Source: Methanomicrobium antiquum (GTDB lineage: Archaea > Halobacteriota > Methanomicrobia > Methanomicrobiales > Methanomicrobiaceae). From it: a stretch of 64,000 nt of DNA. This document shows, piece after piece, positions 1-64,000 of the stretch (position 1 is its first letter; each line of letters begins with the position of its first letter). The stretch spans positions 1,736,001-1,800,000 of the forward strand of contig NZ_CP091092.1 of assembly GCF_029633915.1 (NCBI RefSeq), in the 5' to 3' direction. The position numbers and the translations under genes were made by a program. Under the pieces are notes generated by a model. It saw only the letters and a program-made list of their open reading frames with translations, searched no databases and had not been told where the DNA came from.

Positions 1-237
1 GAAGGGATTCTTACTGACATGGGAATATGCATCAGAAATCCCAAGCACTTTATCAGCAACACTTTCACTGACGGTGACAGGCCTTTCTATGTCTATATTG
101 CATCCTTTCGCACAGGTGAGTTTTCTGAATTTAACTGGGAGATCATCCATATTCAGATTTTCATATTTGTTTACAATCTCCGCTGTTAACAAAAGCTCCA
201 GTACTTCTAAGGACATTATATCTGTTTCTGTAGACAT
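1..237 (-). CDS. Unrecognised protein, C-terminus beyond window edge
   Basis: A reading frame of 79 codons starts with ATG at 235-237 and stays open to the left edge, so the C-terminal part is missing. It begins MSTETDIMSLEVLELL and has a Cys pair in the stretch LTCAKGCNIDIERP, followed by an acidic, soluble sequence. AT-rich TATA-like stretches lie 10-40 bases upstream. It runs in the same direction as the methionine aminopeptidase gene upstream, with a 69-base gap. I do not recognise the family. No membrane segment or signal peptide is visible in the part present. Confidence 0.55.
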   Translation of the reverse strand, partial: MSTETDIMSLEVLELLLTAEIVNKYENLNMDDLPVKFRKLTCAKGCNIDIERPVTVSESVADKVLGISDAYSHVSKNPF

Positions 238-306
238 GCGTACAACTTATTATATAGCTCTTTAATTGGCATATATGTATCTCTGATTTACTATACCGTG
301 CATTTT

Positions 307-1182
307 TTATGCAGTTGTTACAATGCACCCGTCTTCTGTTACAATCAGAGTGTGCTCTTTTTGTGACACATATGATCCTGAAACGTCATGTAAGACAGGA
401 TATCCGCGAAGGATTCCCTGCTGACATAGCCTGACAAGATTTATGTCTTTATTGGGAGTTTTGTACCATCTTCGTGAAAAAGGCAGTGTTTTTCTCTTTT
501 CAATATCTTTCATAAGCCTTCTTGCACTTGGGAGACGGGTCTGTTTTTTTGATATCTGGCTGAATATCTCAACCCGCTGACCGTCAGTTACCTGACCTGA
601 ACCGGTAGAGGCAAAAGGCTCGACTGCAAAGACCATTCCTTCTTCAATTACAGTTCCACCGTTTATTGAAACATTCGGAATTATAGGAATCCCATGTAGC
701 AGGAATTTTCCAAGTCCGTGTCCTGTAAGATTTGATACAGGTCTGTAGCCTTTCTTTTCAATCTCGGCTTCTACAGCTCCTCCAAGCTCTCCTGTTGTGA
801 TACCGGGTTTTACAAGCGCAATTACCGCATCCAGTGCATTTGAAGAGGCTTCAACAAGACTTTTATGATCTCCCAAATCCACTGTCACTGCAGTATCGGC
901 AACATAGCCTTCAATATGAACACCAAGATCTACTTTGACAACATCCCCTTTTGAAAATACTCTTTCATCACCTTCGGATGCGGTGTCATGCGCCGCCGCA
1001 TCATTTAAAGAAATATTTACAGGAAATGCAATTTCTGCTCCTTCTGAAAGTATTGCCTGTTCTGCAAACTCTACGACATCAAGAATCAAAACTCCGGGTT
1101 TTACCATCGCCGCGGCTTCATCCCGATATTTTTTAGCTATCTTTCCGGCTGTGATATAATTATCAAATATCTCGTCATCCAT
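307..1182 (-). CDS. map: Methionine aminopeptidase, type II
   Basis: This cytosolic metalloprotease removes the initiator methionine from nascent proteins. The 291-residue length fits the archaeal type II enzymes. Metal-binding residues are in place: D85 (VKVDLG), D96 (VADTA), H155 (GHGLG), E188 (VEPFA) and E276 (KEHTLIV). The substrate-binding His is H65 in AHDTAS. The roughly 60-residue insertion before the last glutamate, around residues 200-265, is the helical subdomain that marks type II. Its ATG overlaps the stop codon of the upstream M24 gene by one base, so the two are co-transcribed and probably translationally coupled. Confidence 0.95.
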   Translation of the reverse strand: MDDEIFDNYITAGKIAKKYRDEAAAMVKPGVLILDVVEFAEQAILSEGAEIAFPVNISLNDAAAHDTASEGDERVFSKGDVVKVDLGVHIEGYVADTAVTVDLGDHKSLVEASSNALDAVIALVKPGITTGELGGAVEAEIEKKGYRPVSNLTGHGLGKFLLHGIPIIPNVSINGGTVIEEGMVFAVEPFASTGSGQVTDGQRVEIFSQISKKQTRLPSARRLMKDIEKRKTLPFSRRWYKTPNKDINLVRLCQQGILRGYPVLHDVSGSYVSQKEHTLIVTEDGCIVTTA

Positions 1183-2312
1183 TATATTCTAAGCTCCTCT
1201 TTGTATTGTGTAAAGCAGTCAAAACCAAAATCGGTTACAAGACCTATGTCTTCAAGGCGGACACCGCCGTGTTTTTTGTAATAAAGGCCAGGCTCCACTG
1301 CAATTATATTTCCTGACTGAAGTTCTTTTCCGGACGGGGAAAGTGAGGGGGATTCATGAATTGCAAGTCCGACACCATGGCCCAGACTGTGAATGAACCC
1401 TTCGGTCTCAGTCATATATCCATTCTCTTCAAAAAAATTCATCACTGCATCATACAGGAATTTTCCAGTCACATTTGAACGGATGAGACTTTTTGCATGC
1501 ATTTTTGCGTCATATACACATTTATACATATCCTCTATCTCTGAAGAGGGCTCACCCCTTACAACAGTACGTGTCATATCAGAGTGGTATCCTGTCTTTA
1601 TTTCACAGGGGAAGATGTCGATTACAACAGGCTCATTTTCTAATATCACGCCATCTCCTGTTGCATGTGGCATTGCAGTTTCATATCCACATGAAGCAAT
1701 TGTGTCTTTGGCAGTAAAACCCCTTTTTAAAAGAAAACACTCTATTTCTGATTTTAGATAATCAGATGTAAGCGGCACTTCATTTATTTCAAGTTCGCCG
1801 TTATCTGAATCCGCATTTTTTATCATTTCAATTGCAAATTCCATTGCGGCATCGGTTGCTTTCTGGCATCTGCGAACAGCACTGATCTCATCTGCCGATT
1901 TTACAGAGCGCATCTCTTCAATACTGCCTCTATCAATTCTAACCTCGCAGAATTTTTCAAGCTCTTTTGCAAGTATGATCGGGAAGTTATGAGGAACAAG
2001 AACATTTCCCCCGGCAATTTCGGCAATCATTCTTGCCTGGGCGGTATAAGGGTCAGTTTCGGTTTTTAAAAAATCAAAAAAACCCGCATCGCCTCTGGAT
2101 AATACATCACATTTAGATTCAGATAGTGCGCGATCTTTTTCCATCTGAGGAACAATCAAGGTTCCGCGCCTGTCCGGATGCTTTATGTAGAGCATGGAAT
2201 CGCCGGCTGTAAAACCCGTCATATATCGCATATCAGGATTTAGCGATGAATCATAGATTACATAAGCCGCCGCATCAGCTTTTTTTATTGATCTGTCAAG
2301 AGTGTTTTTCAT
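1182..2312 (-). CDS. M24 family peptidase, Xaa-Pro dipeptidase-like
   Basis: A 376-residue prolidase/aminopeptidase P-like protein. The N-terminal half (1-150) resembles the creatinase N-domain. The C-terminal pita-bread domain holds all five metal ligands: Asp in VVIDIFP, Asp in HSDMTRT, His in LGHGVGLAIHE, Glu in VEPGLYY and Glu in VRLEDIG. It should therefore be an active di-metal enzyme cleaving X-Pro bonds, although family members differ in specificity. It is the first gene of a two-gene operon with map, which suggests joint processing of peptide N-termini. The assignment to M24 is firm; the exact substrate is unknown. Confidence 0.88.
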   Translation of the reverse strand: MKNTLDRSIKKADAAAYVIYDSSLNPDMRYMTGFTAGDSMLYIKHPDRRGTLIVPQMEKDRALSESKCDVLSRGDAGFFDFLKTETDPYTAQARMIAEIAGGNVLVPHNFPIILAKELEKFCEVRIDRGSIEEMRSVKSADEISAVRRCQKATDAAMEFAIEMIKNADSDNGELEINEVPLTSDYLKSEIECFLLKRGFTAKDTIASCGYETAMPHATGDGVILENEPVVIDIFPCEIKTGYHSDMTRTVVRGEPSSEIEDMYKCVYDAKMHAKSLIRSNVTGKFLYDAVMNFFEENGYMTETEGFIHSLGHGVGLAIHESPSLSPSGKELQSGNIIAVEPGLYYKKHGGVRLEDIGLVTDFGFDCFTQYKEELRI

Positions 2313-2383
2313 AATGCAGTAACCTTACTATTCGGCTGATACTTAGAAGTAATTTTACCAACAGACATACAATTTTTAGGGTA

Positions 2384-2614
2384 ATGGATGATTCGGCAAA
2401 TAGAATATTCAAGATGAAGTTCGCCAAACTGACGATGATGCTGAATGCGATTATTTTCCTTGCTGCAATAGCAATTTTAGCATTTTTCGGGCTGATACCT
2501 ATATACAGTATTCAGATAGCGGCAATATGCGCAGTAATTGTTCTTGTTCTTTCGGTTTTGTTTGTTAAACACTACAAGCGCGATAAAGCATGGCTTCACG
2601 AACAGGAAGACTGA
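2384..2614 (+). CDS. Small membrane protein, two predicted TM segments
   Basis: A 76-residue protein transcribed away from the prolidase gene. After a short charged N-terminus, two hydrophobic segments (about residues 17-36 and 42-61) are separated by a short loop, LIPIYSIQ. A basic and acidic tail follows, ending KAWLHEQED. The family is not recognised. Position and a clean ATG support a real gene, but the Shine-Dalgarno signal is weak (a GGGTAATGG context). It is likely a membrane-anchored small protein with both ends cytoplasmic. Confidence 0.55.
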   Translation: MDDSANRIFKMKFAKLTMMLNAIIFLAAIAILAFFGLIPIYSIQIAAICAVIVLVLSVLFVKHYKRDKAWLHEQED

Positions 2615-2923
2615 GATTAAGAGTTAAGATTAAGAGATATCTATTTAAGAATATGTTGACTGGATAAGAGACTTCAGAATAGATTTATTGCATCAATCCG
2701 GATGTATAGATATCAATATGATGATTTTATGATATCAGTAAAGATCTGATGCCGGTAAAAATTTGCGCATCATATGAAAATTATCCGGATAATTTCTGAT
2801 AAACTCCAAAGATCAATTTAATTTATGTTATGAGCAACAGTATTTCATCTATGATATCGACATTAAATCAAAGATATATCAAAGGATAAAAATTGGGAAT
2901 GAGGGGATTAATGGTGAATGTAT

Positions 2924-2952
2924 ATATCAGGAGATAAAATGTATCCTGATAT
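2924..2952. repeat. 9-bp inverted repeat (hairpin or operator)
   Basis: ATATCAGGA at 2924-2932 is repeated as TCCTGATAT at 2944-2952 with an 11-base spacer. It lies about 160 bases upstream of the winged-helix gene. It could be an operator or an RNA hairpin; sequence alone does not decide. Confidence 0.45.
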
Positions 2953-3012
2953 GTGCTCAAAATTTATTTTCGGGTACAAAATCGCCATGTCTTTTTATTT
3001 TTGATTGAAATT

Positions 3013-3077
3013 GTTCATGAAATTATATTTTCATGCACGTTTTCATTTAAGTTACGAAGTATTTTTCATGTGAAAAT
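3013..3077 (+). repeat. Dispersed CATG two-hairpin element, copy 1
   Basis: Hairpin 1 is CATGAAA-ttatat-TTTCATG. The linker is followed by a decayed hairpin 2 that retains GTTACGAAGTA and ends with TTTCATGTGAAAAT. This copy lies upstream of the wHTH gene and is in the same orientation as the copies at 18956, 27866 and 43155. Confidence 0.8.
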
Positions 3078-3113
3078 CAGTCAACAAAAAAAATTCAAAA
3101 GAGGTTTGATATT

Positions 3114-3422
3114 TTGCTTCAGAAACTGCTTAATGAAACCGAACTTGTCGGAAGACACCTTGAGGTTATTAGGATTGTTTTAGCCAACCAGCCGATTGGC
3201 ATCATGAAGCTTTCAGAAATTCTTGGAATTCCATCTCATCGTGTGCGCTATTCTCTTAAGGTTTTAGAACAGCTTGGATACATTCGTGCATCGCCATCCG
3301 GTGCGGTTGCAACCGAAAAAGCCTCTGAATTAATAGGGAATCTGGATGAAGAGATAGACTCACTGATAAAGATTCTTGATTCAATCAGGAAGAAAAAATC
3401 AGGTGAATTTCATAATATTTAA
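3114..3422 (+). CDS. Winged helix-turn-helix transcriptional regulator
   Basis: A 102-residue DNA-binding protein. Residues about 14-70 form a winged HTH: IMKLSEILGIPSHRVRYSL gives the recognition helix, followed by LEQLGYIRASPSGAVAT as the wing. The tail (75-102) is helical and charged, suited to dimerisation. Translation starts at TTG 3114 because a GAGGT ribosome binding site lies at 3101-3105 with good spacing and no better start follows. It sits directly before tRNA-Asn. The regulated genes are unknown; small stand-alone wHTH proteins of this type are common in methanogens. Confidence 0.75.
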   Translation: MLQKLLNETELVGRHLEVIRIVLANQPIGIMKLSEILGIPSHRVRYSLKVLEQLGYIRASPSGAVATEKASELIGNLDEEIDSLIKILDSIRKKKSGEFHNI

Positions 3423-3472
3423 AAGGTTTAAAGTAAACCTTTATTGGCAACTTACATGAGTTAAATTGCAAA

Positions 3473-3545
3473 GCCTCCATAACTCAGTTGGTAGAGTGTC
3501 TGGCTGTTAACCAGAATGTCACAGGTTCGAGTCCTGTTGGGGGCG
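3473..3545 (+). tRNA. tRNA-Asn (GTT)
   Basis: The cloverleaf folds fully. Acceptor GCCTCCA pairs with TGGGGGC (3538-3544), anticodon stem TCTGG/CCAGA encloses loop CTGTTAA with anticodon GTT (3506-3508), and the T-arm is ACAGG-TTCGAGT-CCTGT. The discriminator is G and CCA is not encoded. An integrase gene starts 67 bases downstream, making this tRNA a plausible integration target. Confidence 0.96.
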
Positions 3546-3611
3546 CTACGGGCTTCTTTGTTCTAAAGCTCGCGAAACTTTTCTTATTTAAGGGTTATCG
3601 TTTCAAAAAAA

Positions 3612-4715
3612 ATGATGCTCATGTATAACGCCGATAATGAAGAATTTTATACCTATTGCCGAAATTACGACTATGTAAGGGCTTTAGAATCAGGTATAGC
3701 TAAAGGAATAATCACTGAAAAAGATCGTTCTCTAATTAGTGAATACATTCACGAAAGGAAAGTTACCGCCAATCTGTCAAAGGTGAGATGCAACAAAATT
3801 TCAGGCTGTCTTATCAACTTCAGGCGGTTTATGTCTGTTGAATACCATGCCTGTACAATTTCAGATATTTTTAGTGGTCTTGATAAATTACAGGTGGGGC
3901 TATCTGTCAAAGGAAAGCCACTGTCAGACAATACCAAAAAAGATTATATAATCATCACCAAGCCCTTTCTTTTGTGGTTAATTGATAATGAATATAATTT
4001 GTTACCTGTCAAAAAGATAAAGCTGATAAAAGCTCCCAAAGTCGATTTAATGACAACCTCTCCTGATGAGATATTAACAGTTGAAGAGATTGAAAACATG
4101 ATCGGGGAAGCTATGAACTCACGAGACCGTGCATTAATATCATTGATATATGAATCAGGTGCAAGAGTTGCGGAAGTAGGGCGGCTAAAATGGAAAGATT
4201 TAATTTTTGATGAAGACGGGCTAAGACTTTATATTGATGACAAAAAGACAAAAAAACACAGATATGTCAGAATTTCTATTTATACACAATATATTGCAAC
4301 ATGGAAACAGGACACCCCCAGAAATTCACCCAATGATCCGGTTTTCATAGACTTAAACAAATTTGTAATTATCAGGTATGATGCAATTGTCAGAGTACTT
4401 CAGAGATTAGGAAAGCGAGCAGGAATCACAAAAAAAGTAAATCCTCACATATTCCGGCATTCCAGAATAACTCATATGATCCAACAGAATTACCAGGAAT
4501 CAATTGTCAAAAAAGCCATGTGGGATAATATTAATACGTATATGTTTGCGGTTTATGCTTCATTGGCTGAAGATGATATTGATTCTGAATTTTTAGCCAA
4601 ATCTGGTATAAAATCACGAAAGAAAAAAGAAACAACAGCTAAACCTATTCCCTGCGGTCAATGTCACTTTATAAATATTCCTTGGCTCTTCAATATTCAA
4701 TGCAAGTTGAAATAG
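3612..4715 (+). CDS. Tyrosine recombinase/integrase (XerD/phage type)
   Basis: A 367-residue site-specific recombinase. The N-terminal SAM-like DNA-binding domain covers about residues 40-125. The catalytic domain covers about 155-325 and has R185 (SGARVAEVGR), a lysine in DDKKTKKHR, H279 and R282 (PHIFRHSR), W304 and nucleophile Y315 (AVYASLAEDD). The C-terminus looks like a decayed zinc ribbon: CGQC at 348-351 is present, but the second pair is reduced to NIQC. The gene lies just 3' of tRNA-Asn, the classic position for an integrated element. No second copy of the tRNA 3' end was seen downstream, so the element may be a remnant. An 11-bp inverted repeat starts within its 3' end. Confidence 0.9.
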   Translation: MMLMYNADNEEFYTYCRNYDYVRALESGIAKGIITEKDRSLISEYIHERKVTANLSKVRCNKISGCLINFRRFMSVEYHACTISDIFSGLDKLQVGLSVKGKPLSDNTKKDYIIITKPFLLWLIDNEYNLLPVKKIKLIKAPKVDLMTTSPDEILTVEEIENMIGEAMNSRDRALISLIYESGARVAEVGRLKWKDLIFDEDGLRLYIDDKKTKKHRYVRISIYTQYIATWKQDTPRNSPNDPVFIDLNKFVIIRYDAIVRVLQRLGKRAGITKKVNPHIFRHSRITHMIQQNYQESIVKKAMWDNINTYMFAVYASLAEDDIDSEFLAKSGIKSRKKKETTAKPIPCGQCHFINIPWLFNIQCKLK

Positions 4716-4797
4716 TTCCTTCTCAAGCATGTTCCAACAAAAGATATTCTGTCAGATGAAGTATTTATATACCCACACAATTTGACGAAGAGCCAAG
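4681..4797. repeat. 11-bp inverted repeat bracketing the integrase end
   Basis: CTTGGCTCTTC at 4681-4691 recurs inverted as GAAGAGCCAAG at 4787-4797. The left arm is inside the last codons of the integrase, where its zinc ribbon breaks down. A TATA-like TATTTATATACC lies between the arms. The arrangement may mark a small insertion or an old recombination product. Confidence 0.5.
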
Positions 4798-4931
4798 ATG
4801 TATCTCTTCGCTGTTCTATAGGATAAATATTTCAATCTTTTTCATGGAGGCATAGCCGGGTTTATCAAATTATGATCTGTTGATAACAATCACAGAGAAC
4901 TATAAGTATTTACAATCCTTACAATACGTAC

Positions 4932-5123
4932 ATGAATGCAACTAAAAGGATTCCGGTAACAGAAAAAGTATGGGCAGAGATATCTGAGCTTAAAAAACCA
5001 GGACAAACATTTGATGAACTGCTATCAGATATGGCAGTAAACGAGAGAAAAATGCGTCTTCTTAAAGATATGAAACATATCGAAGAACGCGGTGATTTTG
5101 TGGAGATGTCTTTTGACGCATAA
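4932..5123 (+). CDS. Antitoxin, RelB/VapB-like archaeal family
   Basis: A 63-residue protein beginning MNATKRIPVTEKVWAEISEL, which reads as a short beta strand plus helix of a ribbon-helix-helix type DNA-binding antitoxin. LKKPGQTFDELLSDM is the typical second helix of archaeal VapB/RelB-like antitoxins. The rest is a helical acidic tail that would wrap the toxin. It overlaps the RelE-type toxin gene downstream. An AT-rich TATA-like stretch lies about 25 bases upstream of the ATG, so the transcript may be nearly leaderless. Such antitoxins usually repress their own operon. Confidence 0.75.
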   Translation: MNATKRIPVTEKVWAEISELKKPGQTFDELLSDMAVNERKMRLLKDMKHIEERGDFVEMSFDA

Positions 5124-5400
5124 AGTGCGTATTGACAAAACTGCACTGGCCTTTATAGAACAACTGCCCAATAAAAGTCAGAGGGTTGTTAAAGAAAAAT
5201 TAAAAACTCTCAGAGATACTCCATATCCCGGAAAAGACGGAGACAAAGAACGTCTCAATCTGTCTGGTTATATTCTATATCGCATCCATATCGCAAGAAG
5301 TTATACAGCATTTTATCTCATCGATGAAACCAGTGAAACAATAACAATTCTTGATATTATGACAATAGAAAAGGCACATAAAAAATACGGAAGGCTTTAG
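5113..5400 (+). CDS. RelE/ParE-family toxin
   Basis: A RelE-fold toxin of about 95 residues, expected to act as a ribosome-dependent mRNA endonuclease. Family features are the helical start (IDKTALAFIEQLPNKSQRVV), DTPYPGKDGDKERLNLSGYILYR and the strand pair ARSYTAFYLID and TITILDIMTIEKAHKKY. The frame is open from 5092, but I place the start at TTG 5113, which follows GGAGA (5102-5106) at good spacing; GTG 5125 is an alternative. The 11-base overlap with the antitoxin implies translational coupling. Confidence 0.8.
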   Translation: MTHKVRIDKTALAFIEQLPNKSQRVVKEKLKTLRDTPYPGKDGDKERLNLSGYILYRIHIARSYTAFYLIDETSETITILDIMTIEKAHKKYGRL

Positions 5401-5606
5401 CCCAAAACTTCTTTTTCAGAAGCACTTTCACCCTTAAAAATCTTATATTCCCACGACTGTGATATTTTCCCAATCGGCAATATTGCATATTTAACACAAA
5501 CATCATGTGGCTTAATGATAAAAAACCTGATTAAAAAGAGAAAATAAAAAAATTTCAAAAACTTAAAATTTTTAAAAAAAGATTAAATTGAAAAACTCAA
5601 CCTTTT

Positions 5607-5855
5607 TTAAGCTGAGTCCTCACGAACCATAATAATTGCCCCTTTCGGGCATACTTCAACACAGATTCCGCAACCTTTACAGAAATCATAATCTATATTA
5701 AACTCAGTGTCAATCGCACCGTCAGGGCAGAAACGGTAACAGTTACCACATTTATTGCATTTATCCATATCAACAACAGGTTTGAAAGTTCTCCATGAAC
5801 CGGTGTTTCCAGACGCTCCTGTTTTTGGTTTTGAAATCGCAAGTTTAGCACTCAT
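5607..5855 (-). CDS. porD: Pyruvate:ferredoxin oxidoreductase, delta subunit
   Basis: An 82-residue ferredoxin-like subunit that carries electrons from the active site to external ferredoxin. Two [4Fe-4S] motifs are complete: CNKCGNCYRFCP and CKGCGICVEVCP. The short basic N-terminus before VVDMDKC is typical for PorD. It is the last gene of the operon and overlaps porC by four bases (ATGA). A T-rich stretch downstream may end the transcript. Confidence 0.94.
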   Translation of the reverse strand: MSAKLAISKPKTGASGNTGSWRTFKPVVDMDKCNKCGNCYRFCPDGAIDTEFNIDYDFCKGCGICVEVCPKGAIIMVREDSA

Positions 5856-6379
5856 ACTTTAAGCTCCTCAAATGCTTTCAAAGCGGCCTCTTCATTTCTC
5901 TCATCAGCAAATGTCTCAGATATCGCCTGCTTTACAGACTCTCTTGAAACAAGACCAAGCTTTGCAACCGCTCCTAAAAGCGGCGTGTTCAAAATCGGAT
6001 TTCCTGCAAGAACAAGACCCAAAGATAATGCAACGCCGGTTAAATCAGCATTGTAAACTTTATGACCTTCCATCTCAACAGGTCTGGGGCTGTTTATCAA
6101 AACCTCTCCGTCCGGCTTAATCCCCAAAAGTACATCAACAGTCTGCATAATTGTCGGATCAAGAACAATAACCAAATCAGGCTGTCTTATCTGTGAATAA
6201 ATGCGAATCGGAGATTCATCTATTCTGATAAAGGAAACAACAGGAGCTCCGCGTCTTTCCGCTCCATAAAGAGGTGTTGCGGTTGCATGCTTCCCGTCCA
6301 GAAATGCCGCCTGTGCAAGAAGCTTTGCCGCAGTGACACCACCCTGTCCGCCGCGTGAATGAAGTCTTATCTCATACAT
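5852..6379 (-). CDS. porC: Pyruvate:ferredoxin oxidoreductase, gamma subunit
   Basis: A 175-residue gamma subunit of the four-subunit archaeal enzyme that interconverts pyruvate and acetyl-CoA plus CO2, an anabolic CO2-fixing step in methanogens. The start MYEIRLHSRGGQGGVTAAKLL is diagnostic, as is YGAERRGAPVVSFIRID. One base overlaps porA and four bases overlap porD, so expression is tightly coupled. Confidence 0.94.
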   Translation of the reverse strand: MYEIRLHSRGGQGGVTAAKLLAQAAFLDGKHATATPLYGAERRGAPVVSFIRIDESPIRIYSQIRQPDLVIVLDPTIMQTVDVLLGIKPDGEVLINSPRPVEMEGHKVYNADLTGVALSLGLVLAGNPILNTPLLGAVAKLGLVSRESVKQAISETFADERNEEAALKAFEELKV

Positions 6380-7491
6380 TATTCATTCACCCCAAACCAG
6401 AACTCTGAATCTTCTTTTCTGTTCCTGACGAATTCGGCAATATCATCATATGTCACTTCCTGACCGCCAAGACCTGCAATTACACTAAAGGGTCTGCAAC
6501 CTGTCTTTGACCTAAGCTCGTTTGCCAGTATTCCGCCAAAACCAAACGAGTAGTCGCGGTCGATTACAACAACCTCCTTTCCTTTTACAACCTCGGAAAA
6601 GTCAGGGAATGGCCTGAACCAGCGTACCTGAACAACCCCTGCCTTTATACCCTCGCTTCTTAAGTTGTCTGCGGCAACCTCTGACTCCTTTGCAAGTGTC
6701 CCCATCGCAAAGATAACCACATCACAGTCATCAGTAAGATACGTCTGGAACATATCATAACTGCGCTCAAAACGTTTTTCAAAATCTTTCTGGGTTTCTT
6801 TTATCACGGGAACAGAATCTTTCATTGCACGCTGTATATCATATCTGAATTTGAAGTGATCTTCAGAGCCTGTAAGTGTTCCATAACCTCCGGGATTTTC
6901 TATGTCAATCGCATGCGGTATGTTAACAGGAGGAATGAAGTCCCCGACATCAACAGTTTCAAGCGATTGTGTAATATGTGTAAGTAAAAATCCGTCAAGA
7001 TTAATCATGACAGGCAACAGGACATTTTCATGTTCTGCAATCCGAAATGCCATAAGAGTTGTATCATATGCTTCCTGAACGGTTGATACATAGACCTGAA
7101 GCCATCCGCAGTCTCTCATTGACATTGAATCAGAATGTTCAGCACCGATATTCCAGCCGGGTCCAAGTGCTCTGTTTGCGTTTGCCATTACAATTGGGAG
7201 ACGGGCCGCTGCAGACATGTGAAGCATCTCACACATATAAACAAGACCATGTGAGCTAGTTGCAGTAAAAGTCCTGATACCTGTTGCAGAAGCGCCAATG
7301 CATGCCGCCATTGAGGAATGCTCAGACTCAACAGGGATATATCTTGCATCAAGCTCTTTTGATGCAACATAGTTTGCAGTCTCTTCAACAACCTCGGTCT
7401 GCGGAGTAATAGGATATGCTGCAACAACTGTTGGTTTTGCATCCTTAACTGCTGTTGCAACAGCCTTATTTCCGGTTGAAATTGTCAGCAT
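6379..7491 (-). CDS. porA: Pyruvate:ferredoxin oxidoreductase, alpha subunit
   Basis: The 370-residue alpha subunit carries the pyrimidine-binding half of the thiamine diphosphate site. It shows the conserved AAYPITPQTEVVE, the EHSSMAACIGAS segment, SSHGLVYMCEMLHMSA and a C-terminal transketolase-like domain ending in AGLGGQEVTYDDI, which is typical of PorA. It overlaps porB by seven bases. Pyruvate specificity is inferred from overall similarity to PorA and the complete set of four subunits. Confidence 0.93.
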   Translation of the reverse strand: MLTISTGNKAVATAVKDAKPTVVAAYPITPQTEVVEETANYVASKELDARYIPVESEHSSMAACIGASATGIRTFTATSSHGLVYMCEMLHMSAAARLPIVMANANRALGPGWNIGAEHSDSMSMRDCGWLQVYVSTVQEAYDTTLMAFRIAEHENVLLPVMINLDGFLLTHITQSLETVDVGDFIPPVNIPHAIDIENPGGYGTLTGSEDHFKFRYDIQRAMKDSVPVIKETQKDFEKRFERSYDMFQTYLTDDCDVVIFAMGTLAKESEVAADNLRSEGIKAGVVQVRWFRPFPDFSEVVKGKEVVVIDRDYSFGFGGILANELRSKTGCRPFSVIAGLGGQEVTYDDIAEFVRNRKEDSEFWFGVNE

Positions 7492-8366
7492 ATACCCTGC
7501 ACCTCACGCTCAAGTTTTTTAAGATTCATCTCAACATGCTCCTCTAAAACGGCGATGTCTTCTTTCGTTGCAGTCTTAAACCTGCCCTGTAAGGCAAGAT
7601 ATTCTGAAATTGGGACTCTCTTTTTCATTGCCGCTTTTGAAGCGCCTGTGATTGAGAGTTTTCCTTCCTCGCGTTCGTATAAAACCCACATCCCTGACTG
7701 AACTGCAAGCTTTCCAACATCGATTGTCTTCTCAGACGGATATCTCCATCCGGGGGGACATGGTGCCAGGATATGCATAAATTTGGGTCCGGGGATTGAA
7801 AGAGCCTTTTTTACTTTATTAAAAAGATCAACAGGATATGCACTGCATGCCGTTGCCATATATACAGGATTATGCGCCTGGACTATTGCATCAAGGTCTT
7901 TTTTGTAATCCCTCTTCCCAAGCGGAGTTGTTGTTGTCTTAGCGCCAAGGGGAGTTGCACCTGACCTTTGCATACCGGTGTTGGAGTAGGCTTCATTATC
8001 ATAGCAGATGTACAGGAAATCAGTTCCTCTTTCAAGAGCACCGGAAAGTGCCTGAATTCCTATATCCACTGTGCCGCCATCGCCTGCAAAGGCAATCACA
8101 TTTGTCTTTTTACCAACAGCCCTGAATGCCTCACTCATACCGGATGCTACTGCCGCCGCAGATGCAAATGCAACATTATATACCGGTATGTTCATTGCCG
8201 TATTCGGATATTTACCCTGAATCACACTTGTGCAACATGCAGGTACTACCAAAACAGTGTCTTTTCCAGCCGCTTTTGTAACATAGCGGAGGATTAGTGA
8301 AGCACTGCATCCTGCACATGCCGATGTTGTTTTAAGTATGAATTCTTCATCGGGAATGTCAGCCAA
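7485..8366 (-). CDS. porB: Pyruvate:ferredoxin oxidoreductase, beta subunit
   Basis: The beta subunit binds the diphosphate of thiamine diphosphate and one 4Fe-4S cluster. It has CAGC near the N-terminus, ACCTS and CSAYP as the other cluster cysteines, and the TPP motif GDGGTVDIG...NEAYSNTG. The frame stays open upstream, but the family begins with IPDEEFIL. A TTG at 8364-8366 has a GAGGT ribosome binding site seven bases upstream, giving 293 residues. It is the first gene of an operon ordered beta-alpha-gamma-delta, different from the gamma-delta-alpha-beta order best known from other methanogens. Confidence 0.92.
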   Translation of the reverse strand: MADIPDEEFILKTTSACAGCSASLILRYVTKAAGKDTVLVVPACCTSVIQGKYPNTAMNIPVYNVAFASAAAVASGMSEAFRAVGKKTNVIAFAGDGGTVDIGIQALSGALERGTDFLYICYDNEAYSNTGMQRSGATPLGAKTTTTPLGKRDYKKDLDAIVQAHNPVYMATACSAYPVDLFNKVKKALSIPGPKFMHILAPCPPGWRYPSEKTIDVGKLAVQSGMWVLYEREEGKLSITGASKAAMKKRVPISEYLALQGRFKTATKEDIAVLEEHVEMNLKKLEREVQGIC

Positions 8367-8736
8367 TATTAAAACCTCACTAAAAAATTTGTCATCATTT
8401 ATAATGATAGTTTGGCTTTGGGAAAATATTTCCCGTTTGGATTGCCATAAAATCATCTCATTTGATAATGTATCAGATATAAACATTCAATTCTTTATTC
8501 TACTCATAAAACAGTGCATGAAAGATTAATTTCATGAAACGATTCATGAAATTTCCATATATATTTACCGGATATTATTCTGTTTAAATGACAGAACTGA
8601 ATGGAGCATTATGTCAATTAGATGAGATATTGCGAATTAAATATTTTATATTAAGACATTTTTTAAGGCATTTTTTTGAAAAATATCAGGGATTGAATTA
8701 TCTGTTATGAAAAAAATAATTCTTTAAGAACGCATT
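8367..8736. other. Divergent intergenic region, por operon and J-domain gene
   Basis: This 370-base gap separates the por operon from the J-domain gene. It contains one CATG hairpin copy (8517-8552) next to an AT-rich TATATATTTACC stretch that could serve as promoter on either strand. No gene was seen. Confidence 0.5.
8517..8552. repeat. Dispersed CATG element, single-hairpin copy
   Basis: CATGAAA-gattaa-TTTCATG forms a 7-bp stem and is followed by a further TTCATGAAAT. Only hairpin 1 of the two-hairpin element is present. Confidence 0.6.
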
Positions 8737-9420
8737 ATGCCGGAAGACAAAAATATTCCCGATTATTACGAAATACTTGGCATAAACTATGATGCTGACA
8801 CAGATTCAGTAAAAAAAGCTTTTAGAAGTCTTGCAAAGGCCTTTCATCCCGACACTTCAACACATCCAAATGCCAGAGAAAGATTTCTAAAAATTACTGA
8901 AGCATGGGAAATTCTTTCTGATCCAAAAAAAAGGCGAGAATATGATGAAACACTCAATTTGAGAGTTGAATTTCAGAGAGATTCAGAATACGAATCCAAT
9001 TACAATAATCAAAACAAAGGCGGATTTGAAAAATCAGATTTTAATTCAGATTCAAAAAAATCAACGTGTGGATTTTTTGCAGAAAATGATGACATTCCAA
9101 ATTCAGAATCGAAAGGTGATGAATATTCAATAATGGCAGATTATGAATTTTATTCAGATGAAACTGAGTTTTTTTTGATTAACGGTGAAAAAAAGTCTTT
9201 TGAAAATGCCAGACATATAATCGTCAATAACACTGAATACATAATAGACGGCGATGAAATGATTGATATTGGAGATATTGAACGCTTTTTTTATGATGGT
9301 TCTGAAAAATATTTAATAGATGGTGTGGAGTATGAAATAATAAATGCCGAGCATTATTACCAGGGAGGATGTGAATACGTAGTAATTAATGGCAGACCAT
9401 ACCGGATAAAAATCATGTGA
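8737..9420 (+). CDS. J-domain protein with C-terminal 23-residue repeats
   Basis: A 227-residue protein. Residues 8-75 form a DnaJ domain with the HPD motif at 37-39, so it should stimulate an Hsp70 ATPase. It has no Gly/Phe region, zinc-finger or DnaJ C-terminal domain. After a low-complexity polar linker rich in Asn, Ser and Lys (about 80-130) the C-terminus holds about 3.7 copies of a 23-residue unit of the form (T/S)E-x-Y-x-I-(D/N)-G followed by an aromatic pair. This suggests stacked beta hairpins that bind a client. It is transcribed alone and is not the main chaperone DnaJ. Confidence 0.82.
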   Translation: MPEDKNIPDYYEILGINYDADTDSVKKAFRSLAKAFHPDTSTHPNARERFLKITEAWEILSDPKKRREYDETLNLRVEFQRDSEYESNYNNQNKGGFEKSDFNSDSKKSTCGFFAENDDIPNSESKGDEYSIMADYEFYSDETEFFLINGEKKSFENARHIIVNNTEYIIDGDEMIDIGDIERFFYDGSEKYLIDGVEYEIINAEHYYQGGCEYVVINGRPYRIKIM

Positions 9421-9601
9421 ATCACAAAAAGAATAATAAAAGAAGATATGTGAATAAAAAATACTGAAGAAAATTTTGTTTTTCTTCAAATTCTCCCAAA
9501 ATAATATATTAATTATATGTTCTTTTTTAATTCAGAATTGAAAATATCTCGAATACCTTAAATATTTATAAATTCATCAAATCAGTAAAGGTGAATTAAA
9601 A

Positions 9602-10528
9602 ATGGTAAAATTGCCTGACAAAAAATCACTGGAAGGATTTTCAAAGAAAATTACAGAGGCGGTAAAACTTCCTGATGATTCAGAACCAAAAGACACTCAA
9701 AAACCTGTTGAGAACAATTCAGGACTTTCTGAAGAAGATTTAAAAAAGATACGGGAAGAAGAAAGAAAAAAGATCGAACAGGAACAAAAGGATAAAGACG
9801 CCGCAGAAAAGGCCAAAAAGTATGAGGAAATAGAAGCCCAAAAGCGTGCCGAAGAAGAAAAACTTCTTGAAGAGAAGAAAAAAGAGATAGAAAAGGAGCG
9901 TCTTGAAAAGGAAAGGACTGAACAGGAAGCTCTGAAACAAAAAGAACGTGATGAATGGGCAAAAGAAGAAGAGAAAAAGCGATTTGAAGAAGAGAGAAAA
10001 AAATCAGAGATAGAAAAAGAGCTTCTTAAAAAACAAAAGGAAGAAGAAAAGGCGGCAGGTAAAAAAAGCCACACCTTAAGAAACATAGGAATCGTTGTTG
10101 TAATCATACTTGCAGTATTAGTCGCAGGATATGTGACTCTTATTACAGGAAATGACAACATAAACGCTTACGGCTACCCGCTTTCATACTCGGCAACATA
10201 TAATATACTAATCCCGGACAACAAGGACGTTAACTTTGCGGCAATACCTGTTAAAGCATTAACAAGTGGCGATTCAGTTGTACTTATGATAAACAACGAC
10301 AGAAGAACGCTTGCACTTGGAGAATCAGCAACTTATCCCGCAAAGCACCTGACTATTAAGACACTTGGAATAACCGTCTTTGACGCTGATTACCAGATAA
10401 CAGCAACATTCAGAGGAGTTGTTACAAACAGGGATGATTTCTATGTGGTTGTAAAGACCTCAGAGCCTATTCCGTCATGGCTTGTGGGCATTATGACACC
10501 ATCTGGTGTTGGAATCACCCCTGTATAA
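9602..10528 (+). CDS. Coiled-coil membrane protein, single TM
   Basis: A 308-residue protein with a long, highly charged Glu/Lys-rich coiled coil (about residues 45-155, e.g. EEERKKIEQEQKDKD). One TM segment follows at about 162-184 (IGIVVVIILAVLVAGYVTLI). A C-terminal domain of about 120 residues is predicted outside the cell and is beta-rich (NAYGYPLSYSATYNILIPD...). There is no N-terminal signal peptide, so the coiled coil is cytoplasmic. The layout recalls TolA-like proteins, but no sequence relationship is claimed. A GGTG ribosome binding site precedes the ATG. Function unknown. Confidence 0.75.
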   Translation: MVKLPDKKSLEGFSKKITEAVKLPDDSEPKDTQKPVENNSGLSEEDLKKIREEERKKIEQEQKDKDAAEKAKKYEEIEAQKRAEEEKLLEEKKKEIEKERLEKERTEQEALKQKERDEWAKEEEKKRFEEERKKSEIEKELLKKQKEEEKAAGKKSHTLRNIGIVVVIILAVLVAGYVTLITGNDNINAYGYPLSYSATYNILIPDNKDVNFAAIPVKALTSGDSVVLMINNDRRTLALGESATYPAKHLTIKTLGITVFDADYQITATFRGVVTNRDDFYVVVKTSEPIPSWLVGIMTPSGVGITPV

Positions 10529-10586
10529 TTTTTTATACCAGTCTTTTTACATACCAGACATTATTATTACAAAATTATCAAAAAAA

Positions 10587-11378
10587 TTACCAGATTTCAT
10601 TTAATTTTCTTAACTGTGAATGCAAAGCCACCCATTCATTTGAAAAAGCAATACTTTTCTCATGAATATTCACAGGTTTAAAGTCAATTTCACAGTTTAC
10701 ATCCCACAAAATCAGTCCTTCTGGAGGCGCCGCCGGAAAACGCCTGTTGGAAGGATTCATTAGCGCTCTTTCTATCTCATCTGCAGACATCTCACCCCTG
10801 CCTGCTTTTTCAAGGCAAAAGGATATGCACCGAACCATATTCCATAAAAATGATTGCCCGCATATCTCAAAAATTAAAAATTCGTCTTCACAAAAAATTT
10901 TGGAGGATAAAATCTCACGGTTTGGATTTTTTCCCTCAGGCTTTGAAAACGAGGAGAAGTTATGCCTTCCAACAAAAAGAGAGGCGGCATCATTCATTAA
11001 ATCGGCATCATAAAAAATTCCTGAGATCCCATCCGGAAAATAATACCGATATGTCCGGCTTTTTGCACTAAAACGCGGATTAAAATCATCTGAAACTTCA
11101 GACCAGCCTGTAAATCTGATATCAGGCGGCAATTTTTTATTTACCGCAGAAACAGCACGTTTTGGACATTCTGTATCAAAAGCTATAACCTGGCGTTTTG
11201 CAGAAACACCTTTGTCTGTTCTTCCTGATATTGCAACACGGGGAGTAGAGTCATCAGAAAATAAATTTAATTCAGATAGGCATCTTAGAATTTCGCCCAT
11301 AACCGTTCTTTTTCCGATCTGCTGTTGCGAACCGCAAAAAAAAGTTCCGATGTATGATACTTCAAATGCAAGCCTCAT
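10587..11378 (-). CDS. truA: tRNA pseudouridine synthase A
   Basis: A 263-residue TruA/Pus3-family enzyme that converts uridines 38-40 in the tRNA anticodon stem-loop to pseudouridine. The catalytic aspartate is D55 in AISGRTDKGVSA, with the supporting basic and aromatic motif SRTYRYYF and the C-terminal FLWNMVRCI. It lies nine bases downstream of the PHP gene on the same strand, so the two are probably co-transcribed. Confidence 0.93.
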   Translation of the reverse strand: MRLAFEVSYIGTFFCGSQQQIGKRTVMGEILRCLSELNLFSDDSTPRVAISGRTDKGVSAKRQVIAFDTECPKRAVSAVNKKLPPDIRFTGWSEVSDDFNPRFSAKSRTYRYYFPDGISGIFYDADLMNDAASLFVGRHNFSSFSKPEGKNPNREILSSKIFCEDEFLIFEICGQSFLWNMVRCISFCLEKAGRGEMSADEIERALMNPSNRRFPAAPPEGLILWDVNCEIDFKPVNIHEKSIAFSNEWVALHSQLRKLNEIW

Positions 11379-11387
11379 AATCAGGCC

Positions 11388-12077
11388 TCATCTTCTATGA
11401 ACACGGCGCATTATCTTTCGTTTTGTGTTTTTAAGAGACTGCCCCGTATATGCACGAAGCGGAGTCATTTTCCCTCCCGCTTCTGTTTTCCCCCCCCTTA
11501 TCGCCGCAAAGATTGAAGGAATGTTTTTCTCGGCATCTATTTTTGTAATACCATATCCTACAAATCTGGCATTATGAGCGTCACTTCCGGCAACACAGGG
11601 TTTTCCAAAAAATCTTGCTTTCCTGCCTGCTTTTTTATTTGCAGATCCTACAATATACCTGCTGTTAAACGATTCTACTGCATCCACAGCTTCAATTGCG
11701 CTCTTTAATTTTATTGCAACACCATGCCGCAGCTGATGATACGGATGAGGAAGAATCAAAAGTCCACCCATATCCCTTGCAATTTTTACTGTCTTAAAAA
11801 AGTCAAGTCCGGGAGGAATTACCTTATTTACTCCAAGAACAAGAAGATGCCCGTGTTTTGTTGAAACTTCAATTCCGGGAATTACCAATACATCAGATTT
11901 TATTGTCAGGGCATGCTGTGCACCGGCAACTGTGTCATGATCAACAATTGCTATAGCATCAAGACCCACTTTTTTTGCTTTTTCAAGCACTTCCTCCACA
12001 CTACTCTCACCATCATGTGAATAATTAGTGTGGATGTGCATATCACACTTCAGCATTAAATCAGTAGTATTTTTCAC
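11388..12077 (-). CDS. PHP-domain metal-dependent phosphoesterase
   Basis: A 229-residue protein of the polymerase and histidinol phosphatase superfamily. Metal-binding motifs are visible in order: CDMHIHTNYSHDG, IVDHDTVAG, PGIEVST, LPHPYHQL and GSDAHN. A stand-alone PHP protein of this size usually hydrolyses nucleotide or sugar phosphates; the substrate is not known. Start choice: ATG at 12075-12077, with an internal ATG seven codons later as alternative. It diverges from the dihydropteroate synthase-like gene with only 25 bases between starts, so the promoters must overlap. Confidence 0.85.
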   Translation of the reverse strand: MKNTTDLMLKCDMHIHTNYSHDGESSVEEVLEKAKKVGLDAIAIVDHDTVAGAQHALTIKSDVLVIPGIEVSTKHGHLLVLGVNKVIPPGLDFFKTVKIARDMGGLLILPHPYHQLRHGVAIKLKSAIEAVDAVESFNSRYIVGSANKKAGRKARFFGKPCVAGSDAHNARFVGYGITKIDAEKNIPSIFAAIRGGKTEAGGKMTPLRAYTGQSLKNTKRKIMRRVHRR

Positions 12078-12102
12078 CTATTGCATATTAATTCAAGCTA
12101 CA

Positions 12103-13536
12103 ATGACAATTCTGCTTGCCACAGGAAAACTCGCATATCCAATTGTAAAGGAATCAACAGATGGCTTTGATGTGAAAATCGCAGTTTCAGGCAAAATTGC
12201 GGCTTTTCTTACCCCTGCGGCACTTGAAAAGATTATTGCCGAAAATCCATGTGATATGGTTTTGGTTTCCGGAATGTGCACTGCAGATTTCTCTTCAGTT
12301 GAGGAAAAAACAAAAATTCCCGTATTCAGAGGACCGCGCCATGCCGCGGACCTGGGAATTGTCTTAAAGTCAATTGGCAAAGTAAAGCTTTCAAGAACAA
12401 CTCCTGCCGATGAATTAATCTCAGAATCACTAAAAAAGGATGCTCTTGAAAGAATAGAGTCTTTGGAAAGAGACGCGGGATTCTCATTTGAGATAAAAGG
12501 CCTTAAATTCGGCGGAAATTCAAGGATGAAATTACTTGCAGAGATTATGGATGCGCATAAAGAAAAAGATCTTGAAAATAAGGTGATCTCTTTTTTTAAA
12601 TCAGGTGCAGACATAGTGGATTTAGGATTTGGCTTTGATGCATCGCCTGAGGATGTTACACGTGCATTTGAGTCACTAAAAGGAATAAATGAAGAAGAAA
12701 TTTCCAAAAAATGTGTTCTTGCGGCAGACACACAAAATCCAGAGTTGATTAAAGCCGCACTTCCCCACGTAGACATAATCCTCTCTCTTCATGAGGAGAA
12801 CATACCAGTAATTGCCAAAGATATTGCAGGGGCAAAAAAAGCGGCAGTAATTGTTCCTATGGAAAATAGCCTTGAAAATAACATTTTATATGCAAAAGAA
12901 GCAGGAATTGAAAAAATAATTGCCGATCCCCTCCTTATGCCAGTTGGATCAGGGCTTATCAAATCACTTTCAAACTTCAAAAAGTCAGAATATCCACTTT
13001 TCTTCGGTGCTGGAAACGTAACTGAACTAATAGATGCAGACTCCCCAGGAGTCAACGCACTTCTTTGCGGTATGGCTAAAGAGGCAGGAGCATCAGTGAT
13101 TTTTACAAGTGAACATTCAGATAAGACAAAGGGAGCAATACGTGAAATGCGTCGTGCGGTTGAAATGATGACACTTATGACCGACAGGCCATACCCAAAA
13201 GACCTTGGTCTCTCACTATTCTGTATAAAAGAAAAAAGAAAAAGAGTTACACCCGCACTTGAATACGAAAATGTAATTATAGCGGAGAAGATGCCTGACG
13301 ATATTGAATACGATCCGCTTGGAAATTTGAGAATAGGAATCGAAGGAGACTATATCGTTGCTGTTCATAAAAATACCGCATATAAAGGAAAATGCTGGGA
13401 GGATGTTTTCTACACACTTGTAAAGGATAATAAAGTCTCACTGATGGATCATGCCGCATATCTTGGAAAAGAGCTTTACAAAGCCGAGCTTGCATTGAAA
13501 TTTAAAAGAAGTTTTGATCAGGACGGACCTTTCTGA
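12103..13536 (+). CDS. Dihydropteroate synthase-like protein
   Basis: A 477-residue archaeal protein with a central TIM-barrel region resembling dihydropteroate synthase (SGADIVDLGFGFDASPED is the pterin-synthase-type strand-loop, about residues 170-200). It has an archaea-specific N-terminal domain of about 150 residues and a C-terminal extension ending KAELALKFKRSFDQDGPF. Methanogens have such a protein (the family called dihydropteroate synthase-related), and a role in tetrahydromethanopterin synthesis has been suggested but is not proved. I set the start at ATG 12103, where the conserved MTILLATGKLA begins; the frame is open further upstream without a good start. Confidence 0.85.
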   Translation: MTILLATGKLAYPIVKESTDGFDVKIAVSGKIAAFLTPAALEKIIAENPCDMVLVSGMCTADFSSVEEKTKIPVFRGPRHAADLGIVLKSIGKVKLSRTTPADELISESLKKDALERIESLERDAGFSFEIKGLKFGGNSRMKLLAEIMDAHKEKDLENKVISFFKSGADIVDLGFGFDASPEDVTRAFESLKGINEEEISKKCVLAADTQNPELIKAALPHVDIILSLHEENIPVIAKDIAGAKKAAVIVPMENSLENNILYAKEAGIEKIIADPLLMPVGSGLIKSLSNFKKSEYPLFFGAGNVTELIDADSPGVNALLCGMAKEAGASVIFTSEHSDKTKGAIREMRRAVEMMTLMTDRPYPKDLGLSLFCIKEKRKRVTPALEYENVIIAEKMPDDIEYDPLGNLRIGIEGDYIVAVHKNTAYKGKCWEDVFYTLVKDNKVSLMDHAAYLGKELYKAELALKFKRSFDQDGPF

Positions 13537-13544
13537 AAAAAACT

Positions 13545-13567
13545 ATTTTTCCCTTTATTTCTTTTTT
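13545..13567 (+). terminator. T-rich transcription terminator candidate
   Basis: Two T-runs (13546-13550 and within 13561-13567) follow the stop codon of the dihydropteroate synthase-like gene within 30 bases, as expected for archaeal oligo-T termination. The gap up to 13789 holds nothing else recognisable. Confidence 0.35.
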
Positions 13568-13789
13568 CAGGATTTTTCAGCTTTTGTGTAATTCAAAATC
13601 TCCATGAAAAATTTTTGATTTTTTTTGATATGTGGATTTTAATTTTTTTAAATTTTAACTTTCTTTTTGGAATTTCATTATCATAATTTTCATCAAGAAA
13701 CCATAAAATCATTTACGGCGTAATGGAGTAATCCGACACAGAGGACAATTTCTCCGAGATCATTGTCAATAATCTGAAAGCATGGATAA

Positions 13790-14236
13790 TTATCTGACAA
13801 CAAGGACTGATATTTTGCTGTGTGTCACAATTGCCGTGCTTACACTGCCAAGCAAAAGTCTTTTTGTCATTCCCTTTCCTGTTGAGCCGACAACAATCAA
13901 ATCAGCCTGAATTTCGTTAGCAAAATCCAGTACCTCATCACGTGCATCACCAAGACGTGATAAAAATTCGACTTCATAGTTCATCTCATCAGCAACTGCC
14001 TTTGCATCCTTTAATATCTCCTCACCTTCGGATTTTAAGAGATCAAAGATTCTATCGGATGATGGATCTGAAACTCCAAGCGCAGGGTCAACAACTGATG
14101 TTCCATAAATGCCGGTGTTGATCACATAAATTCCATAAACCTTGGAATTCCAGGTAGATGCAATTTTTATTGCTTTTTTAAGAGCTTTCAGTGAAGACTC
14201 AGATCCGTCAATTGAGACAATTATTTTTGAATACAT
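13790..14236 (-). CDS. Universal stress protein, UspA family
   Basis: A 148-residue single-domain Usp. The start MYSKIIVSIDGSESSLKAL and the ATP-binding signature G-x2-G-x9-G-(S/T), seen as GSTGKGMTKRLLLGSVS near residue 120, indicate the nucleotide-binding type. The family responds to stress and energy state; many archaeal paralogues have no known partner. It is monocistronic, between convergent and divergent neighbours. Confidence 0.93.
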   Translation of the reverse strand: MYSKIIVSIDGSESSLKALKKAIKIASTWNSKVYGIYVINTGIYGTSVVDPALGVSDPSSDRIFDLLKSEGEEILKDAKAVADEMNYEVEFLSRLGDARDEVLDFANEIQADLIVVGSTGKGMTKRLLLGSVSTAIVTHSKISVLVVR

Positions 14237-14411
14237 AAAATATTCATATAGTCTTAAAATAATTAATTCTATCCTAAAATTCCCTCATCATGACAGCAGA
14301 TGCTAAAAATTGGATAATACAGATGTTTCATCCATATTTTAATGCAAAATCATATTTTTAATACAATATCAGATTAATGAAACTATTATCTGTCACGCAT
14401 TTAAAATTATC

Positions 14412-14789
14412 ATGACAGTTATGCCGGACGTTAAAATAAGAAGAGAACTTTTGGATACACTTTTTGCGCTTGGAAAAAGCCAGCATCCAAACGAATTCCT
14501 GGCAATTTTAAAATTTAAAAACGGAGTTATCGAAGAGCTTGAACTTGCTCCCGGAACAATTTCAGGAAGAAGCAGTGCTTCCTTTGATACATTTATGATG
14601 CCGCTTGACACAAATACTGCCGGAAGTGCCCACTCACATCCAAGCGGTGCAGTACGGCCGTCTGAAGCGGATTTGAGGTTCTTTCCAAAAACGGGAAAAT
14701 ATCATATAATTGTTGGTGCCCCATACAATGATGATACATGGAAGGCTTTTATGGCAAACGGAGAACAGATTTCAATAGAGGTGGTATAA
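14412..14789 (+). CDS. JAMM/MPN+ metalloprotease, desampylase-like
   Basis: A 125-residue stand-alone JAB1/MPN/Mov34 domain. The zinc motif is complete: an upstream Glu in HPNEFLAIL (E28), then SAHSHPSGAVRPSEADL with H-x-H-P-x7-S-x2-D. Archaeal single-domain JAMM proteins remove SAMP (ubiquitin-like) modifiers or act on related substrates, so desampylation is the likely role. It is immediately followed, in the same frame after its TAA, by the FAD synthase gene. Start could be ATG 14412 or the ATG three codons on. Confidence 0.87.
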   Translation: MTVMPDVKIRRELLDTLFALGKSQHPNEFLAILKFKNGVIEELELAPGTISGRSSASFDTFMMPLDTNTAGSAHSHPSGAVRPSEADLRFFPKTGKYHIIVGAPYNDDTWKAFMANGEQISIEVV

Positions 14790-15233
14790 ACGGTAAGAAT
14801 TGTTGCAACAGGAACATTTGATCTTTTGCATCCGGGTCATATATTTTATCTAAATGAATCAAAAAAACTTGGCGATGAACTCTGTGTTATTATCGCCCGT
14901 GATGCAAACATAAAGCATAAACCAAAGCCTGTTGTGCCTGAAAAACAGCGTCTTTTCATGATAGAGTCGCTAAAAGTTGTAGATAAAGCACTACTTGGAG
15001 ACATTCATGATATGTTTAAGCCAATTGAAGAGATTCAACCGGATATTATCACAATTGGATTCAACCAGTATTTTGATATTGAAAAACTAAAAAAACAGCT
15101 TGAAGAACGCGGCATAAGAGCCGATGTTGTAAGAGTCGGTGGCTTTGAAGGGGAAAATGAGGGATTTTGCAGTTCAAGAAGCATAATGCAGCAGATTTTA
15201 AAGAAACGCTGCAATGAAGAGAAAGAAGAATAA
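14790..15233 (+). CDS. ribL: FAD synthase (archaeal RibL), non-canonical start
   Basis: A cytidylyltransferase-fold enzyme that adenylylates FMN to FAD. The conserved start RIVATGTFDLLHPGH holds the nucleotide-binding (H/T)xGH site; the second signature is CSSRSIMQQI near the C-terminus. There is no ATG, GTG or TTG between the in-frame stop of the JAMM gene (TAA 14787-14789) and the essential GTFD motif. The codons present are ACG, GTA, AGA, ATT. A GAGGTGG ribosome binding site ends at 14784, so ACG 14790 (or GTA/ATT) must initiate, unless the base is a sequence error. The first usable TTG (14826) would delete GTFD. RibB and RibK of the same pathway are 3 kb away. Confidence 0.85.
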   Translation, partial: TVRIVATGTFDLLHPGHIFYLNESKKLGDELCVIIARDANIKHKPKPVVPEKQRLFMIESLKVVDKALLGDIHDMFKPIEEIQPDIITIGFNQYFDIEKLKKQLEERGIRADVVRVGGFEGENEGFCSSRSIMQQILKKRCNEEKEE

Positions 15234-15295
15234 ATATCCAAAAATAATTTCGGTTTATACCAATTCCGGTTTGTTACAAAAAAACTCAATATTTT

Positions 15296-15967
15296 TCACT
15301 CAAGAACTGCCTTCCAGATTTGATTAGTCTCAATCATTATCCAGTATTCCGAAAGCTCTTTTTTACACTCACGATATTTGGGACAGAATCGTTCAACAAT
15401 CCTCCAGAAGTTTTTGGAATGATTGTGCTCTTCGATATGGGATAGTTCATGTATGATAATATAATCACGAAGATGTGGAGGAAGGGCGGCCAGTCTTAGA
15501 TTAAAGTTAAGTGTTTTTTGTGACGAGCATGATGCCCACCTGGTTTTCTGTTTCCTAATCGAAAATTTACCATGTGACAATCCCATCTCTTTTGAAATAA
15601 CAGACAATCTGTTTTCCAGATCATCCTTTAGTTTTTTTTGCAAAAAAGTCCTGAAAGAGCTTACAGACGTGTATGAAACAGTCATTACCTCATAATCAAA
15701 AAAACACCTGTTTAAAGAATCCTCTGATTTCAGTTTGAAATACTGTCCGCAATAAAGCATTTTATATGAGTTTTCACTATACTTGTTAAAAATATCACTT
15801 CTCTTCTCAATATGCTTTAAAATCCAGTCTTTTTTTTCTTCAAGCAAAGGATTTACATCATAACCTTCAGGTGCAACGACACGAATCAAACAGCTGGAAA
15901 GAACCGAAAGACGGATGTTTTTCACAGGTTTTCTTACAACCTCTACTTCAATGCCTTCATATTTCAT
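15296..15967 (-). CDS. YgjP/WrbA-neighbour type metallopeptidase (M48, DUF45)
   Basis: A 223-residue zinc metallopeptidase of the YgjP/SprT-like family. The gluzincin motif is IIHELSHIEEHNHSKNFW, with HExxH changed to HELSH and a third ligand His downstream. The preceding RKQKTRWASCSS and NLRLAALPP blocks are family hallmarks. It is predicted to be cytosolic with no membrane segment. The gene is convergent with ribL and its substrate is not known. Confidence 0.88.
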   Translation of the reverse strand: MKYEGIEVEVVRKPVKNIRLSVLSSCLIRVVAPEGYDVNPLLEEKKDWILKHIEKRSDIFNKYSENSYKMLYCGQYFKLKSEDSLNRCFFDYEVMTVSYTSVSSFRTFLQKKLKDDLENRLSVISKEMGLSHGKFSIRKQKTRWASCSSQKTLNFNLRLAALPPHLRDYIIIHELSHIEEHNHSKNFWRIVERFCPKYRECKKELSEYWIMIETNQIWKAVLE

Positions 15968-16024
15968 GACTTTGATTAATAATATAAATTTATAACTAAA
16001 AAATAGTGGTTTAATCTGAAATTT

Positions 16025-17269
16025 TCAGGAAATTTCATGGGTTTTCATCATCCCAATTGGACTTTGGACATGAGGCCTTCTCTTAACTGTTATTCCATAG
16101 TGCCTGGAAAGCATCTCCCTTACCTTGTCAGATTCTATCCACCCGGCATCAAGCTTTGTTACTATTTCATCTATTTCATGTGCCTGAGATATTATTTTGT
16201 TTCCCAGATCCCCACCATGTAAATCTGCAAGACCAATTATCGCCTGAAGAGGATTTCTTACATGATCGTTTAAAATCGCAAACTGCTCCATATTCTTTTC
16301 TATCTGGAAAAATGCCTCTTTTTTAAGCTCTTCAAGGTGGAAATTCTTTGTCCTGTCCCGGAAAATTGTAACTACCTGAATAACCTCCCCATTGTCAAAA
16401 ATAGGAGTTTTAATTACTTCATAATAAGTGAGTTTACCATTAATCCGGTGCTTTATTGTTGTATCAAGAGATTCTCCGGATGTGAAAACATATCTGTATT
16501 CAAGCCCGAGTCTGCCAGGAAGGAAGGGTGCTACATCACCAAGTTTTTTCCCGGTAATTTCATCATCAAAATAAATTTCAGAGACGATGTCTGCAAAGAA
16601 TTGATTGTAAATTACAATCTCCATCTCTTTATTTACAACAACAACACCATCAGGAATTGAATTTATTGTGCTTCTGTATTGTACTTCAGATTCATGTATA
16701 AGACGCCTCATCTTTTCTGCAGCCGATATATTTCTGCCATAAACCAAAATAAACGAACAATCTCCAAATTTAACTCCATTTGCGGTAAGCTCAATTAGTT
16801 CATAGCATCCTTCAACCTCTAAAAAAACATTCAGTTTTGTATCATCACCCATCAAAACTATTCCGTCAGGACCTTTTATTGAAAAAATATCAGATATTTT
16901 ATTTTTAAAGACATCAGAATTTTTCTTTTCAATATTTTTGATTGCAACAGGATTTGCATAAAATATTTTTCCATCAGGATATGATACTGCAAATACCATC
17001 TCAGATGATACAGAAAAAAGACAGCTCATACTCCTTGAAATTACATCGCAGTCACCATAGGGACAATATTCTGCCGGCATATCATCAGCTGAAATATTAT
17101 TTCGACCTGATTCATCTGATTTTTTTGAGCCTGAATCAAAGATATATTCAGCAGAAGGAATTTCTTTGCCAGGATTATTAAGCATAAAACAAAGATCTGA
17201 AACTGCCTGTTTAATTCCTTCATCAACTGAAGGCGAACAAGTACATTCATAAAGATCCCGTTTATTCAA
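16025..17269 (-). CDS. PAS-domain signalling protein, H-box without ATPase domain
   Basis: A 414-residue soluble protein. It has an acidic N-terminal region, a PAS-like domain at about 85-190 (MVFAVSYPDGKIFYANPVA), a second PAS at about 195-310 (INSIPDGVVVVNKEMEIVIYN) and a helical segment with NDHVRNPLQAIIGLADL, which looks like a histidine kinase dimerisation H-box. No HATPase domain follows; the protein ends about 60 residues later after RHYGITVKRRP. Similar kinase-less PAS proteins are common in Methanomicrobiales. It may pair with other kinases as an input module. The upstream region contains the palindrome CATCATATGATG (around 17350). Confidence 0.82.
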   Translation of the reverse strand: MNKRDLYECTCSPSVDEGIKQAVSDLCFMLNNPGKEIPSAEYIFDSGSKKSDESGRNNISADDMPAEYCPYGDCDVISRSMSCLFSVSSEMVFAVSYPDGKIFYANPVAIKNIEKKNSDVFKNKISDIFSIKGPDGIVLMGDDTKLNVFLEVEGCYELIELTANGVKFGDCSFILVYGRNISAAEKMRRLIHESEVQYRSTINSIPDGVVVVNKEMEIVIYNQFFADIVSEIYFDDEITGKKLGDVAPFLPGRLGLEYRYVFTSGESLDTTIKHRINGKLTYYEVIKTPIFDNGEVIQVVTIFRDRTKNFHLEELKKEAFFQIEKNMEQFAILNDHVRNPLQAIIGLADLHGGDLGNKIISQAHEIDEIVTKLDAGWIESDKVREMLSRHYGITVKRRPHVQSPIGMMKTHEIS

Positions 17270-17464
17270 TTTATCCCGTCCTTGTATAATTAAAAAAATT
17301 ATCTTATTTTTTTAAATGACCTGAATATCTAACAGCATTCTCTATATTCATCATATGATGATTAAATAACTTTTGATTTATTCCATCATTTGCATAAATT
17401 AATGCATATCAATATGGATTGTGATTAGAGATAAAAAGATTTAAAAGAGGTATTTTTTAATATA

Positions 17465-17527
17465 CATGAAAGTTACTTCGTAACTTACATGAAACAGTTA
17501 GCATGAAAAAAATTATCATGGACGTTT
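17465..17527 (-). repeat. Dispersed CATG two-hairpin element, 3' of ribB
   Basis: Read on the minus strand it starts directly after the ribB stop codon. It has the AAAACGTCC leader, hairpin 1, linker variant CTAACTG, then CATGTAAGTTAC-gaa-GTAACTTTCATG. It is nearly identical to the copy at 43155 except for the linker, and shares the CTAACTG linker with the copy at 18956, which lies inverted on the other side of ribKB. Confidence 0.85.
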
Positions 17528-18211
17528 TTAGTAAACCTTGTTATTTTCCCAGTATTCCACAATCTCGGCTCCGCCTATGAATACAAGACCCTTTTTCTCT
17601 GCATATTTCATAGCATCAGCCTTGGTAAGTGCTCTTCCTGTATTGTCATCAAGCATCTCACATATAGTAATGCAGGGATTTATTCCCCCGATTTCTGCAA
17701 GTGCAATTGAAAGTTCGGTCTGACCACGCCTTTTGTCCAGAAGCTGTTCATTGGCACGGAGTGTTGCCATATGTCCGGGAGTTCTGAACTCTGATGAAAA
17801 ATCAAGTGCTCCTCCATTCATTGCATGCTTAACATGCTCAGAAAGTTTGTTAGCCGTTAGTGCCCTGTCAATATCAGTGACTCCGGTAAATGTGTCACGA
17901 TGATTTACCCAAAGAGAAAACGAAGAGTGATTTGACTTATCATATGGAATATCACCCTCTTTTTCTGCGACATTTGTCATCTTTAGAGCATCGCTTGCAA
18001 AAGGAAGACCCATTTTTTCAGCCGCCTTTGCATGTATGGAAGTACAGATAAGCCCGCCTGCATCCTTTCTCATCTCTCTTATGTGTGCAGGAGTTATTAA
18101 ATCAGAGCGGATTGCAAAATCTGTTTCACCCTCTCTGTCTGCAAAATCATATATCAGAACAAATTCACCGTTTTTCAATGCCTCTATTGCTTTTTCTATC
18201 ATGTTAGACAA
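17528..18211 (-). CDS. ribB: 3,4-dihydroxy-2-butanone 4-phosphate synthase
   Basis: A 227-residue RibB that converts ribulose 5-phosphate to the four-carbon precursor of riboflavin plus formate. The active-site acidic loop DFADREGETDFAI (about residues 22-34), the HKMT-type region RDTFTGVTDIDRA, and TPGHMATLRA and GQTELSIALAE are conserved. It is not fused to GTP cyclohydrolase II. It overlaps ribK upstream by 13 bases. Both genes are bracketed by inverted CATG elements. Confidence 0.95.
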   Translation of the reverse strand: MSNMIEKAIEALKNGEFVLIYDFADREGETDFAIRSDLITPAHIREMRKDAGGLICTSIHAKAAEKMGLPFASDALKMTNVAEKEGDIPYDKSNHSSFSLWVNHRDTFTGVTDIDRALTANKLSEHVKHAMNGGALDFSSEFRTPGHMATLRANEQLLDKRRGQTELSIALAEIGGINPCITICEMLDDNTGRALTKADAMKYAEKKGLVFIGGAEIVEYWENNKVY

Positions 18212-18867
18212 ACCTCAACTTTTATGCGACTTCCATCTGTAAGATTCAGCTTCTCACGAAGACGAACTTCAGAAATTACTTCTATTATATCATCAGGATA
18301 GTGTGATCTTCCGGGAACTATTATTGCGCACCTGTAGCCATTAATTCTGCATAAAAGGCATCTGGCACTTCCAAAGGTTCTGTCATCGTCAGTAAAACCA
18401 TCAATATCAACCCATCCATGAAGCTCGGCCTTTTTTCTTGTCGAAACTCCTGCGGGATCAATTCTGATGTTAAGAGTCCCGGGATACGGCTCAAACCCAA
18501 GCTTTTCACGGAATTGTTTTACATATCCGGGAATGCTTACATAATAACGCCCTTCTCCAAGCCCGCTTATCACTTCACCTTCGATCCATAACACACCGGC
18601 GTTGTCTTCAAAGAGTTTTTTATAATCGACATACTCTTTTTTAAGCAGATCTTCACCGGCTCTTGTTATTGAAAAATACTGACCATCAGGTCTTACATTA
18701 CGGATTATAAGATTCTCTTTCTCAAGAGCCGCCAGACGGCGTGAAACAGTCATGGCAGTCATATTAAAGGAATCAGCAACCTTTTGTGAGGAACCAAAAA
18801 CTTGTCCGTTAAGACCGCCCACAAGTCCAATTTTTTTCAGAAACAGGAGATCTTCAGCACTAACCAT
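18199..18867 (-). CDS. ribK: CTP-dependent riboflavin kinase with N-terminal HTH
   Basis: A 222-residue archaeal riboflavin kinase. Residues about 1-85 are a winged HTH (SSQKVADSFNMTAMTVSRR is the helix-turn-helix). Residues about 95-222 form the cradle-loop kinase domain with GLGEGRYYVSIPGY, PYPGTLNIRID and RSHYPDDIIEVIS. It uses CTP to make FMN. The HTH fusion suggests it also regulates riboflavin genes, as reported for haloarchaeal RbkR. It heads a two-gene operon with ribB. Confidence 0.95.
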   Translation of the reverse strand: MVSAEDLLFLKKIGLVGGLNGQVFGSSQKVADSFNMTAMTVSRRLAALEKENLIIRNVRPDGQYFSITRAGEDLLKKEYVDYKKLFEDNAGVLWIEGEVISGLGEGRYYVSIPGYVKQFREKLGFEPYPGTLNIRIDPAGVSTRKKAELHGWVDIDGFTDDDRTFGSARCLLCRINGYRCAIIVPGRSHYPDDIIEVISEVRLREKLNLTDGSRIKVEVCLT

Positions 18868-18955
18868 CTTAATATCATAATTGTTATGCTTAACATATAT
18901 GATTTTTGATTGTAACCCAATCTACAAATTTACCTGAATTCCTAAATACAACAAT

Positions 18956-19025
18956 AAAAACGTTCATGAAATTATCATTTCATGCTAACTGTTTCATGTA
19001 AGTTATGAAGTAACTTTCATGTGAA
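18956..19025 (+). repeat. Dispersed CATG two-hairpin element, 5' of ribK
   Basis: AAAAACGTTC leader, then hairpin 1 CATGAAAT-tatc-ATTTCATG, linker CTAACTGTTT, then hairpin 2 CATGTAAGTTAT-gaa-GTAACTTTCATG. It is in the opposite orientation to the ribB-side copy and carries the same linker variant. It lies between the divergent starts of ribK and the HMG-CoA operon regulator. Confidence 0.85.
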
Positions 19026-19068
19026 TTTTAAAATGTTTTTCGTGAAATGACGAATAGGTTTTCGCTAA

Positions 19069-19076
19069 TTATATAA
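19069..19076 (+). promoter_or_regulatory. TATA box of the mevalonate entry operon
   Basis: TTATATAA is centred about 28 bases upstream of ATG 19101, which places transcription initiation essentially at the start codon. The operon's first mRNA is therefore probably leaderless, as is common in archaea. Confidence 0.55.
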
Positions 19077-19100
19077 TGTATTAAAACCTCATATACATAC

Positions 19101-19811
19101 ATGAAATCCGCACTGCGTAACCGTCTTGCCGAAAAAATGGCAGGAGAGATTACAATGTCAGAGTCTCCGGGTGATGCACTTCGGAAATGGAGAATCAATT
19201 TCAACATCACTCCGGGCGCACTGGCAGAAAAACTTGGATTTTCACCATCTGTCATCTCAGATTATGAAGGCGGCAGGAGGAAAAGTCCCGGAACTGCAGT
19301 TGTTGGAAAGATTGTCGCTACTATTCTATCTATTGATGAGGAGAACGGCGGACGCTACATGAAGAAGTACGCAAATATCCTCTACAGCGATTTTGATGAT
19401 GATGTAATCTACGATATGCACGATTACGACATTGCAATTCCGCTTCAAAATCTTTGTGACGCTATTGAATGTGTCCCGGTTACAGGTTCAACAGATTACA
19501 AAATTTACGGATATACAGTAGTCAACAGTTTAAATGCCATTGTCACACTTTCAGCTGCAGAATTCAACAAAATCTACGGCTGGAGTACTGAGAGGGCACT
19601 TATTTTTACAAATGTTTCAACCGGCAAATCGCCGATGATAGCAATTCGTGTAACTCCATTCAAGCCAAGGTGTGTAATTCTTCAGGGTATTACTCCTGAA
19701 AAAATTCATCCTATTGTGCCTGAACTTGCACAAAGAGATAAAATCGCTCTTTTGACAACGGAAATGGATACAGACATGATTGTTAAAGTACTGAGGGAAG
19801 AACCATGGTAG
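19101..19811 (+). CDS. HTH transcriptional regulator of the HMG-CoA synthase operon
   Basis: A 236-residue protein of the archaeal COG1709-type regulators. The N-terminal Xre-like HTH (about residues 28-75) contains [19 protein letters not shown] and [20 protein letters not shown]. The C-terminal part (about 110-236) is a globular ligand-type domain. It overlaps the HMG-CoA synthase gene by seven bases. In many archaea this regulator is linked to HMG-CoA synthase, so control of isoprenoid lipid precursor synthesis is likely. Confidence 0.87.
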
Positions 19812-20854
19812 GAATTATCACATACGGTGCATATGTCCCAAGATACCGCATCAAAACAGAAGAGATTGCGAGAGTCTGGGGTTCAAACGGCGCCGAGATT
19901 GCAAACGGACTTGGAGTTTTTGAAAAATCCGTTCCGGACCTTGATGAGGATACACTCACAATCTCGGTTAATGCGGCAAGATTTGCTCTTGCAAGAAGAG
20001 AAGTAAACCCCGATGATATCGGTGCAATATACGTTGGAAGTGAATCACATCCATATGCTGTCAAACCAACCTCGGTCACAGTTGGTGAGGCAATAGGTGC
20101 AACACCTGTTATGACTGCGGCAGACTACGAATTTGCATGCAAGGCAGGAACAGCCGGCATTCAGACATGTATGGGTCTTGTAAAAAGCGGCATGGTAAAA
20201 TATGGTGTTGCAATCGGTGCAGATATTGCCCAGGGAGCACCTGGCGATGCACTTGAATACACTGCCGCCGCAGGTGGAGCCGCGTTCGTAATCGGAGATG
20301 ATGACGTGATTGCAGAAATTAATGACACCTGTTCATACTCATCCGACACACCGGACTTCTGGAGACGTGAAGGACAGGCATACCCGAGACATGGAGGAAG
20401 ATTCTCAGGAGAGCCTGCATACTTCAAGCACATCCAGGGAGCGGCCAATTTAATGATGGAAAAGATGGGCACAAAGCCGTCTGACTACGATTATGCAATC
20501 TTCCATCAGCCAAATGCAAAGTTCCCAAGGACAGTTGCCGCAATGCTCAAATTCACATCAGAGCAGATAAAGCCGGGTCTTGCAGTTCCATATCTTGGAA
20601 ACACATACTCAGGTGCGGTTCCGGTCGGACTTTCAGCAACACTTGATATAGCAAAGCCCGGTGACAGAATCTTTGTCACCTCATATGGTTCAGGCTCAGG
20701 AAGTGATGCATTTGACATCACCGTGACTGATGCAATTGAGACCGAAATTGACAGAAAGGCGGCGCCTGGTGTTGAAGAACTTCTTTTGGACAAAGAATAT
20801 CTCGACTATGCAATGTATGCCAAACACAAGGGTAAGATAGTGATGCAAAAATGA
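19805..20854 (+). CDS. Hydroxymethylglutaryl-CoA synthase
   Basis: A 349-residue archaeal HMG-CoA synthase that condenses acetoacetyl-CoA and acetyl-CoA. The catalytic Cys is C112 in [11 protein letters not shown], with E80 in [12 protein letters not shown] and the His in [10 protein letters not shown]. It overlaps the thiolase gene by four bases. In methanogens the thiolase and this enzyme form one complex held together by a DUF35 protein, allowing channelling of acetoacetyl-CoA. All three genes are adjacent here. Confidence 0.95.
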
Positions 20855-22017
20855 GAGAAGTAGCAGTAGTTGGAATAGGCCTTACAGAGTTTGGAGAGAA
20901 ATGGGATTCCTCATTTAGAGAACTCTGTGTAGAGGCAGGTGCAAAGGCAATTGAAGATGCAGGAATGGACGGCGACCAGATACAGGAGATGTTTGTCGGA
21001 AATATGAGTGGAGGCCGTTTTGTTCTCCAGGAACACATTGGCGCACTCATTGCAGACTATTCAGGTCTTGCAACAAATCATATACCCTCAACAAGAACTG
21101 AGGCCGCATGTGCATCAGGAGGTCTTGCATTCAGGCAGGCTGTCAATACAATTGCGTCAGGCTCGCAGGATATTGTTATTGCAGCAGGTGTTGAGAAGAT
21201 GACAGATGTCTCCGGTGGTGAGACAACAGATGCACTTGCAGGCGCAGCCGACAGAGAGTGGGAAGGAATGTATGGTGTAACATTCCCCGGACTTTATGCA
21301 ATGATAGCTGTTGACTATATGCACAAATACGGCTTAACACGCGAACAGCTTGCACAGGTAGCTGTTAAAAACCACTACAACGGCGCAAGAAACCCGATTG
21401 CACAGTACAGAAAAGAGATTACAGTCGATGCTGTTATGAAATCAACACTTGTTGCAGATCCGCTTCGCCTTTTGGACTGCTCACCGGTAACAGACGGTGC
21501 CGCCGCAGTAATTCTCTGCTCTATGGAAAAAGCAAAGGAGTTTACTGACTGTCCAATAAAAGTCCTTGCATCAACACAGGCGACTGATACAATCTCTCTT
21601 CACGACAGACGTGATATCAGCACACTTGATGCAACCATTGCCGCGGCTGACAGGGCATTTAAGATGGCAAAGCTTGAAAGAGAAGATATTGACCTTGTTG
21701 AGGTGCATGACTGCTTTACAATTGCAGAACTCTGTGCAATAGAGGACATGGGATTCTGCAAAAAAGGAGAGGCTGGAAAATTTACAGAGGAAGGAGAGAC
21801 AGCACTCGGCGGAAAACTTCCTGTGAACACAAGTGGCGGACTTAAGGCATGCGGACATCCGGTTGGTGCTACAGGAATCAAACAGGTCTGCGAGGTTGTC
21901 GCACAGCTTCGCGGAGAAGCAGGAAAGAGGCAGATTGACGGAGCAGAAATTGGTATGACACACAATGTCGGAGGTACCGGTGCAACTGTTGTCACAAATA
22001 TATTCAGGAGGGCCTGA
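20851..22017 (+). CDS. Acetyl-CoA acetyltransferase (archaeal thiolase)
   Basis: A 388-residue thiolase-fold protein supplying acetoacetyl-CoA for the mevalonate pathway. The nucleophilic Cys is C87 in [11 protein letters not shown]. The second signature, [17 protein letters not shown], holds the catalytic His and Cys. Four-base overlap with HMG-CoA synthase and two-base spacing to the DUF35 gene show strict co-expression and fit the known ternary complex. Confidence 0.94.
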
Positions 22018-22019
22018 AA

Positions 22020-22409
22020 ATGTCAGTTCCACGATTCTGGAGAAAACAGCACAGCCGCTATAATCTTATCGGTACAAAATGTGAGACATGCGGTAAATAT
22101 TTCTTCCCGCCAAGAACACTTTGTCCCACATGCAGAAGAGAGGGTAAAATTGTTGAGCACAAATTCAAAGGCACAGGAAAGGTTGTCACATTTTCAATAA
22201 TCCGAACGGCAAGTGAAGAATATAGTCTTCAGACACCTTTTCCAGTCGCAATTATAGAGCTTGATGAAGGAACAAGACTTACAGCACAGGTAATCTGTGA
22301 TATTGATAAAATATACATTGGAATGCCTGTCAAACCTACATTCAGAAAGATTACCGCCGAAGGAGAAAGCGGCGTTATTGTCTACGGAACGAAATTTATT
22401 CCTGCCTGA
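22020..22409 (+). CDS. DUF35 OB-fold/zinc-ribbon scaffold of the thiolase-HMGCS complex
   Basis: A 129-residue protein. The N-terminal zinc ribbon has CETCGKYFFPPRTLCPTC (two C-x2-C pairs), followed by an OB-fold domain (GTGKVVTFSIIRTASEE...). In Methanothermococcus the homologue bridges thiolase and HMG-CoA synthase and forms a shared CoA-binding site. The gene order regulator-HMGCS-thiolase-DUF35 supports that role here. Confidence 0.93.
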   Translation: MSVPRFWRKQHSRYNLIGTKCETCGKYFFPPRTLCPTCRREGKIVEHKFKGTGKVVTFSIIRTASEEYSLQTPFPVAIIELDEGTRLTAQVICDIDKIYIGMPVKPTFRKITAEGESGVIVYGTKFIPA

Positions 22410-22450
22410 AATACGTAGTGGAAAAATCAATTCAGATTTCACATGAAAAA

Positions 22451-22492
22451 AACGTTCATGAATAAAATTAATTCATGCGATGTTTCATGTGA
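22451..22492 (+). repeat. Dispersed CATG element downstream of the DUF35 gene
   Basis: Leader AACGTT, then hairpin 1 CATGAAT-aaaatta-ATTCATG (7-bp stem), linker CGATGTTT, then CATGTGAA without a second hairpin. It begins about 40 bases after the DUF35 stop, in the same sense as the gene. Confidence 0.75.
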
Positions 22493-22608
22493 AATAATTC
22501 AGGCCAATTTTTTTATATCTAAAAACTATCTAAATCAGCATATAAACAAAACAGAAAAAAACAAAATAATATACGTTCATCAGAGAAATCAATGAATATT
22601 TCAGGAAA

Positions 22609-22688
22609 AAATTCATGAACCAAATGGTTCATGTAAAAGTTATCATGCAAAAGTCTCATGTAAATCATACAGTGATTATTCATGTAGA
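22609..22688 (+). repeat. Dispersed CATG element with divergent stems
   Basis: Hairpin 1 is CATGAACC-aaat-GGTTCATG and hairpin 2 is CATG-taa-ATCAT-aca-GTGAT-tatt-CATG. The linker is longer and has an extra CATG. Stem sequences differ from other copies but pairing is preserved. Confidence 0.8.
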
Positions 22689-22803
22689 AAACTTGAGAAA
22701 ATTAACGATCCACTTCAAATGAAGAATTAAATATTATAAATTGAAAAAAAGAGAGTAAAATGGAATGTAAATAGTTACAAAAAAGGTTCAGGGGAGATTA
22801 GTT

Positions 22804-23301
22804 ATGAAAATAAATGAAATTAAAAGTCCGGTAACTTTGATCGCATCTGTAATTTTATGCAACCTTGCCGGAGGTATTGGGGGACTTTTTACAAAAACCG
22901 GTCCGGATACATGGTATGCAGGACTTGTTAAACCATGGTTTTTGCCGCCTTCTATTGCATTTCCAATAGCCTGGACTATTCTTTATACTCTGATGGGTAT
23001 TGTCCTTTATCTTTTGTGGACGGAGGATAAAACAACAGCCCAGGTCAAAATCGCGCTTGGATTTTTTGCAATCCAGTTTGTATTGAATATTACATGGTCA
23101 TATGCCTTCTTTGGCCTTGAAAACCCGCTCTATGGTGTCATAGTAATAGTATTCCTGTGGATATTCATTTTGGAAACAATAATTACATCATTCAGGGTCA
23201 ATAAAAACGCAGGGTATCTTTTAGTACCATATATTGCCTGGGTTTCATTTGCCGCAATCCTGAATACTGCAATTTTAATATTAAATCCGGTAGTGTTCTA
23301 A
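22804..23301 (+). CDS. TspO/MBR family membrane protein
   Basis: A 165-residue tryptophan-rich sensory protein with five predicted TM helices. Signature elements are GGIGGLFTKTGPDTWYAGLVKPWFLPP split over loop 1, IAWTILYTLMGI, FAIQFVLNITWSYAFFGLENP and PYIAWVSFAAILN. TspO proteins bind tetrapyrroles and are implicated in porphyrin handling and stress signalling; the archaeal role is not established. A GGGGAG ribosome binding site precedes the ATG. Confidence 0.93.
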   Translation: MKINEIKSPVTLIASVILCNLAGGIGGLFTKTGPDTWYAGLVKPWFLPPSIAFPIAWTILYTLMGIVLYLLWTEDKTTAQVKIALGFFAIQFVLNITWSYAFFGLENPLYGVIVIVFLWIFILETIITSFRVNKNAGYLLVPYIAWVSFAAILNTAILILNPVVF

Positions 23302-23386
23302 AAAAAATATAATATAATTTTTTCGTGCAACATTTCTTGCAACATTTTTCATGCAACAATTTGCATTAAATTCAGATTTCATAGAA

Positions 23387-23412
23387 AAAACGTTCATGAA
23401 AATCATGATTTG
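23387..23412 (+). repeat. Partial CATG element after TspO gene
   Basis: AAAACGTTCATGAAAATCATG matches the leader and left part of hairpin 1. It is preceded at 23371-23390 by the same TTCAGATTTCAT leader seen at the copy after the DUF35 gene. Short GCAACATTT repeats lie just before it (23327-23350). Confidence 0.55.
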
Positions 23413-23499
23413 ATTTCCATTTTAAATGACATAAAAAAATTGCATAAAAAATGCAAAAAAAAAAGATTTAAAAAAATATTAATTTGATTTCATAGGAAA

Positions 23500-24363
23500 T
23501 CAAAGTTTTTTTGGCATTTCTTCTTTTTTAGTCTCTATTATATGAATATCTCTCTGCGGGAATGGAATATTGATTCCTGCTTCTCCAAGCTTTTCAAATA
23601 AAGCCTTTAAAACATCTGATTTTGCAGGGTAATAATCGTCAGTATCAACCCATACCCGAAGCTGAAGAATTACTGCAGAGTCAGCCATCTCCCTAAATCT
23701 GACAATAGGTTCAGGGTCCTTGTGAAGCTTTGGATTACTCTGTGCAACATCAAGTGCAACTTTAATTGCATCATTAATATTTGTCTCATAACCAACACCG
23801 TAATCTGCAACTATCATCTTTTTGTCCATTCTTGTGACATTTGTAATAGGACTGTTCCATACTTTGGCGTTAGGCACTAAAACTCTGGTATTGTCAAGCT
23901 TTTTAAGTTCTGTTGCCATTATACTGACATTTTTGACAACTCCCGATTCACCTGCAATTATTACCTCATCATCAAGGTCATATGCACGTGAGGCTGATAT
24001 CCACACCCCTGATGCAATATTGTTTACAGTATCCTGAAGACCAAAACCCAATATTATTGAAATACCGGCGGCGATACTTATCATAAGTCCGCTGACGTCA
24101 AAACCGAGGATTCCAAGGGCTGTCATTATGATAATGAAGTATAGAAATATCTTAATAGCCCTTGTAATCTGAAGCATTGTAAGAGCCGGAATATTAAGCC
24201 CTCTCTCACCAATCTTTGTCACCTGACTTATCAGAATTTTTACAACGATATATCCGATTATTAAAACCAGAAGAGCTGTTATAATCTGTTCAAAAGACTG
24301 GTGCTGGAGGATATCCAGATATCCATTCATATTAGTAACATTAACCGCTATTTCTTCTGCCAA
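23500..24363 (-). CDS. Small-conductance mechanosensitive channel, MscS family
   Basis: A 287-residue MscS protein. TM1 is at about 26-48 (IITALLVLIIGYIVVKILI), TM2 at about 65-85 and pore-lining TM3 at about 88-118 (GLMISIAAGISIILGFGLQD). The cytoplasmic beta domain follows (DEVIIAGESGVVKNVSIMATEL, VPNAKVWNSPITN). It would release solutes on hypo-osmotic shock. It is monocistronic, convergent with TspO. Confidence 0.93.
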   Translation of the reverse strand: MAEEIAVNVTNMNGYLDILQHQSFEQIITALLVLIIGYIVVKILISQVTKIGERGLNIPALTMLQITRAIKIFLYFIIIMTALGILGFDVSGLMISIAAGISIILGFGLQDTVNNIASGVWISASRAYDLDDEVIIAGESGVVKNVSIMATELKKLDNTRVLVPNAKVWNSPITNVTRMDKKMIVADYGVGYETNINDAIKVALDVAQSNPKLHKDPEPIVRFREMADSAVILQLRVWVDTDDYYPAKSDVLKALFEKLGEAGINIPFPQRDIHIIETKKEEMPKKL

Positions 24364-24554
24364 TTAATTTTCACCTCCGTTGCATTAAAAAATCAAAGCA
24401 TATATTTCAATGAAAAAGGAAAAAGACACTAAAACACACAATCACAGCCGATCCCGATTCTTTATGAAAGCTTTGATTTAACAACTCTGTAATCTTGATT
24501 TTCACTATACTTATATTGTTATGCAAAAGATCAAAAATCCAGGGTAATTCAAAT

Positions 24555-24566
24555 AAATATTTATTA
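24555..24566 (+). promoter_or_regulatory. TATA box for the JAMM-like gene
   Basis: AAATATTTATTA is centred about 30 bases before ATG 24591 and helps choose this ATG over the more upstream TTG of the same open frame. A leaderless or very short-leader mRNA is implied. Confidence 0.45.
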
Positions 24567-24590
24567 GAACAATTTAAATTTATTTACTGT

Positions 24591-25151
24591 ATGGGATTTA
24601 ATAAAAATAGAGACGCAAATATAATACAAAATAATCAGAAATCATCTCAAAAAACACATAAAAAAGAGAAATTAATAATTAAACTTGATATTACTTTTAT
24701 GAAATACGTCTTTGAAATAAAAGACTCGGTCTTTGAAAAAGGCATTATTTTTGATAAAACCGGAAATTTTCTCTTTCGAATGAAGGGTAACAGAAGCAGT
24801 ATTGATTTTTCCTATAACGACATCTACCGGCTTCAGGGTAAAATTTTCATGCATAATCATCCACGCGGTGGAGGATTCTCACTTCCGGATATAAAAACTG
24901 CATGTGCCCTTAATATGGCAGGAATGATTGTCGTTACAAAAAAATACATACACATATTTTTCCCGCCGCAGGAGAGGGAGACCTTTTTAATCTCTGATTA
25001 CAGAGGTATTCTAAAATGCTATCAGATACGCCAGAATATTATCCCGCTTTCAAAACGCTTTCTTCCGGACGATGAAATCTGGAGAATTGTTGCCTGTGAT
25101 CTTGGATTCCGGTATCTGAAGATTAAAATCAGGATAAACAAAAATCTGTGA
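24591..25151 (+). CDS. JAMM/RadC-like domain protein
   Basis: A protein of about 186 residues with a basic, Asn/Lys-rich N-terminus (about 35 residues). It then has a domain with FMHNHPRGGGFSLPDI, matching H-x-H-P-x7-S-x2-D, the zinc motif of JAB/MPN metalloproteases, plus MAGMIVVTKKYIHIFFP. The spacing and HNHP sequence resemble the JAB domains found in phage head proteins and RadC rather than the desampylase at 14.4 kb. An upstream catalytic glutamate is likely in FEIKDSVFEKG. Substrate unknown. The TATA-based start at ATG 24591 is preferred. Confidence 0.68.
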   Translation: MGFNKNRDANIIQNNQKSSQKTHKKEKLIIKLDITFMKYVFEIKDSVFEKGIIFDKTGNFLFRMKGNRSSIDFSYNDIYRLQGKIFMHNHPRGGGFSLPDIKTACALNMAGMIVVTKKYIHIFFPPQERETFLISDYRGILKCYQIRQNIIPLSKRFLPDDEIWRIVACDLGFRYLKIKIRINKNL

Positions 25152-25205
25152 TTGATATTGGAATCATATCCGGATTCATATGAAACATGAAACGATTAAT
25201 GATAA

Positions 25206-26120
25206 CTATTCACAGCAGATGTCATATACAGCATGGTGCTGATGAGGAGAATATGACCGGACAATTCTCTCTGAAATCTTACCGGATGTGTACTTTCGAA
25301 GAATATCCAGCATCTCACCTTCTTCTGACTGGAGAGTATAGTAATGAATTGTTCCGCCCTTTTTGCAGAGCAAAAATGCGACATCCAGAAATTCAGATGA
25401 TGTCATCGGCAGGTTCATTATAATTCTGTCAAAGGAATGAGATTTCAGGATTTTTCCAAGCGACAGTGCATCTGCAAGCATAGGAATTATGTTTTTTTTC
25501 CGGTTTAGAGCAATATTTTCCCGCATCAGACAAACTGCTCCGGGATTTATGTCGCCGGCATATATTACAGACGCTTTATCAGAGAGAATTATTGGAAACG
25601 GACCAACACCTGCAAACATATCAAGAACCCGTTCTTTCTCTTTCATAAGCCCGACAATTCTTTGACGTTCGTTTGCAAGCCTGGCAGAAAAGTAAGCAAC
25701 AGATAAATCAATTACAAACCGGTTATTGTACTCAACATAATTTGTCTTTGTGGTATTTTTTCCAGCAAGAACTTTAAAGTCCTTTGTTCGATATTCACCG
25801 GATACCGGCGTTTCAGGATAAATAACAGTGTGAATTACAGGACGGGAATTAAGCAGATAATAAGCTTCTGATGGATTATCCTCCTGCATCACTGCAATTC
25901 CGCCAATTAATTCATGGCGTGCAGGCTCTCTTTTTTCAGTTCTTTTTTCAAAGAAAAATTCTCCATCTGATTTATCTTCGTTTTTAACCGGAAACACCAA
26001 AAAATCCCCTTCTGAATGGGGTTTTAGCCTGCTGTCAAAAAGACCTGAATTTATCAGCCTCCGGCGGGTTGCCTCACCTTCTGATTTGATTACCTTAATT
26101 CCCCACTGCTTTTCAGACAT
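25206..26120 (-). CDS. trm5: tRNA (guanine37-N1)-methyltransferase, Trm5 family
   Basis: A 304-residue class I methyltransferase that makes m1G37 in tRNA and thereby prevents frameshifting. The SAM-binding motif I is VLDMFAGVGPFPIIL (about 163-178), followed by YAGDINPGAVCLM and the catalytic-site motif IIMNLPMTSSEFLD. The N-terminal D2 domain (ELIGGIAVMQED, RTKDFKVLAGKNTTKTNYVE) is typical of archaeal Trm5. It diverges from hmgA with only 46 bases between starts. Confidence 0.9.
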   Translation of the reverse strand: MSEKQWGIKVIKSEGEATRRRLINSGLFDSRLKPHSEGDFLVFPVKNEDKSDGEFFFEKRTEKREPARHELIGGIAVMQEDNPSEAYYLLNSRPVIHTVIYPETPVSGEYRTKDFKVLAGKNTTKTNYVEYNNRFVIDLSVAYFSARLANERQRIVGLMKEKERVLDMFAGVGPFPIILSDKASVIYAGDINPGAVCLMRENIALNRKKNIIPMLADALSLGKILKSHSFDRIIMNLPMTSSEFLDVAFLLCKKGGTIHYYTLQSEEGEMLDILRKYTSGKISERIVRSYSPHQHHAVYDICCE

Positions 26121-26166
26121 TCAACCGCCATAATATTGTATCTTATAGAACAAATAACTAAACACC

Positions 26167-27372
26167 ATGGAAGATTATATCGGAAAGCTAAAGGACGGCA
26201 CAATCAAAATTCACGCCCTTGAAAACGAAATGCCGGTTGAAGAGGCAGTTTCTGTAAGAAGAGCGTTTATAGAAGAAGAGACAGGATGCAAATTTGAGAA
26301 GGTTTCAGGATTTACTATTGATATTGAGCGTGCGGCACGAAAAAACTGTGAGAATATGATTGGTACTGTCCAGATACCTCTTGGGATTGCCGGAAAACTG
26401 AAAGTTAACGGAGAATATGCAGATAGTGAGTATTATATTCCGCTTGCAACTACAGAAGGGGCACTAATTGCATCAATAAACAGGGGTTGCAAGGCAATAA
26501 CAAAAGCAGGCGGCGCTGATGTCAGAATCCAGCGTGACGGAATGACAAGAGCCCCTGTTTTTTCTGCAAGAGATGTGATTCATGCAGGCAATATCATAAA
26601 ATGGATTGATGCAAACACAGAAACCTTAAAAGAGATCGCACAATCCACAACATCGCATGGAAAACTCACAGGAATTACCTGTTTTTTGACAGGAACAAAT
26701 GTATATGTAAGAATTGAATTTTTCACCGGAGATGCAATGGGAATGAATATGGTGACAATTGCATCAGAGAAGATTTCAGAGAAAATTTGTGAGGAGACAG
26801 GCGCTGTTTTAGTTGCTCTTTCCGGGAATATGTGCACTGATAAAAAACCGGCGGCAATTAACCTTATTCTTGGAAGGGGAAAGACAGTCTCGGCAGGTGT
26901 TTTTCTCTCAGACGACATGATAAAAGAGGTCTTTAAAACCGATGCGAAGACATTAATGGAGGTTAACAACCGTAAAAATCTTGTGGGATCTGCCCGTGCA
27001 GGAGCACTTGGTTTCAATGCACACGCGGCAAATGTCATTGCGGCAATTTTCCTTGCATGCGGTCAGGATCCGGCCCATGTTGTTGAAGGTTCAAATACAA
27101 TAACAACCGTTGATCAGATGGAAAAGGGTGTTTATGTATCAGTCACCCTTCCGTCTTTACAGGTAGGAACAGTCGGCGGAGGAACAGGCCTTGATACCCA
27201 GAGAGAATGTTTGTCACTTCTTGGATGTTCGGGCGGAGGTGAGGTTTCCGGGAACAATTCAAGAAAACTGGCTGAAATAATAGCATCAGCCGTTTTGGCA
27301 GGAGAACTTTCTTTAATAGGAGCACTCGGTGCAGGACACCTTGCAAGAGCTCATAAAACGCTTGGCAGGTAA
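26167..27372 (+). CDS. hmgA: Hydroxymethylglutaryl-CoA reductase (class I)
   Basis: A 401-residue NADPH-dependent reductase making mevalonate. Motifs are ENMIGTVQIPLGIAG, TTEGALIAS with catalytic E97, GDAMGMNMVTIASE (D189), NMCTDKKPAAIN with the catalytic Lys, and C-terminal GAGHLARAHK with the catalytic His. There is no membrane anchor, as in other archaeal enzymes. It uses the product of the HMG-CoA synthase operon located 4 kb upstream. Confidence 0.96.
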   Translation: MEDYIGKLKDGTIKIHALENEMPVEEAVSVRRAFIEEETGCKFEKVSGFTIDIERAARKNCENMIGTVQIPLGIAGKLKVNGEYADSEYYIPLATTEGALIASINRGCKAITKAGGADVRIQRDGMTRAPVFSARDVIHAGNIIKWIDANTETLKEIAQSTTSHGKLTGITCFLTGTNVYVRIEFFTGDAMGMNMVTIASEKISEKICEETGAVLVALSGNMCTDKKPAAINLILGRGKTVSAGVFLSDDMIKEVFKTDAKTLMEVNNRKNLVGSARAGALGFNAHAANVIAAIFLACGQDPAHVVEGSNTITTVDQMEKGVYVSVTLPSLQVGTVGGGTGLDTQRECLSLLGCSGGGEVSGNNSRKLAEIIASAVLAGELSLIGALGAGHLARAHKTLGR

Positions 27373-27780
27373 TTACATCAAAAATTTCTTCCAACTCTTC
27401 CAAAAACACTAAAAAATATGCAAAATTAATCTGGTTTTTTCTATGTCAGGTTAATTTTTCTTTAATTTTTATCTAATCTTTTGTTAAATTTTTTTATTGA
27501 AAATATAGAATTTTTTTATCCATCTTTGTTTTTTCATAGCTTTTTTAACTTGCAATTTTACATACACAAATTCAAAAAGTATATATTTAATAATACATAA
27601 TATTAAAATTGTATTACTGGGCGAGTCAAAAACAAAATCGCACAGATAATGCATGTTTGTATAACCAGAAAACAGAACACCAGAGATTAAAAGTCCGATT
27701 GTCCGGAATAATCACCAAATCCGATTACCTAAAAATAAGCACATGATACTAATCTTTCACACAAATTTTTCATAAAGGAT

Positions 27781-27807
27781 GTTCATGAGACAGATGTTTC
27801 ATGAAAC
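27781..27807 (+). repeat. Dispersed CATG element, single-hairpin copy
   Basis: CATGAGAC-agat-GTTTCATG forms an 8-bp stem with one G-T wobble, preceded by GTT. Only hairpin 1 is present. Confidence 0.6.
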
Positions 27808-27865
27808 TTCTCCAATCTGTCACATTTTAGACCGGCAGTTAAAGTTAAACAGGAGTGAATTTCTA

Positions 27866-27932
27866 AAAAACGTTAATGAAACTAAGGTTTCATGCAACAG
27901 TTTCATGTAAATCACAAAGTGATTTTCATGGT
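27866..27932 (+). repeat. Dispersed CATG two-hairpin element with covarying stems
   Basis: Leader AAAACGTT, hairpin 1 ATGAAAC-taag-GTTTCAT, linker GCAACAGTTT, then hairpin 2 CATGTAAATCAC-aaa-GTGATTTTCATG. Compared with the usual AAGTTAC/GTAACTT stem, two base pairs have changed on both sides (AAATCAC/GTGATTT). Confidence 0.85.
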
Positions 27933-28223
27933 AAATAGATAAATCAAACAGGAGTAATCTGCAATTACCGGCGGATAAAAGATTAAAAAAGATTTCTGAA
28001 ACTGTAAAAAAAGAATAAATCCAGAAGAAGACCAGTAAAATATTTTGGATTCGGATGAAATTTTCCACGAAACTGTTTTCCGGATTTTTTTCCCTTTTTC
28101 CTAAATTTTTCTAATATCTCAATTATCTGTTCATCTAATTTTCTTTTCCAATCATTTTATTCTGATTATTGATTCTTGTTACTTTTATTCAGATTATTAC
28201 TATATTTATAATCAATATTATCA

Positions 28224-28256
<33 letters not shown>

Positions 28257-28257
28257 T

Positions 28258-28728
28258 TCAGTCATCCTGCTCAAACCACTTCATCATCAAAATTGCATCT
28301 TCACCGTCTTTGTAGTAATTTCCTATGACAAATACCTGTGAATAATTTCTGTTTAAATAAAAGTTCTGGGCATCAATATTAGACACCCTTACTTCAAGCG
28401 AAACACCATCAACACCCATTACAAGGCACTCATATTCAATTCTCTGAAGTAATTTTGCACCAATACCGCTGTTTCTGCATTCAGGAATTACTGCAAGATT
28501 CATGATATGACCGTAAACACAACTGCCTGTATCCTCAATTCCGGCGGTGACAAAACCTACAATATGCCCGTTTTTTTCTGCAACAAAAAATGTACCCGGA
28601 TAATAAAAAAGTGCATCAACAAAACCGGATTCACCCCATGGATCTTTAAAGACCTGGTTTTCAATTACTGCAATCTCACAGACATCCGCTTTTTTAGCAC
28701 GCCTTATTACAATATCCCCGTCTATCAT
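28258..28728 (-). CDS. rimI: Ribosomal-protein-alanine N-acetyltransferase (RimI/ArdA type)
   Basis: A 156-residue GNAT enzyme that acetylates protein N-termini. It starts MIDGDIVIRRAKKADVCEI, has the FKDPWGESGF motif of RimI, and the acetyl-CoA binding sequence VIPECRNSGIGAKLLQRIE, then LEVRVSNIDAQNFYLNRNY. Archaeal homologues acetylate a broad set of N-termini (Ard1-like). Transcribed alone. Confidence 0.88.
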   Translation of the reverse strand: MIDGDIVIRRAKKADVCEIAVIENQVFKDPWGESGFVDALFYYPGTFFVAEKNGHIVGFVTAGIEDTGSCVYGHIMNLAVIPECRNSGIGAKLLQRIEYECLVMGVDGVSLEVRVSNIDAQNFYLNRNYSQVFVIGNYYKDGEDAILMMKWFEQDD

Positions 28729-29001
28729 CTGACCCCTGAAAATAATACTAAAATATCTGTCTTTTTTTTAGTTGAATATATCGGAAAATACCTGAATTTT
28801 TTAAAAAAAATTAAGAAACTAATTTTAATGCAACAGGTTTTATGAAAATCAGATATGATATTCATAGAACCAAAAAGAACATTTACAAAAGTACACCTGA
28901 ACTTTCATTATCATTGGATCTGAAATTTTGTTTTCGGATACTCATATTATATTCAAGGACAAATAATTACAGCAATCATTCATAAAAGAAGGCATAATAC
29001 T

Positions 29002-30261
29002 ATGGTAAAAATCTTCAGTTTTCCGGCAATTAGGCCAGAGGCAGACAAAGCAGGCGATACTGCATCAGTCCCATACGATGTTGTAAGCACAGAAGAAGCA
29101 CGAGAATGCATAGAAAAAAATCCTTTGAGCTTCATGAAAGTTATACGTTCAGAGGCAACAATGCCCGGCGTTTCACCAAAAGATCCAATTGTCTATGAAA
29201 CAGCCAGGAAAAATTTAGAGAACATGATACAATCCGGGCAGTTAATAAAAGATGATGAGCCCGGAATTTATGTTTACAGAGTAAAAAACGGCGAAAATAT
29301 CTATACAGGATTTGTTGCAAACGTCTCTGTAAAAGACTATGAGGAAAACAAAATAAAACGCCACGAACTAACCCGATATGACAAAGAAGAGGACAGAACA
29401 ACCCACATAGATACAACAAATGCAAACACAGGTCTTGTCGTTTTACTCTACCGCGACCATGACGGAATTTTTCATTATGTTGAATCCTTAATTCAGGAGA
29501 ACTCTCCTGATGGAGTTTCAAAAACAGATACAGGCGTAGTTCATGAAATTTTCAGGATTTCTGATGAAAAGGTAATCGCAAAAATCATATCAATGTTTGA
29601 CAAAGTCGATGCCTTATACATCGCAGACGGTCATCACCGCGCAAAATCATCAGTCAATGTCGCACAAAAAAGGCGCGGGGAAAAAAGAAGCACTGACGAG
29701 TCAGAAAGATTCATGGCTGTAATCTTCGCAGAAAACAGGGTTAAAATTCACGGATACTCCCGCCTCGTAACAGATATCGGAGAGTATTCACAGGAAGCAT
29801 TCTTAGAAGCACTTTCCAAAACCTATACAATAAAACCATATGGTGAAATTGACGAGACAGTATTTCGTATTCCGCCTTTAAAAGAGCCAAAAGAGCCGGT
29901 GCATGTATTCCACATGTACATGGGCAAAAAATGGTATGAGCTTTCAGCGCCGGTAAAAAATCCAGAAGATGTAATAGCATCTCTTGATGTATCTGTTCTT
30001 CAAAAGACCGTTATGGAGGATTTGCTTGGAATAAATGACCCCAGAGGGGATGAGCGTCTTCAGTATCTCGGAGGCTCAAGACCTCTTTCAGACTTAAAAA
30101 TCCGCGTTGACAGCGGTTCGTTTGCAGTCGCTTTTTCCATGCAACCGGTAAAGGTCGAAACTGTCTTAAAGATTGCAGATATCGGAGAAATTATGCCTCC
30201 TAAATCAACATGGTTTGAGCCTAAAGTCCTCTCAGGACTTACAATTCATACTCTGGACTAA
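29002..30261 (+). CDS. DUF1015 family protein
   Basis: A 419-residue cytosolic protein of the conserved DUF1015 family (sometimes annotated in connection with serine metabolism; function unproved). Hallmarks are the start FSFPAIRPEADKAGDTASVP, YDVVSTEEAR, KRHELTRYDKEEDRTTHID, ADGHHRAKSS (the most conserved motif, about residue 210) and GGSRPLSDLK-IRVDSG near the C-terminus. The family often looks enzyme-like because of its conserved His/Asp-rich motifs. Monocistronic. Confidence 0.85.
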   Translation: MVKIFSFPAIRPEADKAGDTASVPYDVVSTEEARECIEKNPLSFMKVIRSEATMPGVSPKDPIVYETARKNLENMIQSGQLIKDDEPGIYVYRVKNGENIYTGFVANVSVKDYEENKIKRHELTRYDKEEDRTTHIDTTNANTGLVVLLYRDHDGIFHYVESLIQENSPDGVSKTDTGVVHEIFRISDEKVIAKIISMFDKVDALYIADGHHRAKSSVNVAQKRRGEKRSTDESERFMAVIFAENRVKIHGYSRLVTDIGEYSQEAFLEALSKTYTIKPYGEIDETVFRIPPLKEPKEPVHVFHMYMGKKWYELSAPVKNPEDVIASLDVSVLQKTVMEDLLGINDPRGDERLQYLGGSRPLSDLKIRVDSGSFAVAFSMQPVKVETVLKIADIGEIMPPKSTWFEPKVLSGLTIHTLD

Positions 30262-30477
30262 ACCGGAAATAAAAACCTGCAAAAAATAATCTCTATTTTT
30301 TTAATCAATGTTTGAATAAAATTCTTTAAAATGTCTCTTTAAGAGATATTTTTTACTTTCATTTCAAATTAGCAACAGTTATAATTAATTCATCAGATAT
30401 TATTCAAATATTAACTCCTGATTCCAAAATATCCACTGATTCCAAAGTTGATATACTGCAGTTTTACGGAAAGTGAT

Positions 30478-31137
30478 TTGAAAGTGAATAACCCGATTAA
30501 AAAAATTCCTCTGAAAAAAATATTCATCATCTCTGCTCTTATCTTAGTCTTTTGCCTTACAGGAGCATGTGTTGAAGAAAATGGCGCAGGAATGCAATTA
30601 AATGGCCAGTCAAAAGAAAACTTATTAGGCGATGCTGGATTTAAAAGCAGTTCCTCCGCGCAGGAAGACAGTGTTTCTTTTGAAGATACATACGATTACT
30701 TTAAGCTCTCTGCAGACACTGAAAAAAACCAAAGTCAGGATACCATATATTATCTGAATAACGGAAATTTACCTGTCAGAGTTTTTCAGATAAAGGGAAT
30801 TGGAATAAATAGTGAAGGAAAAGCCGACACCTGGATCTATGGAATCAGGTACGGGAATAATGAATCACTGATTTATCAGGAGAAAAGCTGGTGGAGAGAG
30901 GCAAACTGGCCCGGATTTTTACCTGACGAAGAGATATATTTTGAAAGACTAATTACGCCTTCAGAGATAATCGCAAAAAACAAGGAAAAAATACAGCCTC
31001 TTTTTGAAAAGTCTGAGACAAACACAGTTACAATCGTTCTGAGAAATGGCAGATATTATATTACACCTGAAAATTCGGAGGATATAAGAGGAGTTGTATT
31101 TGGTTCATATTCAGGAGAAGTGATTGAAAATCCATGA
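30478..31137 (+). CDS. Lipoprotein, first gene of a pilin-like operon
   Basis: A protein of about 219 residues with a basic N-terminus and hydrophobic signal (IFIISALILVFCLTGAC). It ends in a lipobox-like LTGAC, so it is probably anchored outside the membrane. The rest is soluble, with aromatic-rich stretches (SWWREANWPGFLPDEE). The start is set at TTG 30478, preceded by GGAAAGTGAT; GTG 30484 is an alternative. Its stop overlaps the next gene by four bases, placing it in the same transcript as five pilin-like proteins. Family not recognised. Confidence 0.7.
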   Translation: MKVNNPIKKIPLKKIFIISALILVFCLTGACVEENGAGMQLNGQSKENLLGDAGFKSSSSAQEDSVSFEDTYDYFKLSADTEKNQSQDTIYYLNNGNLPVRVFQIKGIGINSEGKADTWIYGIRYGNNESLIYQEKSWWREANWPGFLPDEEIYFERLITPSEIIAKNKEKIQPLFEKSETNTVTIVLRNGRYYITPENSEDIRGVVFGSYSGEVIENP

Positions 31138-32219
31138 AAACAGACGACTCAGCAATACTCTCAGTCGATTTTCTCGCAGGATTTACGATATTTCTGGTTG
31201 CCCTTATATTTGTCATAAATATGATGCCGGGTCTCTTAATCGGCGTTCACAGTTCAGGTGTTGACTATAATGCCGTTGCATACAGAACATCGGTCATTTT
31301 GGCAGAAGATCCAGGCTCGCCTGTAAGTCCTTCATGGGAACTTTTTGATGAAGCACACAAAGATGAAATCCAAAGGCTTGGCCTCTCTGTATCATCAGAT
31401 ACGCCAAACATACTCTCTACAGAAAAAATAAGAAAATTTTTCAATATTTTTGATTCCAGACAAACTGATGATTTCAAATTTTCAATGCAGGATTACAGGG
31501 ACATGGCAATTTTTGGCGATATCCCATATTCTTTTAACATCTCATTAAAAGAAGTTTCAAAACCTGCCCTTTATACTGGAGAACCTGTCCCAAAAAGCGA
31601 ATATGGATATATGAAACGACTGGTAAAAGTCAAGCACTACAGCAGTGCTGATTTATCAGGCGGTGATTTAAACAAAACCGGGGTAAATCTGCCCTCTGTT
31701 GAACAACCACATAATTATGACTGTGGAATTTCATTTACAATGAAATACAGTGAACTCTTTGACAAAACCATATCACCGGCATACAGAATCGATCCAAAAA
31801 ACGAACCCTTAATGTTTAAAATTACTGACTTCAGTCAAAGTCTCAACTCTACAGATGTGAAATATGTAACTCTTGATAAAGTCAGATTCGTAAAAGACGG
31901 CGTTGAAATCTCTATGCCATACGAAACAATTGACAATAAAACTTATTTTTTCACAATCGATGGCGTGCAGTACAATATGACACCTTCTCCGCCGGTTGAC
32001 ATGAGTGATAAATCAGAGATCGAATTTGAGCTTATGCCAACTCTTATGTTTTCATCAGAAATTACATCAACGCTTGCACTTCAGTTCAATTTTTCATATG
32101 AATTTGAGACAAACTCCAGCAATTATCCTATTGAGGGAGAAATTCTCTACAGCTACAATTCTCCGCATATAACAGATCCTTACCTTACCGACGCTGTAAT
32201 GGAGGTCTGTATATGGTAA
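31134..32219 (+). CDS. Archaeal pilin-like secreted protein (DUF7287-like)
   Basis: A 361-residue protein with an N-terminal type IV pilin-like segment: the charged DDSAILS precedes VDFLAGFTIFLVALIFVIN and then MMPGLLIG. A long extracellular beta-rich domain follows with no other TM. It matches the pattern of the archaeal families grouped as DUF7287 (RGQ-LDF-hydrophobic), recognised by layout only. It is the second gene of a six-gene overlapping operon and the largest of the surface proteins. Confidence 0.7.
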   Translation: MKTDDSAILSVDFLAGFTIFLVALIFVINMMPGLLIGVHSSGVDYNAVAYRTSVILAEDPGSPVSPSWELFDEAHKDEIQRLGLSVSSDTPNILSTEKIRKFFNIFDSRQTDDFKFSMQDYRDMAIFGDIPYSFNISLKEVSKPALYTGEPVPKSEYGYMKRLVKVKHYSSADLSGGDLNKTGVNLPSVEQPHNYDCGISFTMKYSELFDKTISPAYRIDPKNEPLMFKITDFSQSLNSTDVKYVTLDKVRFVKDGVEISMPYETIDNKTYFFTIDGVQYNMTPSPPVDMSDKSEIEFELMPTLMFSSEITSTLALQFNFSYEFETNSSNYPIEGEILYSYNSPHITDPYLTDAVMEVCIW

Positions 32220-32764
32220 TAAAAAAGCTTTCAGACTCAGGACAGCTTTTTACAATCGAAGGTCTGACTGCGGCAATAATTATGCTTGTATCGGCATACA
32301 TAGTTCTTGGTTCAGGGATGATTCTTACTCCCGGAGATGTCCATATCTCAGACATGCAGTTAAAACAGCTTGGAAATGATGCCCTTTTGATGATGGATAC
32401 AAAAGACACATATAACGGCGTAGTTCCCCTTGCATCAATTATTCAAAACGCAAGTCCCGGCATGGGTTCTGTTAAAAATCAGCAGGCCGAATCAGAGTTT
32501 AAAACACAGTTTGAAAATTATCTTTCCATGAATACAGGATCAGCTTTTTTGGTTGATTCATTAAAATTCAACTCAACAATCTATTATATGGACGGTGATT
32601 CTCTGACACAAATACCTTTTGCGGAAAGTGAGAATGAATACGGTGAAAAGGAAGGAGACAATCCGGGAAGGAGTCCTGCAATTCGCTGTGGGAGATATGT
32701 TGGTACAGAATGGATGAGCAGTGATACGATTGTAAGACTAGAGGTTTTGATATGGAGAGATTAA
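32213..32764 (+). CDS. Pilin-like protein (DUF7288-like)
   Basis: A 183-residue protein with start MVIKKLSDSGQLFTIEGLTA followed by the hydrophobic AIIMLVSAYIVLGSGM. The G-Q-x-F-T-I-E pattern resembles a class III prepilin cleavage region (small residue then polar/aromatic and E5-like Glu). The external domain is soluble. It overlaps neighbours by 7 and 13 bases. Likely a minor pilin or an adaptor of an extracellular filament or complex. Confidence 0.7.
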   Translation: MVIKKLSDSGQLFTIEGLTAAIIMLVSAYIVLGSGMILTPGDVHISDMQLKQLGNDALLMMDTKDTYNGVVPLASIIQNASPGMGSVKNQQAESEFKTQFENYLSMNTGSAFLVDSLKFNSTIYYMDGDSLTQIPFAESENEYGEKEGDNPGRSPAIRCGRYVGTEWMSSDTIVRLEVLIWRD

Positions 32765-33147
32765 ACGATGACGCCCAGTGGATTGTTCTTATGGGATTTA
32801 TAATAAGCACCGGGATTTTTTTCCTTGCAATTATTCTAAACCAGTCTGTACTTGTCGGGCAGACCACATCAGAAGGAGTTCTTGAATTTCCAAAATCAGA
32901 GATTATGGATATAAGATCTGAAATAATAGATATTGCGGCATCATCCGATCCGCAATTCCTAAAAGAAAGAAAGCAAAAAACAATCTCTGTTCTTGCTATG
33001 GAACGTGAAAATGCGGTTTTAAGTTCTTCAATCCCGCAAAATACGACATTTAGAGATGGTTTTTATAACTACACCAGAATTGAAATTCATTACAATAACG
33101 GGGTGACATCATATGACGAAGAATACCTTCTCGCTGAAAAGAACTAA
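32752..33147 (+). CDS. Membrane-anchored pilin-like protein (DUF7261-like)
   Basis: A 131-residue protein with N-terminal NDDAQWIVLMGFIISTGIFFLA as signal/TM and an extracellular helical part (KSEIMDIRSEIIDIAASSD). The short polar N-terminus ending in DDAQ matches archaeal pseudopilins. It overlaps the next gene by 35 bases in another frame. Confidence 0.68.
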   Translation: MERLNDDAQWIVLMGFIISTGIFFLAIILNQSVLVGQTTSEGVLEFPKSEIMDIRSEIIDIAASSDPQFLKERKQKTISVLAMERENAVLSSSIPQNTTFRDGFYNYTRIEIHYNNGVTSYDEEYLLAEKN

Positions 33148-33571
33148 TGATGAGGCTGTAAGCACAATAATTGAATATATAAACATAACAGCAGTTCTTC
33201 TGGTAATGCTTGTAATTGTGATGATTGTCACAAACGCTGTCTTAATTGAAGGGCCGGCAGACACTCTCAAATACCATTCTTTTGTGGATATTGGAAACGG
33301 AGTCAGCGCAAGGATTGTAGATATTTATGTTATTGCACCACAGACCGGCTCAATTACAACAGAGTTTGATTTGCCGGATGATGTTGCAGAAAAGGAGTAT
33401 ATGATTAAAATGGATCCATATCTGACAGGTGCATCGCAGACAATTATTGTATCTGACGGAAACATTAAAAGCAGAATCGCAATCGGAGGGATAGGTGCTA
33501 CAAGAGGAGTCACAGGAAATACATCCGGGTCCGGCATCAACCGGATTACTTATAATTCCGGAGGTGTATGA
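33113..33571 (+). CDS. Pilin-like protein (DUF7266-like)
   Basis: A 152-residue protein with the start KRTNDEAVSTIIEYINITAV and a hydrophobic helix LLVMLVIVMIVTNAVLI, then a beta-rich extracellular domain (GVSARIVDIYVIAPQTG). The D-E-A-V-S-T pattern just before the hydrophobic segment is typical of archaeal pilin-like families. Glycine/threonine-rich at the C-terminus (GATRGVTGNTSGSG). Confidence 0.7.
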   Translation: MTKNTFSLKRTNDEAVSTIIEYINITAVLLVMLVIVMIVTNAVLIEGPADTLKYHSFVDIGNGVSARIVDIYVIAPQTGSITTEFDLPDDVAEKEYMIKMDPYLTGASQTIIVSDGNIKSRIAIGGIGATRGVTGNTSGSGINRITYNSGGV

Positions 33572-34392
33572 TGAAAAAATACAAAAGTCTTTCAGATAAC
33601 GAAGAGTCAGGAGTTTCAGAGGCGATTGGATTTATTATTATGTTTTCAATTGTTCTGACAGGAATTGCAATGGTTACACTTTATGCATATCCGGTTCTTT
33701 TACAATCGCAGATAAATTCTGATGAGAGGACGATGGAGCAGACCATGATCTCTTTGCAGAATGAAATGAAGCTCTTAACATACAGCAATGTTCCATACAG
33801 GGATATCGCAGTAAGAGTTGCAGGCGGAACTTTGGATGCTAAAGACTCCACAAAATCAACAGATGAATTCATATTGAGTTATCCTAATGCAGGTTTGAGC
33901 GCAACTGAAAGCAAATCGCTAAAACCCGGCGAAATCCGTTTCACATCAAAAGAAGGGACAGCAGTATACACAATTGAAAACGGAGCATTATTATCGCGTG
34001 AAAAATTTCAGCCAGGTTCTTCAATGATTGCCAGACCCAGATGGTATTTTGATGATTCTACACAAACTCTGGTCATTCTCTTAACAAAAATATCTGCAGA
34101 CAAAGATTATTATCTCTCAAACATAGGCAATATTCAGATGAGCATGCTTAATGCGCCACAAACTGTTGATATAAACTATGTAGCACTAGGTCATCCTACC
34201 CAGGATGTAACACTTACATATACGCCGGACACGGATAATGATCTAAGCACTGCATGGAAAAATTACCTCACGGGAGATTCTTTTTCAGGAAACAGAAAAT
34301 TTGAAAAGACTGCTACTGTCAACGAATACAAATTTTCCGGTGTTTCAAGGATTGTGATAAAAGAGTACACAATAAAAATTGAAGATCTCTGA
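33568..34392 (+). CDS. Pilin-like protein (DUF7289-like)
   Basis: A 274-residue protein starting SDNEESGVSEAIGFIIMFS, the G-V-S-E-x-I-G-F pattern seen in archaeal pilin-like DUF7289 proteins, followed by a TM helix and an extracellular domain. It is the last gene of the six-gene overlapping operon; ATGA coupling to the preceding gene. No ATPase or prepilin peptidase gene is nearby, so assembly would rely on genes elsewhere. Confidence 0.72.
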   Translation: MMKKYKSLSDNEESGVSEAIGFIIMFSIVLTGIAMVTLYAYPVLLQSQINSDERTMEQTMISLQNEMKLLTYSNVPYRDIAVRVAGGTLDAKDSTKSTDEFILSYPNAGLSATESKSLKPGEIRFTSKEGTAVYTIENGALLSREKFQPGSSMIARPRWYFDDSTQTLVILLTKISADKDYYLSNIGNIQMSMLNAPQTVDINYVALGHPTQDVTLTYTPDTDNDLSTAWKNYLTGDSFSGNRKFEKTATVNEYKFSGVSRIVIKEYTIKIEDL

Positions 34393-34527
34393 AGTTTTTA
34401 AAGAACTTCTTTTAAAATTCAGTTTTAAATCCTTTTTTTCAATTCAGTGTTTCTATTCAGTATTACAATAAAAGTCAGTTATACAGTCAATTCAATTTTT
34501 CTAATAAAAAATAGAGTATGGTAAATA

Positions 34528-34860
34528 TCAGAGATAATTGTTTTTCCTAAGCCACTCAACCTGAGGCTTAGTGTACCTGTAAATGATATCACACTTTTCG
34601 TCCTGGAAATCCCACGGAACAACAATTAAAATGTCGCCTTCGCGAATCCAGACACGCTTTTTGATTTTCCCTTTAATACGTCCTACACGGGTTATGCCGT
34701 CAATGCACCTTACCCGGATGTGGTTTGCACCAAGCATTAAATCTGCGGTTGCAAACTGTTCATGATTTCTCTTATTAGGAAGACGCACACGTACAATTAC
34801 GTCCTCACCATTACCGGGTCCGGTTTTTTTCTTATAATCTGCCAGATATTCCAACTCCAA
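34528..34860 (-). CDS. eif1A: Translation initiation factor aIF1A
   Basis: A 110-residue S1/OB-fold factor that binds the ribosomal A site and helps select the start codon. Conserved blocks are VRVRLPNKRNHEQFATADL, MLGANHIRVRCIDGITRVGR and IPGKIKKRVWIREGD-type IKGKIKKRVWIREGDILIVV. The N-terminus is uncertain: the frame opens with TTG at 34858-34860 without a clear ribosome binding site, so a short-leader mRNA is possible. Confidence 0.93.
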   Translation of the reverse strand: MELEYLADYKKKTGPGNGEDVIVRVRLPNKRNHEQFATADLMLGANHIRVRCIDGITRVGRIKGKIKKRVWIREGDILIVVPWDFQDEKCDIIYRYTKPQVEWLRKNNYL

Positions 34861-34970
34861 TTGTATACATATTAGTGTTAATGAAATATATCAATTCTTA
34901 TTGAGATATATTTATTTTCGTCATAATTTTTATTTTTCGATTTAATTATTAGTTTTTTCAATTCCTTTAT

Positions 34971-35064
34971 CATGAAAGTCTAAAATCCAGGAAGAGTTCT
35001 CAGGATTTGTTATTATATTTTTGTGTATGATGCCAGACGGCATCATGTGAATTTCATGTGAAAA
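34971..35064 (+). repeat. Long-form CATG element, half copy with strong hairpin
   Basis: ATGAAAGTCTAAAATCC matches the left part of the long element at 46117-46132 exactly. It contains ATGATGCC-agac-GGCATCAT (8-bp stem), which occupies the position of TGATGA...TCATCA in the two long copies, and ends TTTCATGTGAAAA. The conserved hairpin position with different sequence supports a structural role. Confidence 0.65.
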
Positions 35065-35152
35065 TTTTTAAAAACAGACAAATTATACTGATACCTGACT
35101 TTGCCAGTGCAAAATAATAAGTGTGTTCTTAGTTAAGTTTGAATCGACAAAA

Positions 35153-35545
35153 ATGCAGACAAAACTAAGAACCTATGAAATTGTGCCGAATGAAAATATA
35201 TCCTTTCCTATTGGTACCATATCAGCAGTTGATAGATTATACAACATCCTGAATTTCTCTGATATTATTGGAAAACATAAGCGCAATGGAATTGACATCA
35301 ATAAATTAGTCAAAGCACTTGTTAGCTACAAGCTGAGTGAGAACTTCAGTATTAAAAAAGCTCATGAATGGATTAACAGGGACGAAGTTCTTGAAATATT
35401 AGATCTGGAATCATTTAGTGAAAGAACCCTTTACAGAGTACTTGAAGCAATTGGCGATAACAGGTTGAATCAAAAAAAATTAATTGAATTCAAAAAATTT
35501 AATTTGAGTTCTTTTGCACTAAACAGGGCTTTTCAGGGTTTTTGA
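35153..35545 (+). pseudogene. Transposase fragment, IS1634-like N-terminus
   Basis: About 130 residues matching the N-terminus of methanogen IS1634/IS4-type transposases: MQTKLRTYEIVPNENISFPI, RLYNILNFSDIIGKHKRNG and SERTLYRVLEAIGDNR. Full-length proteins of this type are about 500 residues with a DDE catalytic core, which is absent. Recombination or decay after residue about 112 replaced it with unrelated sequence. No terminal inverted repeats were found; the octamer GCCAGTGC occurs at both sides (about 35103 and 35576) in direct orientation. The element is dead. Confidence 0.75.
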
Positions 35546-35670
35546 AAGCCTTATAGCAAAAACAAGGTGCTTCTGCCAGTGCTTATATAAACACCTTTTT
35601 CAAAGGGTTATTTTCAAAGGGTTTTGAGGAGGTTTCTAGAATTTGCATTGAAACGGCGCATAATATTATG

Positions 35671-35698
35671 TTTCATGAAATTATCTGGTTCATGAAAT
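35671..35698 (-). repeat. Dispersed CATG element, degenerate copy
   Basis: TTTCATGAAA and TTCATGAAAT flank TTATCTGG. It abuts the stop codon of the DUF5320 gene, as other copies do for their genes. Confidence 0.5.
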
Positions 35699-35703
35699 AT
35701 ATT

Positions 35704-35958
35704 TTACCATCTGCGGGGATTTCCTCTGCCTCTTCTTCCGCCACCGAATCCACGGCCACATCCGCGCGGAACTCCGCCACGGCCGAGGCCATAGATTACC
35801 TCACCTGGAGGATTGTTCTCAATTCCCGGTGCTACAGCACCCTCTTCTGTTCCGGTTGCTGTATCAGTCTTGTTCAGATTTTCATTTGCACACGGACCAA
35901 ACTTTCGTCCGGTCATTCTTCCAAGGCCCTGCGGGCCTGTACGATCATATCCTGGCAT
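35704..35958 (-). CDS. DUF5320 family Gly/Arg-rich protein
   Basis: An 84-residue protein. The N-terminal MPGYDRTGPQGLGRMTGRK matches the DUF5320 consensus (GYDRTGPxGxGPxTG), with a Cys shortly after (FGPCAN). The C-terminus is GFGGGRRGRGNPRRW. I use the ATG at 35956-35958 because a GGAG site lies nine bases upstream; the ATG three codons earlier is too close to it. DUF5320 genes occur next to DUF134 regulators and NifX/NifB-type iron-molybdenum cofactor proteins, so a metal-cluster link is inferred. Confidence 0.8.
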   Translation of the reverse strand: MPGYDRTGPQGLGRMTGRKFGPCANENLNKTDTATGTEEGAVAPGIENNPPGEVIYGLGRGGVPRGCGRGFGGGRRGRGNPRRW

Positions 35959-36096
35959 TTTTATCATCTCCGGCAGGCAAAAAATAATTAGAATACGGAT
36001 TTTTTTTATCCATTATTCATTGACCTGCCCTCATACAATATTGCGCATATGAGTAATATTAAACTATTGAAAAAGGCAAAAAAATCTGATTTTACT

Positions 36097-36435
36097 TCAG
36101 GCCTCTTTTTCGTCATCATCGGTAGAAATATAAATTATTTTACCATTTACAAGCGCATCTGCTATTTTTTTTCGTGCACTATGAAGATCTCTCCAAAGAG
36201 TTCTTCTTGAAACTCCCATTATTTCTGCGGCAGACTCCTGGTCATTGTCTAAAAGATCAACAAGCCTTACTGCCTCCATCTCTTCCTGCAAAAGATATAC
36301 TGGATCTATATCAGATACCCCGCTGCATGGGGCAAAACTTCTCATTTCAAATGAAAAACCGCCCTGTCTTTTCATACGCGGCCTTCCTCTTCCCCTTCGG
36401 CATCTGCCTGCCCCGTGCATTTCATCATCAGTCAT
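36097..36435 (-). CDS. DUF134 (UPF0251) DNA-binding protein
   Basis: A 112-residue putative regulator. It has an RGRGRPRMKRQ N-terminus, a conserved YLLQEEMEAVRLVDLLDNDQ helix, and a sigma-70 region 4-like HTH at about 64-90 (SAAEIMGVSRRTLWRDLHSAR). DUF134 and DUF5320 genes frequently co-occur; here they are 138 bases apart on the same strand, so regulation of the DUF5320 gene is likely. Confidence 0.85.
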   Translation of the reverse strand: MTDDEMHGAGRCRRGRGRPRMKRQGGFSFEMRSFAPCSGVSDIDPVYLLQEEMEAVRLVDLLDNDQESAAEIMGVSRRTLWRDLHSARKKIADALVNGKIIYISTDDDEKEA

Positions 36436-36645
36436 TCGATCACTCTTATCTTAAATTTCTTTAATTCTGAAATTTTTCTTCATTTATTGATATTGCCTTC
36501 ATCTAAATAATTTATCGGAGAGTGCAATAAAAATATTCAATAATCTCAATATACTATCCGGCTTTTAATCCTGCATTCATTTATTGCGTTTATTTTATGC
36601 TGTTAAAAAACTGATTCATATCTAAAGAATTTTTAGCTGAATCCC

Positions 36646-37287
36646 ATGATAGAAACCACCTTTCCGCCCGACTACTTCATCGGTATAATAGGAATTGCCG
36701 TTTTTGCAATCACAGGAGTCCTTGCAGGTGCAAAAAGAGGAATGGATCTCTTTGGAATTGTAGTAATTGCTCTTGTAACAGCTCTTGGTGGCGGAACTTT
36801 GCGTGACATAATCCTTGATGCACCGGTATTCTGGCTGGAGAATTTACATATCCTCTGGATTGCAGTCATAGCCGCAATTGCAGCTTTTTTCCTCGAGGAT
36901 TACTTCTGGAAAACATACAAACCTCTTCTGCACCTTGATGCACTGGGAGTTGCACTCTTTAACGTCCAGGCGATTGACAAGACACTTGCTCTTGGATTTA
37001 GTCCGGCAATAGCAATCATTATGGGAATAATCACAGGAATATTCGGGGGTATTATGCGTGATATTTTAACCGACAGGCCAAACCTTGTCTTAAAGCAGGA
37101 GCTTTATGCAACCCCTATTCTTGCGGGCGGAATACTCTATGTCCTTATGCTTTATTTGTTCCCTGATGCAGGGGTTTTTAATACCATATCTGCAATTGCA
37201 GTTGTATTAATCATCAGAGTTGCGGCTATCAGATGGAATCTTACATACCCTAAATGGCTTTTGTTTGCCGGAAAAGAAAGTCAGTGA
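36646..37287 (+). CDS. TRIC/UPF0126 family cation channel
   Basis: A 213-residue membrane protein with seven predicted helices arranged as two related triplets. The internal repeat shows twice: ALGGGTLRDIILDAPVFW and GIFGGIMRDILTDRPNLV, the GGG-x-RD motif of prokaryotic TRIC channels. These form trimeric potassium channels. Transcribed alone, convergent with the aminotransferase gene. Confidence 0.92.
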   Translation: MIETTFPPDYFIGIIGIAVFAITGVLAGAKRGMDLFGIVVIALVTALGGGTLRDIILDAPVFWLENLHILWIAVIAAIAAFFLEDYFWKTYKPLLHLDALGVALFNVQAIDKTLALGFSPAIAIIMGIITGIFGGIMRDILTDRPNLVLKQELYATPILAGGILYVLMLYLFPDAGVFNTISAIAVVLIIRVAAIRWNLTYPKWLLFAGKESQ

Positions 37288-37319
37288 GAATATACGGGCA
37301 TTTTGGATCAAATCTACTT

Positions 37320-37367
37320 TATAACTTACATGAAAGGTTGTATGAAATATAATTTCATGAACCTGTT
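37320..37367 (-). repeat. Dispersed CATG element, 3' of aminotransferase
   Basis: In minus-strand reading it starts two bases after the aminotransferase stop codon: hairpin 1 CATGAAAT-tat-ATTTCATA, then a shortened hairpin 2 half (TTTCATGTAAGTTAT). Confidence 0.7.
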
Positions 37368-37369
37368 TA

Positions 37370-38491
37370 TTATAAATTATATCTGTCTTTTAGGAATTCT
37401 TCAAACTTTAAAAGTGACTTTTTCATATCGTATCGCCCAAATCCAATCCTGAAATGAGTGTTGTCATCGGAAAAAACTGTTGAGGGAAGTAAAAGTATAC
37501 CTGCTTTTTCTACTGCATCAATACAAAATGACTCTGCATCCTTTTCGGATTTTATTCTGGCATATCCAATCGGGCCGCAATTTGGCCTGACCCATTCAAA
37601 AATATTATTGTATCTCTCAAAGAAAGAATCAAGAAGTTCTAAATTATCTGAAATTATTTTTAGATTTTTAGCCAGTAGCTTCTCACGATTCAAAAGCGCA
37701 ATTTCAGCCAGATATTCAGAGGGTGCACTCTGACATATTGATATATAATCCTTGAGTTTTGATAATTTCTGCATAAGTGCAGAGTCTTTTGATGCAATCC
37801 ATCCGATTCTGATACCGGCAAGACCATAAGCCTTTGACATAACACCAAGCGATACACCTTTTGAATAGCAGTCTGCCGCCGCTGTAAGCCTGTCAGATTT
37901 TTGATATTCAAGTTCTCTGTAAACCTCATCAGAAAAAAGATAAAGAGAATTATCAGACGCGATTTTTACAATCTCAGAAAAATCTTCTTTTGAGAAGTTG
38001 AATCCTGTTGGATTATGAGGACTGTTTAAGATGATTGCAGAGGTGTTTTTTTGAATGAGTTTTTTTAGTTCATTCAAATCAGGTTTCCAGTCATTCTTCT
38101 CATCCATCTCCCAAAAAGATACACTGCATCCTGCGGCTTTTGCAATCTCATGAAGCGACTGATATGCAGGATACAAAACGATTATGTGATCATCAGGATT
38201 TAATGCGGCGTTCATGAAGATGAATATGCCCTCCTCTGCTCCTGAAAATGTCAGAATTTCATCAGGTTTTACTGAAGTGTAAAGGGCAGATATTGCTTTT
38301 CTAAGATTTGGTGAACCTTTGGTCTCTGTATATCCAAGCCAGACGTTTTTATAAGAGTCCTCTGACTCTCCGCATATTTCTAAAAGTTCTCCGGCAGTTA
38401 ACGACTGGCAATCGGATGTGCACAAAATATTTGGAGCCTTAAACTCATATTTTCCAAGGTATCGTTCAAGGCGAAAAGTATCAATTTTCAT
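37370..38491 (-). CDS. PLP-dependent aminotransferase, class I/II
   Basis: A 373-residue fold-type I aminotransferase. The cofactor lysine is in MSKAYGLAGIRIGW; ILNSPHNPTG and FSDEVYREL bind PLP, and the C-terminal RIGFGR holds the carboxylate-binding Arg. The N-terminus with CTSDCQSLTAGELL is unlike aspartate aminotransferase and resembles the group used for specialised amino acids. Substrate not determinable. No co-transcribed partner. Confidence 0.85.
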   Translation of the reverse strand: MKIDTFRLERYLGKYEFKAPNILCTSDCQSLTAGELLEICGESEDSYKNVWLGYTETKGSPNLRKAISALYTSVKPDEILTFSGAEEGIFIFMNAALNPDDHIIVLYPAYQSLHEIAKAAGCSVSFWEMDEKNDWKPDLNELKKLIQKNTSAIILNSPHNPTGFNFSKEDFSEIVKIASDNSLYLFSDEVYRELEYQKSDRLTAAADCYSKGVSLGVMSKAYGLAGIRIGWIASKDSALMQKLSKLKDYISICQSAPSEYLAEIALLNREKLLAKNLKIISDNLELLDSFFERYNNIFEWVRPNCGPIGYARIKSEKDAESFCIDAVEKAGILLLPSTVFSDDNTHFRIGFGRYDMKKSLLKFEEFLKDRYNL

Positions 38492-38692
38492 ATATTAGAA
38501 TAATTATCTCTATTCTGCAAAATAATTGTGCAAAAAACAGTTAAAAATGCGCCTGCATTCCCCTGCATGGCAAAAATATCAACAAGAACCTTTTTTTCAT
38601 ACAGCCTCTCAAAAACAATATTAGCTTTAAAAGAAAAATAATGTGATTGTATATACCTTGCATTGGTTAATTCTCCCATTATAGGTGATATA

Positions 38693-39046
38693 GTGGCAAT
38701 TCGAACGATTAAATCTGCCTTTGAAAATTACGACAGGCAGTATGGGAAAAAAGATGTCCTGCCTGAGAAAAAAAGGCTGGACAGAATATTTATGGCTCTT
38801 TATATTCTGGGCGATAAAGGCAAAAAAAGTGTCACCAGACAGGATATAGAAAGAAAATGCTCTACATCAAAAAACGAGATTATGCTTGCAATTGAAGAGC
38901 TGATTGAAAAGAACAACATCATTGATGAATCCACAATGTCAGGCATGAAATGGCGTCTGAACAGAAACGGGATCAATTACGCAGAAGAGCTTATTGAAGA
39001 ACTTGAAGGCAATACGAATTCTATGTACATCCCTGATCCGGACTGA
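38693..39046 (+). CDS. Helix-turn-helix-like protein of unknown role
   Basis: A protein of about 117 residues. KKSVTRQDIERKCSTSKNEIMLAIEELIEK looks like a winged-helix core, followed by WRLNRNGINYAEELIEEL. The start is put at GTG 38693: GGTGAT lies just upstream and a TATA-like TGTATATACC at about 38649 fits initiation near 38678. The frame is open slightly further upstream. Probably a small DNA-binding protein. Confidence 0.62.
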   Translation: MAIRTIKSAFENYDRQYGKKDVLPEKKRLDRIFMALYILGDKGKKSVTRQDIERKCSTSKNEIMLAIEELIEKNNIIDESTMSGMKWRLNRNGINYAEELIEELEGNTNSMYIPDPD

Positions 39047-39158
39047 ATCTTCAGAAAGGATCTGAAAAATTAATTCAAAAATTCTATTTTGAGTATAAAT
39101 CTTTGTTTTAATTCGTAATTTTAATTCGAAATACTAATCCAAATTGTTTATTCAATAT

Positions 39159-39488
39159 TCAGTGTCTATTCACAGCCGTTCTAAGAGAAAGAATTTTTTC
39201 TTTTGTAAGCTGTCCTTTTTTTCCGATAATTTCACTGTTTCGGATTTTAAAATTTTCTGATAAAAGAATATAGCTTTCATCAAAAATACTCAGACCACCT
39301 TTTTCAAAGTCATCAAGTACCAGTGAAACAAATGTATTATCCTCCGGCATTTTACTTGTAACAGGACAAAGTATCACATAGCCGGCATCTTTGTTTTCGA
39401 TAACAATTGCCGGCCTTACCTTTGACTCATTGCTGTTTCCAAGTCTCAAAACGGCCAGTACAACATCCCCCGGAAAATACTGCGGCAT
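39159..39488 (-). CDS. MazF/PemK-family endoribonuclease toxin (orphan)
   Basis: A 109-residue protein with the CcdB/MazF fold pattern: PGDVVLAVLR at the start, KVRPAIVIENKDAGYVILCPVTSK in the middle and a C-terminal helix (TKEKILSLRTAV). KVRPAIV is the key basic motif. No antitoxin-sized gene precedes it within 140 bases, so it is an orphan toxin or a domesticated family member, which are common in methanogens. Confidence 0.82.
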   Translation of the reverse strand: MPQYFPGDVVLAVLRLGNSNESKVRPAIVIENKDAGYVILCPVTSKMPEDNTFVSLVLDDFEKGGLSIFDESYILLSENFKIRNSEIIGKKGQLTKEKILSLRTAVNRH

Positions 39489-39631
39489 TTTTACTCTCTT
39501 GATATCAGTTTTTTATGTGCCATATAAATTGCCGTTTGAAACCATTATATGCAGATATTTTTGAAAATATAGTATAAATGAAGTGAAAGATAAGAAGTTG
39601 TAATTTAAGATTTTAAATTTTAGAATTATCT

Positions 39632-40306
39632 TTATTTCATTCCTAACGCTTCATCATCAGACTTTTCTTTTACATAATCCAGATATCCTTCTATCAGCTC
39701 TAAAATAACATCCACATTATTTCCGCAGATATTTATCAGCGCTTCCTGTTGCCTGATATCGGGCGGATTTTCTCTTGCAGGAAAAGCACGTATGAAATGT
39801 CCGAATATATCCCTGTGCATAACAGGGCCTTTAAAAGATGATCTTTTTAGTTCGTCTGAAAACTTTTCAAGCTTTTTTGCATCCGCCATATTCAAAAGAG
39901 ATAGCAGATTTTCTATTCCTTTTTCAGACATCGTCTGCGCCTTAAAAAGTCCTATCGGATTATTACCACCAGCAGAATAAAGTGCCTGCCCGGCATATCC
40001 AAGGACTCTTTTATCTAGAAATTTTGGATTCACATTGTCATCGATTGAATAATGTCCCATCTCCCCGAAATCACGAAGATCAATAATCATTCCGGGACTT
40101 AACTTTGTCTTTCTTGAATACTTCAGTTTGATTATTGAATAATCAGACATACTTATAGCCAAAACTTCAAAATTACTGTCTTTTCCGGATTTGGGATCAG
40201 ATAGCAAAGCAATATAAACAATATCAGAGAGGAGAGGGGGAAGACGCTTTCTTTTTCCTTCGGTTTTTTTTTCGTTTTCCAAATCATCCTTTGATTTTTC
40301 ATTCAT
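39632..40306 (-). CDS. Uncharacterised cytosolic protein
   Basis: A 224-residue protein without TM segments. A Lys/Glu-rich N-terminus (about 1-22) precedes a domain with LSDIVYIALLSDPKSG, SYSIIKLKYSR and SPGMIIDLRDFG, suggesting a small beta-barrel. The rest is helical (LLSLLNMADAKKLEKFSDEL, DVILELIEGYLDYVKEK). It lies 36 bases after the DUF2207 gene on the same strand and is probably co-transcribed with it. I do not recognise the family. Confidence 0.6.
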   Translation of the reverse strand: MNEKSKDDLENEKKTEGKRKRLPPLLSDIVYIALLSDPKSGKDSNFEVLAISMSDYSIIKLKYSRKTKLSPGMIIDLRDFGEMGHYSIDDNVNPKFLDKRVLGYAGQALYSAGGNNPIGLFKAQTMSEKGIENLLSLLNMADAKKLEKFSDELKRSSFKGPVMHRDIFGHFIRAFPARENPPDIRQQEALINICGNNVDVILELIEGYLDYVKEKSDDEALGMK

Positions 40307-40342
40307 TTTAAACTCTAAAAGGGATAGTATGTAAAAAGGTAT

Positions 40343-42181
40343 TTACCTTCCGCCGGCACCGCCGCCTCCAAAACCGCCCCCTGCTCCAAATCCTCCACCG
40401 GCACCTCCCTGTGACGGCGGGGTAAATGTGCTTATTGAATGAAATCCAACAAACCAGATATAGTGTGGGAAGAAGTATCCTGCATCAGAGATATTCACAT
40501 TCATATCTTTCATTGCGGCCTCAACCTTGTCTCCTGCGCCAAGAGCGGTTGCATATATCAGCCACTCGCCCCACATATTAAGATCTTCTGTCCCGTATTT
40601 TTTTATCTGACTTAAATCAGATACAAACCGCTTAAATGAGTTCCATTCAAGCTTTTCTTTATAATAGTCCTCTTTCCAGTGCCCAAAAACAGTAGAGGGA
40701 AAAAGGGTTGCAACCAATGCCTGAATTATGACTGTCCCACCCATAAGCATCGCTATGAATAATATAGAGGAGGCATCAGGATAGAGAAACAGGAAAATTA
40801 CCGCTATTGCAATAAGAACTGCACCTGCACAATAGAATATTAAAAGCCAGCCACGTCCGTCCTCTGCATAGCGCGAAGATAATGATTCATCCAATGATGA
40901 CATAACATAATTCAGATTTTCCTTAAGTGCACTTGCAATTTTTTCATCTGCAATCGATTTTGATGCACGCTTTGATACTTCTTCAAAGTATCCTGTATCC
41001 AAAACACCATCATCACCGGAATTTGCAGAGATAAAACTTAAGACCTTCTGTTCGTATTTATCATCGGTTTCGCCGTCAAGAATTTCTATAAGGACTCCTT
41101 TATTGTCCTCCTTCTCAGATATTTTAATCTTTTTTTCTTTGTGAAGTAAAAGAAGCGTTGCATAAAATCCATTCTCATCAGAATCAAAGGCGTCACCCTT
41201 GAAAAGCAGATTTACCTGCCAGGGTTTAAGCTTGTTATTCGGAATTGTGCTTAAGTACTTTGGAACAGTGTATTTTTTTTCTCTGCCAACAGCCCAGTAC
41301 AGCCCGACAAGCAGGAAGGGAACTAATAAAACAAGAATTTTTCCTGCATCAGAAACAGCATTTGCAATAGAAAATCCCGACTCATATCCCCGGTTTGCAG
41401 AAAGAGTCTTTTCCCTTACACCTTCAACAAAAGACGGATATCCTGAAATTTTTTCTGCGGCACTGGATGTTAAAAGCAGCTCTGCCTCAATTATTTCATC
41501 TTCTGAGGAGTCTCCGGTGATTACTACCCTGCCATCTTCTGTTTTAACCTCATAGCCCGGCGGATGCATGAAAACATCTGTGATTTTGTCGGATACAAGT
41601 GTTATTTTTACATTCCTGTACGGAATATGGCTGGATGCAAACATAATGCTGATGTGGGATGCCTCATTGTCATATTCTATTGGAGGATAGAAATTGTATG
41701 TAAATTCCACCTCATACAGACCAGAACTGAAATAATCTTTATTTACAATTCCGGCTTCACTTGGATAGGCATTTTCGTGAACAAAGGAAGTTATTTCAGA
41801 TTTATCAAAATTATCTCCTCCAAAAAGGAAAACATCACCACTTTTGCTCTTAATATAGCCTGCAGTACCTTCAGGTACTTTCATATCAACAAGTTCGATA
41901 TGAGGCGTTTTTGCAATATCCTGTGACTGGTCTGCAGAATATAAAGATGCTCCCCAGACGCGGTAGAGCATTCTGTATTCATCAAATCTGTCCACATCAT
42001 ACACATACCGCTCAGTAAGTGTGCCATTGTCATACCAGACAGCCTCATATGATTCAGCAGAGAGACTGCCGCTGTAATCTGAAGCATCATCATATGCTAT
42101 TAAGCCTGCGATAGAGACTACCGCAAGACCTAAAAAAAGAGTGACAGCAAAAATCACTCCAACTAAATATTTCTCTTCCAT
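40343..42181 (-). CDS. DUF2207 membrane protein
   Basis: A 612-residue protein. It has an N-terminal signal or TM (ILFAVTLFLGLAVVSIAGLIAY-like, about 7-30), an extracellular DUF2207 beta domain (about 35-265), a TM at about 280-298 (ILVLLVPFLLVGLYWAVG), a cytoplasmic domain, two more TM segments at about 445-500 and a Gly-rich tail (GGAGGGFGAGGGFGGGG). DUF2207 proteins are typically encoded with LemA, as here. The role of the pair is unknown; membrane stress or surface organisation has been suggested. Confidence 0.88.
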   Translation of the reverse strand: MEEKYLVGVIFAVTLFLGLAVVSIAGLIAYDDASDYSGSLSAESYEAVWYDNGTLTERYVYDVDRFDEYRMLYRVWGASLYSADQSQDIAKTPHIELVDMKVPEGTAGYIKSKSGDVFLFGGDNFDKSEITSFVHENAYPSEAGIVNKDYFSSGLYEVEFTYNFYPPIEYDNEASHISIMFASSHIPYRNVKITLVSDKITDVFMHPPGYEVKTEDGRVVITGDSSEDEIIEAELLLTSSAAEKISGYPSFVEGVREKTLSANRGYESGFSIANAVSDAGKILVLLVPFLLVGLYWAVGREKKYTVPKYLSTIPNNKLKPWQVNLLFKGDAFDSDENGFYATLLLLHKEKKIKISEKEDNKGVLIEILDGETDDKYEQKVLSFISANSGDDGVLDTGYFEEVSKRASKSIADEKIASALKENLNYVMSSLDESLSSRYAEDGRGWLLIFYCAGAVLIAIAVIFLFLYPDASSILFIAMLMGGTVIIQALVATLFPSTVFGHWKEDYYKEKLEWNSFKRFVSDLSQIKKYGTEDLNMWGEWLIYATALGAGDKVEAAMKDMNVNISDAGYFFPHYIWFVGFHSISTFTPPSQGGAGGGFGAGGGFGGGGAGGR

Positions 42182-42253
42182 TTAAATACCCTGATCTCTC
42201 TTTTAATCTCTATAATTCTCAAACCGGAATGTTGTTTTGACTTTAACTAAAAA

Positions 42254-42286
42254 CATGCATGAAATATAATTTCATGAACGTTTTTA
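42254..42286 (-). repeat. Dispersed CATG element, partial, 3' of lemA
   Basis: CATGAAAT-ata-ATTTCATG is a perfect 8-bp hairpin followed by AACGTTTTT, the conserved leader in inverse orientation. It lies about 40 bases downstream of the lemA stop. Confidence 0.7.
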
Positions 42287-42325
42287 TAGCAAATCAAATC
42301 TAAACATCATGAAAGTCTCCGGGCA

Positions 42326-42886
42326 TCAGAATGAAATTTTTGGAGCTTTATCAAGATTTTCATCCTCAAACTCAAGGTAATCAAGTTTAGTCATATGAAG
42401 CATATTTCCGATGATGTTTGACGGAATCGTCTGAAGCATTGTATTGTACTGCTGTGAGATATTGTTGAATGTGTAGCGCTGACGTGCAATTTCATCCTCC
42501 AAATCCTTTACAGAAGTCATAAGTGTTTTTACAGTCTCTGAAGTCTTAAGATCCGGATAATTCTCCATCACCGCAAAGAGCCTGCCTAAAACAGAAGCAG
42601 ATTCCGCCTGAATCGAATTTAAGTCGCCAACACCTGCGGTGCCGACACTGGCCCTCATCTTAGTTACTGACTCAAGTGTCTCCTTTTCAAATCCGGCATA
42701 GCTTTTAACAGATCCTAACAGCTGTTCTATCATATCAAGACGTTTCTTCATTGCAACTTTTATCTGCCCGAGTGTTGCCTCTGAAGAGTTTTTAAGACTG
42801 AAATATTTGTTGTAAATCCCTACAAACCAAAGTATAAGGACTATTACTACAACAACTATTATTCCTGCGATTATATATCCAATCAT
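42326..42886 (-). CDS. lemA: LemA family protein
   Basis: A 186-residue protein with an N-terminal TM (GYIIAGIIVVVVIVLILWFV) and long helices. Conserved blocks are NKYFSLKNSSEATLGQIKVA, the ENYPDLKTSETVKTLM motif and RQRYTFNNISQQYNTMLQTIPSNI. It is upstream of DUF2207 (144-base gap), forming the usual LemA-DUF2207 pair. Confidence 0.94.
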   Translation of the reverse strand: MIGYIIAGIIVVVVIVLILWFVGIYNKYFSLKNSSEATLGQIKVAMKKRLDMIEQLLGSVKSYAGFEKETLESVTKMRASVGTAGVGDLNSIQAESASVLGRLFAVMENYPDLKTSETVKTLMTSVKDLEDEIARQRYTFNNISQQYNTMLQTIPSNIIGNMLHMTKLDYLEFEDENLDKAPKISF

Positions 42887-43135
42887 AGATTATCACTTTT
42901 AAATTATCAAATTTTTAATTTATCTCTACTTCTAATTTTACCAATTATTTTTATGTTAGCACTTATTGATTCTCTGACATTTAAAAAGGACTGATGATAT
43001 TCTTACCACTATTCAAAAGATAAGAAATTGAAATTATGAAAAACAAAAGATGAAAACATGCAAATTTTATGATTTTGTGACGATAGATTTATTTTCATTG
43101 TTGGATGATAAAAGAATTAAGAGGGAGTATCTTCT

Positions 43136-44929
43136 TTGAAATACAGTTTTTATAAAAACGTCCATGATAATTTTTTTCATGCACCGGTTTCATGTAAGTT
43201 ACGAAGTAACTTTCATGTAAAATTAAAAAATATTCCACTGTCAGGGAAAAAAAAGCAAATTACTACTCCGGTTTCTACCACACCTGTGTCAAAAGAGGAC
43301 TATCTTCATCCTTTTCCAAAATCACTGCCGGCAGAGATTAACATAGGAATTGTTGTAAAAGGAGAAGATTATGACAAAAAGACAGTAAACGACGCTCTCA
43401 GAAACCTTCTTGAAAAGCTTGAATACGAACTTGACAATACTCCTGCAACCTACAATTTCATTCTGCCATTCAAAAAGACAAAAGCGCATCAGATTGTAGA
43501 AGATTTAATTCTTACACGAAAACCTGACAGAAAAAGCCCAATTGAAGTAATTCTTGCTAAGATGCCAAACGAGGATGAATGCCAAAATAAAGATGAATCC
43601 GGCTTTAAACCAGAAGCATATGAAAAATCAAAGGATGAAGTTTTCTTAGACAGTCGAATACGCTATAGTGTCATATACTATGATACATGTAAGAAAGACT
43701 GGAAATATGATCCAATATATCACATGATTACCGAGAAAAGCAATATTGTTTTTCTGGCCGGAGACTGGACAGTTGATTCATCAAAATTTCCAGAAGGGGG
43801 CATTTTTTCTCTTGCCAAACATTTTGGCACTACTATTGCTCAGATAAACCCTGAAAAACCTCAGTTATATGAACTGGAGAAAGAAGACTTGATTTTTAAG
43901 TCTTACCGATATTTAAACCAGTACAACAGTGAGAAACTTTCCAGAAAGAATTATGAGAGACAGGCTGGAAAAAACATCTTATTTCTTCAGAATGAATGTA
44001 AAAAATCGGGACTTCCGGAAGATACTGTAAAAAAGCTTTATGAATCGATGATTCCGCATTTCACCCGCTCAAAGATGCTTTCAAAAAAATATATGAGGCT
44101 TTATGCAGTCGCAGGGATGCTTGTTTCATTTCTTGCTGCACTTGCAGTATTTACAATTACAATTCAGACGCTTTTTTTCTATCACATGCCGGAACTTGTA
44201 TGGCTTGAGGTTTTGGAGATAGCCCTTATTCTGATTCTTATGGCAGGGTCCAGATACGGAGGTTATCACAGAAGATGGATTGATTATAACTTTTTTACAG
44301 AGAGAATAAGAGCGGCATTTTTCCTCTATGTTGCCTGCATCAACTGCAAAAAGCCTGATACTCCACCGCATATGAGCCTTGCTCACCGCCCGAATGACTG
44401 GATGGTTATGGGATTTGAATCGATTGTTAAAGAGACACCACTGAAATCTTGCAGGATTGATAATCCTTTTGGCTCATTAAAGTCCTTTTTTCTGTCTGCA
44501 TGGATTGATAAGAGACTTGATTTTTATAAACGTGAGAGTAAAAATGCCGAAAAAAATTACAAAAGACTCTCATTTTCAGGCGAGATTTTATTCATTATGA
44601 CGCTCATTCTTGCAACTATTCACGCCGCTGAGATAGGTTACGGATGGGAAGGATACGCTTTATTCTCAATTCTGCTTGCGGCACTTACAATTACTCTGCC
44701 GGCATTTGCGGCGGCGATAGCATCAATTCGGATTCAAAGAGAATTTCTGAGAAATTCAGAACGCTATACACATATCGCCGAACACATTGAATCAATCAAA
44801 AACGAGGTTATGAAAGCGTCGGATATGAATCAGTTAAGAATTCTTCTTGAAGAGATGAACGAGGTTACTCTAAGAGAACAGCAGGACTGGAGAATAATAT
44901 TCAAATTCAGGGAGATTGAAGCGGCCTAA
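43136..44929 (+). CDS. Rossmann/SLOG-like plus 4-TM membrane protein
   Basis: A 597-residue two-part protein. Residues about 65-260 look like a nucleotide-sensing Rossmann-type domain (EINIGIVVKGED, SNIVFLAGDWTVDSS, SLAKHFGTTIAQINPE), similar in layout to SLOG/TIR-like sensors. Two TM pairs follow (about 323-370 and 480-530), separated by WIDYNFFTERIRAAFFLYVAC, a pattern seen in SLATT/DUF4231 pore effectors. Such sensor-effector fusions are predicted for nucleotide-dependent defence; this is inference. TTG 43136 is supported by GGAG eight bases upstream, which means residues about 6-28 are encoded by a CATG repeat element. No initiation codon is obvious just after the element. Confidence 0.6.
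   Translation: MKYSFYKNVHDNFFHAPVSCKLRSNFHVKLKNIPLSGKKKQITTPVSTTPVSKEDYLHPFPKSLPAEINIGIVVKGEDYDKKTVNDALRNLLEKLEYELDNTPATYNFILPFKKTKAHQIVEDLILTRKPDRKSPIEVILAKMPNEDECQNKDESGFKPEAYEKSKDEVFLDSRIRYSVIYYDTCKKDWKYDPIYHMITEKSNIVFLAGDWTVDSSKFPEGGIFSLAKHFGTTIAQINPEKPQLYELEKEDLIFKSYRYLNQYNSEKLSRKNYERQAGKNILFLQNECKKSGLPEDTVKKLYESMIPHFTRSKMLSKKYMRLYAVAGMLVSFLAALAVFTITIQTLFFYHMPELVWLEVLEIALILILMAGSRYGGYHRRWIDYNFFTERIRAAFFLYVACINCKKPDTPPHMSLAHRPNDWMVMGFESIVKETPLKSCRIDNPFGSLKSFFLSAWIDKRLDFYKRESKNAEKNYKRLSFSGEILFIMTLILATIHAAEIGYGWEGYALFSILLAALTITLPAFAAAIASIRIQREFLRNSERYTHIAEHIESIKNEVMKASDMNQLRILLEEMNEVTLREQQDWRIIFKFREIEAA
43155..43220 (+). repeat. Dispersed CATG two-hairpin element inside an ORF
   Basis: AAAACGTCC leader, CATGATAATTTTTTTCATG (hairpin 1, weakened), linker CACCGGTTT, then CATGTAAGTTAC-gaa-GTAACTTTCATG. 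It lies within the 5' end of the reading frame of the 4-TM protein and adds a peptide ending CKLRSNFHVK. The same frame in the copy at 3013 reads FKLRSIFHVK. Confidence 0.85.
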
Positions 44930-44995
44930 AAAGAAAAAAATGATTTTTTCTGTTTTTTTATTTTTATGGTTGCTTCTTTGTTCTTTTATTTTATG

Positions 44996-45086
44996 GTTTT
45001 ATTGTTTGGTTTTATTGTTTGGTTTTATTGTTTGGTTTTATTGTTTGGTTTTATTGTTTGGTTTTATTGTTTGGTTTTATTGTTTA
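44996..45086. repeat. 13-bp tandem array, seven units
   Basis: Seven exact copies of GTTTTATTGTTTG (last base differs in the last unit). It fills the gap between the stop codons of two convergent genes and ends at the isomerase stop codon. Apparent reading frames across it are products of the repeat. Confidence 0.95.
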
Positions 45087-46019
45087 TCAGCGGTCAAAGT
45101 CCTCAATATTCCATCCAAGATAATCCCTTATTATTACATATGCCATCTCAGGCGGGATTGCACCCTTTTCTGTGATTATTAAATCGACATAATCAGATGG
45201 TGTGAAATCAAAAGCCGGATTTCTGATATTCACATTTGAAAGTTCTTTTGCCATTTTTTCATCAAGGACTTCTGAGGTATCCCTCTCTTCAATTTCTATA
45301 AGTTCTCCTGTGAGAGTCTTTGGCGCAAACTTGTATGTTTCAGCGGCAACGATGAAAGGTGTTCTTGACTCATGAGCACAAAGTGCAATCTGGGATGTTC
45401 CTATTTTGTTTACAACCGCACCGTTTACTGTTACTGCATCTGAACCGACAATAACAAGACTGACTTTTTTCATAAAAAAGCGTGCCGCGGAGTCCACTAT
45501 GAAATTTGTTTTTATTCCGGCATCAGACAGGGTTTTTATTGTTATGTGACCCTGGTTTCTTGGTCTGACCTCAGTTGCGAAAACCTCAAACTTTTTGCCC
45601 TGCCTGTGCGCTTCGATAATACAGGCAAGTGCAGCCTCAGAATTGCAGTGAGTGAGTACTACATCGCCGTCTTTGATTCTTGCCGCACCAATCTCTGCAA
45701 TCTTTTTTACAGCAAGATCTGATTCTTTGACAAATTTGTCTGCACTTTCATGAACTGCATGCCATGCATCCTCGTAAGTTTTGGCCTCCCTGACTCCTTT
45801 CATTACGATATTGATTGCGTTTGGAAGCGAAACTGCAGTGGGGCGTGTTTTTAGAAGGATTTCTGCCGCAGCATTCATCTCTTCTACAAAGACTTTCAAA
45901 TCTTTTGACTTAATCGTCTCTGAATGTTCTTTTAGAGCATTTGCGGCGGTTCGTGCAATTCTTCCCGCCCCGCGAATCTCCATGCTCTTTATTTTTTTTT
46001 CAGTATCAGCCAGTGTCAT
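45087..46019 (-). CDS. Ribose-1,5-bisphosphate isomerase (eIF2B-like)
   Basis: A 310-residue member of the eIF2B-alpha/MtnA superfamily. Diagnostic sequences are RGAGRIARTAA at the start, VLTHCNSEAAL, EVRPRNQGHIT, VGSDAVTVNGAVVNKIGT and NPAFDFTPSDYVD. The enzyme converts ribose 1,5-bisphosphate to RuBP, the substrate of archaeal form III RuBisCO, in AMP salvage. AMP phosphorylase for the preceding step is encoded 3 kb away. Start taken as ATG 46017-46019; a TTG four codons earlier is possible. Confidence 0.88.
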   Translation of the reverse strand: MTLADTEKKIKSMEIRGAGRIARTAANALKEHSETIKSKDLKVFVEEMNAAAEILLKTRPTAVSLPNAINIVMKGVREAKTYEDAWHAVHESADKFVKESDLAVKKIAEIGAARIKDGDVVLTHCNSEAALACIIEAHRQGKKFEVFATEVRPRNQGHITIKTLSDAGIKTNFIVDSAARFFMKKVSLVIVGSDAVTVNGAVVNKIGTSQIALCAHESRTPFIVAAETYKFAPKTLTGELIEIEERDTSEVLDEKMAKELSNVNIRNPAFDFTPSDYVDLIITEKGAIPPEMAYVIIRDYLGWNIEDFDR

Positions 46020-46123
46020 ATTATTATTCAATATAGAAAAATGGCCTATTTAAATTATCTTCAACCAGACATCTGTATTTATGCGTAATTTATAAAATTG
46101 TCTTGTCAGTTTGTTATGAAAGT

Positions 46124-46252
46124 CTAAAATCCCTAATAGACTTATCATCAGTTTTTGTGTGATGAAAAAAGCTCATCATGTGCGTTTTAAATGAAAGTTA
46201 CTCTGTAACTTACATGAAACCGGTGCATGAAATATAATTTCTTGGACGTTTT
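46124..46252 (-). repeat. Long-form CATG element, 3' of ywbE
   Basis: Starts directly after the ywbE stop codon in minus-strand reading: AACGTCC, hairpin 1, linker CACCGGTTT, CATGTAAGTTAC-aga-GTAACTTTCAT. An extra module follows with TGATGA-gcttttt-TCATCA and a conserved AATAGACTTATCATCA (plus strand). About 128 bases, closely matching 50590-50720. Confidence 0.85.
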
Positions 46253-46507
46253 TTATGAAATTGTCTGTTCAATTTTTTTTACTCTCCCAACATTTCCGTC
46301 CAAAAGCCTGACTTTTATTCCATGCGGATGTGAGGCTGAGTTTGTAAGAATCTCTTTTACAACCCCTGATGTCAGTTTTCCAGAGATCTGATCTTTTTTC
46401 AGGACAATCTGAACACTGATTCCCGGTTTTATATTCTTCCTTATGCAGGGGTTTTTGTCAGCAGATGAATTGTTTTTGAAGGTGTTTTCTTTTGTATTAT
46501 CTGTCAT
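46253..46507 (-). CDS. YwbE family protein
   Basis: An 84-residue protein. After a low-complexity Asn/Lys-rich N-terminus (1-24) it has the full YwbE consensus: IKPGISVQIVLKKDQISGKL, TSGVVKEILTNSASHPHGIK, VRLLDGNVGRVKKI. This fits a small beta-barrel, perhaps nucleic acid binding; the function is not known. Conserved across bacteria and archaea. Confidence 0.9.
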   Translation of the reverse strand: MTDNTKENTFKNNSSADKNPCIRKNIKPGISVQIVLKKDQISGKLTSGVVKEILTNSASHPHGIKVRLLDGNVGRVKKIEQTIS

Positions 46508-46798
46508 ATTATACGTATATCCACAAGTTTTTATAAGGAAAGTGCTTTTTCTTCCTTAAACCTTTTTTGCACCACTTTATTGAATTTATATTCAGATATA
46601 ATTGAGCAGTCTTTTTGGGATTTCAATATTCATAATAAATTTATAAAACAAATCAAATTGAAAATTAAAGGTATAATCAAAAGTACAACATGCATAAACT
46701 TTTGTTTCAGATTCTTTTTTTCCAGTACTACAATGCAGAATTATATCTACTATAATGACAAACTAACAGTAACAGATTATTCTGTTGGAAAAAAAACA

Positions 46799-46978
46799 AT
46801 GAGCGACAGAAATTTTGGAGGCCAGCACAGAAGTTTTGGCCCCCGTGAACCAAGAGAAATGCATAAAGCTATATGCTCAGATTGCGGAAACGAGTGCGAA
46901 GTTCCATTTAAACCTACAGAAGGAAGACCAGTATACTGCAGGGACTGCCTGCCCAAATACAGGAAACCAAGGTTTTAA
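46799..46978 (+). CDS. Small zinc-ribbon protein
   Basis: A 59-residue protein starting MSDRNFGGQHRSFGPREP with a zinc ribbon ICSDCGNECEVPF...VYCRDCLPKYRK (two C-x2-C pairs). Homologues of this kind are widespread in archaea and some bacteria and are thought to bind nucleic acid. The frame is open 73 codons upstream but that part is AT-rich noise and does not match the compact family. Confidence 0.78.
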   Translation: MSDRNFGGQHRSFGPREPREMHKAICSDCGNECEVPFKPTEGRPVYCRDCLPKYRKPRF

Positions 46979-47045
46979 TTTTAATTAATTCTAATTTTTT
47001 TTTATTTTTCGTATATTCTTACGGTTTTTTCCCTATATTCTTGCA

Positions 47046-47137
47046 GATTATTTTTCTGATTTATTACGGATTATTTTTCTGATTTATTACGGATTATTTT
47101 TCTGATTTATTACGGATTATTTTTCTGATTTATTACG
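47046..47137. repeat. 23-bp tandem array, four units
   Basis: Four exact units of a 23-base sequence beginning GATTATTTTTCTGATTTA. No unique spacers, so it is not a CRISPR. It lies downstream of the zinc-ribbon gene. Confidence 0.95.
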
Positions 47138-47379
47138 AATTTTCGTATCATTTTAGAGCAGATCTTTACATTCATTGTGATTTTTCTATTTTTTTTGGAA
47201 ATTTTTTGTATTTTTTTTGTAGTATAACTAAAAATATTCCTGTGTTCATAGAATTTTCTGTATTCATGGAGGTTTTTGCATCCATTGCGGTTTTTAGATT
47301 CATATAGAGCAACTACCTATAGGTTTTTTTTTGTAAGGACATATAACAAAGGCATTAAATAGTGAGATTATCATCTAAA

Positions 47380-47400
47380 TTTAATCAGACTCTGATTAAA
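47380..47400. promoter_or_regulatory. 21-bp perfect palindrome, operator candidate
   Basis: TTTAATCAGA-C-TCTGATTAAA has 10-bp arms around one base. It is 30 bases upstream of the ATG of the transglutaminase-like lipoprotein, near the expected transcription start. A dimeric repressor site is the simplest reading. Confidence 0.55.
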
Positions 47401-47430
47401 ACAGACACATAACAAAGGGGCTTTAAGGGG

Positions 47431-48729
47431 ATGTTAAAGAAAAAAAGTATATATCTTGTTTTTGCATTCGCAATCTTAATTTTCATGGAAGTAATCTCAG
47501 GATGCACTGAAAAAGACCAAAGCTCAGATAATCTGGTATATTCAACTAATTATGATTACCCAATAAATAATCTAAATACTACTCTTTTGAATGAATCGGT
47601 GCAGGGCGTTTCAAAAGAAAATACAAATTTTGAAGACAATAAAGATAGTTCTGAATCTGATGCAATTAAAGAAAAATATAACTCAGAATCAAATTCTGAA
47701 TCACTAATTAAAGATACAATAGATTTTACAATATATCCGGTTCTAATTTTAAAACCATATGACGGTCCGGACTACTCAAAAAGAGAATTCATAACAAAAT
47801 TTGAAAAAACAAGTTATACTGTTAACTTCGACATTAACATGTCGCTTCTTACAGGCGCGAGGGCATCTGATAAAAGTCTTGGGATACATATAGCAAAAGA
47901 ACCTGAGGAAATCCAGATAAATTACTACAGATCTTTTTTTGAAGGAAATTACAGCGATGAGTTCTTCGATGACATAACAAAGAAGCTCAGGCACATAAAA
48001 ATTGCAAACGGCCTTTCTGAACAGGAATATCTTGAATATATCATTACTTTTGTCCAGCAGATTCCTTATGACTTTATGGCAGAAAACACACGGTTTCCAG
48101 TCGAGGTATTGTTTGATAAAATGGGAGACTGTGATGAAAAAAGCCTGCTCTTAATCGGACTTTTAAAAAGCAGTGGATATGATACGGCATTAATTCTCTT
48201 TCCGGACATGGGTCATGCCGTTTCCGGAATCAGAATTATTCCACAGGGAGATACAGGATTTAGGATGTTTAAGGCTGATGACGGCCGGAAATATCTCTTC
48301 ATAGAGGCAACAGCACCGGCATACATAGGATTGTATCCTGATGAATATGAAGAACAAAAAGCAATCGTAATTCCGGTTTCAGACACAGGGATTGCTTATA
48401 AAAACTACAATTATGTTTCATATATCGTTGACAGTATGAAGAAAATTAAAAACAGAATCATATTTTTTGAAAACAGGCTTCAGGACTGGTATATGGAAAT
48501 TTCCGAACTTGAAGAGAAGTTAAAAGATCCTTATAGCCACTACATCTACCAGGAAGAATATGACGCTGATTTCAGCCGATATTCAAAATTAGTAAAAGAT
48601 TATCAGGAATACTATAAAATTTACCAGAAAAATGTTGAAATCTACACCTATATTGCAGAGCACCCTTATGATGTTGAAGGTGTCAGAAGAACAATATTCA
48701 ACAGCAAAGTAAATGAAATAGAGTATTAA
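47431..48729 (+). CDS. Transglutaminase-like lipoprotein
   Basis: A 432-residue secreted protein. Signal sequence with lipobox-like VISGC (Cys at 25), then a Ser/Asn-rich linker. A transglutaminase-like papain-fold domain lies at about 180-310, with Cys in MGDCDEKSLLLIGLL (about 233), His in DMGHAVSGIRI (about 261) and an acidic third residue in FIEATAPAYIG (about 292). A coiled-coil-like C-terminus with many Tyr residues follows. It likely acts on the outer face of the membrane as a protease or crosslinking enzyme. A GGGG-type ribosome site precedes the ATG. Confidence 0.8.
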   Translation: MLKKKSIYLVFAFAILIFMEVISGCTEKDQSSDNLVYSTNYDYPINNLNTTLLNESVQGVSKENTNFEDNKDSSESDAIKEKYNSESNSESLIKDTIDFTIYPVLILKPYDGPDYSKREFITKFEKTSYTVNFDINMSLLTGARASDKSLGIHIAKEPEEIQINYYRSFFEGNYSDEFFDDITKKLRHIKIANGLSEQEYLEYIITFVQQIPYDFMAENTRFPVEVLFDKMGDCDEKSLLLIGLLKSSGYDTALILFPDMGHAVSGIRIIPQGDTGFRMFKADDGRKYLFIEATAPAYIGLYPDEYEEQKAIVIPVSDTGIAYKNYNYVSYIVDSMKKIKNRIIFFENRLQDWYMEISELEEKLKDPYSHYIYQEEYDADFSRYSKLVKDYQEYYKIYQKNVEIYTYIAEHPYDVEGVRRTIFNSKVNEIEY

Positions 48730-48798
48730 AAATAAAAAATTAAAAAATCCTGATGAAATTTTTTCTTTTTTCTTCTTTTTAATTTTGTACTTTTAGAC

Positions 48799-48924
48799 TT
48801 TTTTTATTTCATTTTGTATTTTAGCCTTATTTTAACTTTTTTAATTTTATTCTTTTGGGACCATTTTTTTATTTCATTTTGTATTTTAGCCTTTTTTTGA
48901 CTTTTTTTATTTTATTCTTTTGAG
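48799..48924. repeat. About 65-bp imperfect tandem duplication, T-rich
   Basis: Two copies of a T-rich unit containing ATTTCATTTTGTATTTTAGCC and ATTTTATTCTTTTG with a few differences. It lies between convergent genes and offers oligo-T terminators in one direction. Confidence 0.75.
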
Positions 48925-48925
48925 A

Positions 48926-50467
48926 TTATTGTTTCATTGGAGGACGCCAGTAATCAGAAGGCACCCTGTCAATCAGCATCCCTTCGACAAGTACCGGCAT
49001 AAGCTGTCTTGCCTCCTGAATTGCTTTTTCAAGTCTCCATTCGCGTTCTGCATAGATAGTATAAATCGGCTCGCCTTTCTCAATCCTTTGCCCTCTTTTT
49101 TTATGAAGATATATTCCGGCGCCCTTGTCATGCGGTGCACCTGCCATTCTTGCAATTGAGATTAAAGCCTTATTTTTCATATCAATTACATATCCGTCTT
49201 CAGGTGCATTAACCTCAAATGAAAATTCTCCGGTTTTCAAGTCCCCGGATTTAACATCAGAATTTCCTCCCTGAACTGCAATTATCTCCTTCATCTTTGA
49301 AAGAGCTTTTCCGCTTTTTAAAATTTCCTCAGCCATTTCAAAGCCTTTGCCGCTCTGCGCCTTTCCTGCCATTTCAAATACAATTCCGGCAAGAGTTAAA
49401 CTCTTCTGGATAAGAGAATGTGGAAAATCAGATCCTTCAAGAACTGACAAGGCCTCCCTTACCTCAAGGTTCACACCAATGCAGTGGCCGACAGGAGATT
49501 CCCCATAGGTTAAAGCACACTCCACACGTATTCCAAACCTGTCGCCAAGCTCGATGAATTCTCTTGCAAGCTTTCTTCCTTCCTCAGGAGTTGTAACTTT
49601 TGCCTCATTTCCAACAGGAATGTCAATTACAACAAGGTCAGCACCGACTGCAATCTTTTTCGCCATTACACTTGCAAGCATCTGACCTCTTGCATCAATT
49701 TTGAATGGATATTCGTAGAGAATTATCTTATCATCTGCAGGAGCAATGTTTGTCGCACCGCCCCAGACGATAACTCCGCCGGCTTTTTCAGTCATTCTGG
49801 CAACCTCTGTTGATGAAAACTCAACCGGCGCCAAAGCTTCCATTAAATCTGCTGTTCCACCTGCACCGGTAATTGCACGGGAGCTTGTTTTTGGAATTTT
49901 CAGACCGCCGGCGGCTATTATTGGAACAATAAGGAGAGTTATTTTATTTCCCGGAACGCCTCCTATTGAGTGCTTGTCAGCTATTGGATGGGATGAAAAG
50001 TCCAAACTTTCTCCGGTCTGAACCATAGAACGGGTCAGATATTCTATTTCATCCATATCCAGTCCGTTTATGTATGATGCGGCAATAAATGCGCTTATCT
50101 CTCCGGGGGATAAAATATCGTCAACAATATCAGTAACGATTGCTTTCATCTCTTCGGCATTTAGCTTTTCATTGTCCATCTTCTTTTTTATAAAGTTGAT
50201 AGAACCTGGCCTGTCAGCATGCCTGACCTCGAATGTATCACCGTCTTTTGAATTCAGACGTTCGTTGGTCTTGTGATATATTCCAAAAATGCCGGGTGGA
50301 AGAATTGTCTTTGTTGTGACAACAAAAGCCTGAACAAAAAGCCCTTTATCACCCCTAACAATCTGTACACGGTCACCGTCTAAAACACCAATCTTTCTGG
50401 CATCCTCGATATTTAAAACAACACCCTGATAATCAATATCAAGGATTCTGGATTCAAGTTTAACCAT
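48926..50467 (-). CDS. deoA: AMP phosphorylase
   Basis: A 513-residue archaeal nucleoside-monophosphate phosphorylase that converts AMP plus phosphate to adenine and ribose 1,5-bisphosphate. It has an N-terminal domain (1-85) absent from bacterial thymidine phosphorylases. It then shows the [12 protein letters not shown] phosphate-binding motif, [17 protein letters not shown], and C-terminal [17 protein letters not shown]. It pairs functionally with the isomerase at 45.1 kb. A RuBisCO gene was not found in the window. Confidence 0.94.
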
Positions 50468-50589
50468 TTATTCATTTCATCTCCATATAACGCCTGATGA
50501 ATGATAGGCATTCAATTAATTAAACACTTTTTAAAAACTATAAATATCACAAATATTACAAAAGTTTCACCTATAAATTTGCTATAAAA

Positions 50590-50720
50590 ATCAAAAATTC
50601 CTGATAGACTTATCATCACTTTTTTGTGTGATGAAAAAAGCTCATCATGTGCGTTTGCTATAAAAGTTACTTTGTAACTTACATGAAACCGGTGTATTAA
50701 ATATAATTTCATGGACGTTT
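50590..50720 (-). repeat. Long-form CATG element upstream of deoA
   Basis: About 130 bases nearly identical to 46124-46252, including GATAGACTTATCATCA, TGATGA-aaaaagc-TCATCA, GTTAC-ttt-GTAAC and AATTTCATGGACGTTTTT. Unlike most copies, it lies 5' of the neighbouring genes. Confidence 0.85.
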
Positions 50721-50798
50721 TTCTTGCAAATATATTTTGTGATCTCCATCAAAGAAAAAAATTATTGCAATAAGGCTCCATACTTTTTATTTTAATTT

Positions 50799-50810
50799 AA
50801 AAATATATTT
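50799..50810 (+). promoter_or_regulatory. TATA box of the RRM gene
   Basis: AAAAATATATTT is about 60 bases before the ATG, giving a leader of about 35 bases that contains the GGGAG ribosome binding site. Confidence 0.5.
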
Positions 50811-50867
50811 TTCAACCTATTGTTTCATAACAAATAAGCACAAATTATATAATCGGGAGACCTGAAA

Positions 50868-51131
50868 ATGGAAACCAGCAAACTGTATGTCGGAAATCTG
50901 ACATACTCTGTGAACGAAAAACAGTTAGAAGAACTGTTTTCTCAATATGGCGATGTTAAAAGCGTCAAAATTATTGAACGTAAAGGATTCGGATTCGTCG
51001 AGATGGGAAATGTTGAAGAGGCTGAAAAAGCAAAAGAAGCACTCAACGAGACAGTTTACGAAGGACGCACAATGAGAATCGACGAGGCACAGCCGCCACG
51101 TCCAAGAAGAGAATACAACAGCAGATACTAA
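50868..51131 (+). CDS. RRM-domain RNA-binding protein
   Basis: An 87-residue single RRM. RNP2 is LYVGNL and RNP1 is KGFGFVEM, with the expected beta-alpha-beta-beta-alpha-beta spacing. A short Arg/Pro-rich tail follows (PPRPRREYNSRY). This is the form seen in bacterial cold-inducible RNA-binding proteins. RRM proteins are uncommon in archaea, so gene transfer from bacteria is likely. It probably binds single-stranded mRNA and may respond to cold. Confidence 0.93.
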   Translation: METSKLYVGNLTYSVNEKQLEELFSQYGDVKSVKIIERKGFGFVEMGNVEEAEKAKEALNETVYEGRTMRIDEAQPPRPRREYNSRY

Positions 51132-51147
51132 GTATCCTAAAATTTTC

Positions 51148-51155
51148 TTTTTTTT
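51148..51155 (+). terminator. Oligo-T terminator after the RRM gene
   Basis: An uninterrupted run of eight T begins 16 bases after the stop codon, matching archaeal intrinsic termination signals. Confidence 0.5.
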
Positions 51156-51183
51156 AGCAAATGAACATAATTTGTTTGCTATA

Positions 51184-51229
51184 AAAACATACATGAAACA
51201 AATGTTTCATGCACTGTTTCACACTGTTT
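51184..51229 (+). repeat. Dispersed CATG element downstream of RRM gene
   Basis: CATGAAAC-aaat-GTTTCATG (8-bp stem) is followed by linker CACTGTTTC; hairpin 2 is lost. It lies about 50 bases after the gene stop, in the sense orientation. Confidence 0.75.
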
Positions 51230-51529
51230 AATTTAGATAACAATTCCAATTTCTTAGTTAATCAGACCTTATTTTCATGACAATAGTGCATTAGATATTA
51301 GAGAAAAACGTAATTTTCATAGACTTATGAACTTTTTTTAAATTTGTTTTTTTGTCTTTTATTATTTTTGTATTTTTCTTTATGTACTTTTTTCTTTATT
51401 TTTTTATTTCTTTATTTTTTTTTGACAGCGAATTCCGGTTCCCTGATTGCTGTTCTCTTATAATTTAGGATTTTATTTTGTGGTTTTTTGTTTTTAAAAC
51501 TTTATACACATTTTAATTTTATACATAAT

Positions 51530-52804
51530 TCAATCATTACTGATTTTTTTTGCAGCAAGAAAACCTGTTGAAAAAGCTGACTGGAGATTGTATCCGCCGG
51601 TATCGCCATCAATATCCAGGACTTCCCCAATAAAGAATAAGCCCCTGCAAATTTTCGACTCCATTGTTTTAGGATTTATTTCTAAAAGAGAAACGCCTCC
51701 TCTTGTAACCATTGCCTCGTTTATACCGGAAAGAGACTCAACATGAAATTCCTGACTGCAGATTTCTGTCACAATTCTTTTTTTACTATCTTTTGATAAG
51801 TGTGCACAGGTTAAATCAACAGGAATTTTACATAATTTAAGTATTTTTCTTACAAATCTCTCATACAGATTATATTCCATAAGTACAGATTTAATTGTCT
51901 TTTTTCCATTCAATGCAATTTTTTCTGACAAATTTTTACTAAAGAAATCAATGTTAAATTCCGGAAGAAATGAAATTTTTATCGTATCTTCCGGTTCTAT
52001 GTAGCGTGACATATGCAAAATTCCCGGACCGGATAATCCGGTGTGAGTGAATAAAACATCTCCAAAACATTCATGGACTTTTTTATTGTTTCTGAAAAGA
52101 GAGATTTTCGCACCTTCAAAAGAAATTCCTGCCAAATCTGAAAATTCATATTCAGATATTTTTACTGCACAAAGGGCAGGGCGGGGATCTATAGTTTTAT
52201 GCCCGAAACCTTCTGCAACAGGGTACCCGTCACCTGTTGAGCCTGTTACAGGATAAGTTATGCCACCTGTTGCAACAACAAGATTTCTGCAGAAATAATC
52301 TCCTACATTTGTCTTTATTTCAAATATGACATCATCCTCTGAAAAATAGGGCAATTCAGCGGAATTTATCTGAGAGGGTTTAATTTGTGACGCAGAGATT
52401 AATTTTTCACCGCACCTGATTATAACACATGTTTTTTGGCACTCCAAAAGCAAAACCTCTAAAACATCTAATGCTTTTTTGCTCTTTGGAAACACCTTGT
52501 TATTCTTTTCAACTACAGTTTCAAGACCGTGTTCATTAAAAAAAGAGATAAGATCGCTGTTTGTAAAATTCATAAGAGAGGGTTTTAGAAATTTGCCGTT
52601 TGCGCCGTAATGTAAAAAGAAATTTTTGATATCCCCCTTTTGTGTCAGGTTGCACTGCGAAAGTCCTGTAATGAGCAGTTTTTTTCCGCAGGAATTTTTC
52701 TTCTCCAGCAATAACACTTTTTTCCCCGCCGATGCAGTGTTTGCCGCACAAAAAAGGCCGGAGGGACCGCCTCCGGCAACGATAACATCATAAATTTCTT
52801 CCAT
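51530..52804 (-). CDS. HI0933-like FAD/NAD(P)-dependent oxidoreductase (BaiN/RdsA)
   Basis: A 424-residue flavoprotein. The N-terminal dinucleotide-binding motif is VIVAGGGPSGLFCAANTASAG. Family motifs are GKKLLITGLSQCNLT (family: GKKLLxTGxGRCNxTN), FPKSKKALDVL, VATGGITYPVTGSTGDGY and C-terminal FIGEVLDIDGDTGGYNLQSAFSTG. The reaction is uncertain in archaea. The start at ATG 52802-52804 follows directly after a 10-bp tandem array. Confidence 0.9.
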   Translation of the reverse strand: MEEIYDVIVAGGGPSGLFCAANTASAGKKVLLLEKKNSCGKKLLITGLSQCNLTQKGDIKNFFLHYGANGKFLKPSLMNFTNSDLISFFNEHGLETVVEKNNKVFPKSKKALDVLEVLLLECQKTCVIIRCGEKLISASQIKPSQINSAELPYFSEDDVIFEIKTNVGDYFCRNLVVATGGITYPVTGSTGDGYPVAEGFGHKTIDPRPALCAVKISEYEFSDLAGISFEGAKISLFRNNKKVHECFGDVLFTHTGLSGPGILHMSRYIEPEDTIKISFLPEFNIDFFSKNLSEKIALNGKKTIKSVLMEYNLYERFVRKILKLCKIPVDLTCAHLSKDSKKRIVTEICSQEFHVESLSGINEAMVTRGGVSLLEINPKTMESKICRGLFFIGEVLDIDGDTGGYNLQSAFSTGFLAAKKISND

Positions 52805-53170
52805 ACATCAAATCCTTCATTTTAATCCATTTTAATTCATTTTAATCCATTTTAATTCATTTTAATTCATTTTAATCCATTTTAATTCATTTTAATCCAT
52901 TTTAATTCATTTTAATTCATTTTAATTCATTTTAATTCATTTTAATTCATTTTAATTCATTTTACTAAATTTTGTTTCACTTAGATTATATTCAGATTTT
53001 TATACATCATATTCAGATTTTATCCGGCGTATTGTATAAAACCGTTTATAAAAACCAGCAAAGAATATCTGTTTTAATTAAACTTTCAGGTTAATTAAAT
53101 TGTCACGACAATGCTTTATCATACAAAATATTATCCAAATCCACTGCCATATTATTGACAGACGATTAAT
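52805..53170. other. Divergent region with a 10-bp array
   Basis: This 366-base gap between a minus-strand flavoprotein gene and a plus-strand agmatine gene holds the 14-unit 10-bp array and AT-rich promoter-like DNA (e.g. about 52985-53060). No gene was seen. Confidence 0.55.
52821..52960. repeat. 10-bp phased tandem array, 14 units
   Basis: Fourteen consecutive decamers of TTTAATYCAT without a single insertion or deletion. Only the Y position varies: C at units 1, 3, 6 and 8, T elsewhere. The period equals about one DNA turn and each unit carries a TTTT/AA tract, so intrinsic curvature is expected. It lies 17 bases upstream of the flavoprotein start. Confidence 0.95.
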
Positions 53171-55198
53171 ATGGGGCAAAATTTAAAACTGGGTCTTATT
53201 CAGTATAGTCTAACAGAAGATGTTTCAAAAAATCTCTTAAAAGCACTCCGGCTTTCAGAGGAGGCCTTATTAAAAGGTGCAAAAATAATATGTCTGCCGG
53301 AGCTTTTCAAACTTCCCTACTTTCCGCAATACGAAGAAAAAAAACCTGATAATTATTCTGAAACAATTCCGGGCAAATCTACGGATGCCTTCTCAGCCCT
53401 GGCAAAAAAATATCATGCAGTTATAATTGTGCCTGTCTTTGAACGCGGGAAAGATGGACGATTCTACAATTCTGCCGCTGTTATTAATTCAGACGGAACT
53501 TTAATGCCCCCATACAGAAAAGTCCACGTACCATACGATCCTTTGTTTTACGAGAAAAATTACTTCTTTCCGGGAGACTCCTACTGCGTTTATGATACAA
53601 CATATGCTAAAATCGGGATTTTAATCTGCTATGATCAGTGGTTCTCTGAACCTGCAAGAATCGAAGCGCTGATGGATGCAGAAATTATCTTTTATCCAAC
53701 TGCCATTGGAAGAATTAAAGGGCTTTTTGGTGATTGTGATAACAATGCCACAAATCCGGCAAAAGATTCAAAAGATTCAAAAAAATATTCCGGGGAAAAT
53801 TTAGAAGAATGCGGAACAATAGAAGGCGACTGGAAATCAGCATGGATTACAGTTCAAAGAGGGCATGCAATATCAAACAGCGTTCACATTGCCGCTGTAA
53901 ACCGAACAGGAACTGAAGGAGAGATCGAATTCTTTGGAGGATCTTTTGTCTGCGATTCATTTGGAAACATAATAAAAGAAGCAGGATGCCATGAAGAGAT
54001 TATATTAGCTGATGTTGATCTTTCCAAAAATAAGGATATAAGAGAAGGATGGGGATTTTTTCGTAACAGAAGGCCTGAAACATACAGCCAAATCACAAAT
54101 CCGGTAGAATTTAAACATCTAAAAGAAGGCTACAATTGCCCGGCAAAAAACAGACATGACACACCAAAAAAACAGGGATACAAAATGCCGGCAGAGTGGG
54201 AGAGGCATACTGCAATATGGCTTTCATGGCCATGCAGTGATGAAACCTTCTTTGAAATGGAGTCTGTTGAAAAATCTTATGCAGAAATTATTAAGGAAAT
54301 TTCAGAGACTGAAAAGGTAAACCTTCTTGTTCAAAACGATTCTGAAAGGGAACGAATAAAGAAATTTTTGATCTCTGAAGGCACAGACATTAAAAATACT
54401 GAGTTTATTGTATCAGAATACGCAGACGTCTGGTTCAGAGATTACGGACCGATATTTGTTGTAAACAGAAATCTGAAAAAATCAGCGGTTGTAAACTGGA
54501 TATTCAACGCCTGGGGAGACAAATACGAAGAGCTGAAACTTGATAATTATATTCCGGAATTTATAGGAAAAAAACTCGACATGGAAGTTTTCAGTCCGGG
54601 AATAGTTCTTGAGGGCGGATCTGTTGATGTGAACGGAAACGGGGCACTTCTGACCACAAAACAATGCCTGTTAAACGAAAACAGAAACCCGCATCTATCA
54701 AAAGAGGAAATTGAGGAATACCTCGATGAATACCTCTGCGCAGACACAATTATCTGGCTTAATCAGGGAATAGAAGGTGATGATACTGACGGGCATATCG
54801 ATGATGTCGCACGGTTTGTATCTGAAGATACTGTCATTTGTGCACTTGAAGATGACAAAGAAGATGAAAATTACAAAAATCTTTTGGAAAACTACGAAAT
54901 TCTTAAAAATTACGGATTTATAACAAAAAATGGTGAGAAAAAAAGGTTTAATATCATTACAGTTCCAATGCCCGGCAGAATCGACTCTGAAATTACTCTT
55001 CCTGCAAGCTATACAAATTTTTATATCGGCAACGGCGTTGTGCTTGTGCCCTTATTTGGTACTGAAAACGATGAAAAAGCCCTTGAGATAATAAAGAATG
55101 CATTTCCAGACCGGAAAGTGAGAGGAATTGACTGCAGAGCAATGGTTTACGGACTTGGAACAATCCACTGTATAAGCCAGCAACAGCCACACATCTGA
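53171..55198 (+). CDS. N-carbamoylputrescine amidase fused to agmatine deiminase
   Basis: A 675-residue bifunctional protein for making putrescine from agmatine. Residues about 1-320 form a nitrilase-fold amidase (AguB-like) with catalytic triad E44 (CLPELF), K117 (YRKVHVPYD) and C153 (ICYDQWF); a hydrophilic insert rich in Asn/Lys lies at about 187-215. Residues about 338-675 form a peptidylarginine-deiminase-fold agmatine deiminase (AguA-like) with WRDYGP-type VWFRDYGPI, LEGGS (E481), DGHIDD (H542) and nucleophile C667 (GLGTIHCISQQQP). The two steps yield N-carbamoylputrescine then putrescine. The order in the polypeptide is reverse of pathway order. Single ORF, no frameshift. Confidence 0.93.
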   Translation: MGQNLKLGLIQYSLTEDVSKNLLKALRLSEEALLKGAKIICLPELFKLPYFPQYEEKKPDNYSETIPGKSTDAFSALAKKYHAVIIVPVFERGKDGRFYNSAAVINSDGTLMPPYRKVHVPYDPLFYEKNYFFPGDSYCVYDTTYAKIGILICYDQWFSEPARIEALMDAEIIFYPTAIGRIKGLFGDCDNNATNPAKDSKDSKKYSGENLEECGTIEGDWKSAWITVQRGHAISNSVHIAAVNRTGTEGEIEFFGGSFVCDSFGNIIKEAGCHEEIILADVDLSKNKDIREGWGFFRNRRPETYSQITNPVEFKHLKEGYNCPAKNRHDTPKKQGYKMPAEWERHTAIWLSWPCSDETFFEMESVEKSYAEIIKEISETEKVNLLVQNDSERERIKKFLISEGTDIKNTEFIVSEYADVWFRDYGPIFVVNRNLKKSAVVNWIFNAWGDKYEELKLDNYIPEFIGKKLDMEVFSPGIVLEGGSVDVNGNGALLTTKQCLLNENRNPHLSKEEIEEYLDEYLCADTIIWLNQGIEGDDTDGHIDDVARFVSEDTVICALEDDKEDENYKNLLENYEILKNYGFITKNGEKKRFNIITVPMPGRIDSEITLPASYTNFYIGNGVVLVPLFGTENDEKALEIIKNAFPDRKVRGIDCRAMVYGLGTIHCISQQQPHI

Positions 55199-55297
55199 TT
55201 TTATAAATATCAGGATTAATTTTACCTTTTGTTTTCATTGAAGCGATTGTTTCATGAATGTTTTATACAAAGACATAGACAAATAAGTCAGGGTATA

Positions 55298-56173
55298 ATG
55301 GAGAAAAAACTAAACTCAGGAAAAGAATCCATAATTTCTTTGACAAAAATAACACTGATTTTATCCCTTCTATTTATTACAGGAAGCTTTTTTTCTGGAT
55401 GTACTGATGTAAAAGAAAAGTCTGATTTAATAAATTCCGGGATTTCATATGAATCAGATGAAAGAGAGATTCTCTATCAGGTTTCGGCAATCGACATTCT
55501 TCTTGCAGGCGGATATGATGGTTTTGTAAGTGTAGGTGAGCTTAAAAAACACGGAGATTGTGGAATCGGGACAGTTGATATGTTAGACGGCGAACTAATA
55601 GCAACCGGGGGTGAATTTTATCAAATAAAAATATCGGGAGATGTAGTTCATCTTTCAGACTCAGATCTCATTCCATTTGCGGCTGTTACTTACTTTGATG
55701 ACGATTATTCTTTTTATTTTGAAAAAACTGACAACATAAACGAGCTTGAAGAGAGTCTTTCAGAGATTATTCCTTCAAAGACACAGTTTTACGCAATAAA
55801 ATCCGAAGGATTTTTTTCATATGTAAAGACACGCTCTGTTCCAAAGCAGGAAAAGCCATATCCACGTCTTTCTGAAGTTGTGAAGAACCAGTCAATATTT
55901 GAATTTGAAAACATAAACGGATCAATAATAGGGCTATGGTCGCCTTCTTTTACAAGCGGTCTGAATGTCTATAAACTTCATATACACTTCATATCAGACG
56001 ATAAAAAATCAGGAGGTCATGTCCTTGATCTTAAATTTGAAAACAATTCAGTATCTCTTGACGAAACAGGAGAATACTATATAAAACTTCCAGAATCAAC
56101 ACTTGGAGGAGAACTAAAAAATCCTGATGATGGACAAAATTTAAGTTACGAACTGGCGATTGTCGAGAAATAG
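55298..56173 (+). CDS. budA: Acetolactate decarboxylase, lipoprotein form
   Basis: A protein of about 291 residues. It has a signal peptide ending in a lipobox (FFSGC, followed by TDVKEK) and an acetolactate decarboxylase domain: LYQVSAIDILLAGGYDG, GDCGIGTVDMLDGELI, GGEFYQI and LHIHFISDDKKSGGHVLD, whose three His bind zinc. The enzyme converts acetolactate to acetoin. The surface location is unusual because acetolactate is cytoplasmic. It follows the agmatine gene by 99 bases on the same strand. Start chosen at ATG 55298; the frame is open upstream without a signal-peptide-like sequence. Confidence 0.85.
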   Translation: MEKKLNSGKESIISLTKITLILSLLFITGSFFSGCTDVKEKSDLINSGISYESDEREILYQVSAIDILLAGGYDGFVSVGELKKHGDCGIGTVDMLDGELIATGGEFYQIKISGDVVHLSDSDLIPFAAVTYFDDDYSFYFEKTDNINELEESLSEIIPSKTQFYAIKSEGFFSYVKTRSVPKQEKPYPRLSEVVKNQSIFEFENINGSIIGLWSPSFTSGLNVYKLHIHFISDDKKSGGHVLDLKFENNSVSLDETGEYYIKLPESTLGGELKNPDDGQNLSYELAIVEK

Positions 56174-56366
56174 ATTCTCAAAAAAAATCTTTTTTATCAT
56201 AATCATATCTTTATTTTGCCAGTTTTTGGATGCCTGGTGATTTTCACTCTCCAGATGACATTTTATCCTTTTGACCGGTGTTTCTATCTAGCATTAGAGC
56301 ATTATAAGGAAGTATAAATCATGCTTTATTCAGGAGGCATTAAAACTAAAAAGTTGGGGATATTTC

Positions 56367-57422
56367 TTGATTTCACTTAGATATTATAGAATTTATGATA
56401 TAGGAAAGGAGATAGATCTTGATCTTTTGGAGAAGAATCTGGCTCTTACATTTTGCACCACAAGGACAAACTTTCTCCGGATTAAGCCCAAATCAATAAT
56501 TCTTGAGAACAAGCCTTTAATTATTAAAACCGACTGCATTGAAGTTGAAAAAGACGGTAAAAAATTTGAGTTTTCTGTTCTTTCAAGAATATATGATATC
56601 GGCGCTTTAAGCCTGTGCTTTATATATGAAAGTCCTGATGGAAATTATGATGAACTTGAAGAACTTGCGTTTTATTTTTCAGAGAATAACATCTTATCAG
56701 ATGATCTCTTCAACAGAACCTTAGATATTCTGGCCGGAAAATTACGCCCTATTTTAAAAGATTTAAACTATGATCCTGATTTCTATGAGGATTATACAAT
56801 ATATGTAAACGATACGGTAGAAATAAAAGGTGATCCTGTAAAACTTCTGATGTGTGAAGATGCGGATTTTTCTTCACATATCCGAAATGAATTTGAAAAA
56901 AATACCTTAAGCTATACAAAAAATGATCTTTCAATAATCTCATGGGATTCAACACTTTTATGCAGTAGCGATACTCCAGGACCGATGGACATTATCGATC
57001 TGATAGAATATGCAAATGTGCAGGTTTTAGAGCTTCGATACTATGACAGGGAACTGAACCGACAGATGGAGAAGATGTATGACGATATCGAACATGCTGA
57101 CAGATCTCCGCCGTTTTTGAAATTACGCCAGTACCATCTGATTATGAACACGTTAATGGAGAGAAGCGCTGAAATTTCAGAGGTTATTGAAAAAGTTCAC
57201 AACTTAATTAAAATAACAGAAGATGTCTATTATGCCAGAGTTTATGAGACAACACTTAAAGTTATCAGAAGCGGGCAGTGGACAGAAAGTGTGAGCAGGA
57301 AGATTGAGACTATTCAGAACAATTATTCAATGCTATCTGATGAGGTCCGAATCCAGCATTCAAATTTTCTGGAATGGATTGTGATAATTCTGATTGCAAT
57401 GGAACTTGTTCTTCTTCTCTAA
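56367..57422 (+). CDS. RMD1/DUF155-like membrane-associated protein
   Basis: A 351-residue protein. The start is TTG 56367, preceded by GGGGAT at good spacing. The body is soluble with mixed alpha/beta content (YRIYDIGKEIDLDLLEKNL; SRIYDIGALSLCFIYE), followed by a long helical region (FLKLRQYHLIMNTLMERSAEI) and a C-terminal TM (LEWIVIILIAMELVLLL). That layout, including the final SNFLEW-TM, matches RMD1/DUF155 proteins. The function in prokaryotes is unknown; eukaryotic relatives are mitochondrial. Confidence 0.78.
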   Translation: MISLRYYRIYDIGKEIDLDLLEKNLALTFCTTRTNFLRIKPKSIILENKPLIIKTDCIEVEKDGKKFEFSVLSRIYDIGALSLCFIYESPDGNYDELEELAFYFSENNILSDDLFNRTLDILAGKLRPILKDLNYDPDFYEDYTIYVNDTVEIKGDPVKLLMCEDADFSSHIRNEFEKNTLSYTKNDLSIISWDSTLLCSSDTPGPMDIIDLIEYANVQVLELRYYDRELNRQMEKMYDDIEHADRSPPFLKLRQYHLIMNTLMERSAEISEVIEKVHNLIKITEDVYYARVYETTLKVIRSGQWTESVSRKIETIQNNYSMLSDEVRIQHSNFLEWIVIILIAMELVLLL

Positions 57423-57563
57423 AAAAAAAGCTTTTATGAAGCCACTTACACCATTAATTTTTTATCCACATTTTTTTATGAAAACCAGATTCGGCCTTCA
57501 GGGTAATTTTTGCATTTTCAGTTTATAGCAAATTAAATATGCAATTAAAAGCCATTTAATCTT

Positions 57564-57773
57564 ATGGCATCTCCAATTCTGGCAGTAATACTGTCTTTTT
57601 TTATCCCAGGCCTTGGTCAGCTTTATACAGGCCAGTTTGTTAAGGCTGTTTTGCTTTTTCTTCTGGCAGTAGTTTTTGCAGGACTTTCTACTATGCTTAT
57701 AGGAATTCCATTCTATCTGATTGTCTGGATTTACAGCATGTATGACGCATTTGTATCTGCTAAAAAGAACTAA
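57564..57773 (+). CDS. TM2-domain-like small membrane protein
   Basis: A 69-residue protein. FFIPGLGQLYTGQFVKAVLLF is typical of TM2/DUF5683-like small membrane proteins (PGxGqfYlGq motif), followed by a second TM (MLIGIPFYLIVWIYSMYDAF). Function unknown. Found widely as single-copy small proteins. Confidence 0.82.
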   Translation: MASPILAVILSFFIPGLGQLYTGQFVKAVLLFLLAVVFAGLSTMLIGIPFYLIVWIYSMYDAFVSAKKN

Positions 57774-58013
57774 ACAAAATCATTAAATCCTTATTTTTAA
57801 GTTTGAACACTGGTATTTCCGGGTATTCTTTTTGTTTTTTATAATTCTTTCAGGTAATTTTAGATATTTATCATAGAATTATCAGATATTTTTGTATTAA
57901 ATCAGGAAATAAAAGCTAAATTAGAAAAATATGAAAATATGAAAATATGAAATAAGAATTTTAACAGATTCGTTTAACTTAATTGAAAATTGTTCAAAAA
58001 AAACAAAAATAAA

Positions 58014-58087
58014 CGGGCCCAAGGGGATTTGAACCCCCGACCACCTGGTTAAAAGCCAGGCGCTCTGCCTAACTGAGCTATAGGCCC
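58014..58087 (-). tRNA. tRNA-Lys (TTT)
   Basis: On the minus strand the acceptor GGGCCTA pairs with TGGGCCC. Anticodon stem CCTGG/CCAGG encloses CTTTTAA with anticodon TTT, and the T-arm is GGGGG-TTCAAAT-CCCCT with one mismatch or wobble. Discriminator G; CCA not encoded. No integrase is nearby. Confidence 0.95.
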
Positions 58088-58646
58088 ATAAAACATCAAT
58101 CCAAAATTTTCAGAATTATATCAAAAGAAACATAATTAATGACTCTTTTCTGAAATCAGGCCTGATATTACAGATACATGTTGCATTTTAAAATAATTAA
58201 ACCTATCTAAACCATACTGACTCATTTTTAATATTTAATACCTTAATAAGGACAATATGAATGATTTCTGATTCTGTATGAATAAAACAGTCCCTCAATT
58301 TGGTCCCATATTTTTTTGAAAAAATTCATAATCATAGAAATTATTATTCTTCAGCATATGATCTGGTTTGAATTAAAAACATTATAAACATACAACTCCT
58401 TGCTCGTATGCAGAAAAATTCTGGTCTCGAACTTCACAGTATCCCTGACACATACATATTTTTCACATCATATATAAACAGAGGTTGCTCCTTTCAAAAG
58501 ATTAAATCTAGTGGGGGTTGTAATACATTTACTGTCACCTAAACATTCCAGGTAAGGGTTAAATTTGCGATATCTAACAAATTGATTTTTCTTTTAGTAA
58601 AATTGTTAATTGAAAAAGTCCATAATTAAATCTCTTTTTTAACAAA

Positions 58647-58657
58647 AAATATAAATA
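58647..58657 (+). promoter_or_regulatory. TATA box of the chemoreceptor-cheW operon
   Basis: AAATATAAATA with an A-rich upstream BRE-like context. Initiation is expected near 58680, just before the inverted repeat. Confidence 0.5.
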
Positions 58658-58683
58658 CATTACAGGCACACTAGCCGTCAGAG

Positions 58684-58720
58684 TATTGTCAAATTTTCAG
58701 TACAAGTACATTTGACAATA
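58684..58720 (+). promoter_or_regulatory. 11-bp inverted repeat in the chemoreceptor leader
   Basis: TATTGTCAAAT at 58684-58694 pairs with ATTTGACAATA at 58710-58720 across 15 bases that contain GTACAAGTAC. It lies between the expected transcription start and the ribosome binding site (AAAGGT). It could be an operator or an mRNA hairpin. Confidence 0.6.
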
Positions 58721-58742
58721 AACAATAAAGGTCGTGGCAAAT

Positions 58743-60989
58743 ATGGATTTAGATTACATGGAAGAAAAATTAAAGGAATTTTTGGATGGCGACAATGAAA
58801 TAACTATTGATGAAAATGATGTTGACAGTGAATATAAAAATCTTTCATCACTTATAAACAAACTCATTACCAAACATAAAAGTACTGAGATGAAATTTGA
58901 TTATTATTTTAATTCAATCTTACGTATTCCAACTCCGGTTTTCATCATGAATGGGAATTTGGAACTGACTGATGTCAACAATGATTTTCTTGAACTTACA
59001 GGTTACAAAAGAGAGCAGCTTCTATCACTGAATCTTAATGACTTTTACAAAGAATTCAGTCTCGAAAAAATCTCAGGAGAAGGCTCAAGAGATGCTCTGG
59101 CAAATAAAAGAAGAACTGCCGGCATATTTTACATGACATTCAAAAATGTCAAAAAAATTATCAATATAGAAATAAATCCTGATTTTGATAGTTCAGGCAA
59201 GCCAGTTAATGTTATAATATCTCTTAATGACATCACGGATATTGAAGATCAAAGAGCCTGGTATAAATCAATTCTTGATGCAATCCCATACCCAGTTCAT
59301 GTAACCGATAATGACATGAAATGGACTTTCATGAATAAAGCCTTTGAATCTTTATTAATAGAAAACAATGAGATAAAGGAGAGAGAATCAGCTTATGGAA
59401 TGCCTTGCAGTACTGCAAACGCAAATATATGTAAAACTGAAAACTGTGGCATATATCAGTTAAGAACCTCAGGCAAGAATGAAACATATTTCGACTGGCA
59501 TGGTGCTGAATGTAAACAGACTACAGCAGCAGTCCTTAACGCTATTGGTGAGACAATAGGATATGTTGAAACTGTGCAGGACTTATCTGAAATTGTAAAA
59601 CCACAGAAATATCTTGAACAGGAACTTGCAAAAGTTGCAGCAGATCTTGAATATATAGCTTCAGGAAGGCCAGAAGAACTAAAATTAAAAGTTGGTGAAG
59701 CAGATGAGACAATTCAGCATATCAGAGAAAAATTCCTTGAAGTAACAGGATCTGTAAGTTCAGTCAATAATACAATAAAAAAACTTACTGATGACATAAT
59801 GTTGCTTGTAAATGCTGGAAAAGAAGGAAGGCTTGAATTCAGAGCGGATCCCTCTAATTATGAGGGTGCATACATTGAGATTGTTAAGAATATGAATAAT
59901 CTCTTAGAGGCAGTGGCAACACCATTAAAAGAAGGAATGGTTGTTTGTGACAGTTATTCCAACGCTGACTTCACAAGAAGATTCTCAGATAGCATACCTG
60001 TTGAGGGAGATTTTCTGGATTTTAAGACATCCATTGATAACATAGGAGTTTCTGTTTCCGAACTCCTTTCTGCAAGTGTTAATGTTACAAATATGATTGT
60101 TTCAAATTCAAATGAGGTCAGCAAAGGAACAGATGAAGTGGCAAAAGCAGCAGAGGGTGTTGCAAACACAAGTCAGACAACTGCAGATCTTACAAGGAGT
60201 TTATTGCAGAATATAGAAAATGTAAACAGGCAGATAGCTGATCTTTCTGCATCAAATGAAGAAATTGCAAGCACATCACAAGAAGTCTTTAACGCCGCAA
60301 ATCATGTTGTTGAAATTGGAAAAGAAGCTAATGTACTAGGGAATGATGCAAATTCTAAAATGAACAATGTCAAGACTATTGCTGAGACAAGTGTAATTGA
60401 GATAAAAGATCTTACAGAAAGAGTAAAGGAAGTTGGCAAGGTAGTCAAGCTCATAAATGACATTGCAAGTCAGATAAATCTTCTGGCACTAAATGCCGCT
60501 ATTGAAGCCGCAAGAGCAGGTGAACACGGACGTGGATTTGCAGTTGTCGCAGGAGAAGTTAAAAATCTTGCAGGAGAAGCAAGGGCCGCAACTGAGTCTA
60601 TTGACAATGTAGTTTCTTTGGTACAATCCAGCAGTGAAAAAACCGCAAAAGCAATAACTGCTGCAAATGATGAAATTGTTGAGGGTGTTGAAAGTGTTAC
60701 AAAGACTATTGAGTCTCTGAACACGATTATTAAAAATGCCGGTCAGGTTTCAAATGATATTGGAGAGATTACAAAAGCAATCGAGGACCAGGCAAATATT
60801 TCAAATAATGTCGTAACAGCGATGGACTCCAGTACAACTCAGACAAAACAGGCTCAAAAACAGGCAGAAGAACTTGCTGCACTTGCAGAAGAGGCAAGCG
60901 CATCTATTGAAGAGATAGGAAGTGCTATGCATGAAGTCAATACGTATGTCGAGAAACTCAAAGATGCAAATTCAAAATTTAAATATTAA
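58743..60989 (+). CDS. Soluble methyl-accepting chemotaxis protein with PAS domains
   Basis: A chemoreceptor of about 748 residues without any TM segment, so it senses inside the cell. It has an N-terminal helix, PAS 1 at about 50-165 ([19 protein letters not shown]), PAS 2 at about 170-285 ([20 protein letters not shown]; Cys-rich [17 protein letters not shown] may bind a metal or haem), a HAMP-like helix region at about 360-450 and an MCP signalling domain at about 470-745. The CheA/CheW-binding hairpin tip lies around [23 protein letters not shown] 58743 has better ribosome site spacing than GTG 58734. cheW follows 15 bases later. Confidence 0.92.
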
Positions 60990-61004
60990 CATGGAGTGTA
61001 ACAT

Positions 61005-61472
61005 ATGACTACATTTAAGGATGTTGTGCAATTTGAGATCTCTGGCGTCCAATATGCTCTTGATATTCAGATAGCCCGCGAAATAGTGGAGATGATTCCC
61101 ATAACTCCTGTTCCACGGGCACCTGCGCACATTGCAGGAATTATTAATCTCAGAGGTGAAATTACAAACATCTTAAATCTCAATCACCTCATGGGTCTTC
61201 CAACAGATTCAGGTGCTGAAAACAGGAAGATAATTGTTCTAGTTCCCGATGCAGCAAATGGTTCGAATGTTGGTCTCATTGTTGACGATGTCCAAAGTGT
61301 TCTTCAGATATTAGAAGATGATATTGATCAAATGGATAGTTCACTTTCAAAAGAGGCTTATGTCAAAGGAATTATAAAAACAGGGAAGGACAAATCAGGA
61401 AATAAAACACTTATTATCTGGATTGACATTCAAAAAATCATATCGGATATCTTAACAGATTTAGATCACTAA
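61005..61472 (+). CDS. cheW: CheW adaptor protein
   Basis: A 155-residue CheW-like SH3 double barrel. Motifs are FEISGVQYALDIQIAREIVE, VPRAPAHIAGIINLRGEI and VGLIVDDVQSVLQI. It links the adjacent chemoreceptor to CheA, which is not in the window. A GGAGTG ribosome site lies upstream. This small receptor-CheW operon would feed a chemotaxis array encoded elsewhere. Confidence 0.95.
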   Translation: MTTFKDVVQFEISGVQYALDIQIAREIVEMIPITPVPRAPAHIAGIINLRGEITNILNLNHLMGLPTDSGAENRKIIVLVPDAANGSNVGLIVDDVQSVLQILEDDIDQMDSSLSKEAYVKGIIKTGKDKSGNKTLIIWIDIQKIISDILTDLDH

Positions 61473-61522
61473 ATATTTTTAGAAAGATAAGCATTCATTA
61501 ATAATATCAAAATATCTATTTT

Positions 61523-62017
61523 TTAGATTTGAGAATTATATATTGCCATTCCTGTTTTAATATCTGATTTAAACCCGACACTTTCATACATCCGGGTTAC
61601 ATATTCCTCTTTTCTTCCTGTAAGAAGCATTAACTTGTAGCAGTTATTATCCCATGCAAAATTAACTGCATATTTTAGGATTTCTCTGGCATATCCGCAT
61701 TGTCTAAATTCTTTTTTTGTCACGACATTCTCTATTATTCCATACGGTCTTGCATCCCACGTAAGATTTGGAATTATTGACAGAGTACAGGTTGATGCCG
61801 GAATTTTACCTTTGAATAAAATAAAGGGATGCACCCGTTCATCGGATATTATTTCATCCCATACTTCTCTTAATTTAAGATTTGAAGCCGAAAGCTCCAT
61901 ATCATGTAAATCCCGATAAAGTACTTTCATATGATTTAGGCAGGTATAATCCGCCTCTATTATTCTGACAGTAGATTTTTCATAATCATTATTTATTCCG
62001 GCTGATGATATATTCAT
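61523..62017 (-). CDS. GNAT family N-acetyltransferase
   Basis: A 164-residue acetyltransferase with the acetyl-CoA loop VVTKKEFRQCGYAREILKYA and the C-terminal strand-helix NNCYKLMLLTGRKEEYVTRMYESVGF. The substrate is unknown. It is convergent with cheW and lies between the chemotaxis operon and rsgA. Confidence 0.88.
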   Translation of the reverse strand: MNISSAGINNDYEKSTVRIIEADYTCLNHMKVLYRDLHDMELSASNLKLREVWDEIISDERVHPFILFKGKIPASTCTLSIIPNLTWDARPYGIIENVVTKKEFRQCGYAREILKYAVNFAWDNNCYKLMLLTGRKEEYVTRMYESVGFKSDIKTGMAIYNSQI

Positions 62018-62162
62018 TAAAAGTTAATTCTGACTGAACCAATTTTTATATTTTTCTATATAGAATCTGTTTTTTATATAGCAACAATATCGCCTGACAT
62101 ATATTAACCAAATTTCATTACTATTACTATAGAACTGCCATTTGCCACAAAACCCTGGTTTC

Positions 62163-63269
62163 TTATAATTCCCGCATTCGCTTTTTTATATTTTCTATAT
62201 CCCGTGAGGTGGCATTTATTGACTTCCACTTCTTCTTCTCCATCCGGCTAAGTCCTATCTCTGATTTTTCCTGCTCGAATCTTAGCTCACTTTTAAGCTG
62301 AAGATAAGTTTCAAGCCTCTCTTTTGATATATTCCCATCAGAAACAGCCTTTATTACAGCACATCCGGGTTCATTTTTATGCCTGCAGTCTGAAAACCGG
62401 CAGTATTGTGAAAACTCTTTTATATCTGAGAAAGTTTCGCTTAATCCTTCTCCTGAAGTTCCAATACCTACTTCACGAAGACCTGGATTGTCAATCACAA
62501 CACCTCCGCCGCTTAAGAGAAACATCTGCCGGACGGTTGTTTTATGATGCCCCTTCTCATCATATTCACGAACATCACAGGTTTCCTGGACATAGTCTTT
62601 TAAGAGAGTGTTTATAAGGGTTGATTTGCCAACACCGGATGAACCTATAAGAGCGATGGTAATTCCGGGCTTTAGATATGAATCAAGCTGTTTTATTCCG
62701 GTTTTGTTGAGTGCACTTATTGTCAATATAGAAACATCTGTACAAACAGAAGAAATTTTTTCCAAAAGCTCATCGGGTGATTTGGAAAGGTCTGATTTGT
62801 TTATAATTATCACAGGTTTTGCACCGGATGAATAGACAAGTGATAAATATCGCTCAAGCCTTCTGGGATTTAAGTCCTTTCCGGCAGAAGTTACGATAAA
62901 TACAATATCTACGTTTGCTGCTATAATCTGATTCTGCCCCTCATTTTTAGAAACACCTCTGGAAAACTCGGTTTTTCTTGGAAGAATATTTACAATTGTG
63001 TAATTTTCTGTTTCAGACTGGTATAAAATAACAGCAAAATCACCAACAGCAGGACTTTTGCCTGCCTTTTTCAGGGCTCCTGAAATTCCGGCTCTGACAT
63101 ATCCGCCTTTGATATATACTTCATAATGTGTCCTCTGACGGCATGCTACCCTTCCGGCTATGTAATTATTTTTATATGGCGCAAAAGATGATTCAAAATA
63201 CTCATCCCATCCTAAATCAGAAAGAATGATTTTTTTAATTTTTCCCCTGTTAAATTCTGCTTTTTTCAT
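62163..63269 (-). CDS. rsgA: Ribosome-dependent GTPase RsgA
   Basis: A 368-residue circularly permuted GTPase that matures the 30S subunit. In order it has an N-terminal OB domain (about 1-95), G4 NKSD (IIINKSDLS), G5 TISALN, G1 GSSGVGKSTLINTL and G3 DNPGLRE, then a zinc domain CRFSDCRHKNEPGC. The frame is open to 63383, but MKKAEFNRGKIKKI at ATG 63267-63269 is the natural start. RsgA is a bacterial protein found in few archaea, which suggests transfer. The GTP-binding motifs are intact. Confidence 0.92.
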   Translation of the reverse strand: MKKAEFNRGKIKKIILSDLGWDEYFESSFAPYKNNYIAGRVACRQRTHYEVYIKGGYVRAGISGALKKAGKSPAVGDFAVILYQSETENYTIVNILPRKTEFSRGVSKNEGQNQIIAANVDIVFIVTSAGKDLNPRRLERYLSLVYSSGAKPVIIINKSDLSKSPDELLEKISSVCTDVSILTISALNKTGIKQLDSYLKPGITIALIGSSGVGKSTLINTLLKDYVQETCDVREYDEKGHHKTTVRQMFLLSGGGVVIDNPGLREVGIGTSGEGLSETFSDIKEFSQYCRFSDCRHKNEPGCAVIKAVSDGNISKERLETYLQLKSELRFEQEKSEIGLSRMEKKKWKSINATSRDIENIKKRMREL

Positions 63270-63449
63270 TATATGAAAAAAATAGGTCCGGATTGTCAAA
63301 TATTCTTGTGGTCGGAAATATGATTTGGCTTTTTTTTGATACAATTCTAAACTTCCGGGCACTATTATCAAAATATGTTGCAAAAAAAATGATTTTAAAA
63401 TTAAGTTTCAATCAGCACATTCAGGTAAGGCCGCACAAAAATTATGATT

Positions 63450-64000
63450 TTATTTTGATGAAAATGCCGGGCGTGAGAAATCCCTGTTTTGAACAACATC
63501 TCCTTTAATTCCATAAAATTTCCTATAGAATTTCTTTTGCTCATCTTCAAGATCAAATGAGAATATTTCCGGATGAATCTTATTCGCAATGTACATAAAA
63601 CCCAGTATCCAGCGGGGACTTCCAAAATCCCATCCGGCAGGAACATTATAGATCTCCTCAGAGTCCGTAGCATCAACAGAAATTTCATGATTATCACAGT
63701 AATTCATGAAATCAGATGCCGGAGAACTTAAAAATCCGGAGATGAAAATCTTTTCAGGATTCATTTTACATAGTTCATCTGCGGTTATATTTACTCCGGG
63801 TTTCCCTTTTCGCTGTATTTTTTTATTCACGCACATGCCCCCTGCCGCCTCAACAAGATTTGTTTCAAATCTCTCTGCGTTTAAGGCAAAAAGCGGATAT
63901 CCCATGGCATAATAAACAGACGGACGGCATTTTGCATCCTTTGCTTTTGAAGCGATAATATCAACACGCTCTTTAATGTATGAAATGAGTTCCTCTCCTT
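63450..64000 (-). CDS. ABC transporter substrate-binding protein, N-terminus outside window
   Basis: The reading frame runs in from the right edge without a stop (at least 183 residues visible). CRPSVYYAMGYPLFALN and VEAAGGMCVNKK with GVNITADELCKMNPEKIFISG match periplasmic-binding proteins of the iron/siderophore or cobalamin transport type (TroA-like fold). The signal peptide and first lobe are beyond the window. It would deliver a metal complex to a membrane permease. Confidence 0.8.
   Translation of the reverse strand, partial: GEELISYIKERVDIIASKAKDAKCRPSVYYAMGYPLFALNAERFETNLVEAAGGMCVNKKIQRKGKPGVNITADELCKMNPEKIFISGFLSSPASDFMNYCDNHEISVDATDSEEIYNVPAGWDFGSPRWILGFMYIANKIHPEIFSFDLEDEQKKFYRKFYGIKGDVVQNRDFSRPAFSSK

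Follow-up and report, generated by a model that had tools for sequence, protein, structure and literature searches.

The window analysed here is a stretch of 64,000 nucleotides from Methanomicrobium antiquum, whose genome (G000) is a single contig of 2,438,126 bases. Two genes on its forward strand directly adjoin each other in the same frame. The upstream gene (14412-14789) encodes a JAMM protein (Pfam Prok-JAB). Its longest reading begins at ATG 14412, and the alignment suggests that its start is probably ATG 14421, at the column common to its relatives. The downstream gene, the only ribL-like gene in the genome, encodes a nucleotidylyltransferase of the archaeal FAD-synthase type and spans 14790-15233 (147 codons plus stop) when read from ACG 14790-14792, the proposed start codon. 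The JAMM stop codon, TAA (14787-14789), abuts this ACG with a gap of 0, and the frame continues as ACG GTA AGA ATT GTT GCA ACA GGA ACA TTT GAT CTT TTG. The initial annotation had described ribL as a gene without an ATG, GTG or TTG start, and the window sequence bore this out: none of the three occurs in the ribL frame between the JAMM TAA and the GTFDLLHPGH motif. The earliest, TTG 14826-14828, codes for the second L of FDLLHPGH and falls inside the motif, too late for a start. The GAGGTGG that had been reported five bases ahead of the ACG is indeed found there (14778-14784), and its Shine-Dalgarno-like portion GAGGTG (14778-14783) is complementary to the 3' end of the host's own 16S rRNA, GGATCACCTCC.

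The ribL product matched Pfam PF01467 (cytidylyltransferase-like, CTP_transf_like) with 75 bits, the cut-off being 21, and the solved chain 3glv with an E-value of 3.3e-36, in an alignment that begins at 3glv residue 2. Comparison with NCBIfam gave just a general domain match above the cut-off. The HxGH nucleotidylyltransferase motif is present as part of GTFDLLHPGH, and two cysteines lie near the C-terminus (GFCSSR and KKRC), of which only the second is invariant in seven relatives. The name RibL is suggested by the HxGH motif together with a published description of archaeal RibL (PMC11423594). As far as that description goes, the Methanocaldococcus jannaschii enzyme likewise has a nucleotidylyltransferase fold with HxGH, and its ISSTxxR resembles an SSR..M stretch of the host protein (PMC11423594). 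The product probably makes FAD. The protein is under purifying selection. Between two relatives whose ribL has ATA (G023) and CTG (G024) at the start, dN was 0.058 and dS 0.67, a ratio of 0.087; the ratio was 0.12 between the host and G019, and 0.096 for a pair with ATG (G022 and G019). Values of dS between these species ranged from 0.67 to 1.8 where computable and, for many pairs, approach or exceed saturation.

A ribL gene was matched in 216 of the 232 genomes of the host's order. The start column was scored in the best-scoring 141 loci from these 216 genomes, 140 of which were parsed (L150, G091, was left out). The genes of G018, G020 and G021 were removed before the count, as each encodes an N-terminally extended protein and has, further upstream, an ATG preceded by a Shine-Dalgarno sequence, leaving 137 scorable genes; GTT in G021, considered as an unusual start, was rejected for the same features. 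The extension of these three proteins (L006, L009 and L011) is about 20-27 residues long, with its own ATG behind GGAGGTCGACTG. The start column held ATG, GTG or TTG in 131 of the 137 genes (76, 47 and 8, respectively) and another codon in six, namely ACG in the host, ATA in G005, G006, G023 and G196, and CTG in G024. The comparison of orthologous junctions, which the initial annotation had proposed as a check, thus revealed codons other than ATG, GTG and TTG recurring at the column with which the host's ACG aligns. Five of the six genes fall among the 24 members of the host's family, and G196 represents another family of the order. On a tree built from three control proteins, the unusual state involves at least three changes within the host's family, to which G196 adds one further change outside it. 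The nearest same-frame relative, G019, reads ATG GTA AGG where the host reads ACG GTA AGA. The stretch from the upstream in-frame stop to the motif contains no ATG, GTG or TTG in G000, G023, G024 or G196; G005 and G006 have a possible alternative start, a GTG three codons after the ATA.

A second collection of 80 named ribL loci, which shares some genomes with the order set, yielded 78 parsed genes (L192 and L236 were left out), all 78 with an ATG, GTG or TTG upstream of the motif. In L219 the nearest such codon is 35 codons away. In Methanosarcina-like archaea, TTG, another weak start, is a very frequent start codon of ribL (L175, L177, L178, L183, L184, L188, L190, L191, L196 and L199).

Six control genes were scored in the same 28 genomes of the host's family. 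The start column was ATG in all 27 intact thiolase genes (one broken copy, in G008, was excluded), in 28 of 28 HMG-CoA synthase genes, and in 27 of 27 and 28 of 28 genes for two ferredoxin-oxidoreductase subunits. Of 26 M24 peptidase genes, 18 have ATG or TTG at the column, and the remaining eight have an ATG between one and five codons upstream of it. JAMM has ATG at its own start column in 26 of 27 genes, the unclear L411 (G008) being left out of the 162 control starts. Starts other than ATG, GTG or TTG therefore number 5 of 24 for ribL and 0 of 162 for the controls in the host's family (Fisher p = 2.4e-5, a value that serves only as a guide, the species being related and not independent). 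With 6 of 137 ribL genes against none of the 162 controls, and with every unusual codon one base off ATG, the missing start codon of ribL is more than chance.

Of the 136 junctions measured, 118 show a 4-nt overlap between JAMM and ribL. The six junctions with unusual ribL codons have values of -4 (four of them), -1 and 0, and complementarity to the 16S end, 6-10 nt long, is retained upstream in all six genes. An overlap that reads ATAA or ATAG turns the start into ATA, the JAMM stop being TAA or TAG, and one that reads CTGA gives a CTG start. The host junction, with its gap of 0 and one extra base between Shine-Dalgarno sequence and start, differs from the usual -4 overlap. JAMM and ribL thus have the overlapping or adjoining stop and start that characterize termination-reinitiation pairs.

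A survey set 400 kb around ribL in the host against the corresponding stretches of G023 and G024, with 202-220 gene pairs in each comparison, and gave 16 rows among the matches listed. Inspection by eye retained ribL, a small methyltransferase gene and one CTG candidate in G023. The remaining genes were set aside, as they have an ATG, GTG or TTG within 3-8 codons or a poorly conserved N-terminus. The resulting figure of about 1% of genes with a near-cognate start is a lower bound and not an estimate, because the survey is blind to genes in which a usual codon soon follows the true start. The G023 candidate (C1, approximately 1323223-1324302, minus strand) is a homologue of the DUF7287 gene of the window (31134-32219); its candidate CTG lies in a CTGA context behind GTGATC, and the next ATG, GTG or TTG is about 21 codons in. 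Elsewhere in the host genome (C1, approximately 1926943-1928705, minus strand), a gene that G023 and G024 have as a single long frame is matched by two frames and looks split.

The small methyltransferase gene (Pfam MTS), located outside the window at G000:C1:1871386-1871982 (L428:1386-1982), has ATC at its start column. The same column holds ATA in G022, CTG in G007 and ATT in G018, G020 and G021, so that unusual codons are found in 6 of the 26 intact copies of the host's family and ATG, GTG or TTG in 20 (one broken copy, L498, was dropped). None of the six unusual copies has an ATG, GTG or TTG from the upstream stop as far as codon 12. They belong to six of the seven genomes of one clade, where four different codons occur. 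In another family of the order, in which the gene was matched in 60 of 61 genomes, the best 30 of the 60 matching genomes all have ATG or GTG. The distribution on the tree requires as few as two changes, or four if the codons are told apart, and is consistent with a single ancient loss and later interchange of near-cognates. The host's ATC lies approximately 80 nt past the stop of the previous gene, with GGGGTGAT five bases upstream. Gene overlap is consequently not required for an unusual start, and it was rejected as the only cause.

The features described so far were weighed against other accounts of the host's ACG. The initial annotation had left three options, initiation at the ACG (or at the nearby GTA or ATT), a readthrough fusion, or a base error. 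Initiation at the ACG gained support, as this codon occupies the conserved start column where relatives have ATA or CTG; a start at GTA or ATT turned out less likely, the fusion unsupported and the error unlikely. If the true codon were ATG and the deposited C wrong, a single T to C transition would account for the host sequence, and G019 does read ATG at this point. Such an error is nevertheless unlikely, as unusual codons stand at the same column in the single-contig genomes G023 (ATA), G024 (CTG) and G196 (ATA), and a second gene of the host, the methyltransferase, has ATC at its own start column. G024 is taken as Methanoplanus limicola; the 3,200,946-base chromosome of this species was sequenced to 834x Illumina coverage, with a reported error rate below 1 in 100,000 (PMC4149034). 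At such coverage a miscalled CTG is very improbable, and the case for an error in the host becomes weaker as well. A later start, at GTA 14793 or ATT 14799, would produce a slightly shorter RibL. The ATT is in frame and one base off ATG, and G005 and G006 have GTG at the matching column. However, the start column of the relatives corresponds to the ACG and to neither GTA nor ATT, GAGGTG ends 15 bases before the ATT as opposed to 6 before the ACG, and initiation there would, judging from the 3glv alignment, cut the first strand of the fold; we regard a later start as quite unlikely.

Readthrough of the JAMM TAA into a JAMM-RibL fusion protein is suggested by the identical, adjoining frames in the host, and is very improbable in view of the relatives. 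Only 4 of the 136 junctions have both genes in one frame; the frames differ in the other 132, including those of the other genomes with unusual codons, so a fusion is not a common feature and the shared frame is not kept across relatives as a fusion would need. Loss of the start often signals decay, and ribL might be decaying in the host with its start dispensable. The gene is, however, full length and single copy with its motifs kept, and the dN/dS ratios given above (0.12 for the host and G019, 0.087 for the species with ATA and CTG) leave very little room for this possibility. C-to-U editing of the mRNA would convert ACG to AUG, and ACG is the sole unusual codon that such a change would repair; it would do nothing for the ATA, CTG, ATC and ATT found at the same columns in the host and its relatives, which makes editing extremely improbable.

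We propose, with a probability of about 0.8, that ribL is translated from ACG 14790 by means of its Shine-Dalgarno sequence and reinitiation at the JAMM stop, the identity of the start codon being loosely held. Initiation at the ACG, one base off AUG, would most likely be carried out by the methionine initiator tRNA, and methionine would be the first residue. The location of the start would be set by GAGGTG and the adjacent JAMM stop, and ribosomes finishing JAMM at the TAA would already be in place to restart at a neighbouring, poorly matching codon. In a few genes of the host's family, which may be weakly expressed, ATG would have been replaced by ACG, ATA, ATC, ATT or CTG, with drift among these. 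All 12 unusual codons of ribL and the methyltransferase are one base from ATG, and AAG and AGG, the remaining single-base neighbours of ATG besides GTG and TTG, are absent among them; with dS near saturation, a wider spread of codons would be expected if they were unconstrained. Most simply, the initiator tRNA would act at near-cognates positioned by strong Shine-Dalgarno pairing, and at ribL also by reinitiation. Termination-reinitiation probably helps the near-cognate start of ribL and is not the general cause, given the distance between the methyltransferase ATC and the previous stop. Loss of aIF1, which is reported to destabilise non-AUG complexes (PMC6237735), was considered as a cause and rejected, as aIF1 was found in 26 of the 28 genomes of the host's family (20 of the 26 sequences look intact, and the other six were not captured by the extraction pattern). 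With this factor present, near-cognate starts are presumably weak rather than unproofed. Weak initiation may hold the level of FAD synthase down, as the initial annotation had suggested. Both genes lack an in-frame ATG, GTG or TTG before the conserved N-terminus and have an unusual codon at a conserved position in more than one species. We lean towards the view that, in this family, the Shine-Dalgarno sequence (and the upstream stop where present) marks the start and the codon keeps changing, the proteins being under purifying selection.

Gene finders accept only ATG, GTG and TTG, and genes with near-cognate starts are therefore likely to be truncated or lost in annotation. Those at risk would include an enzyme that probably makes FAD. 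If our reading is correct, this family would follow an archaeal start-codon rule that is less strict than ATG, GTG and TTG, in a way that is invisible to gene finders. The changing near-cognates would then constitute a natural experiment on whether an archaeal start is defined by Shine-Dalgarno pairing, by an adjoining stop or by the codon.

Experiments in Haloferax volcanii and E. coli have demonstrated reinitiation at overlapping gene pairs (PMC6728339, PMC10666635). JAMM-ribL resembles the pairs described there in its 4-nt overlap or adjoining stop and start, and in the placement of the Shine-Dalgarno sequence within the 3' end of the first gene. The known pairs, as they are presented in these reports, have ATG-type overlaps, whereas the JAMM-ribL overlap persists with ATA or CTG (PMC6728339, PMC10666635). 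One of them mentions rare ATT starts, but only as something that might account for certain -5 nt overlaps (PMC10666635). One study followed start-codon switches in prokaryotes, using 36 triplets of related genomes, and counted two changes to CUG and one to AUU among 61,358 ancestral AUG starts (PMC5622118). Its figures come from annotated starts, which favour ATG, GTG and TTG, and ACG and AUA are absent from its text as far as available (PMC5622118). Searches of open-licence papers brought up no archaeal case of recurrent near-cognate starts, a result that argues only weakly for their absence. Natural near-cognate starts are already known in bacteria, and what is new is that they recur, with turnover of the codon, within an archaeal family. 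The bacterial examples include infC, with ATT in E. coli and ATC in Streptomyces, and sigR of Streptomyces, whose start is GTC in 32 of 34 cases and follows a conserved AGGAGGTG site (PMC5472188). Going by that account, these are, like the genes described here, conserved genes with a start other than ATG, GTG or TTG behind a long conserved ribosome-binding site, and their starts were missed by standard gene finders (PMC5472188). The bacterial genes are IF3-repressed, with one codon largely fixed per genus (PMC5472188). In contrast, the genes of the M. antiquum family are archaeal, have aIF1 in place of IF3, and vary in start codon between related species.
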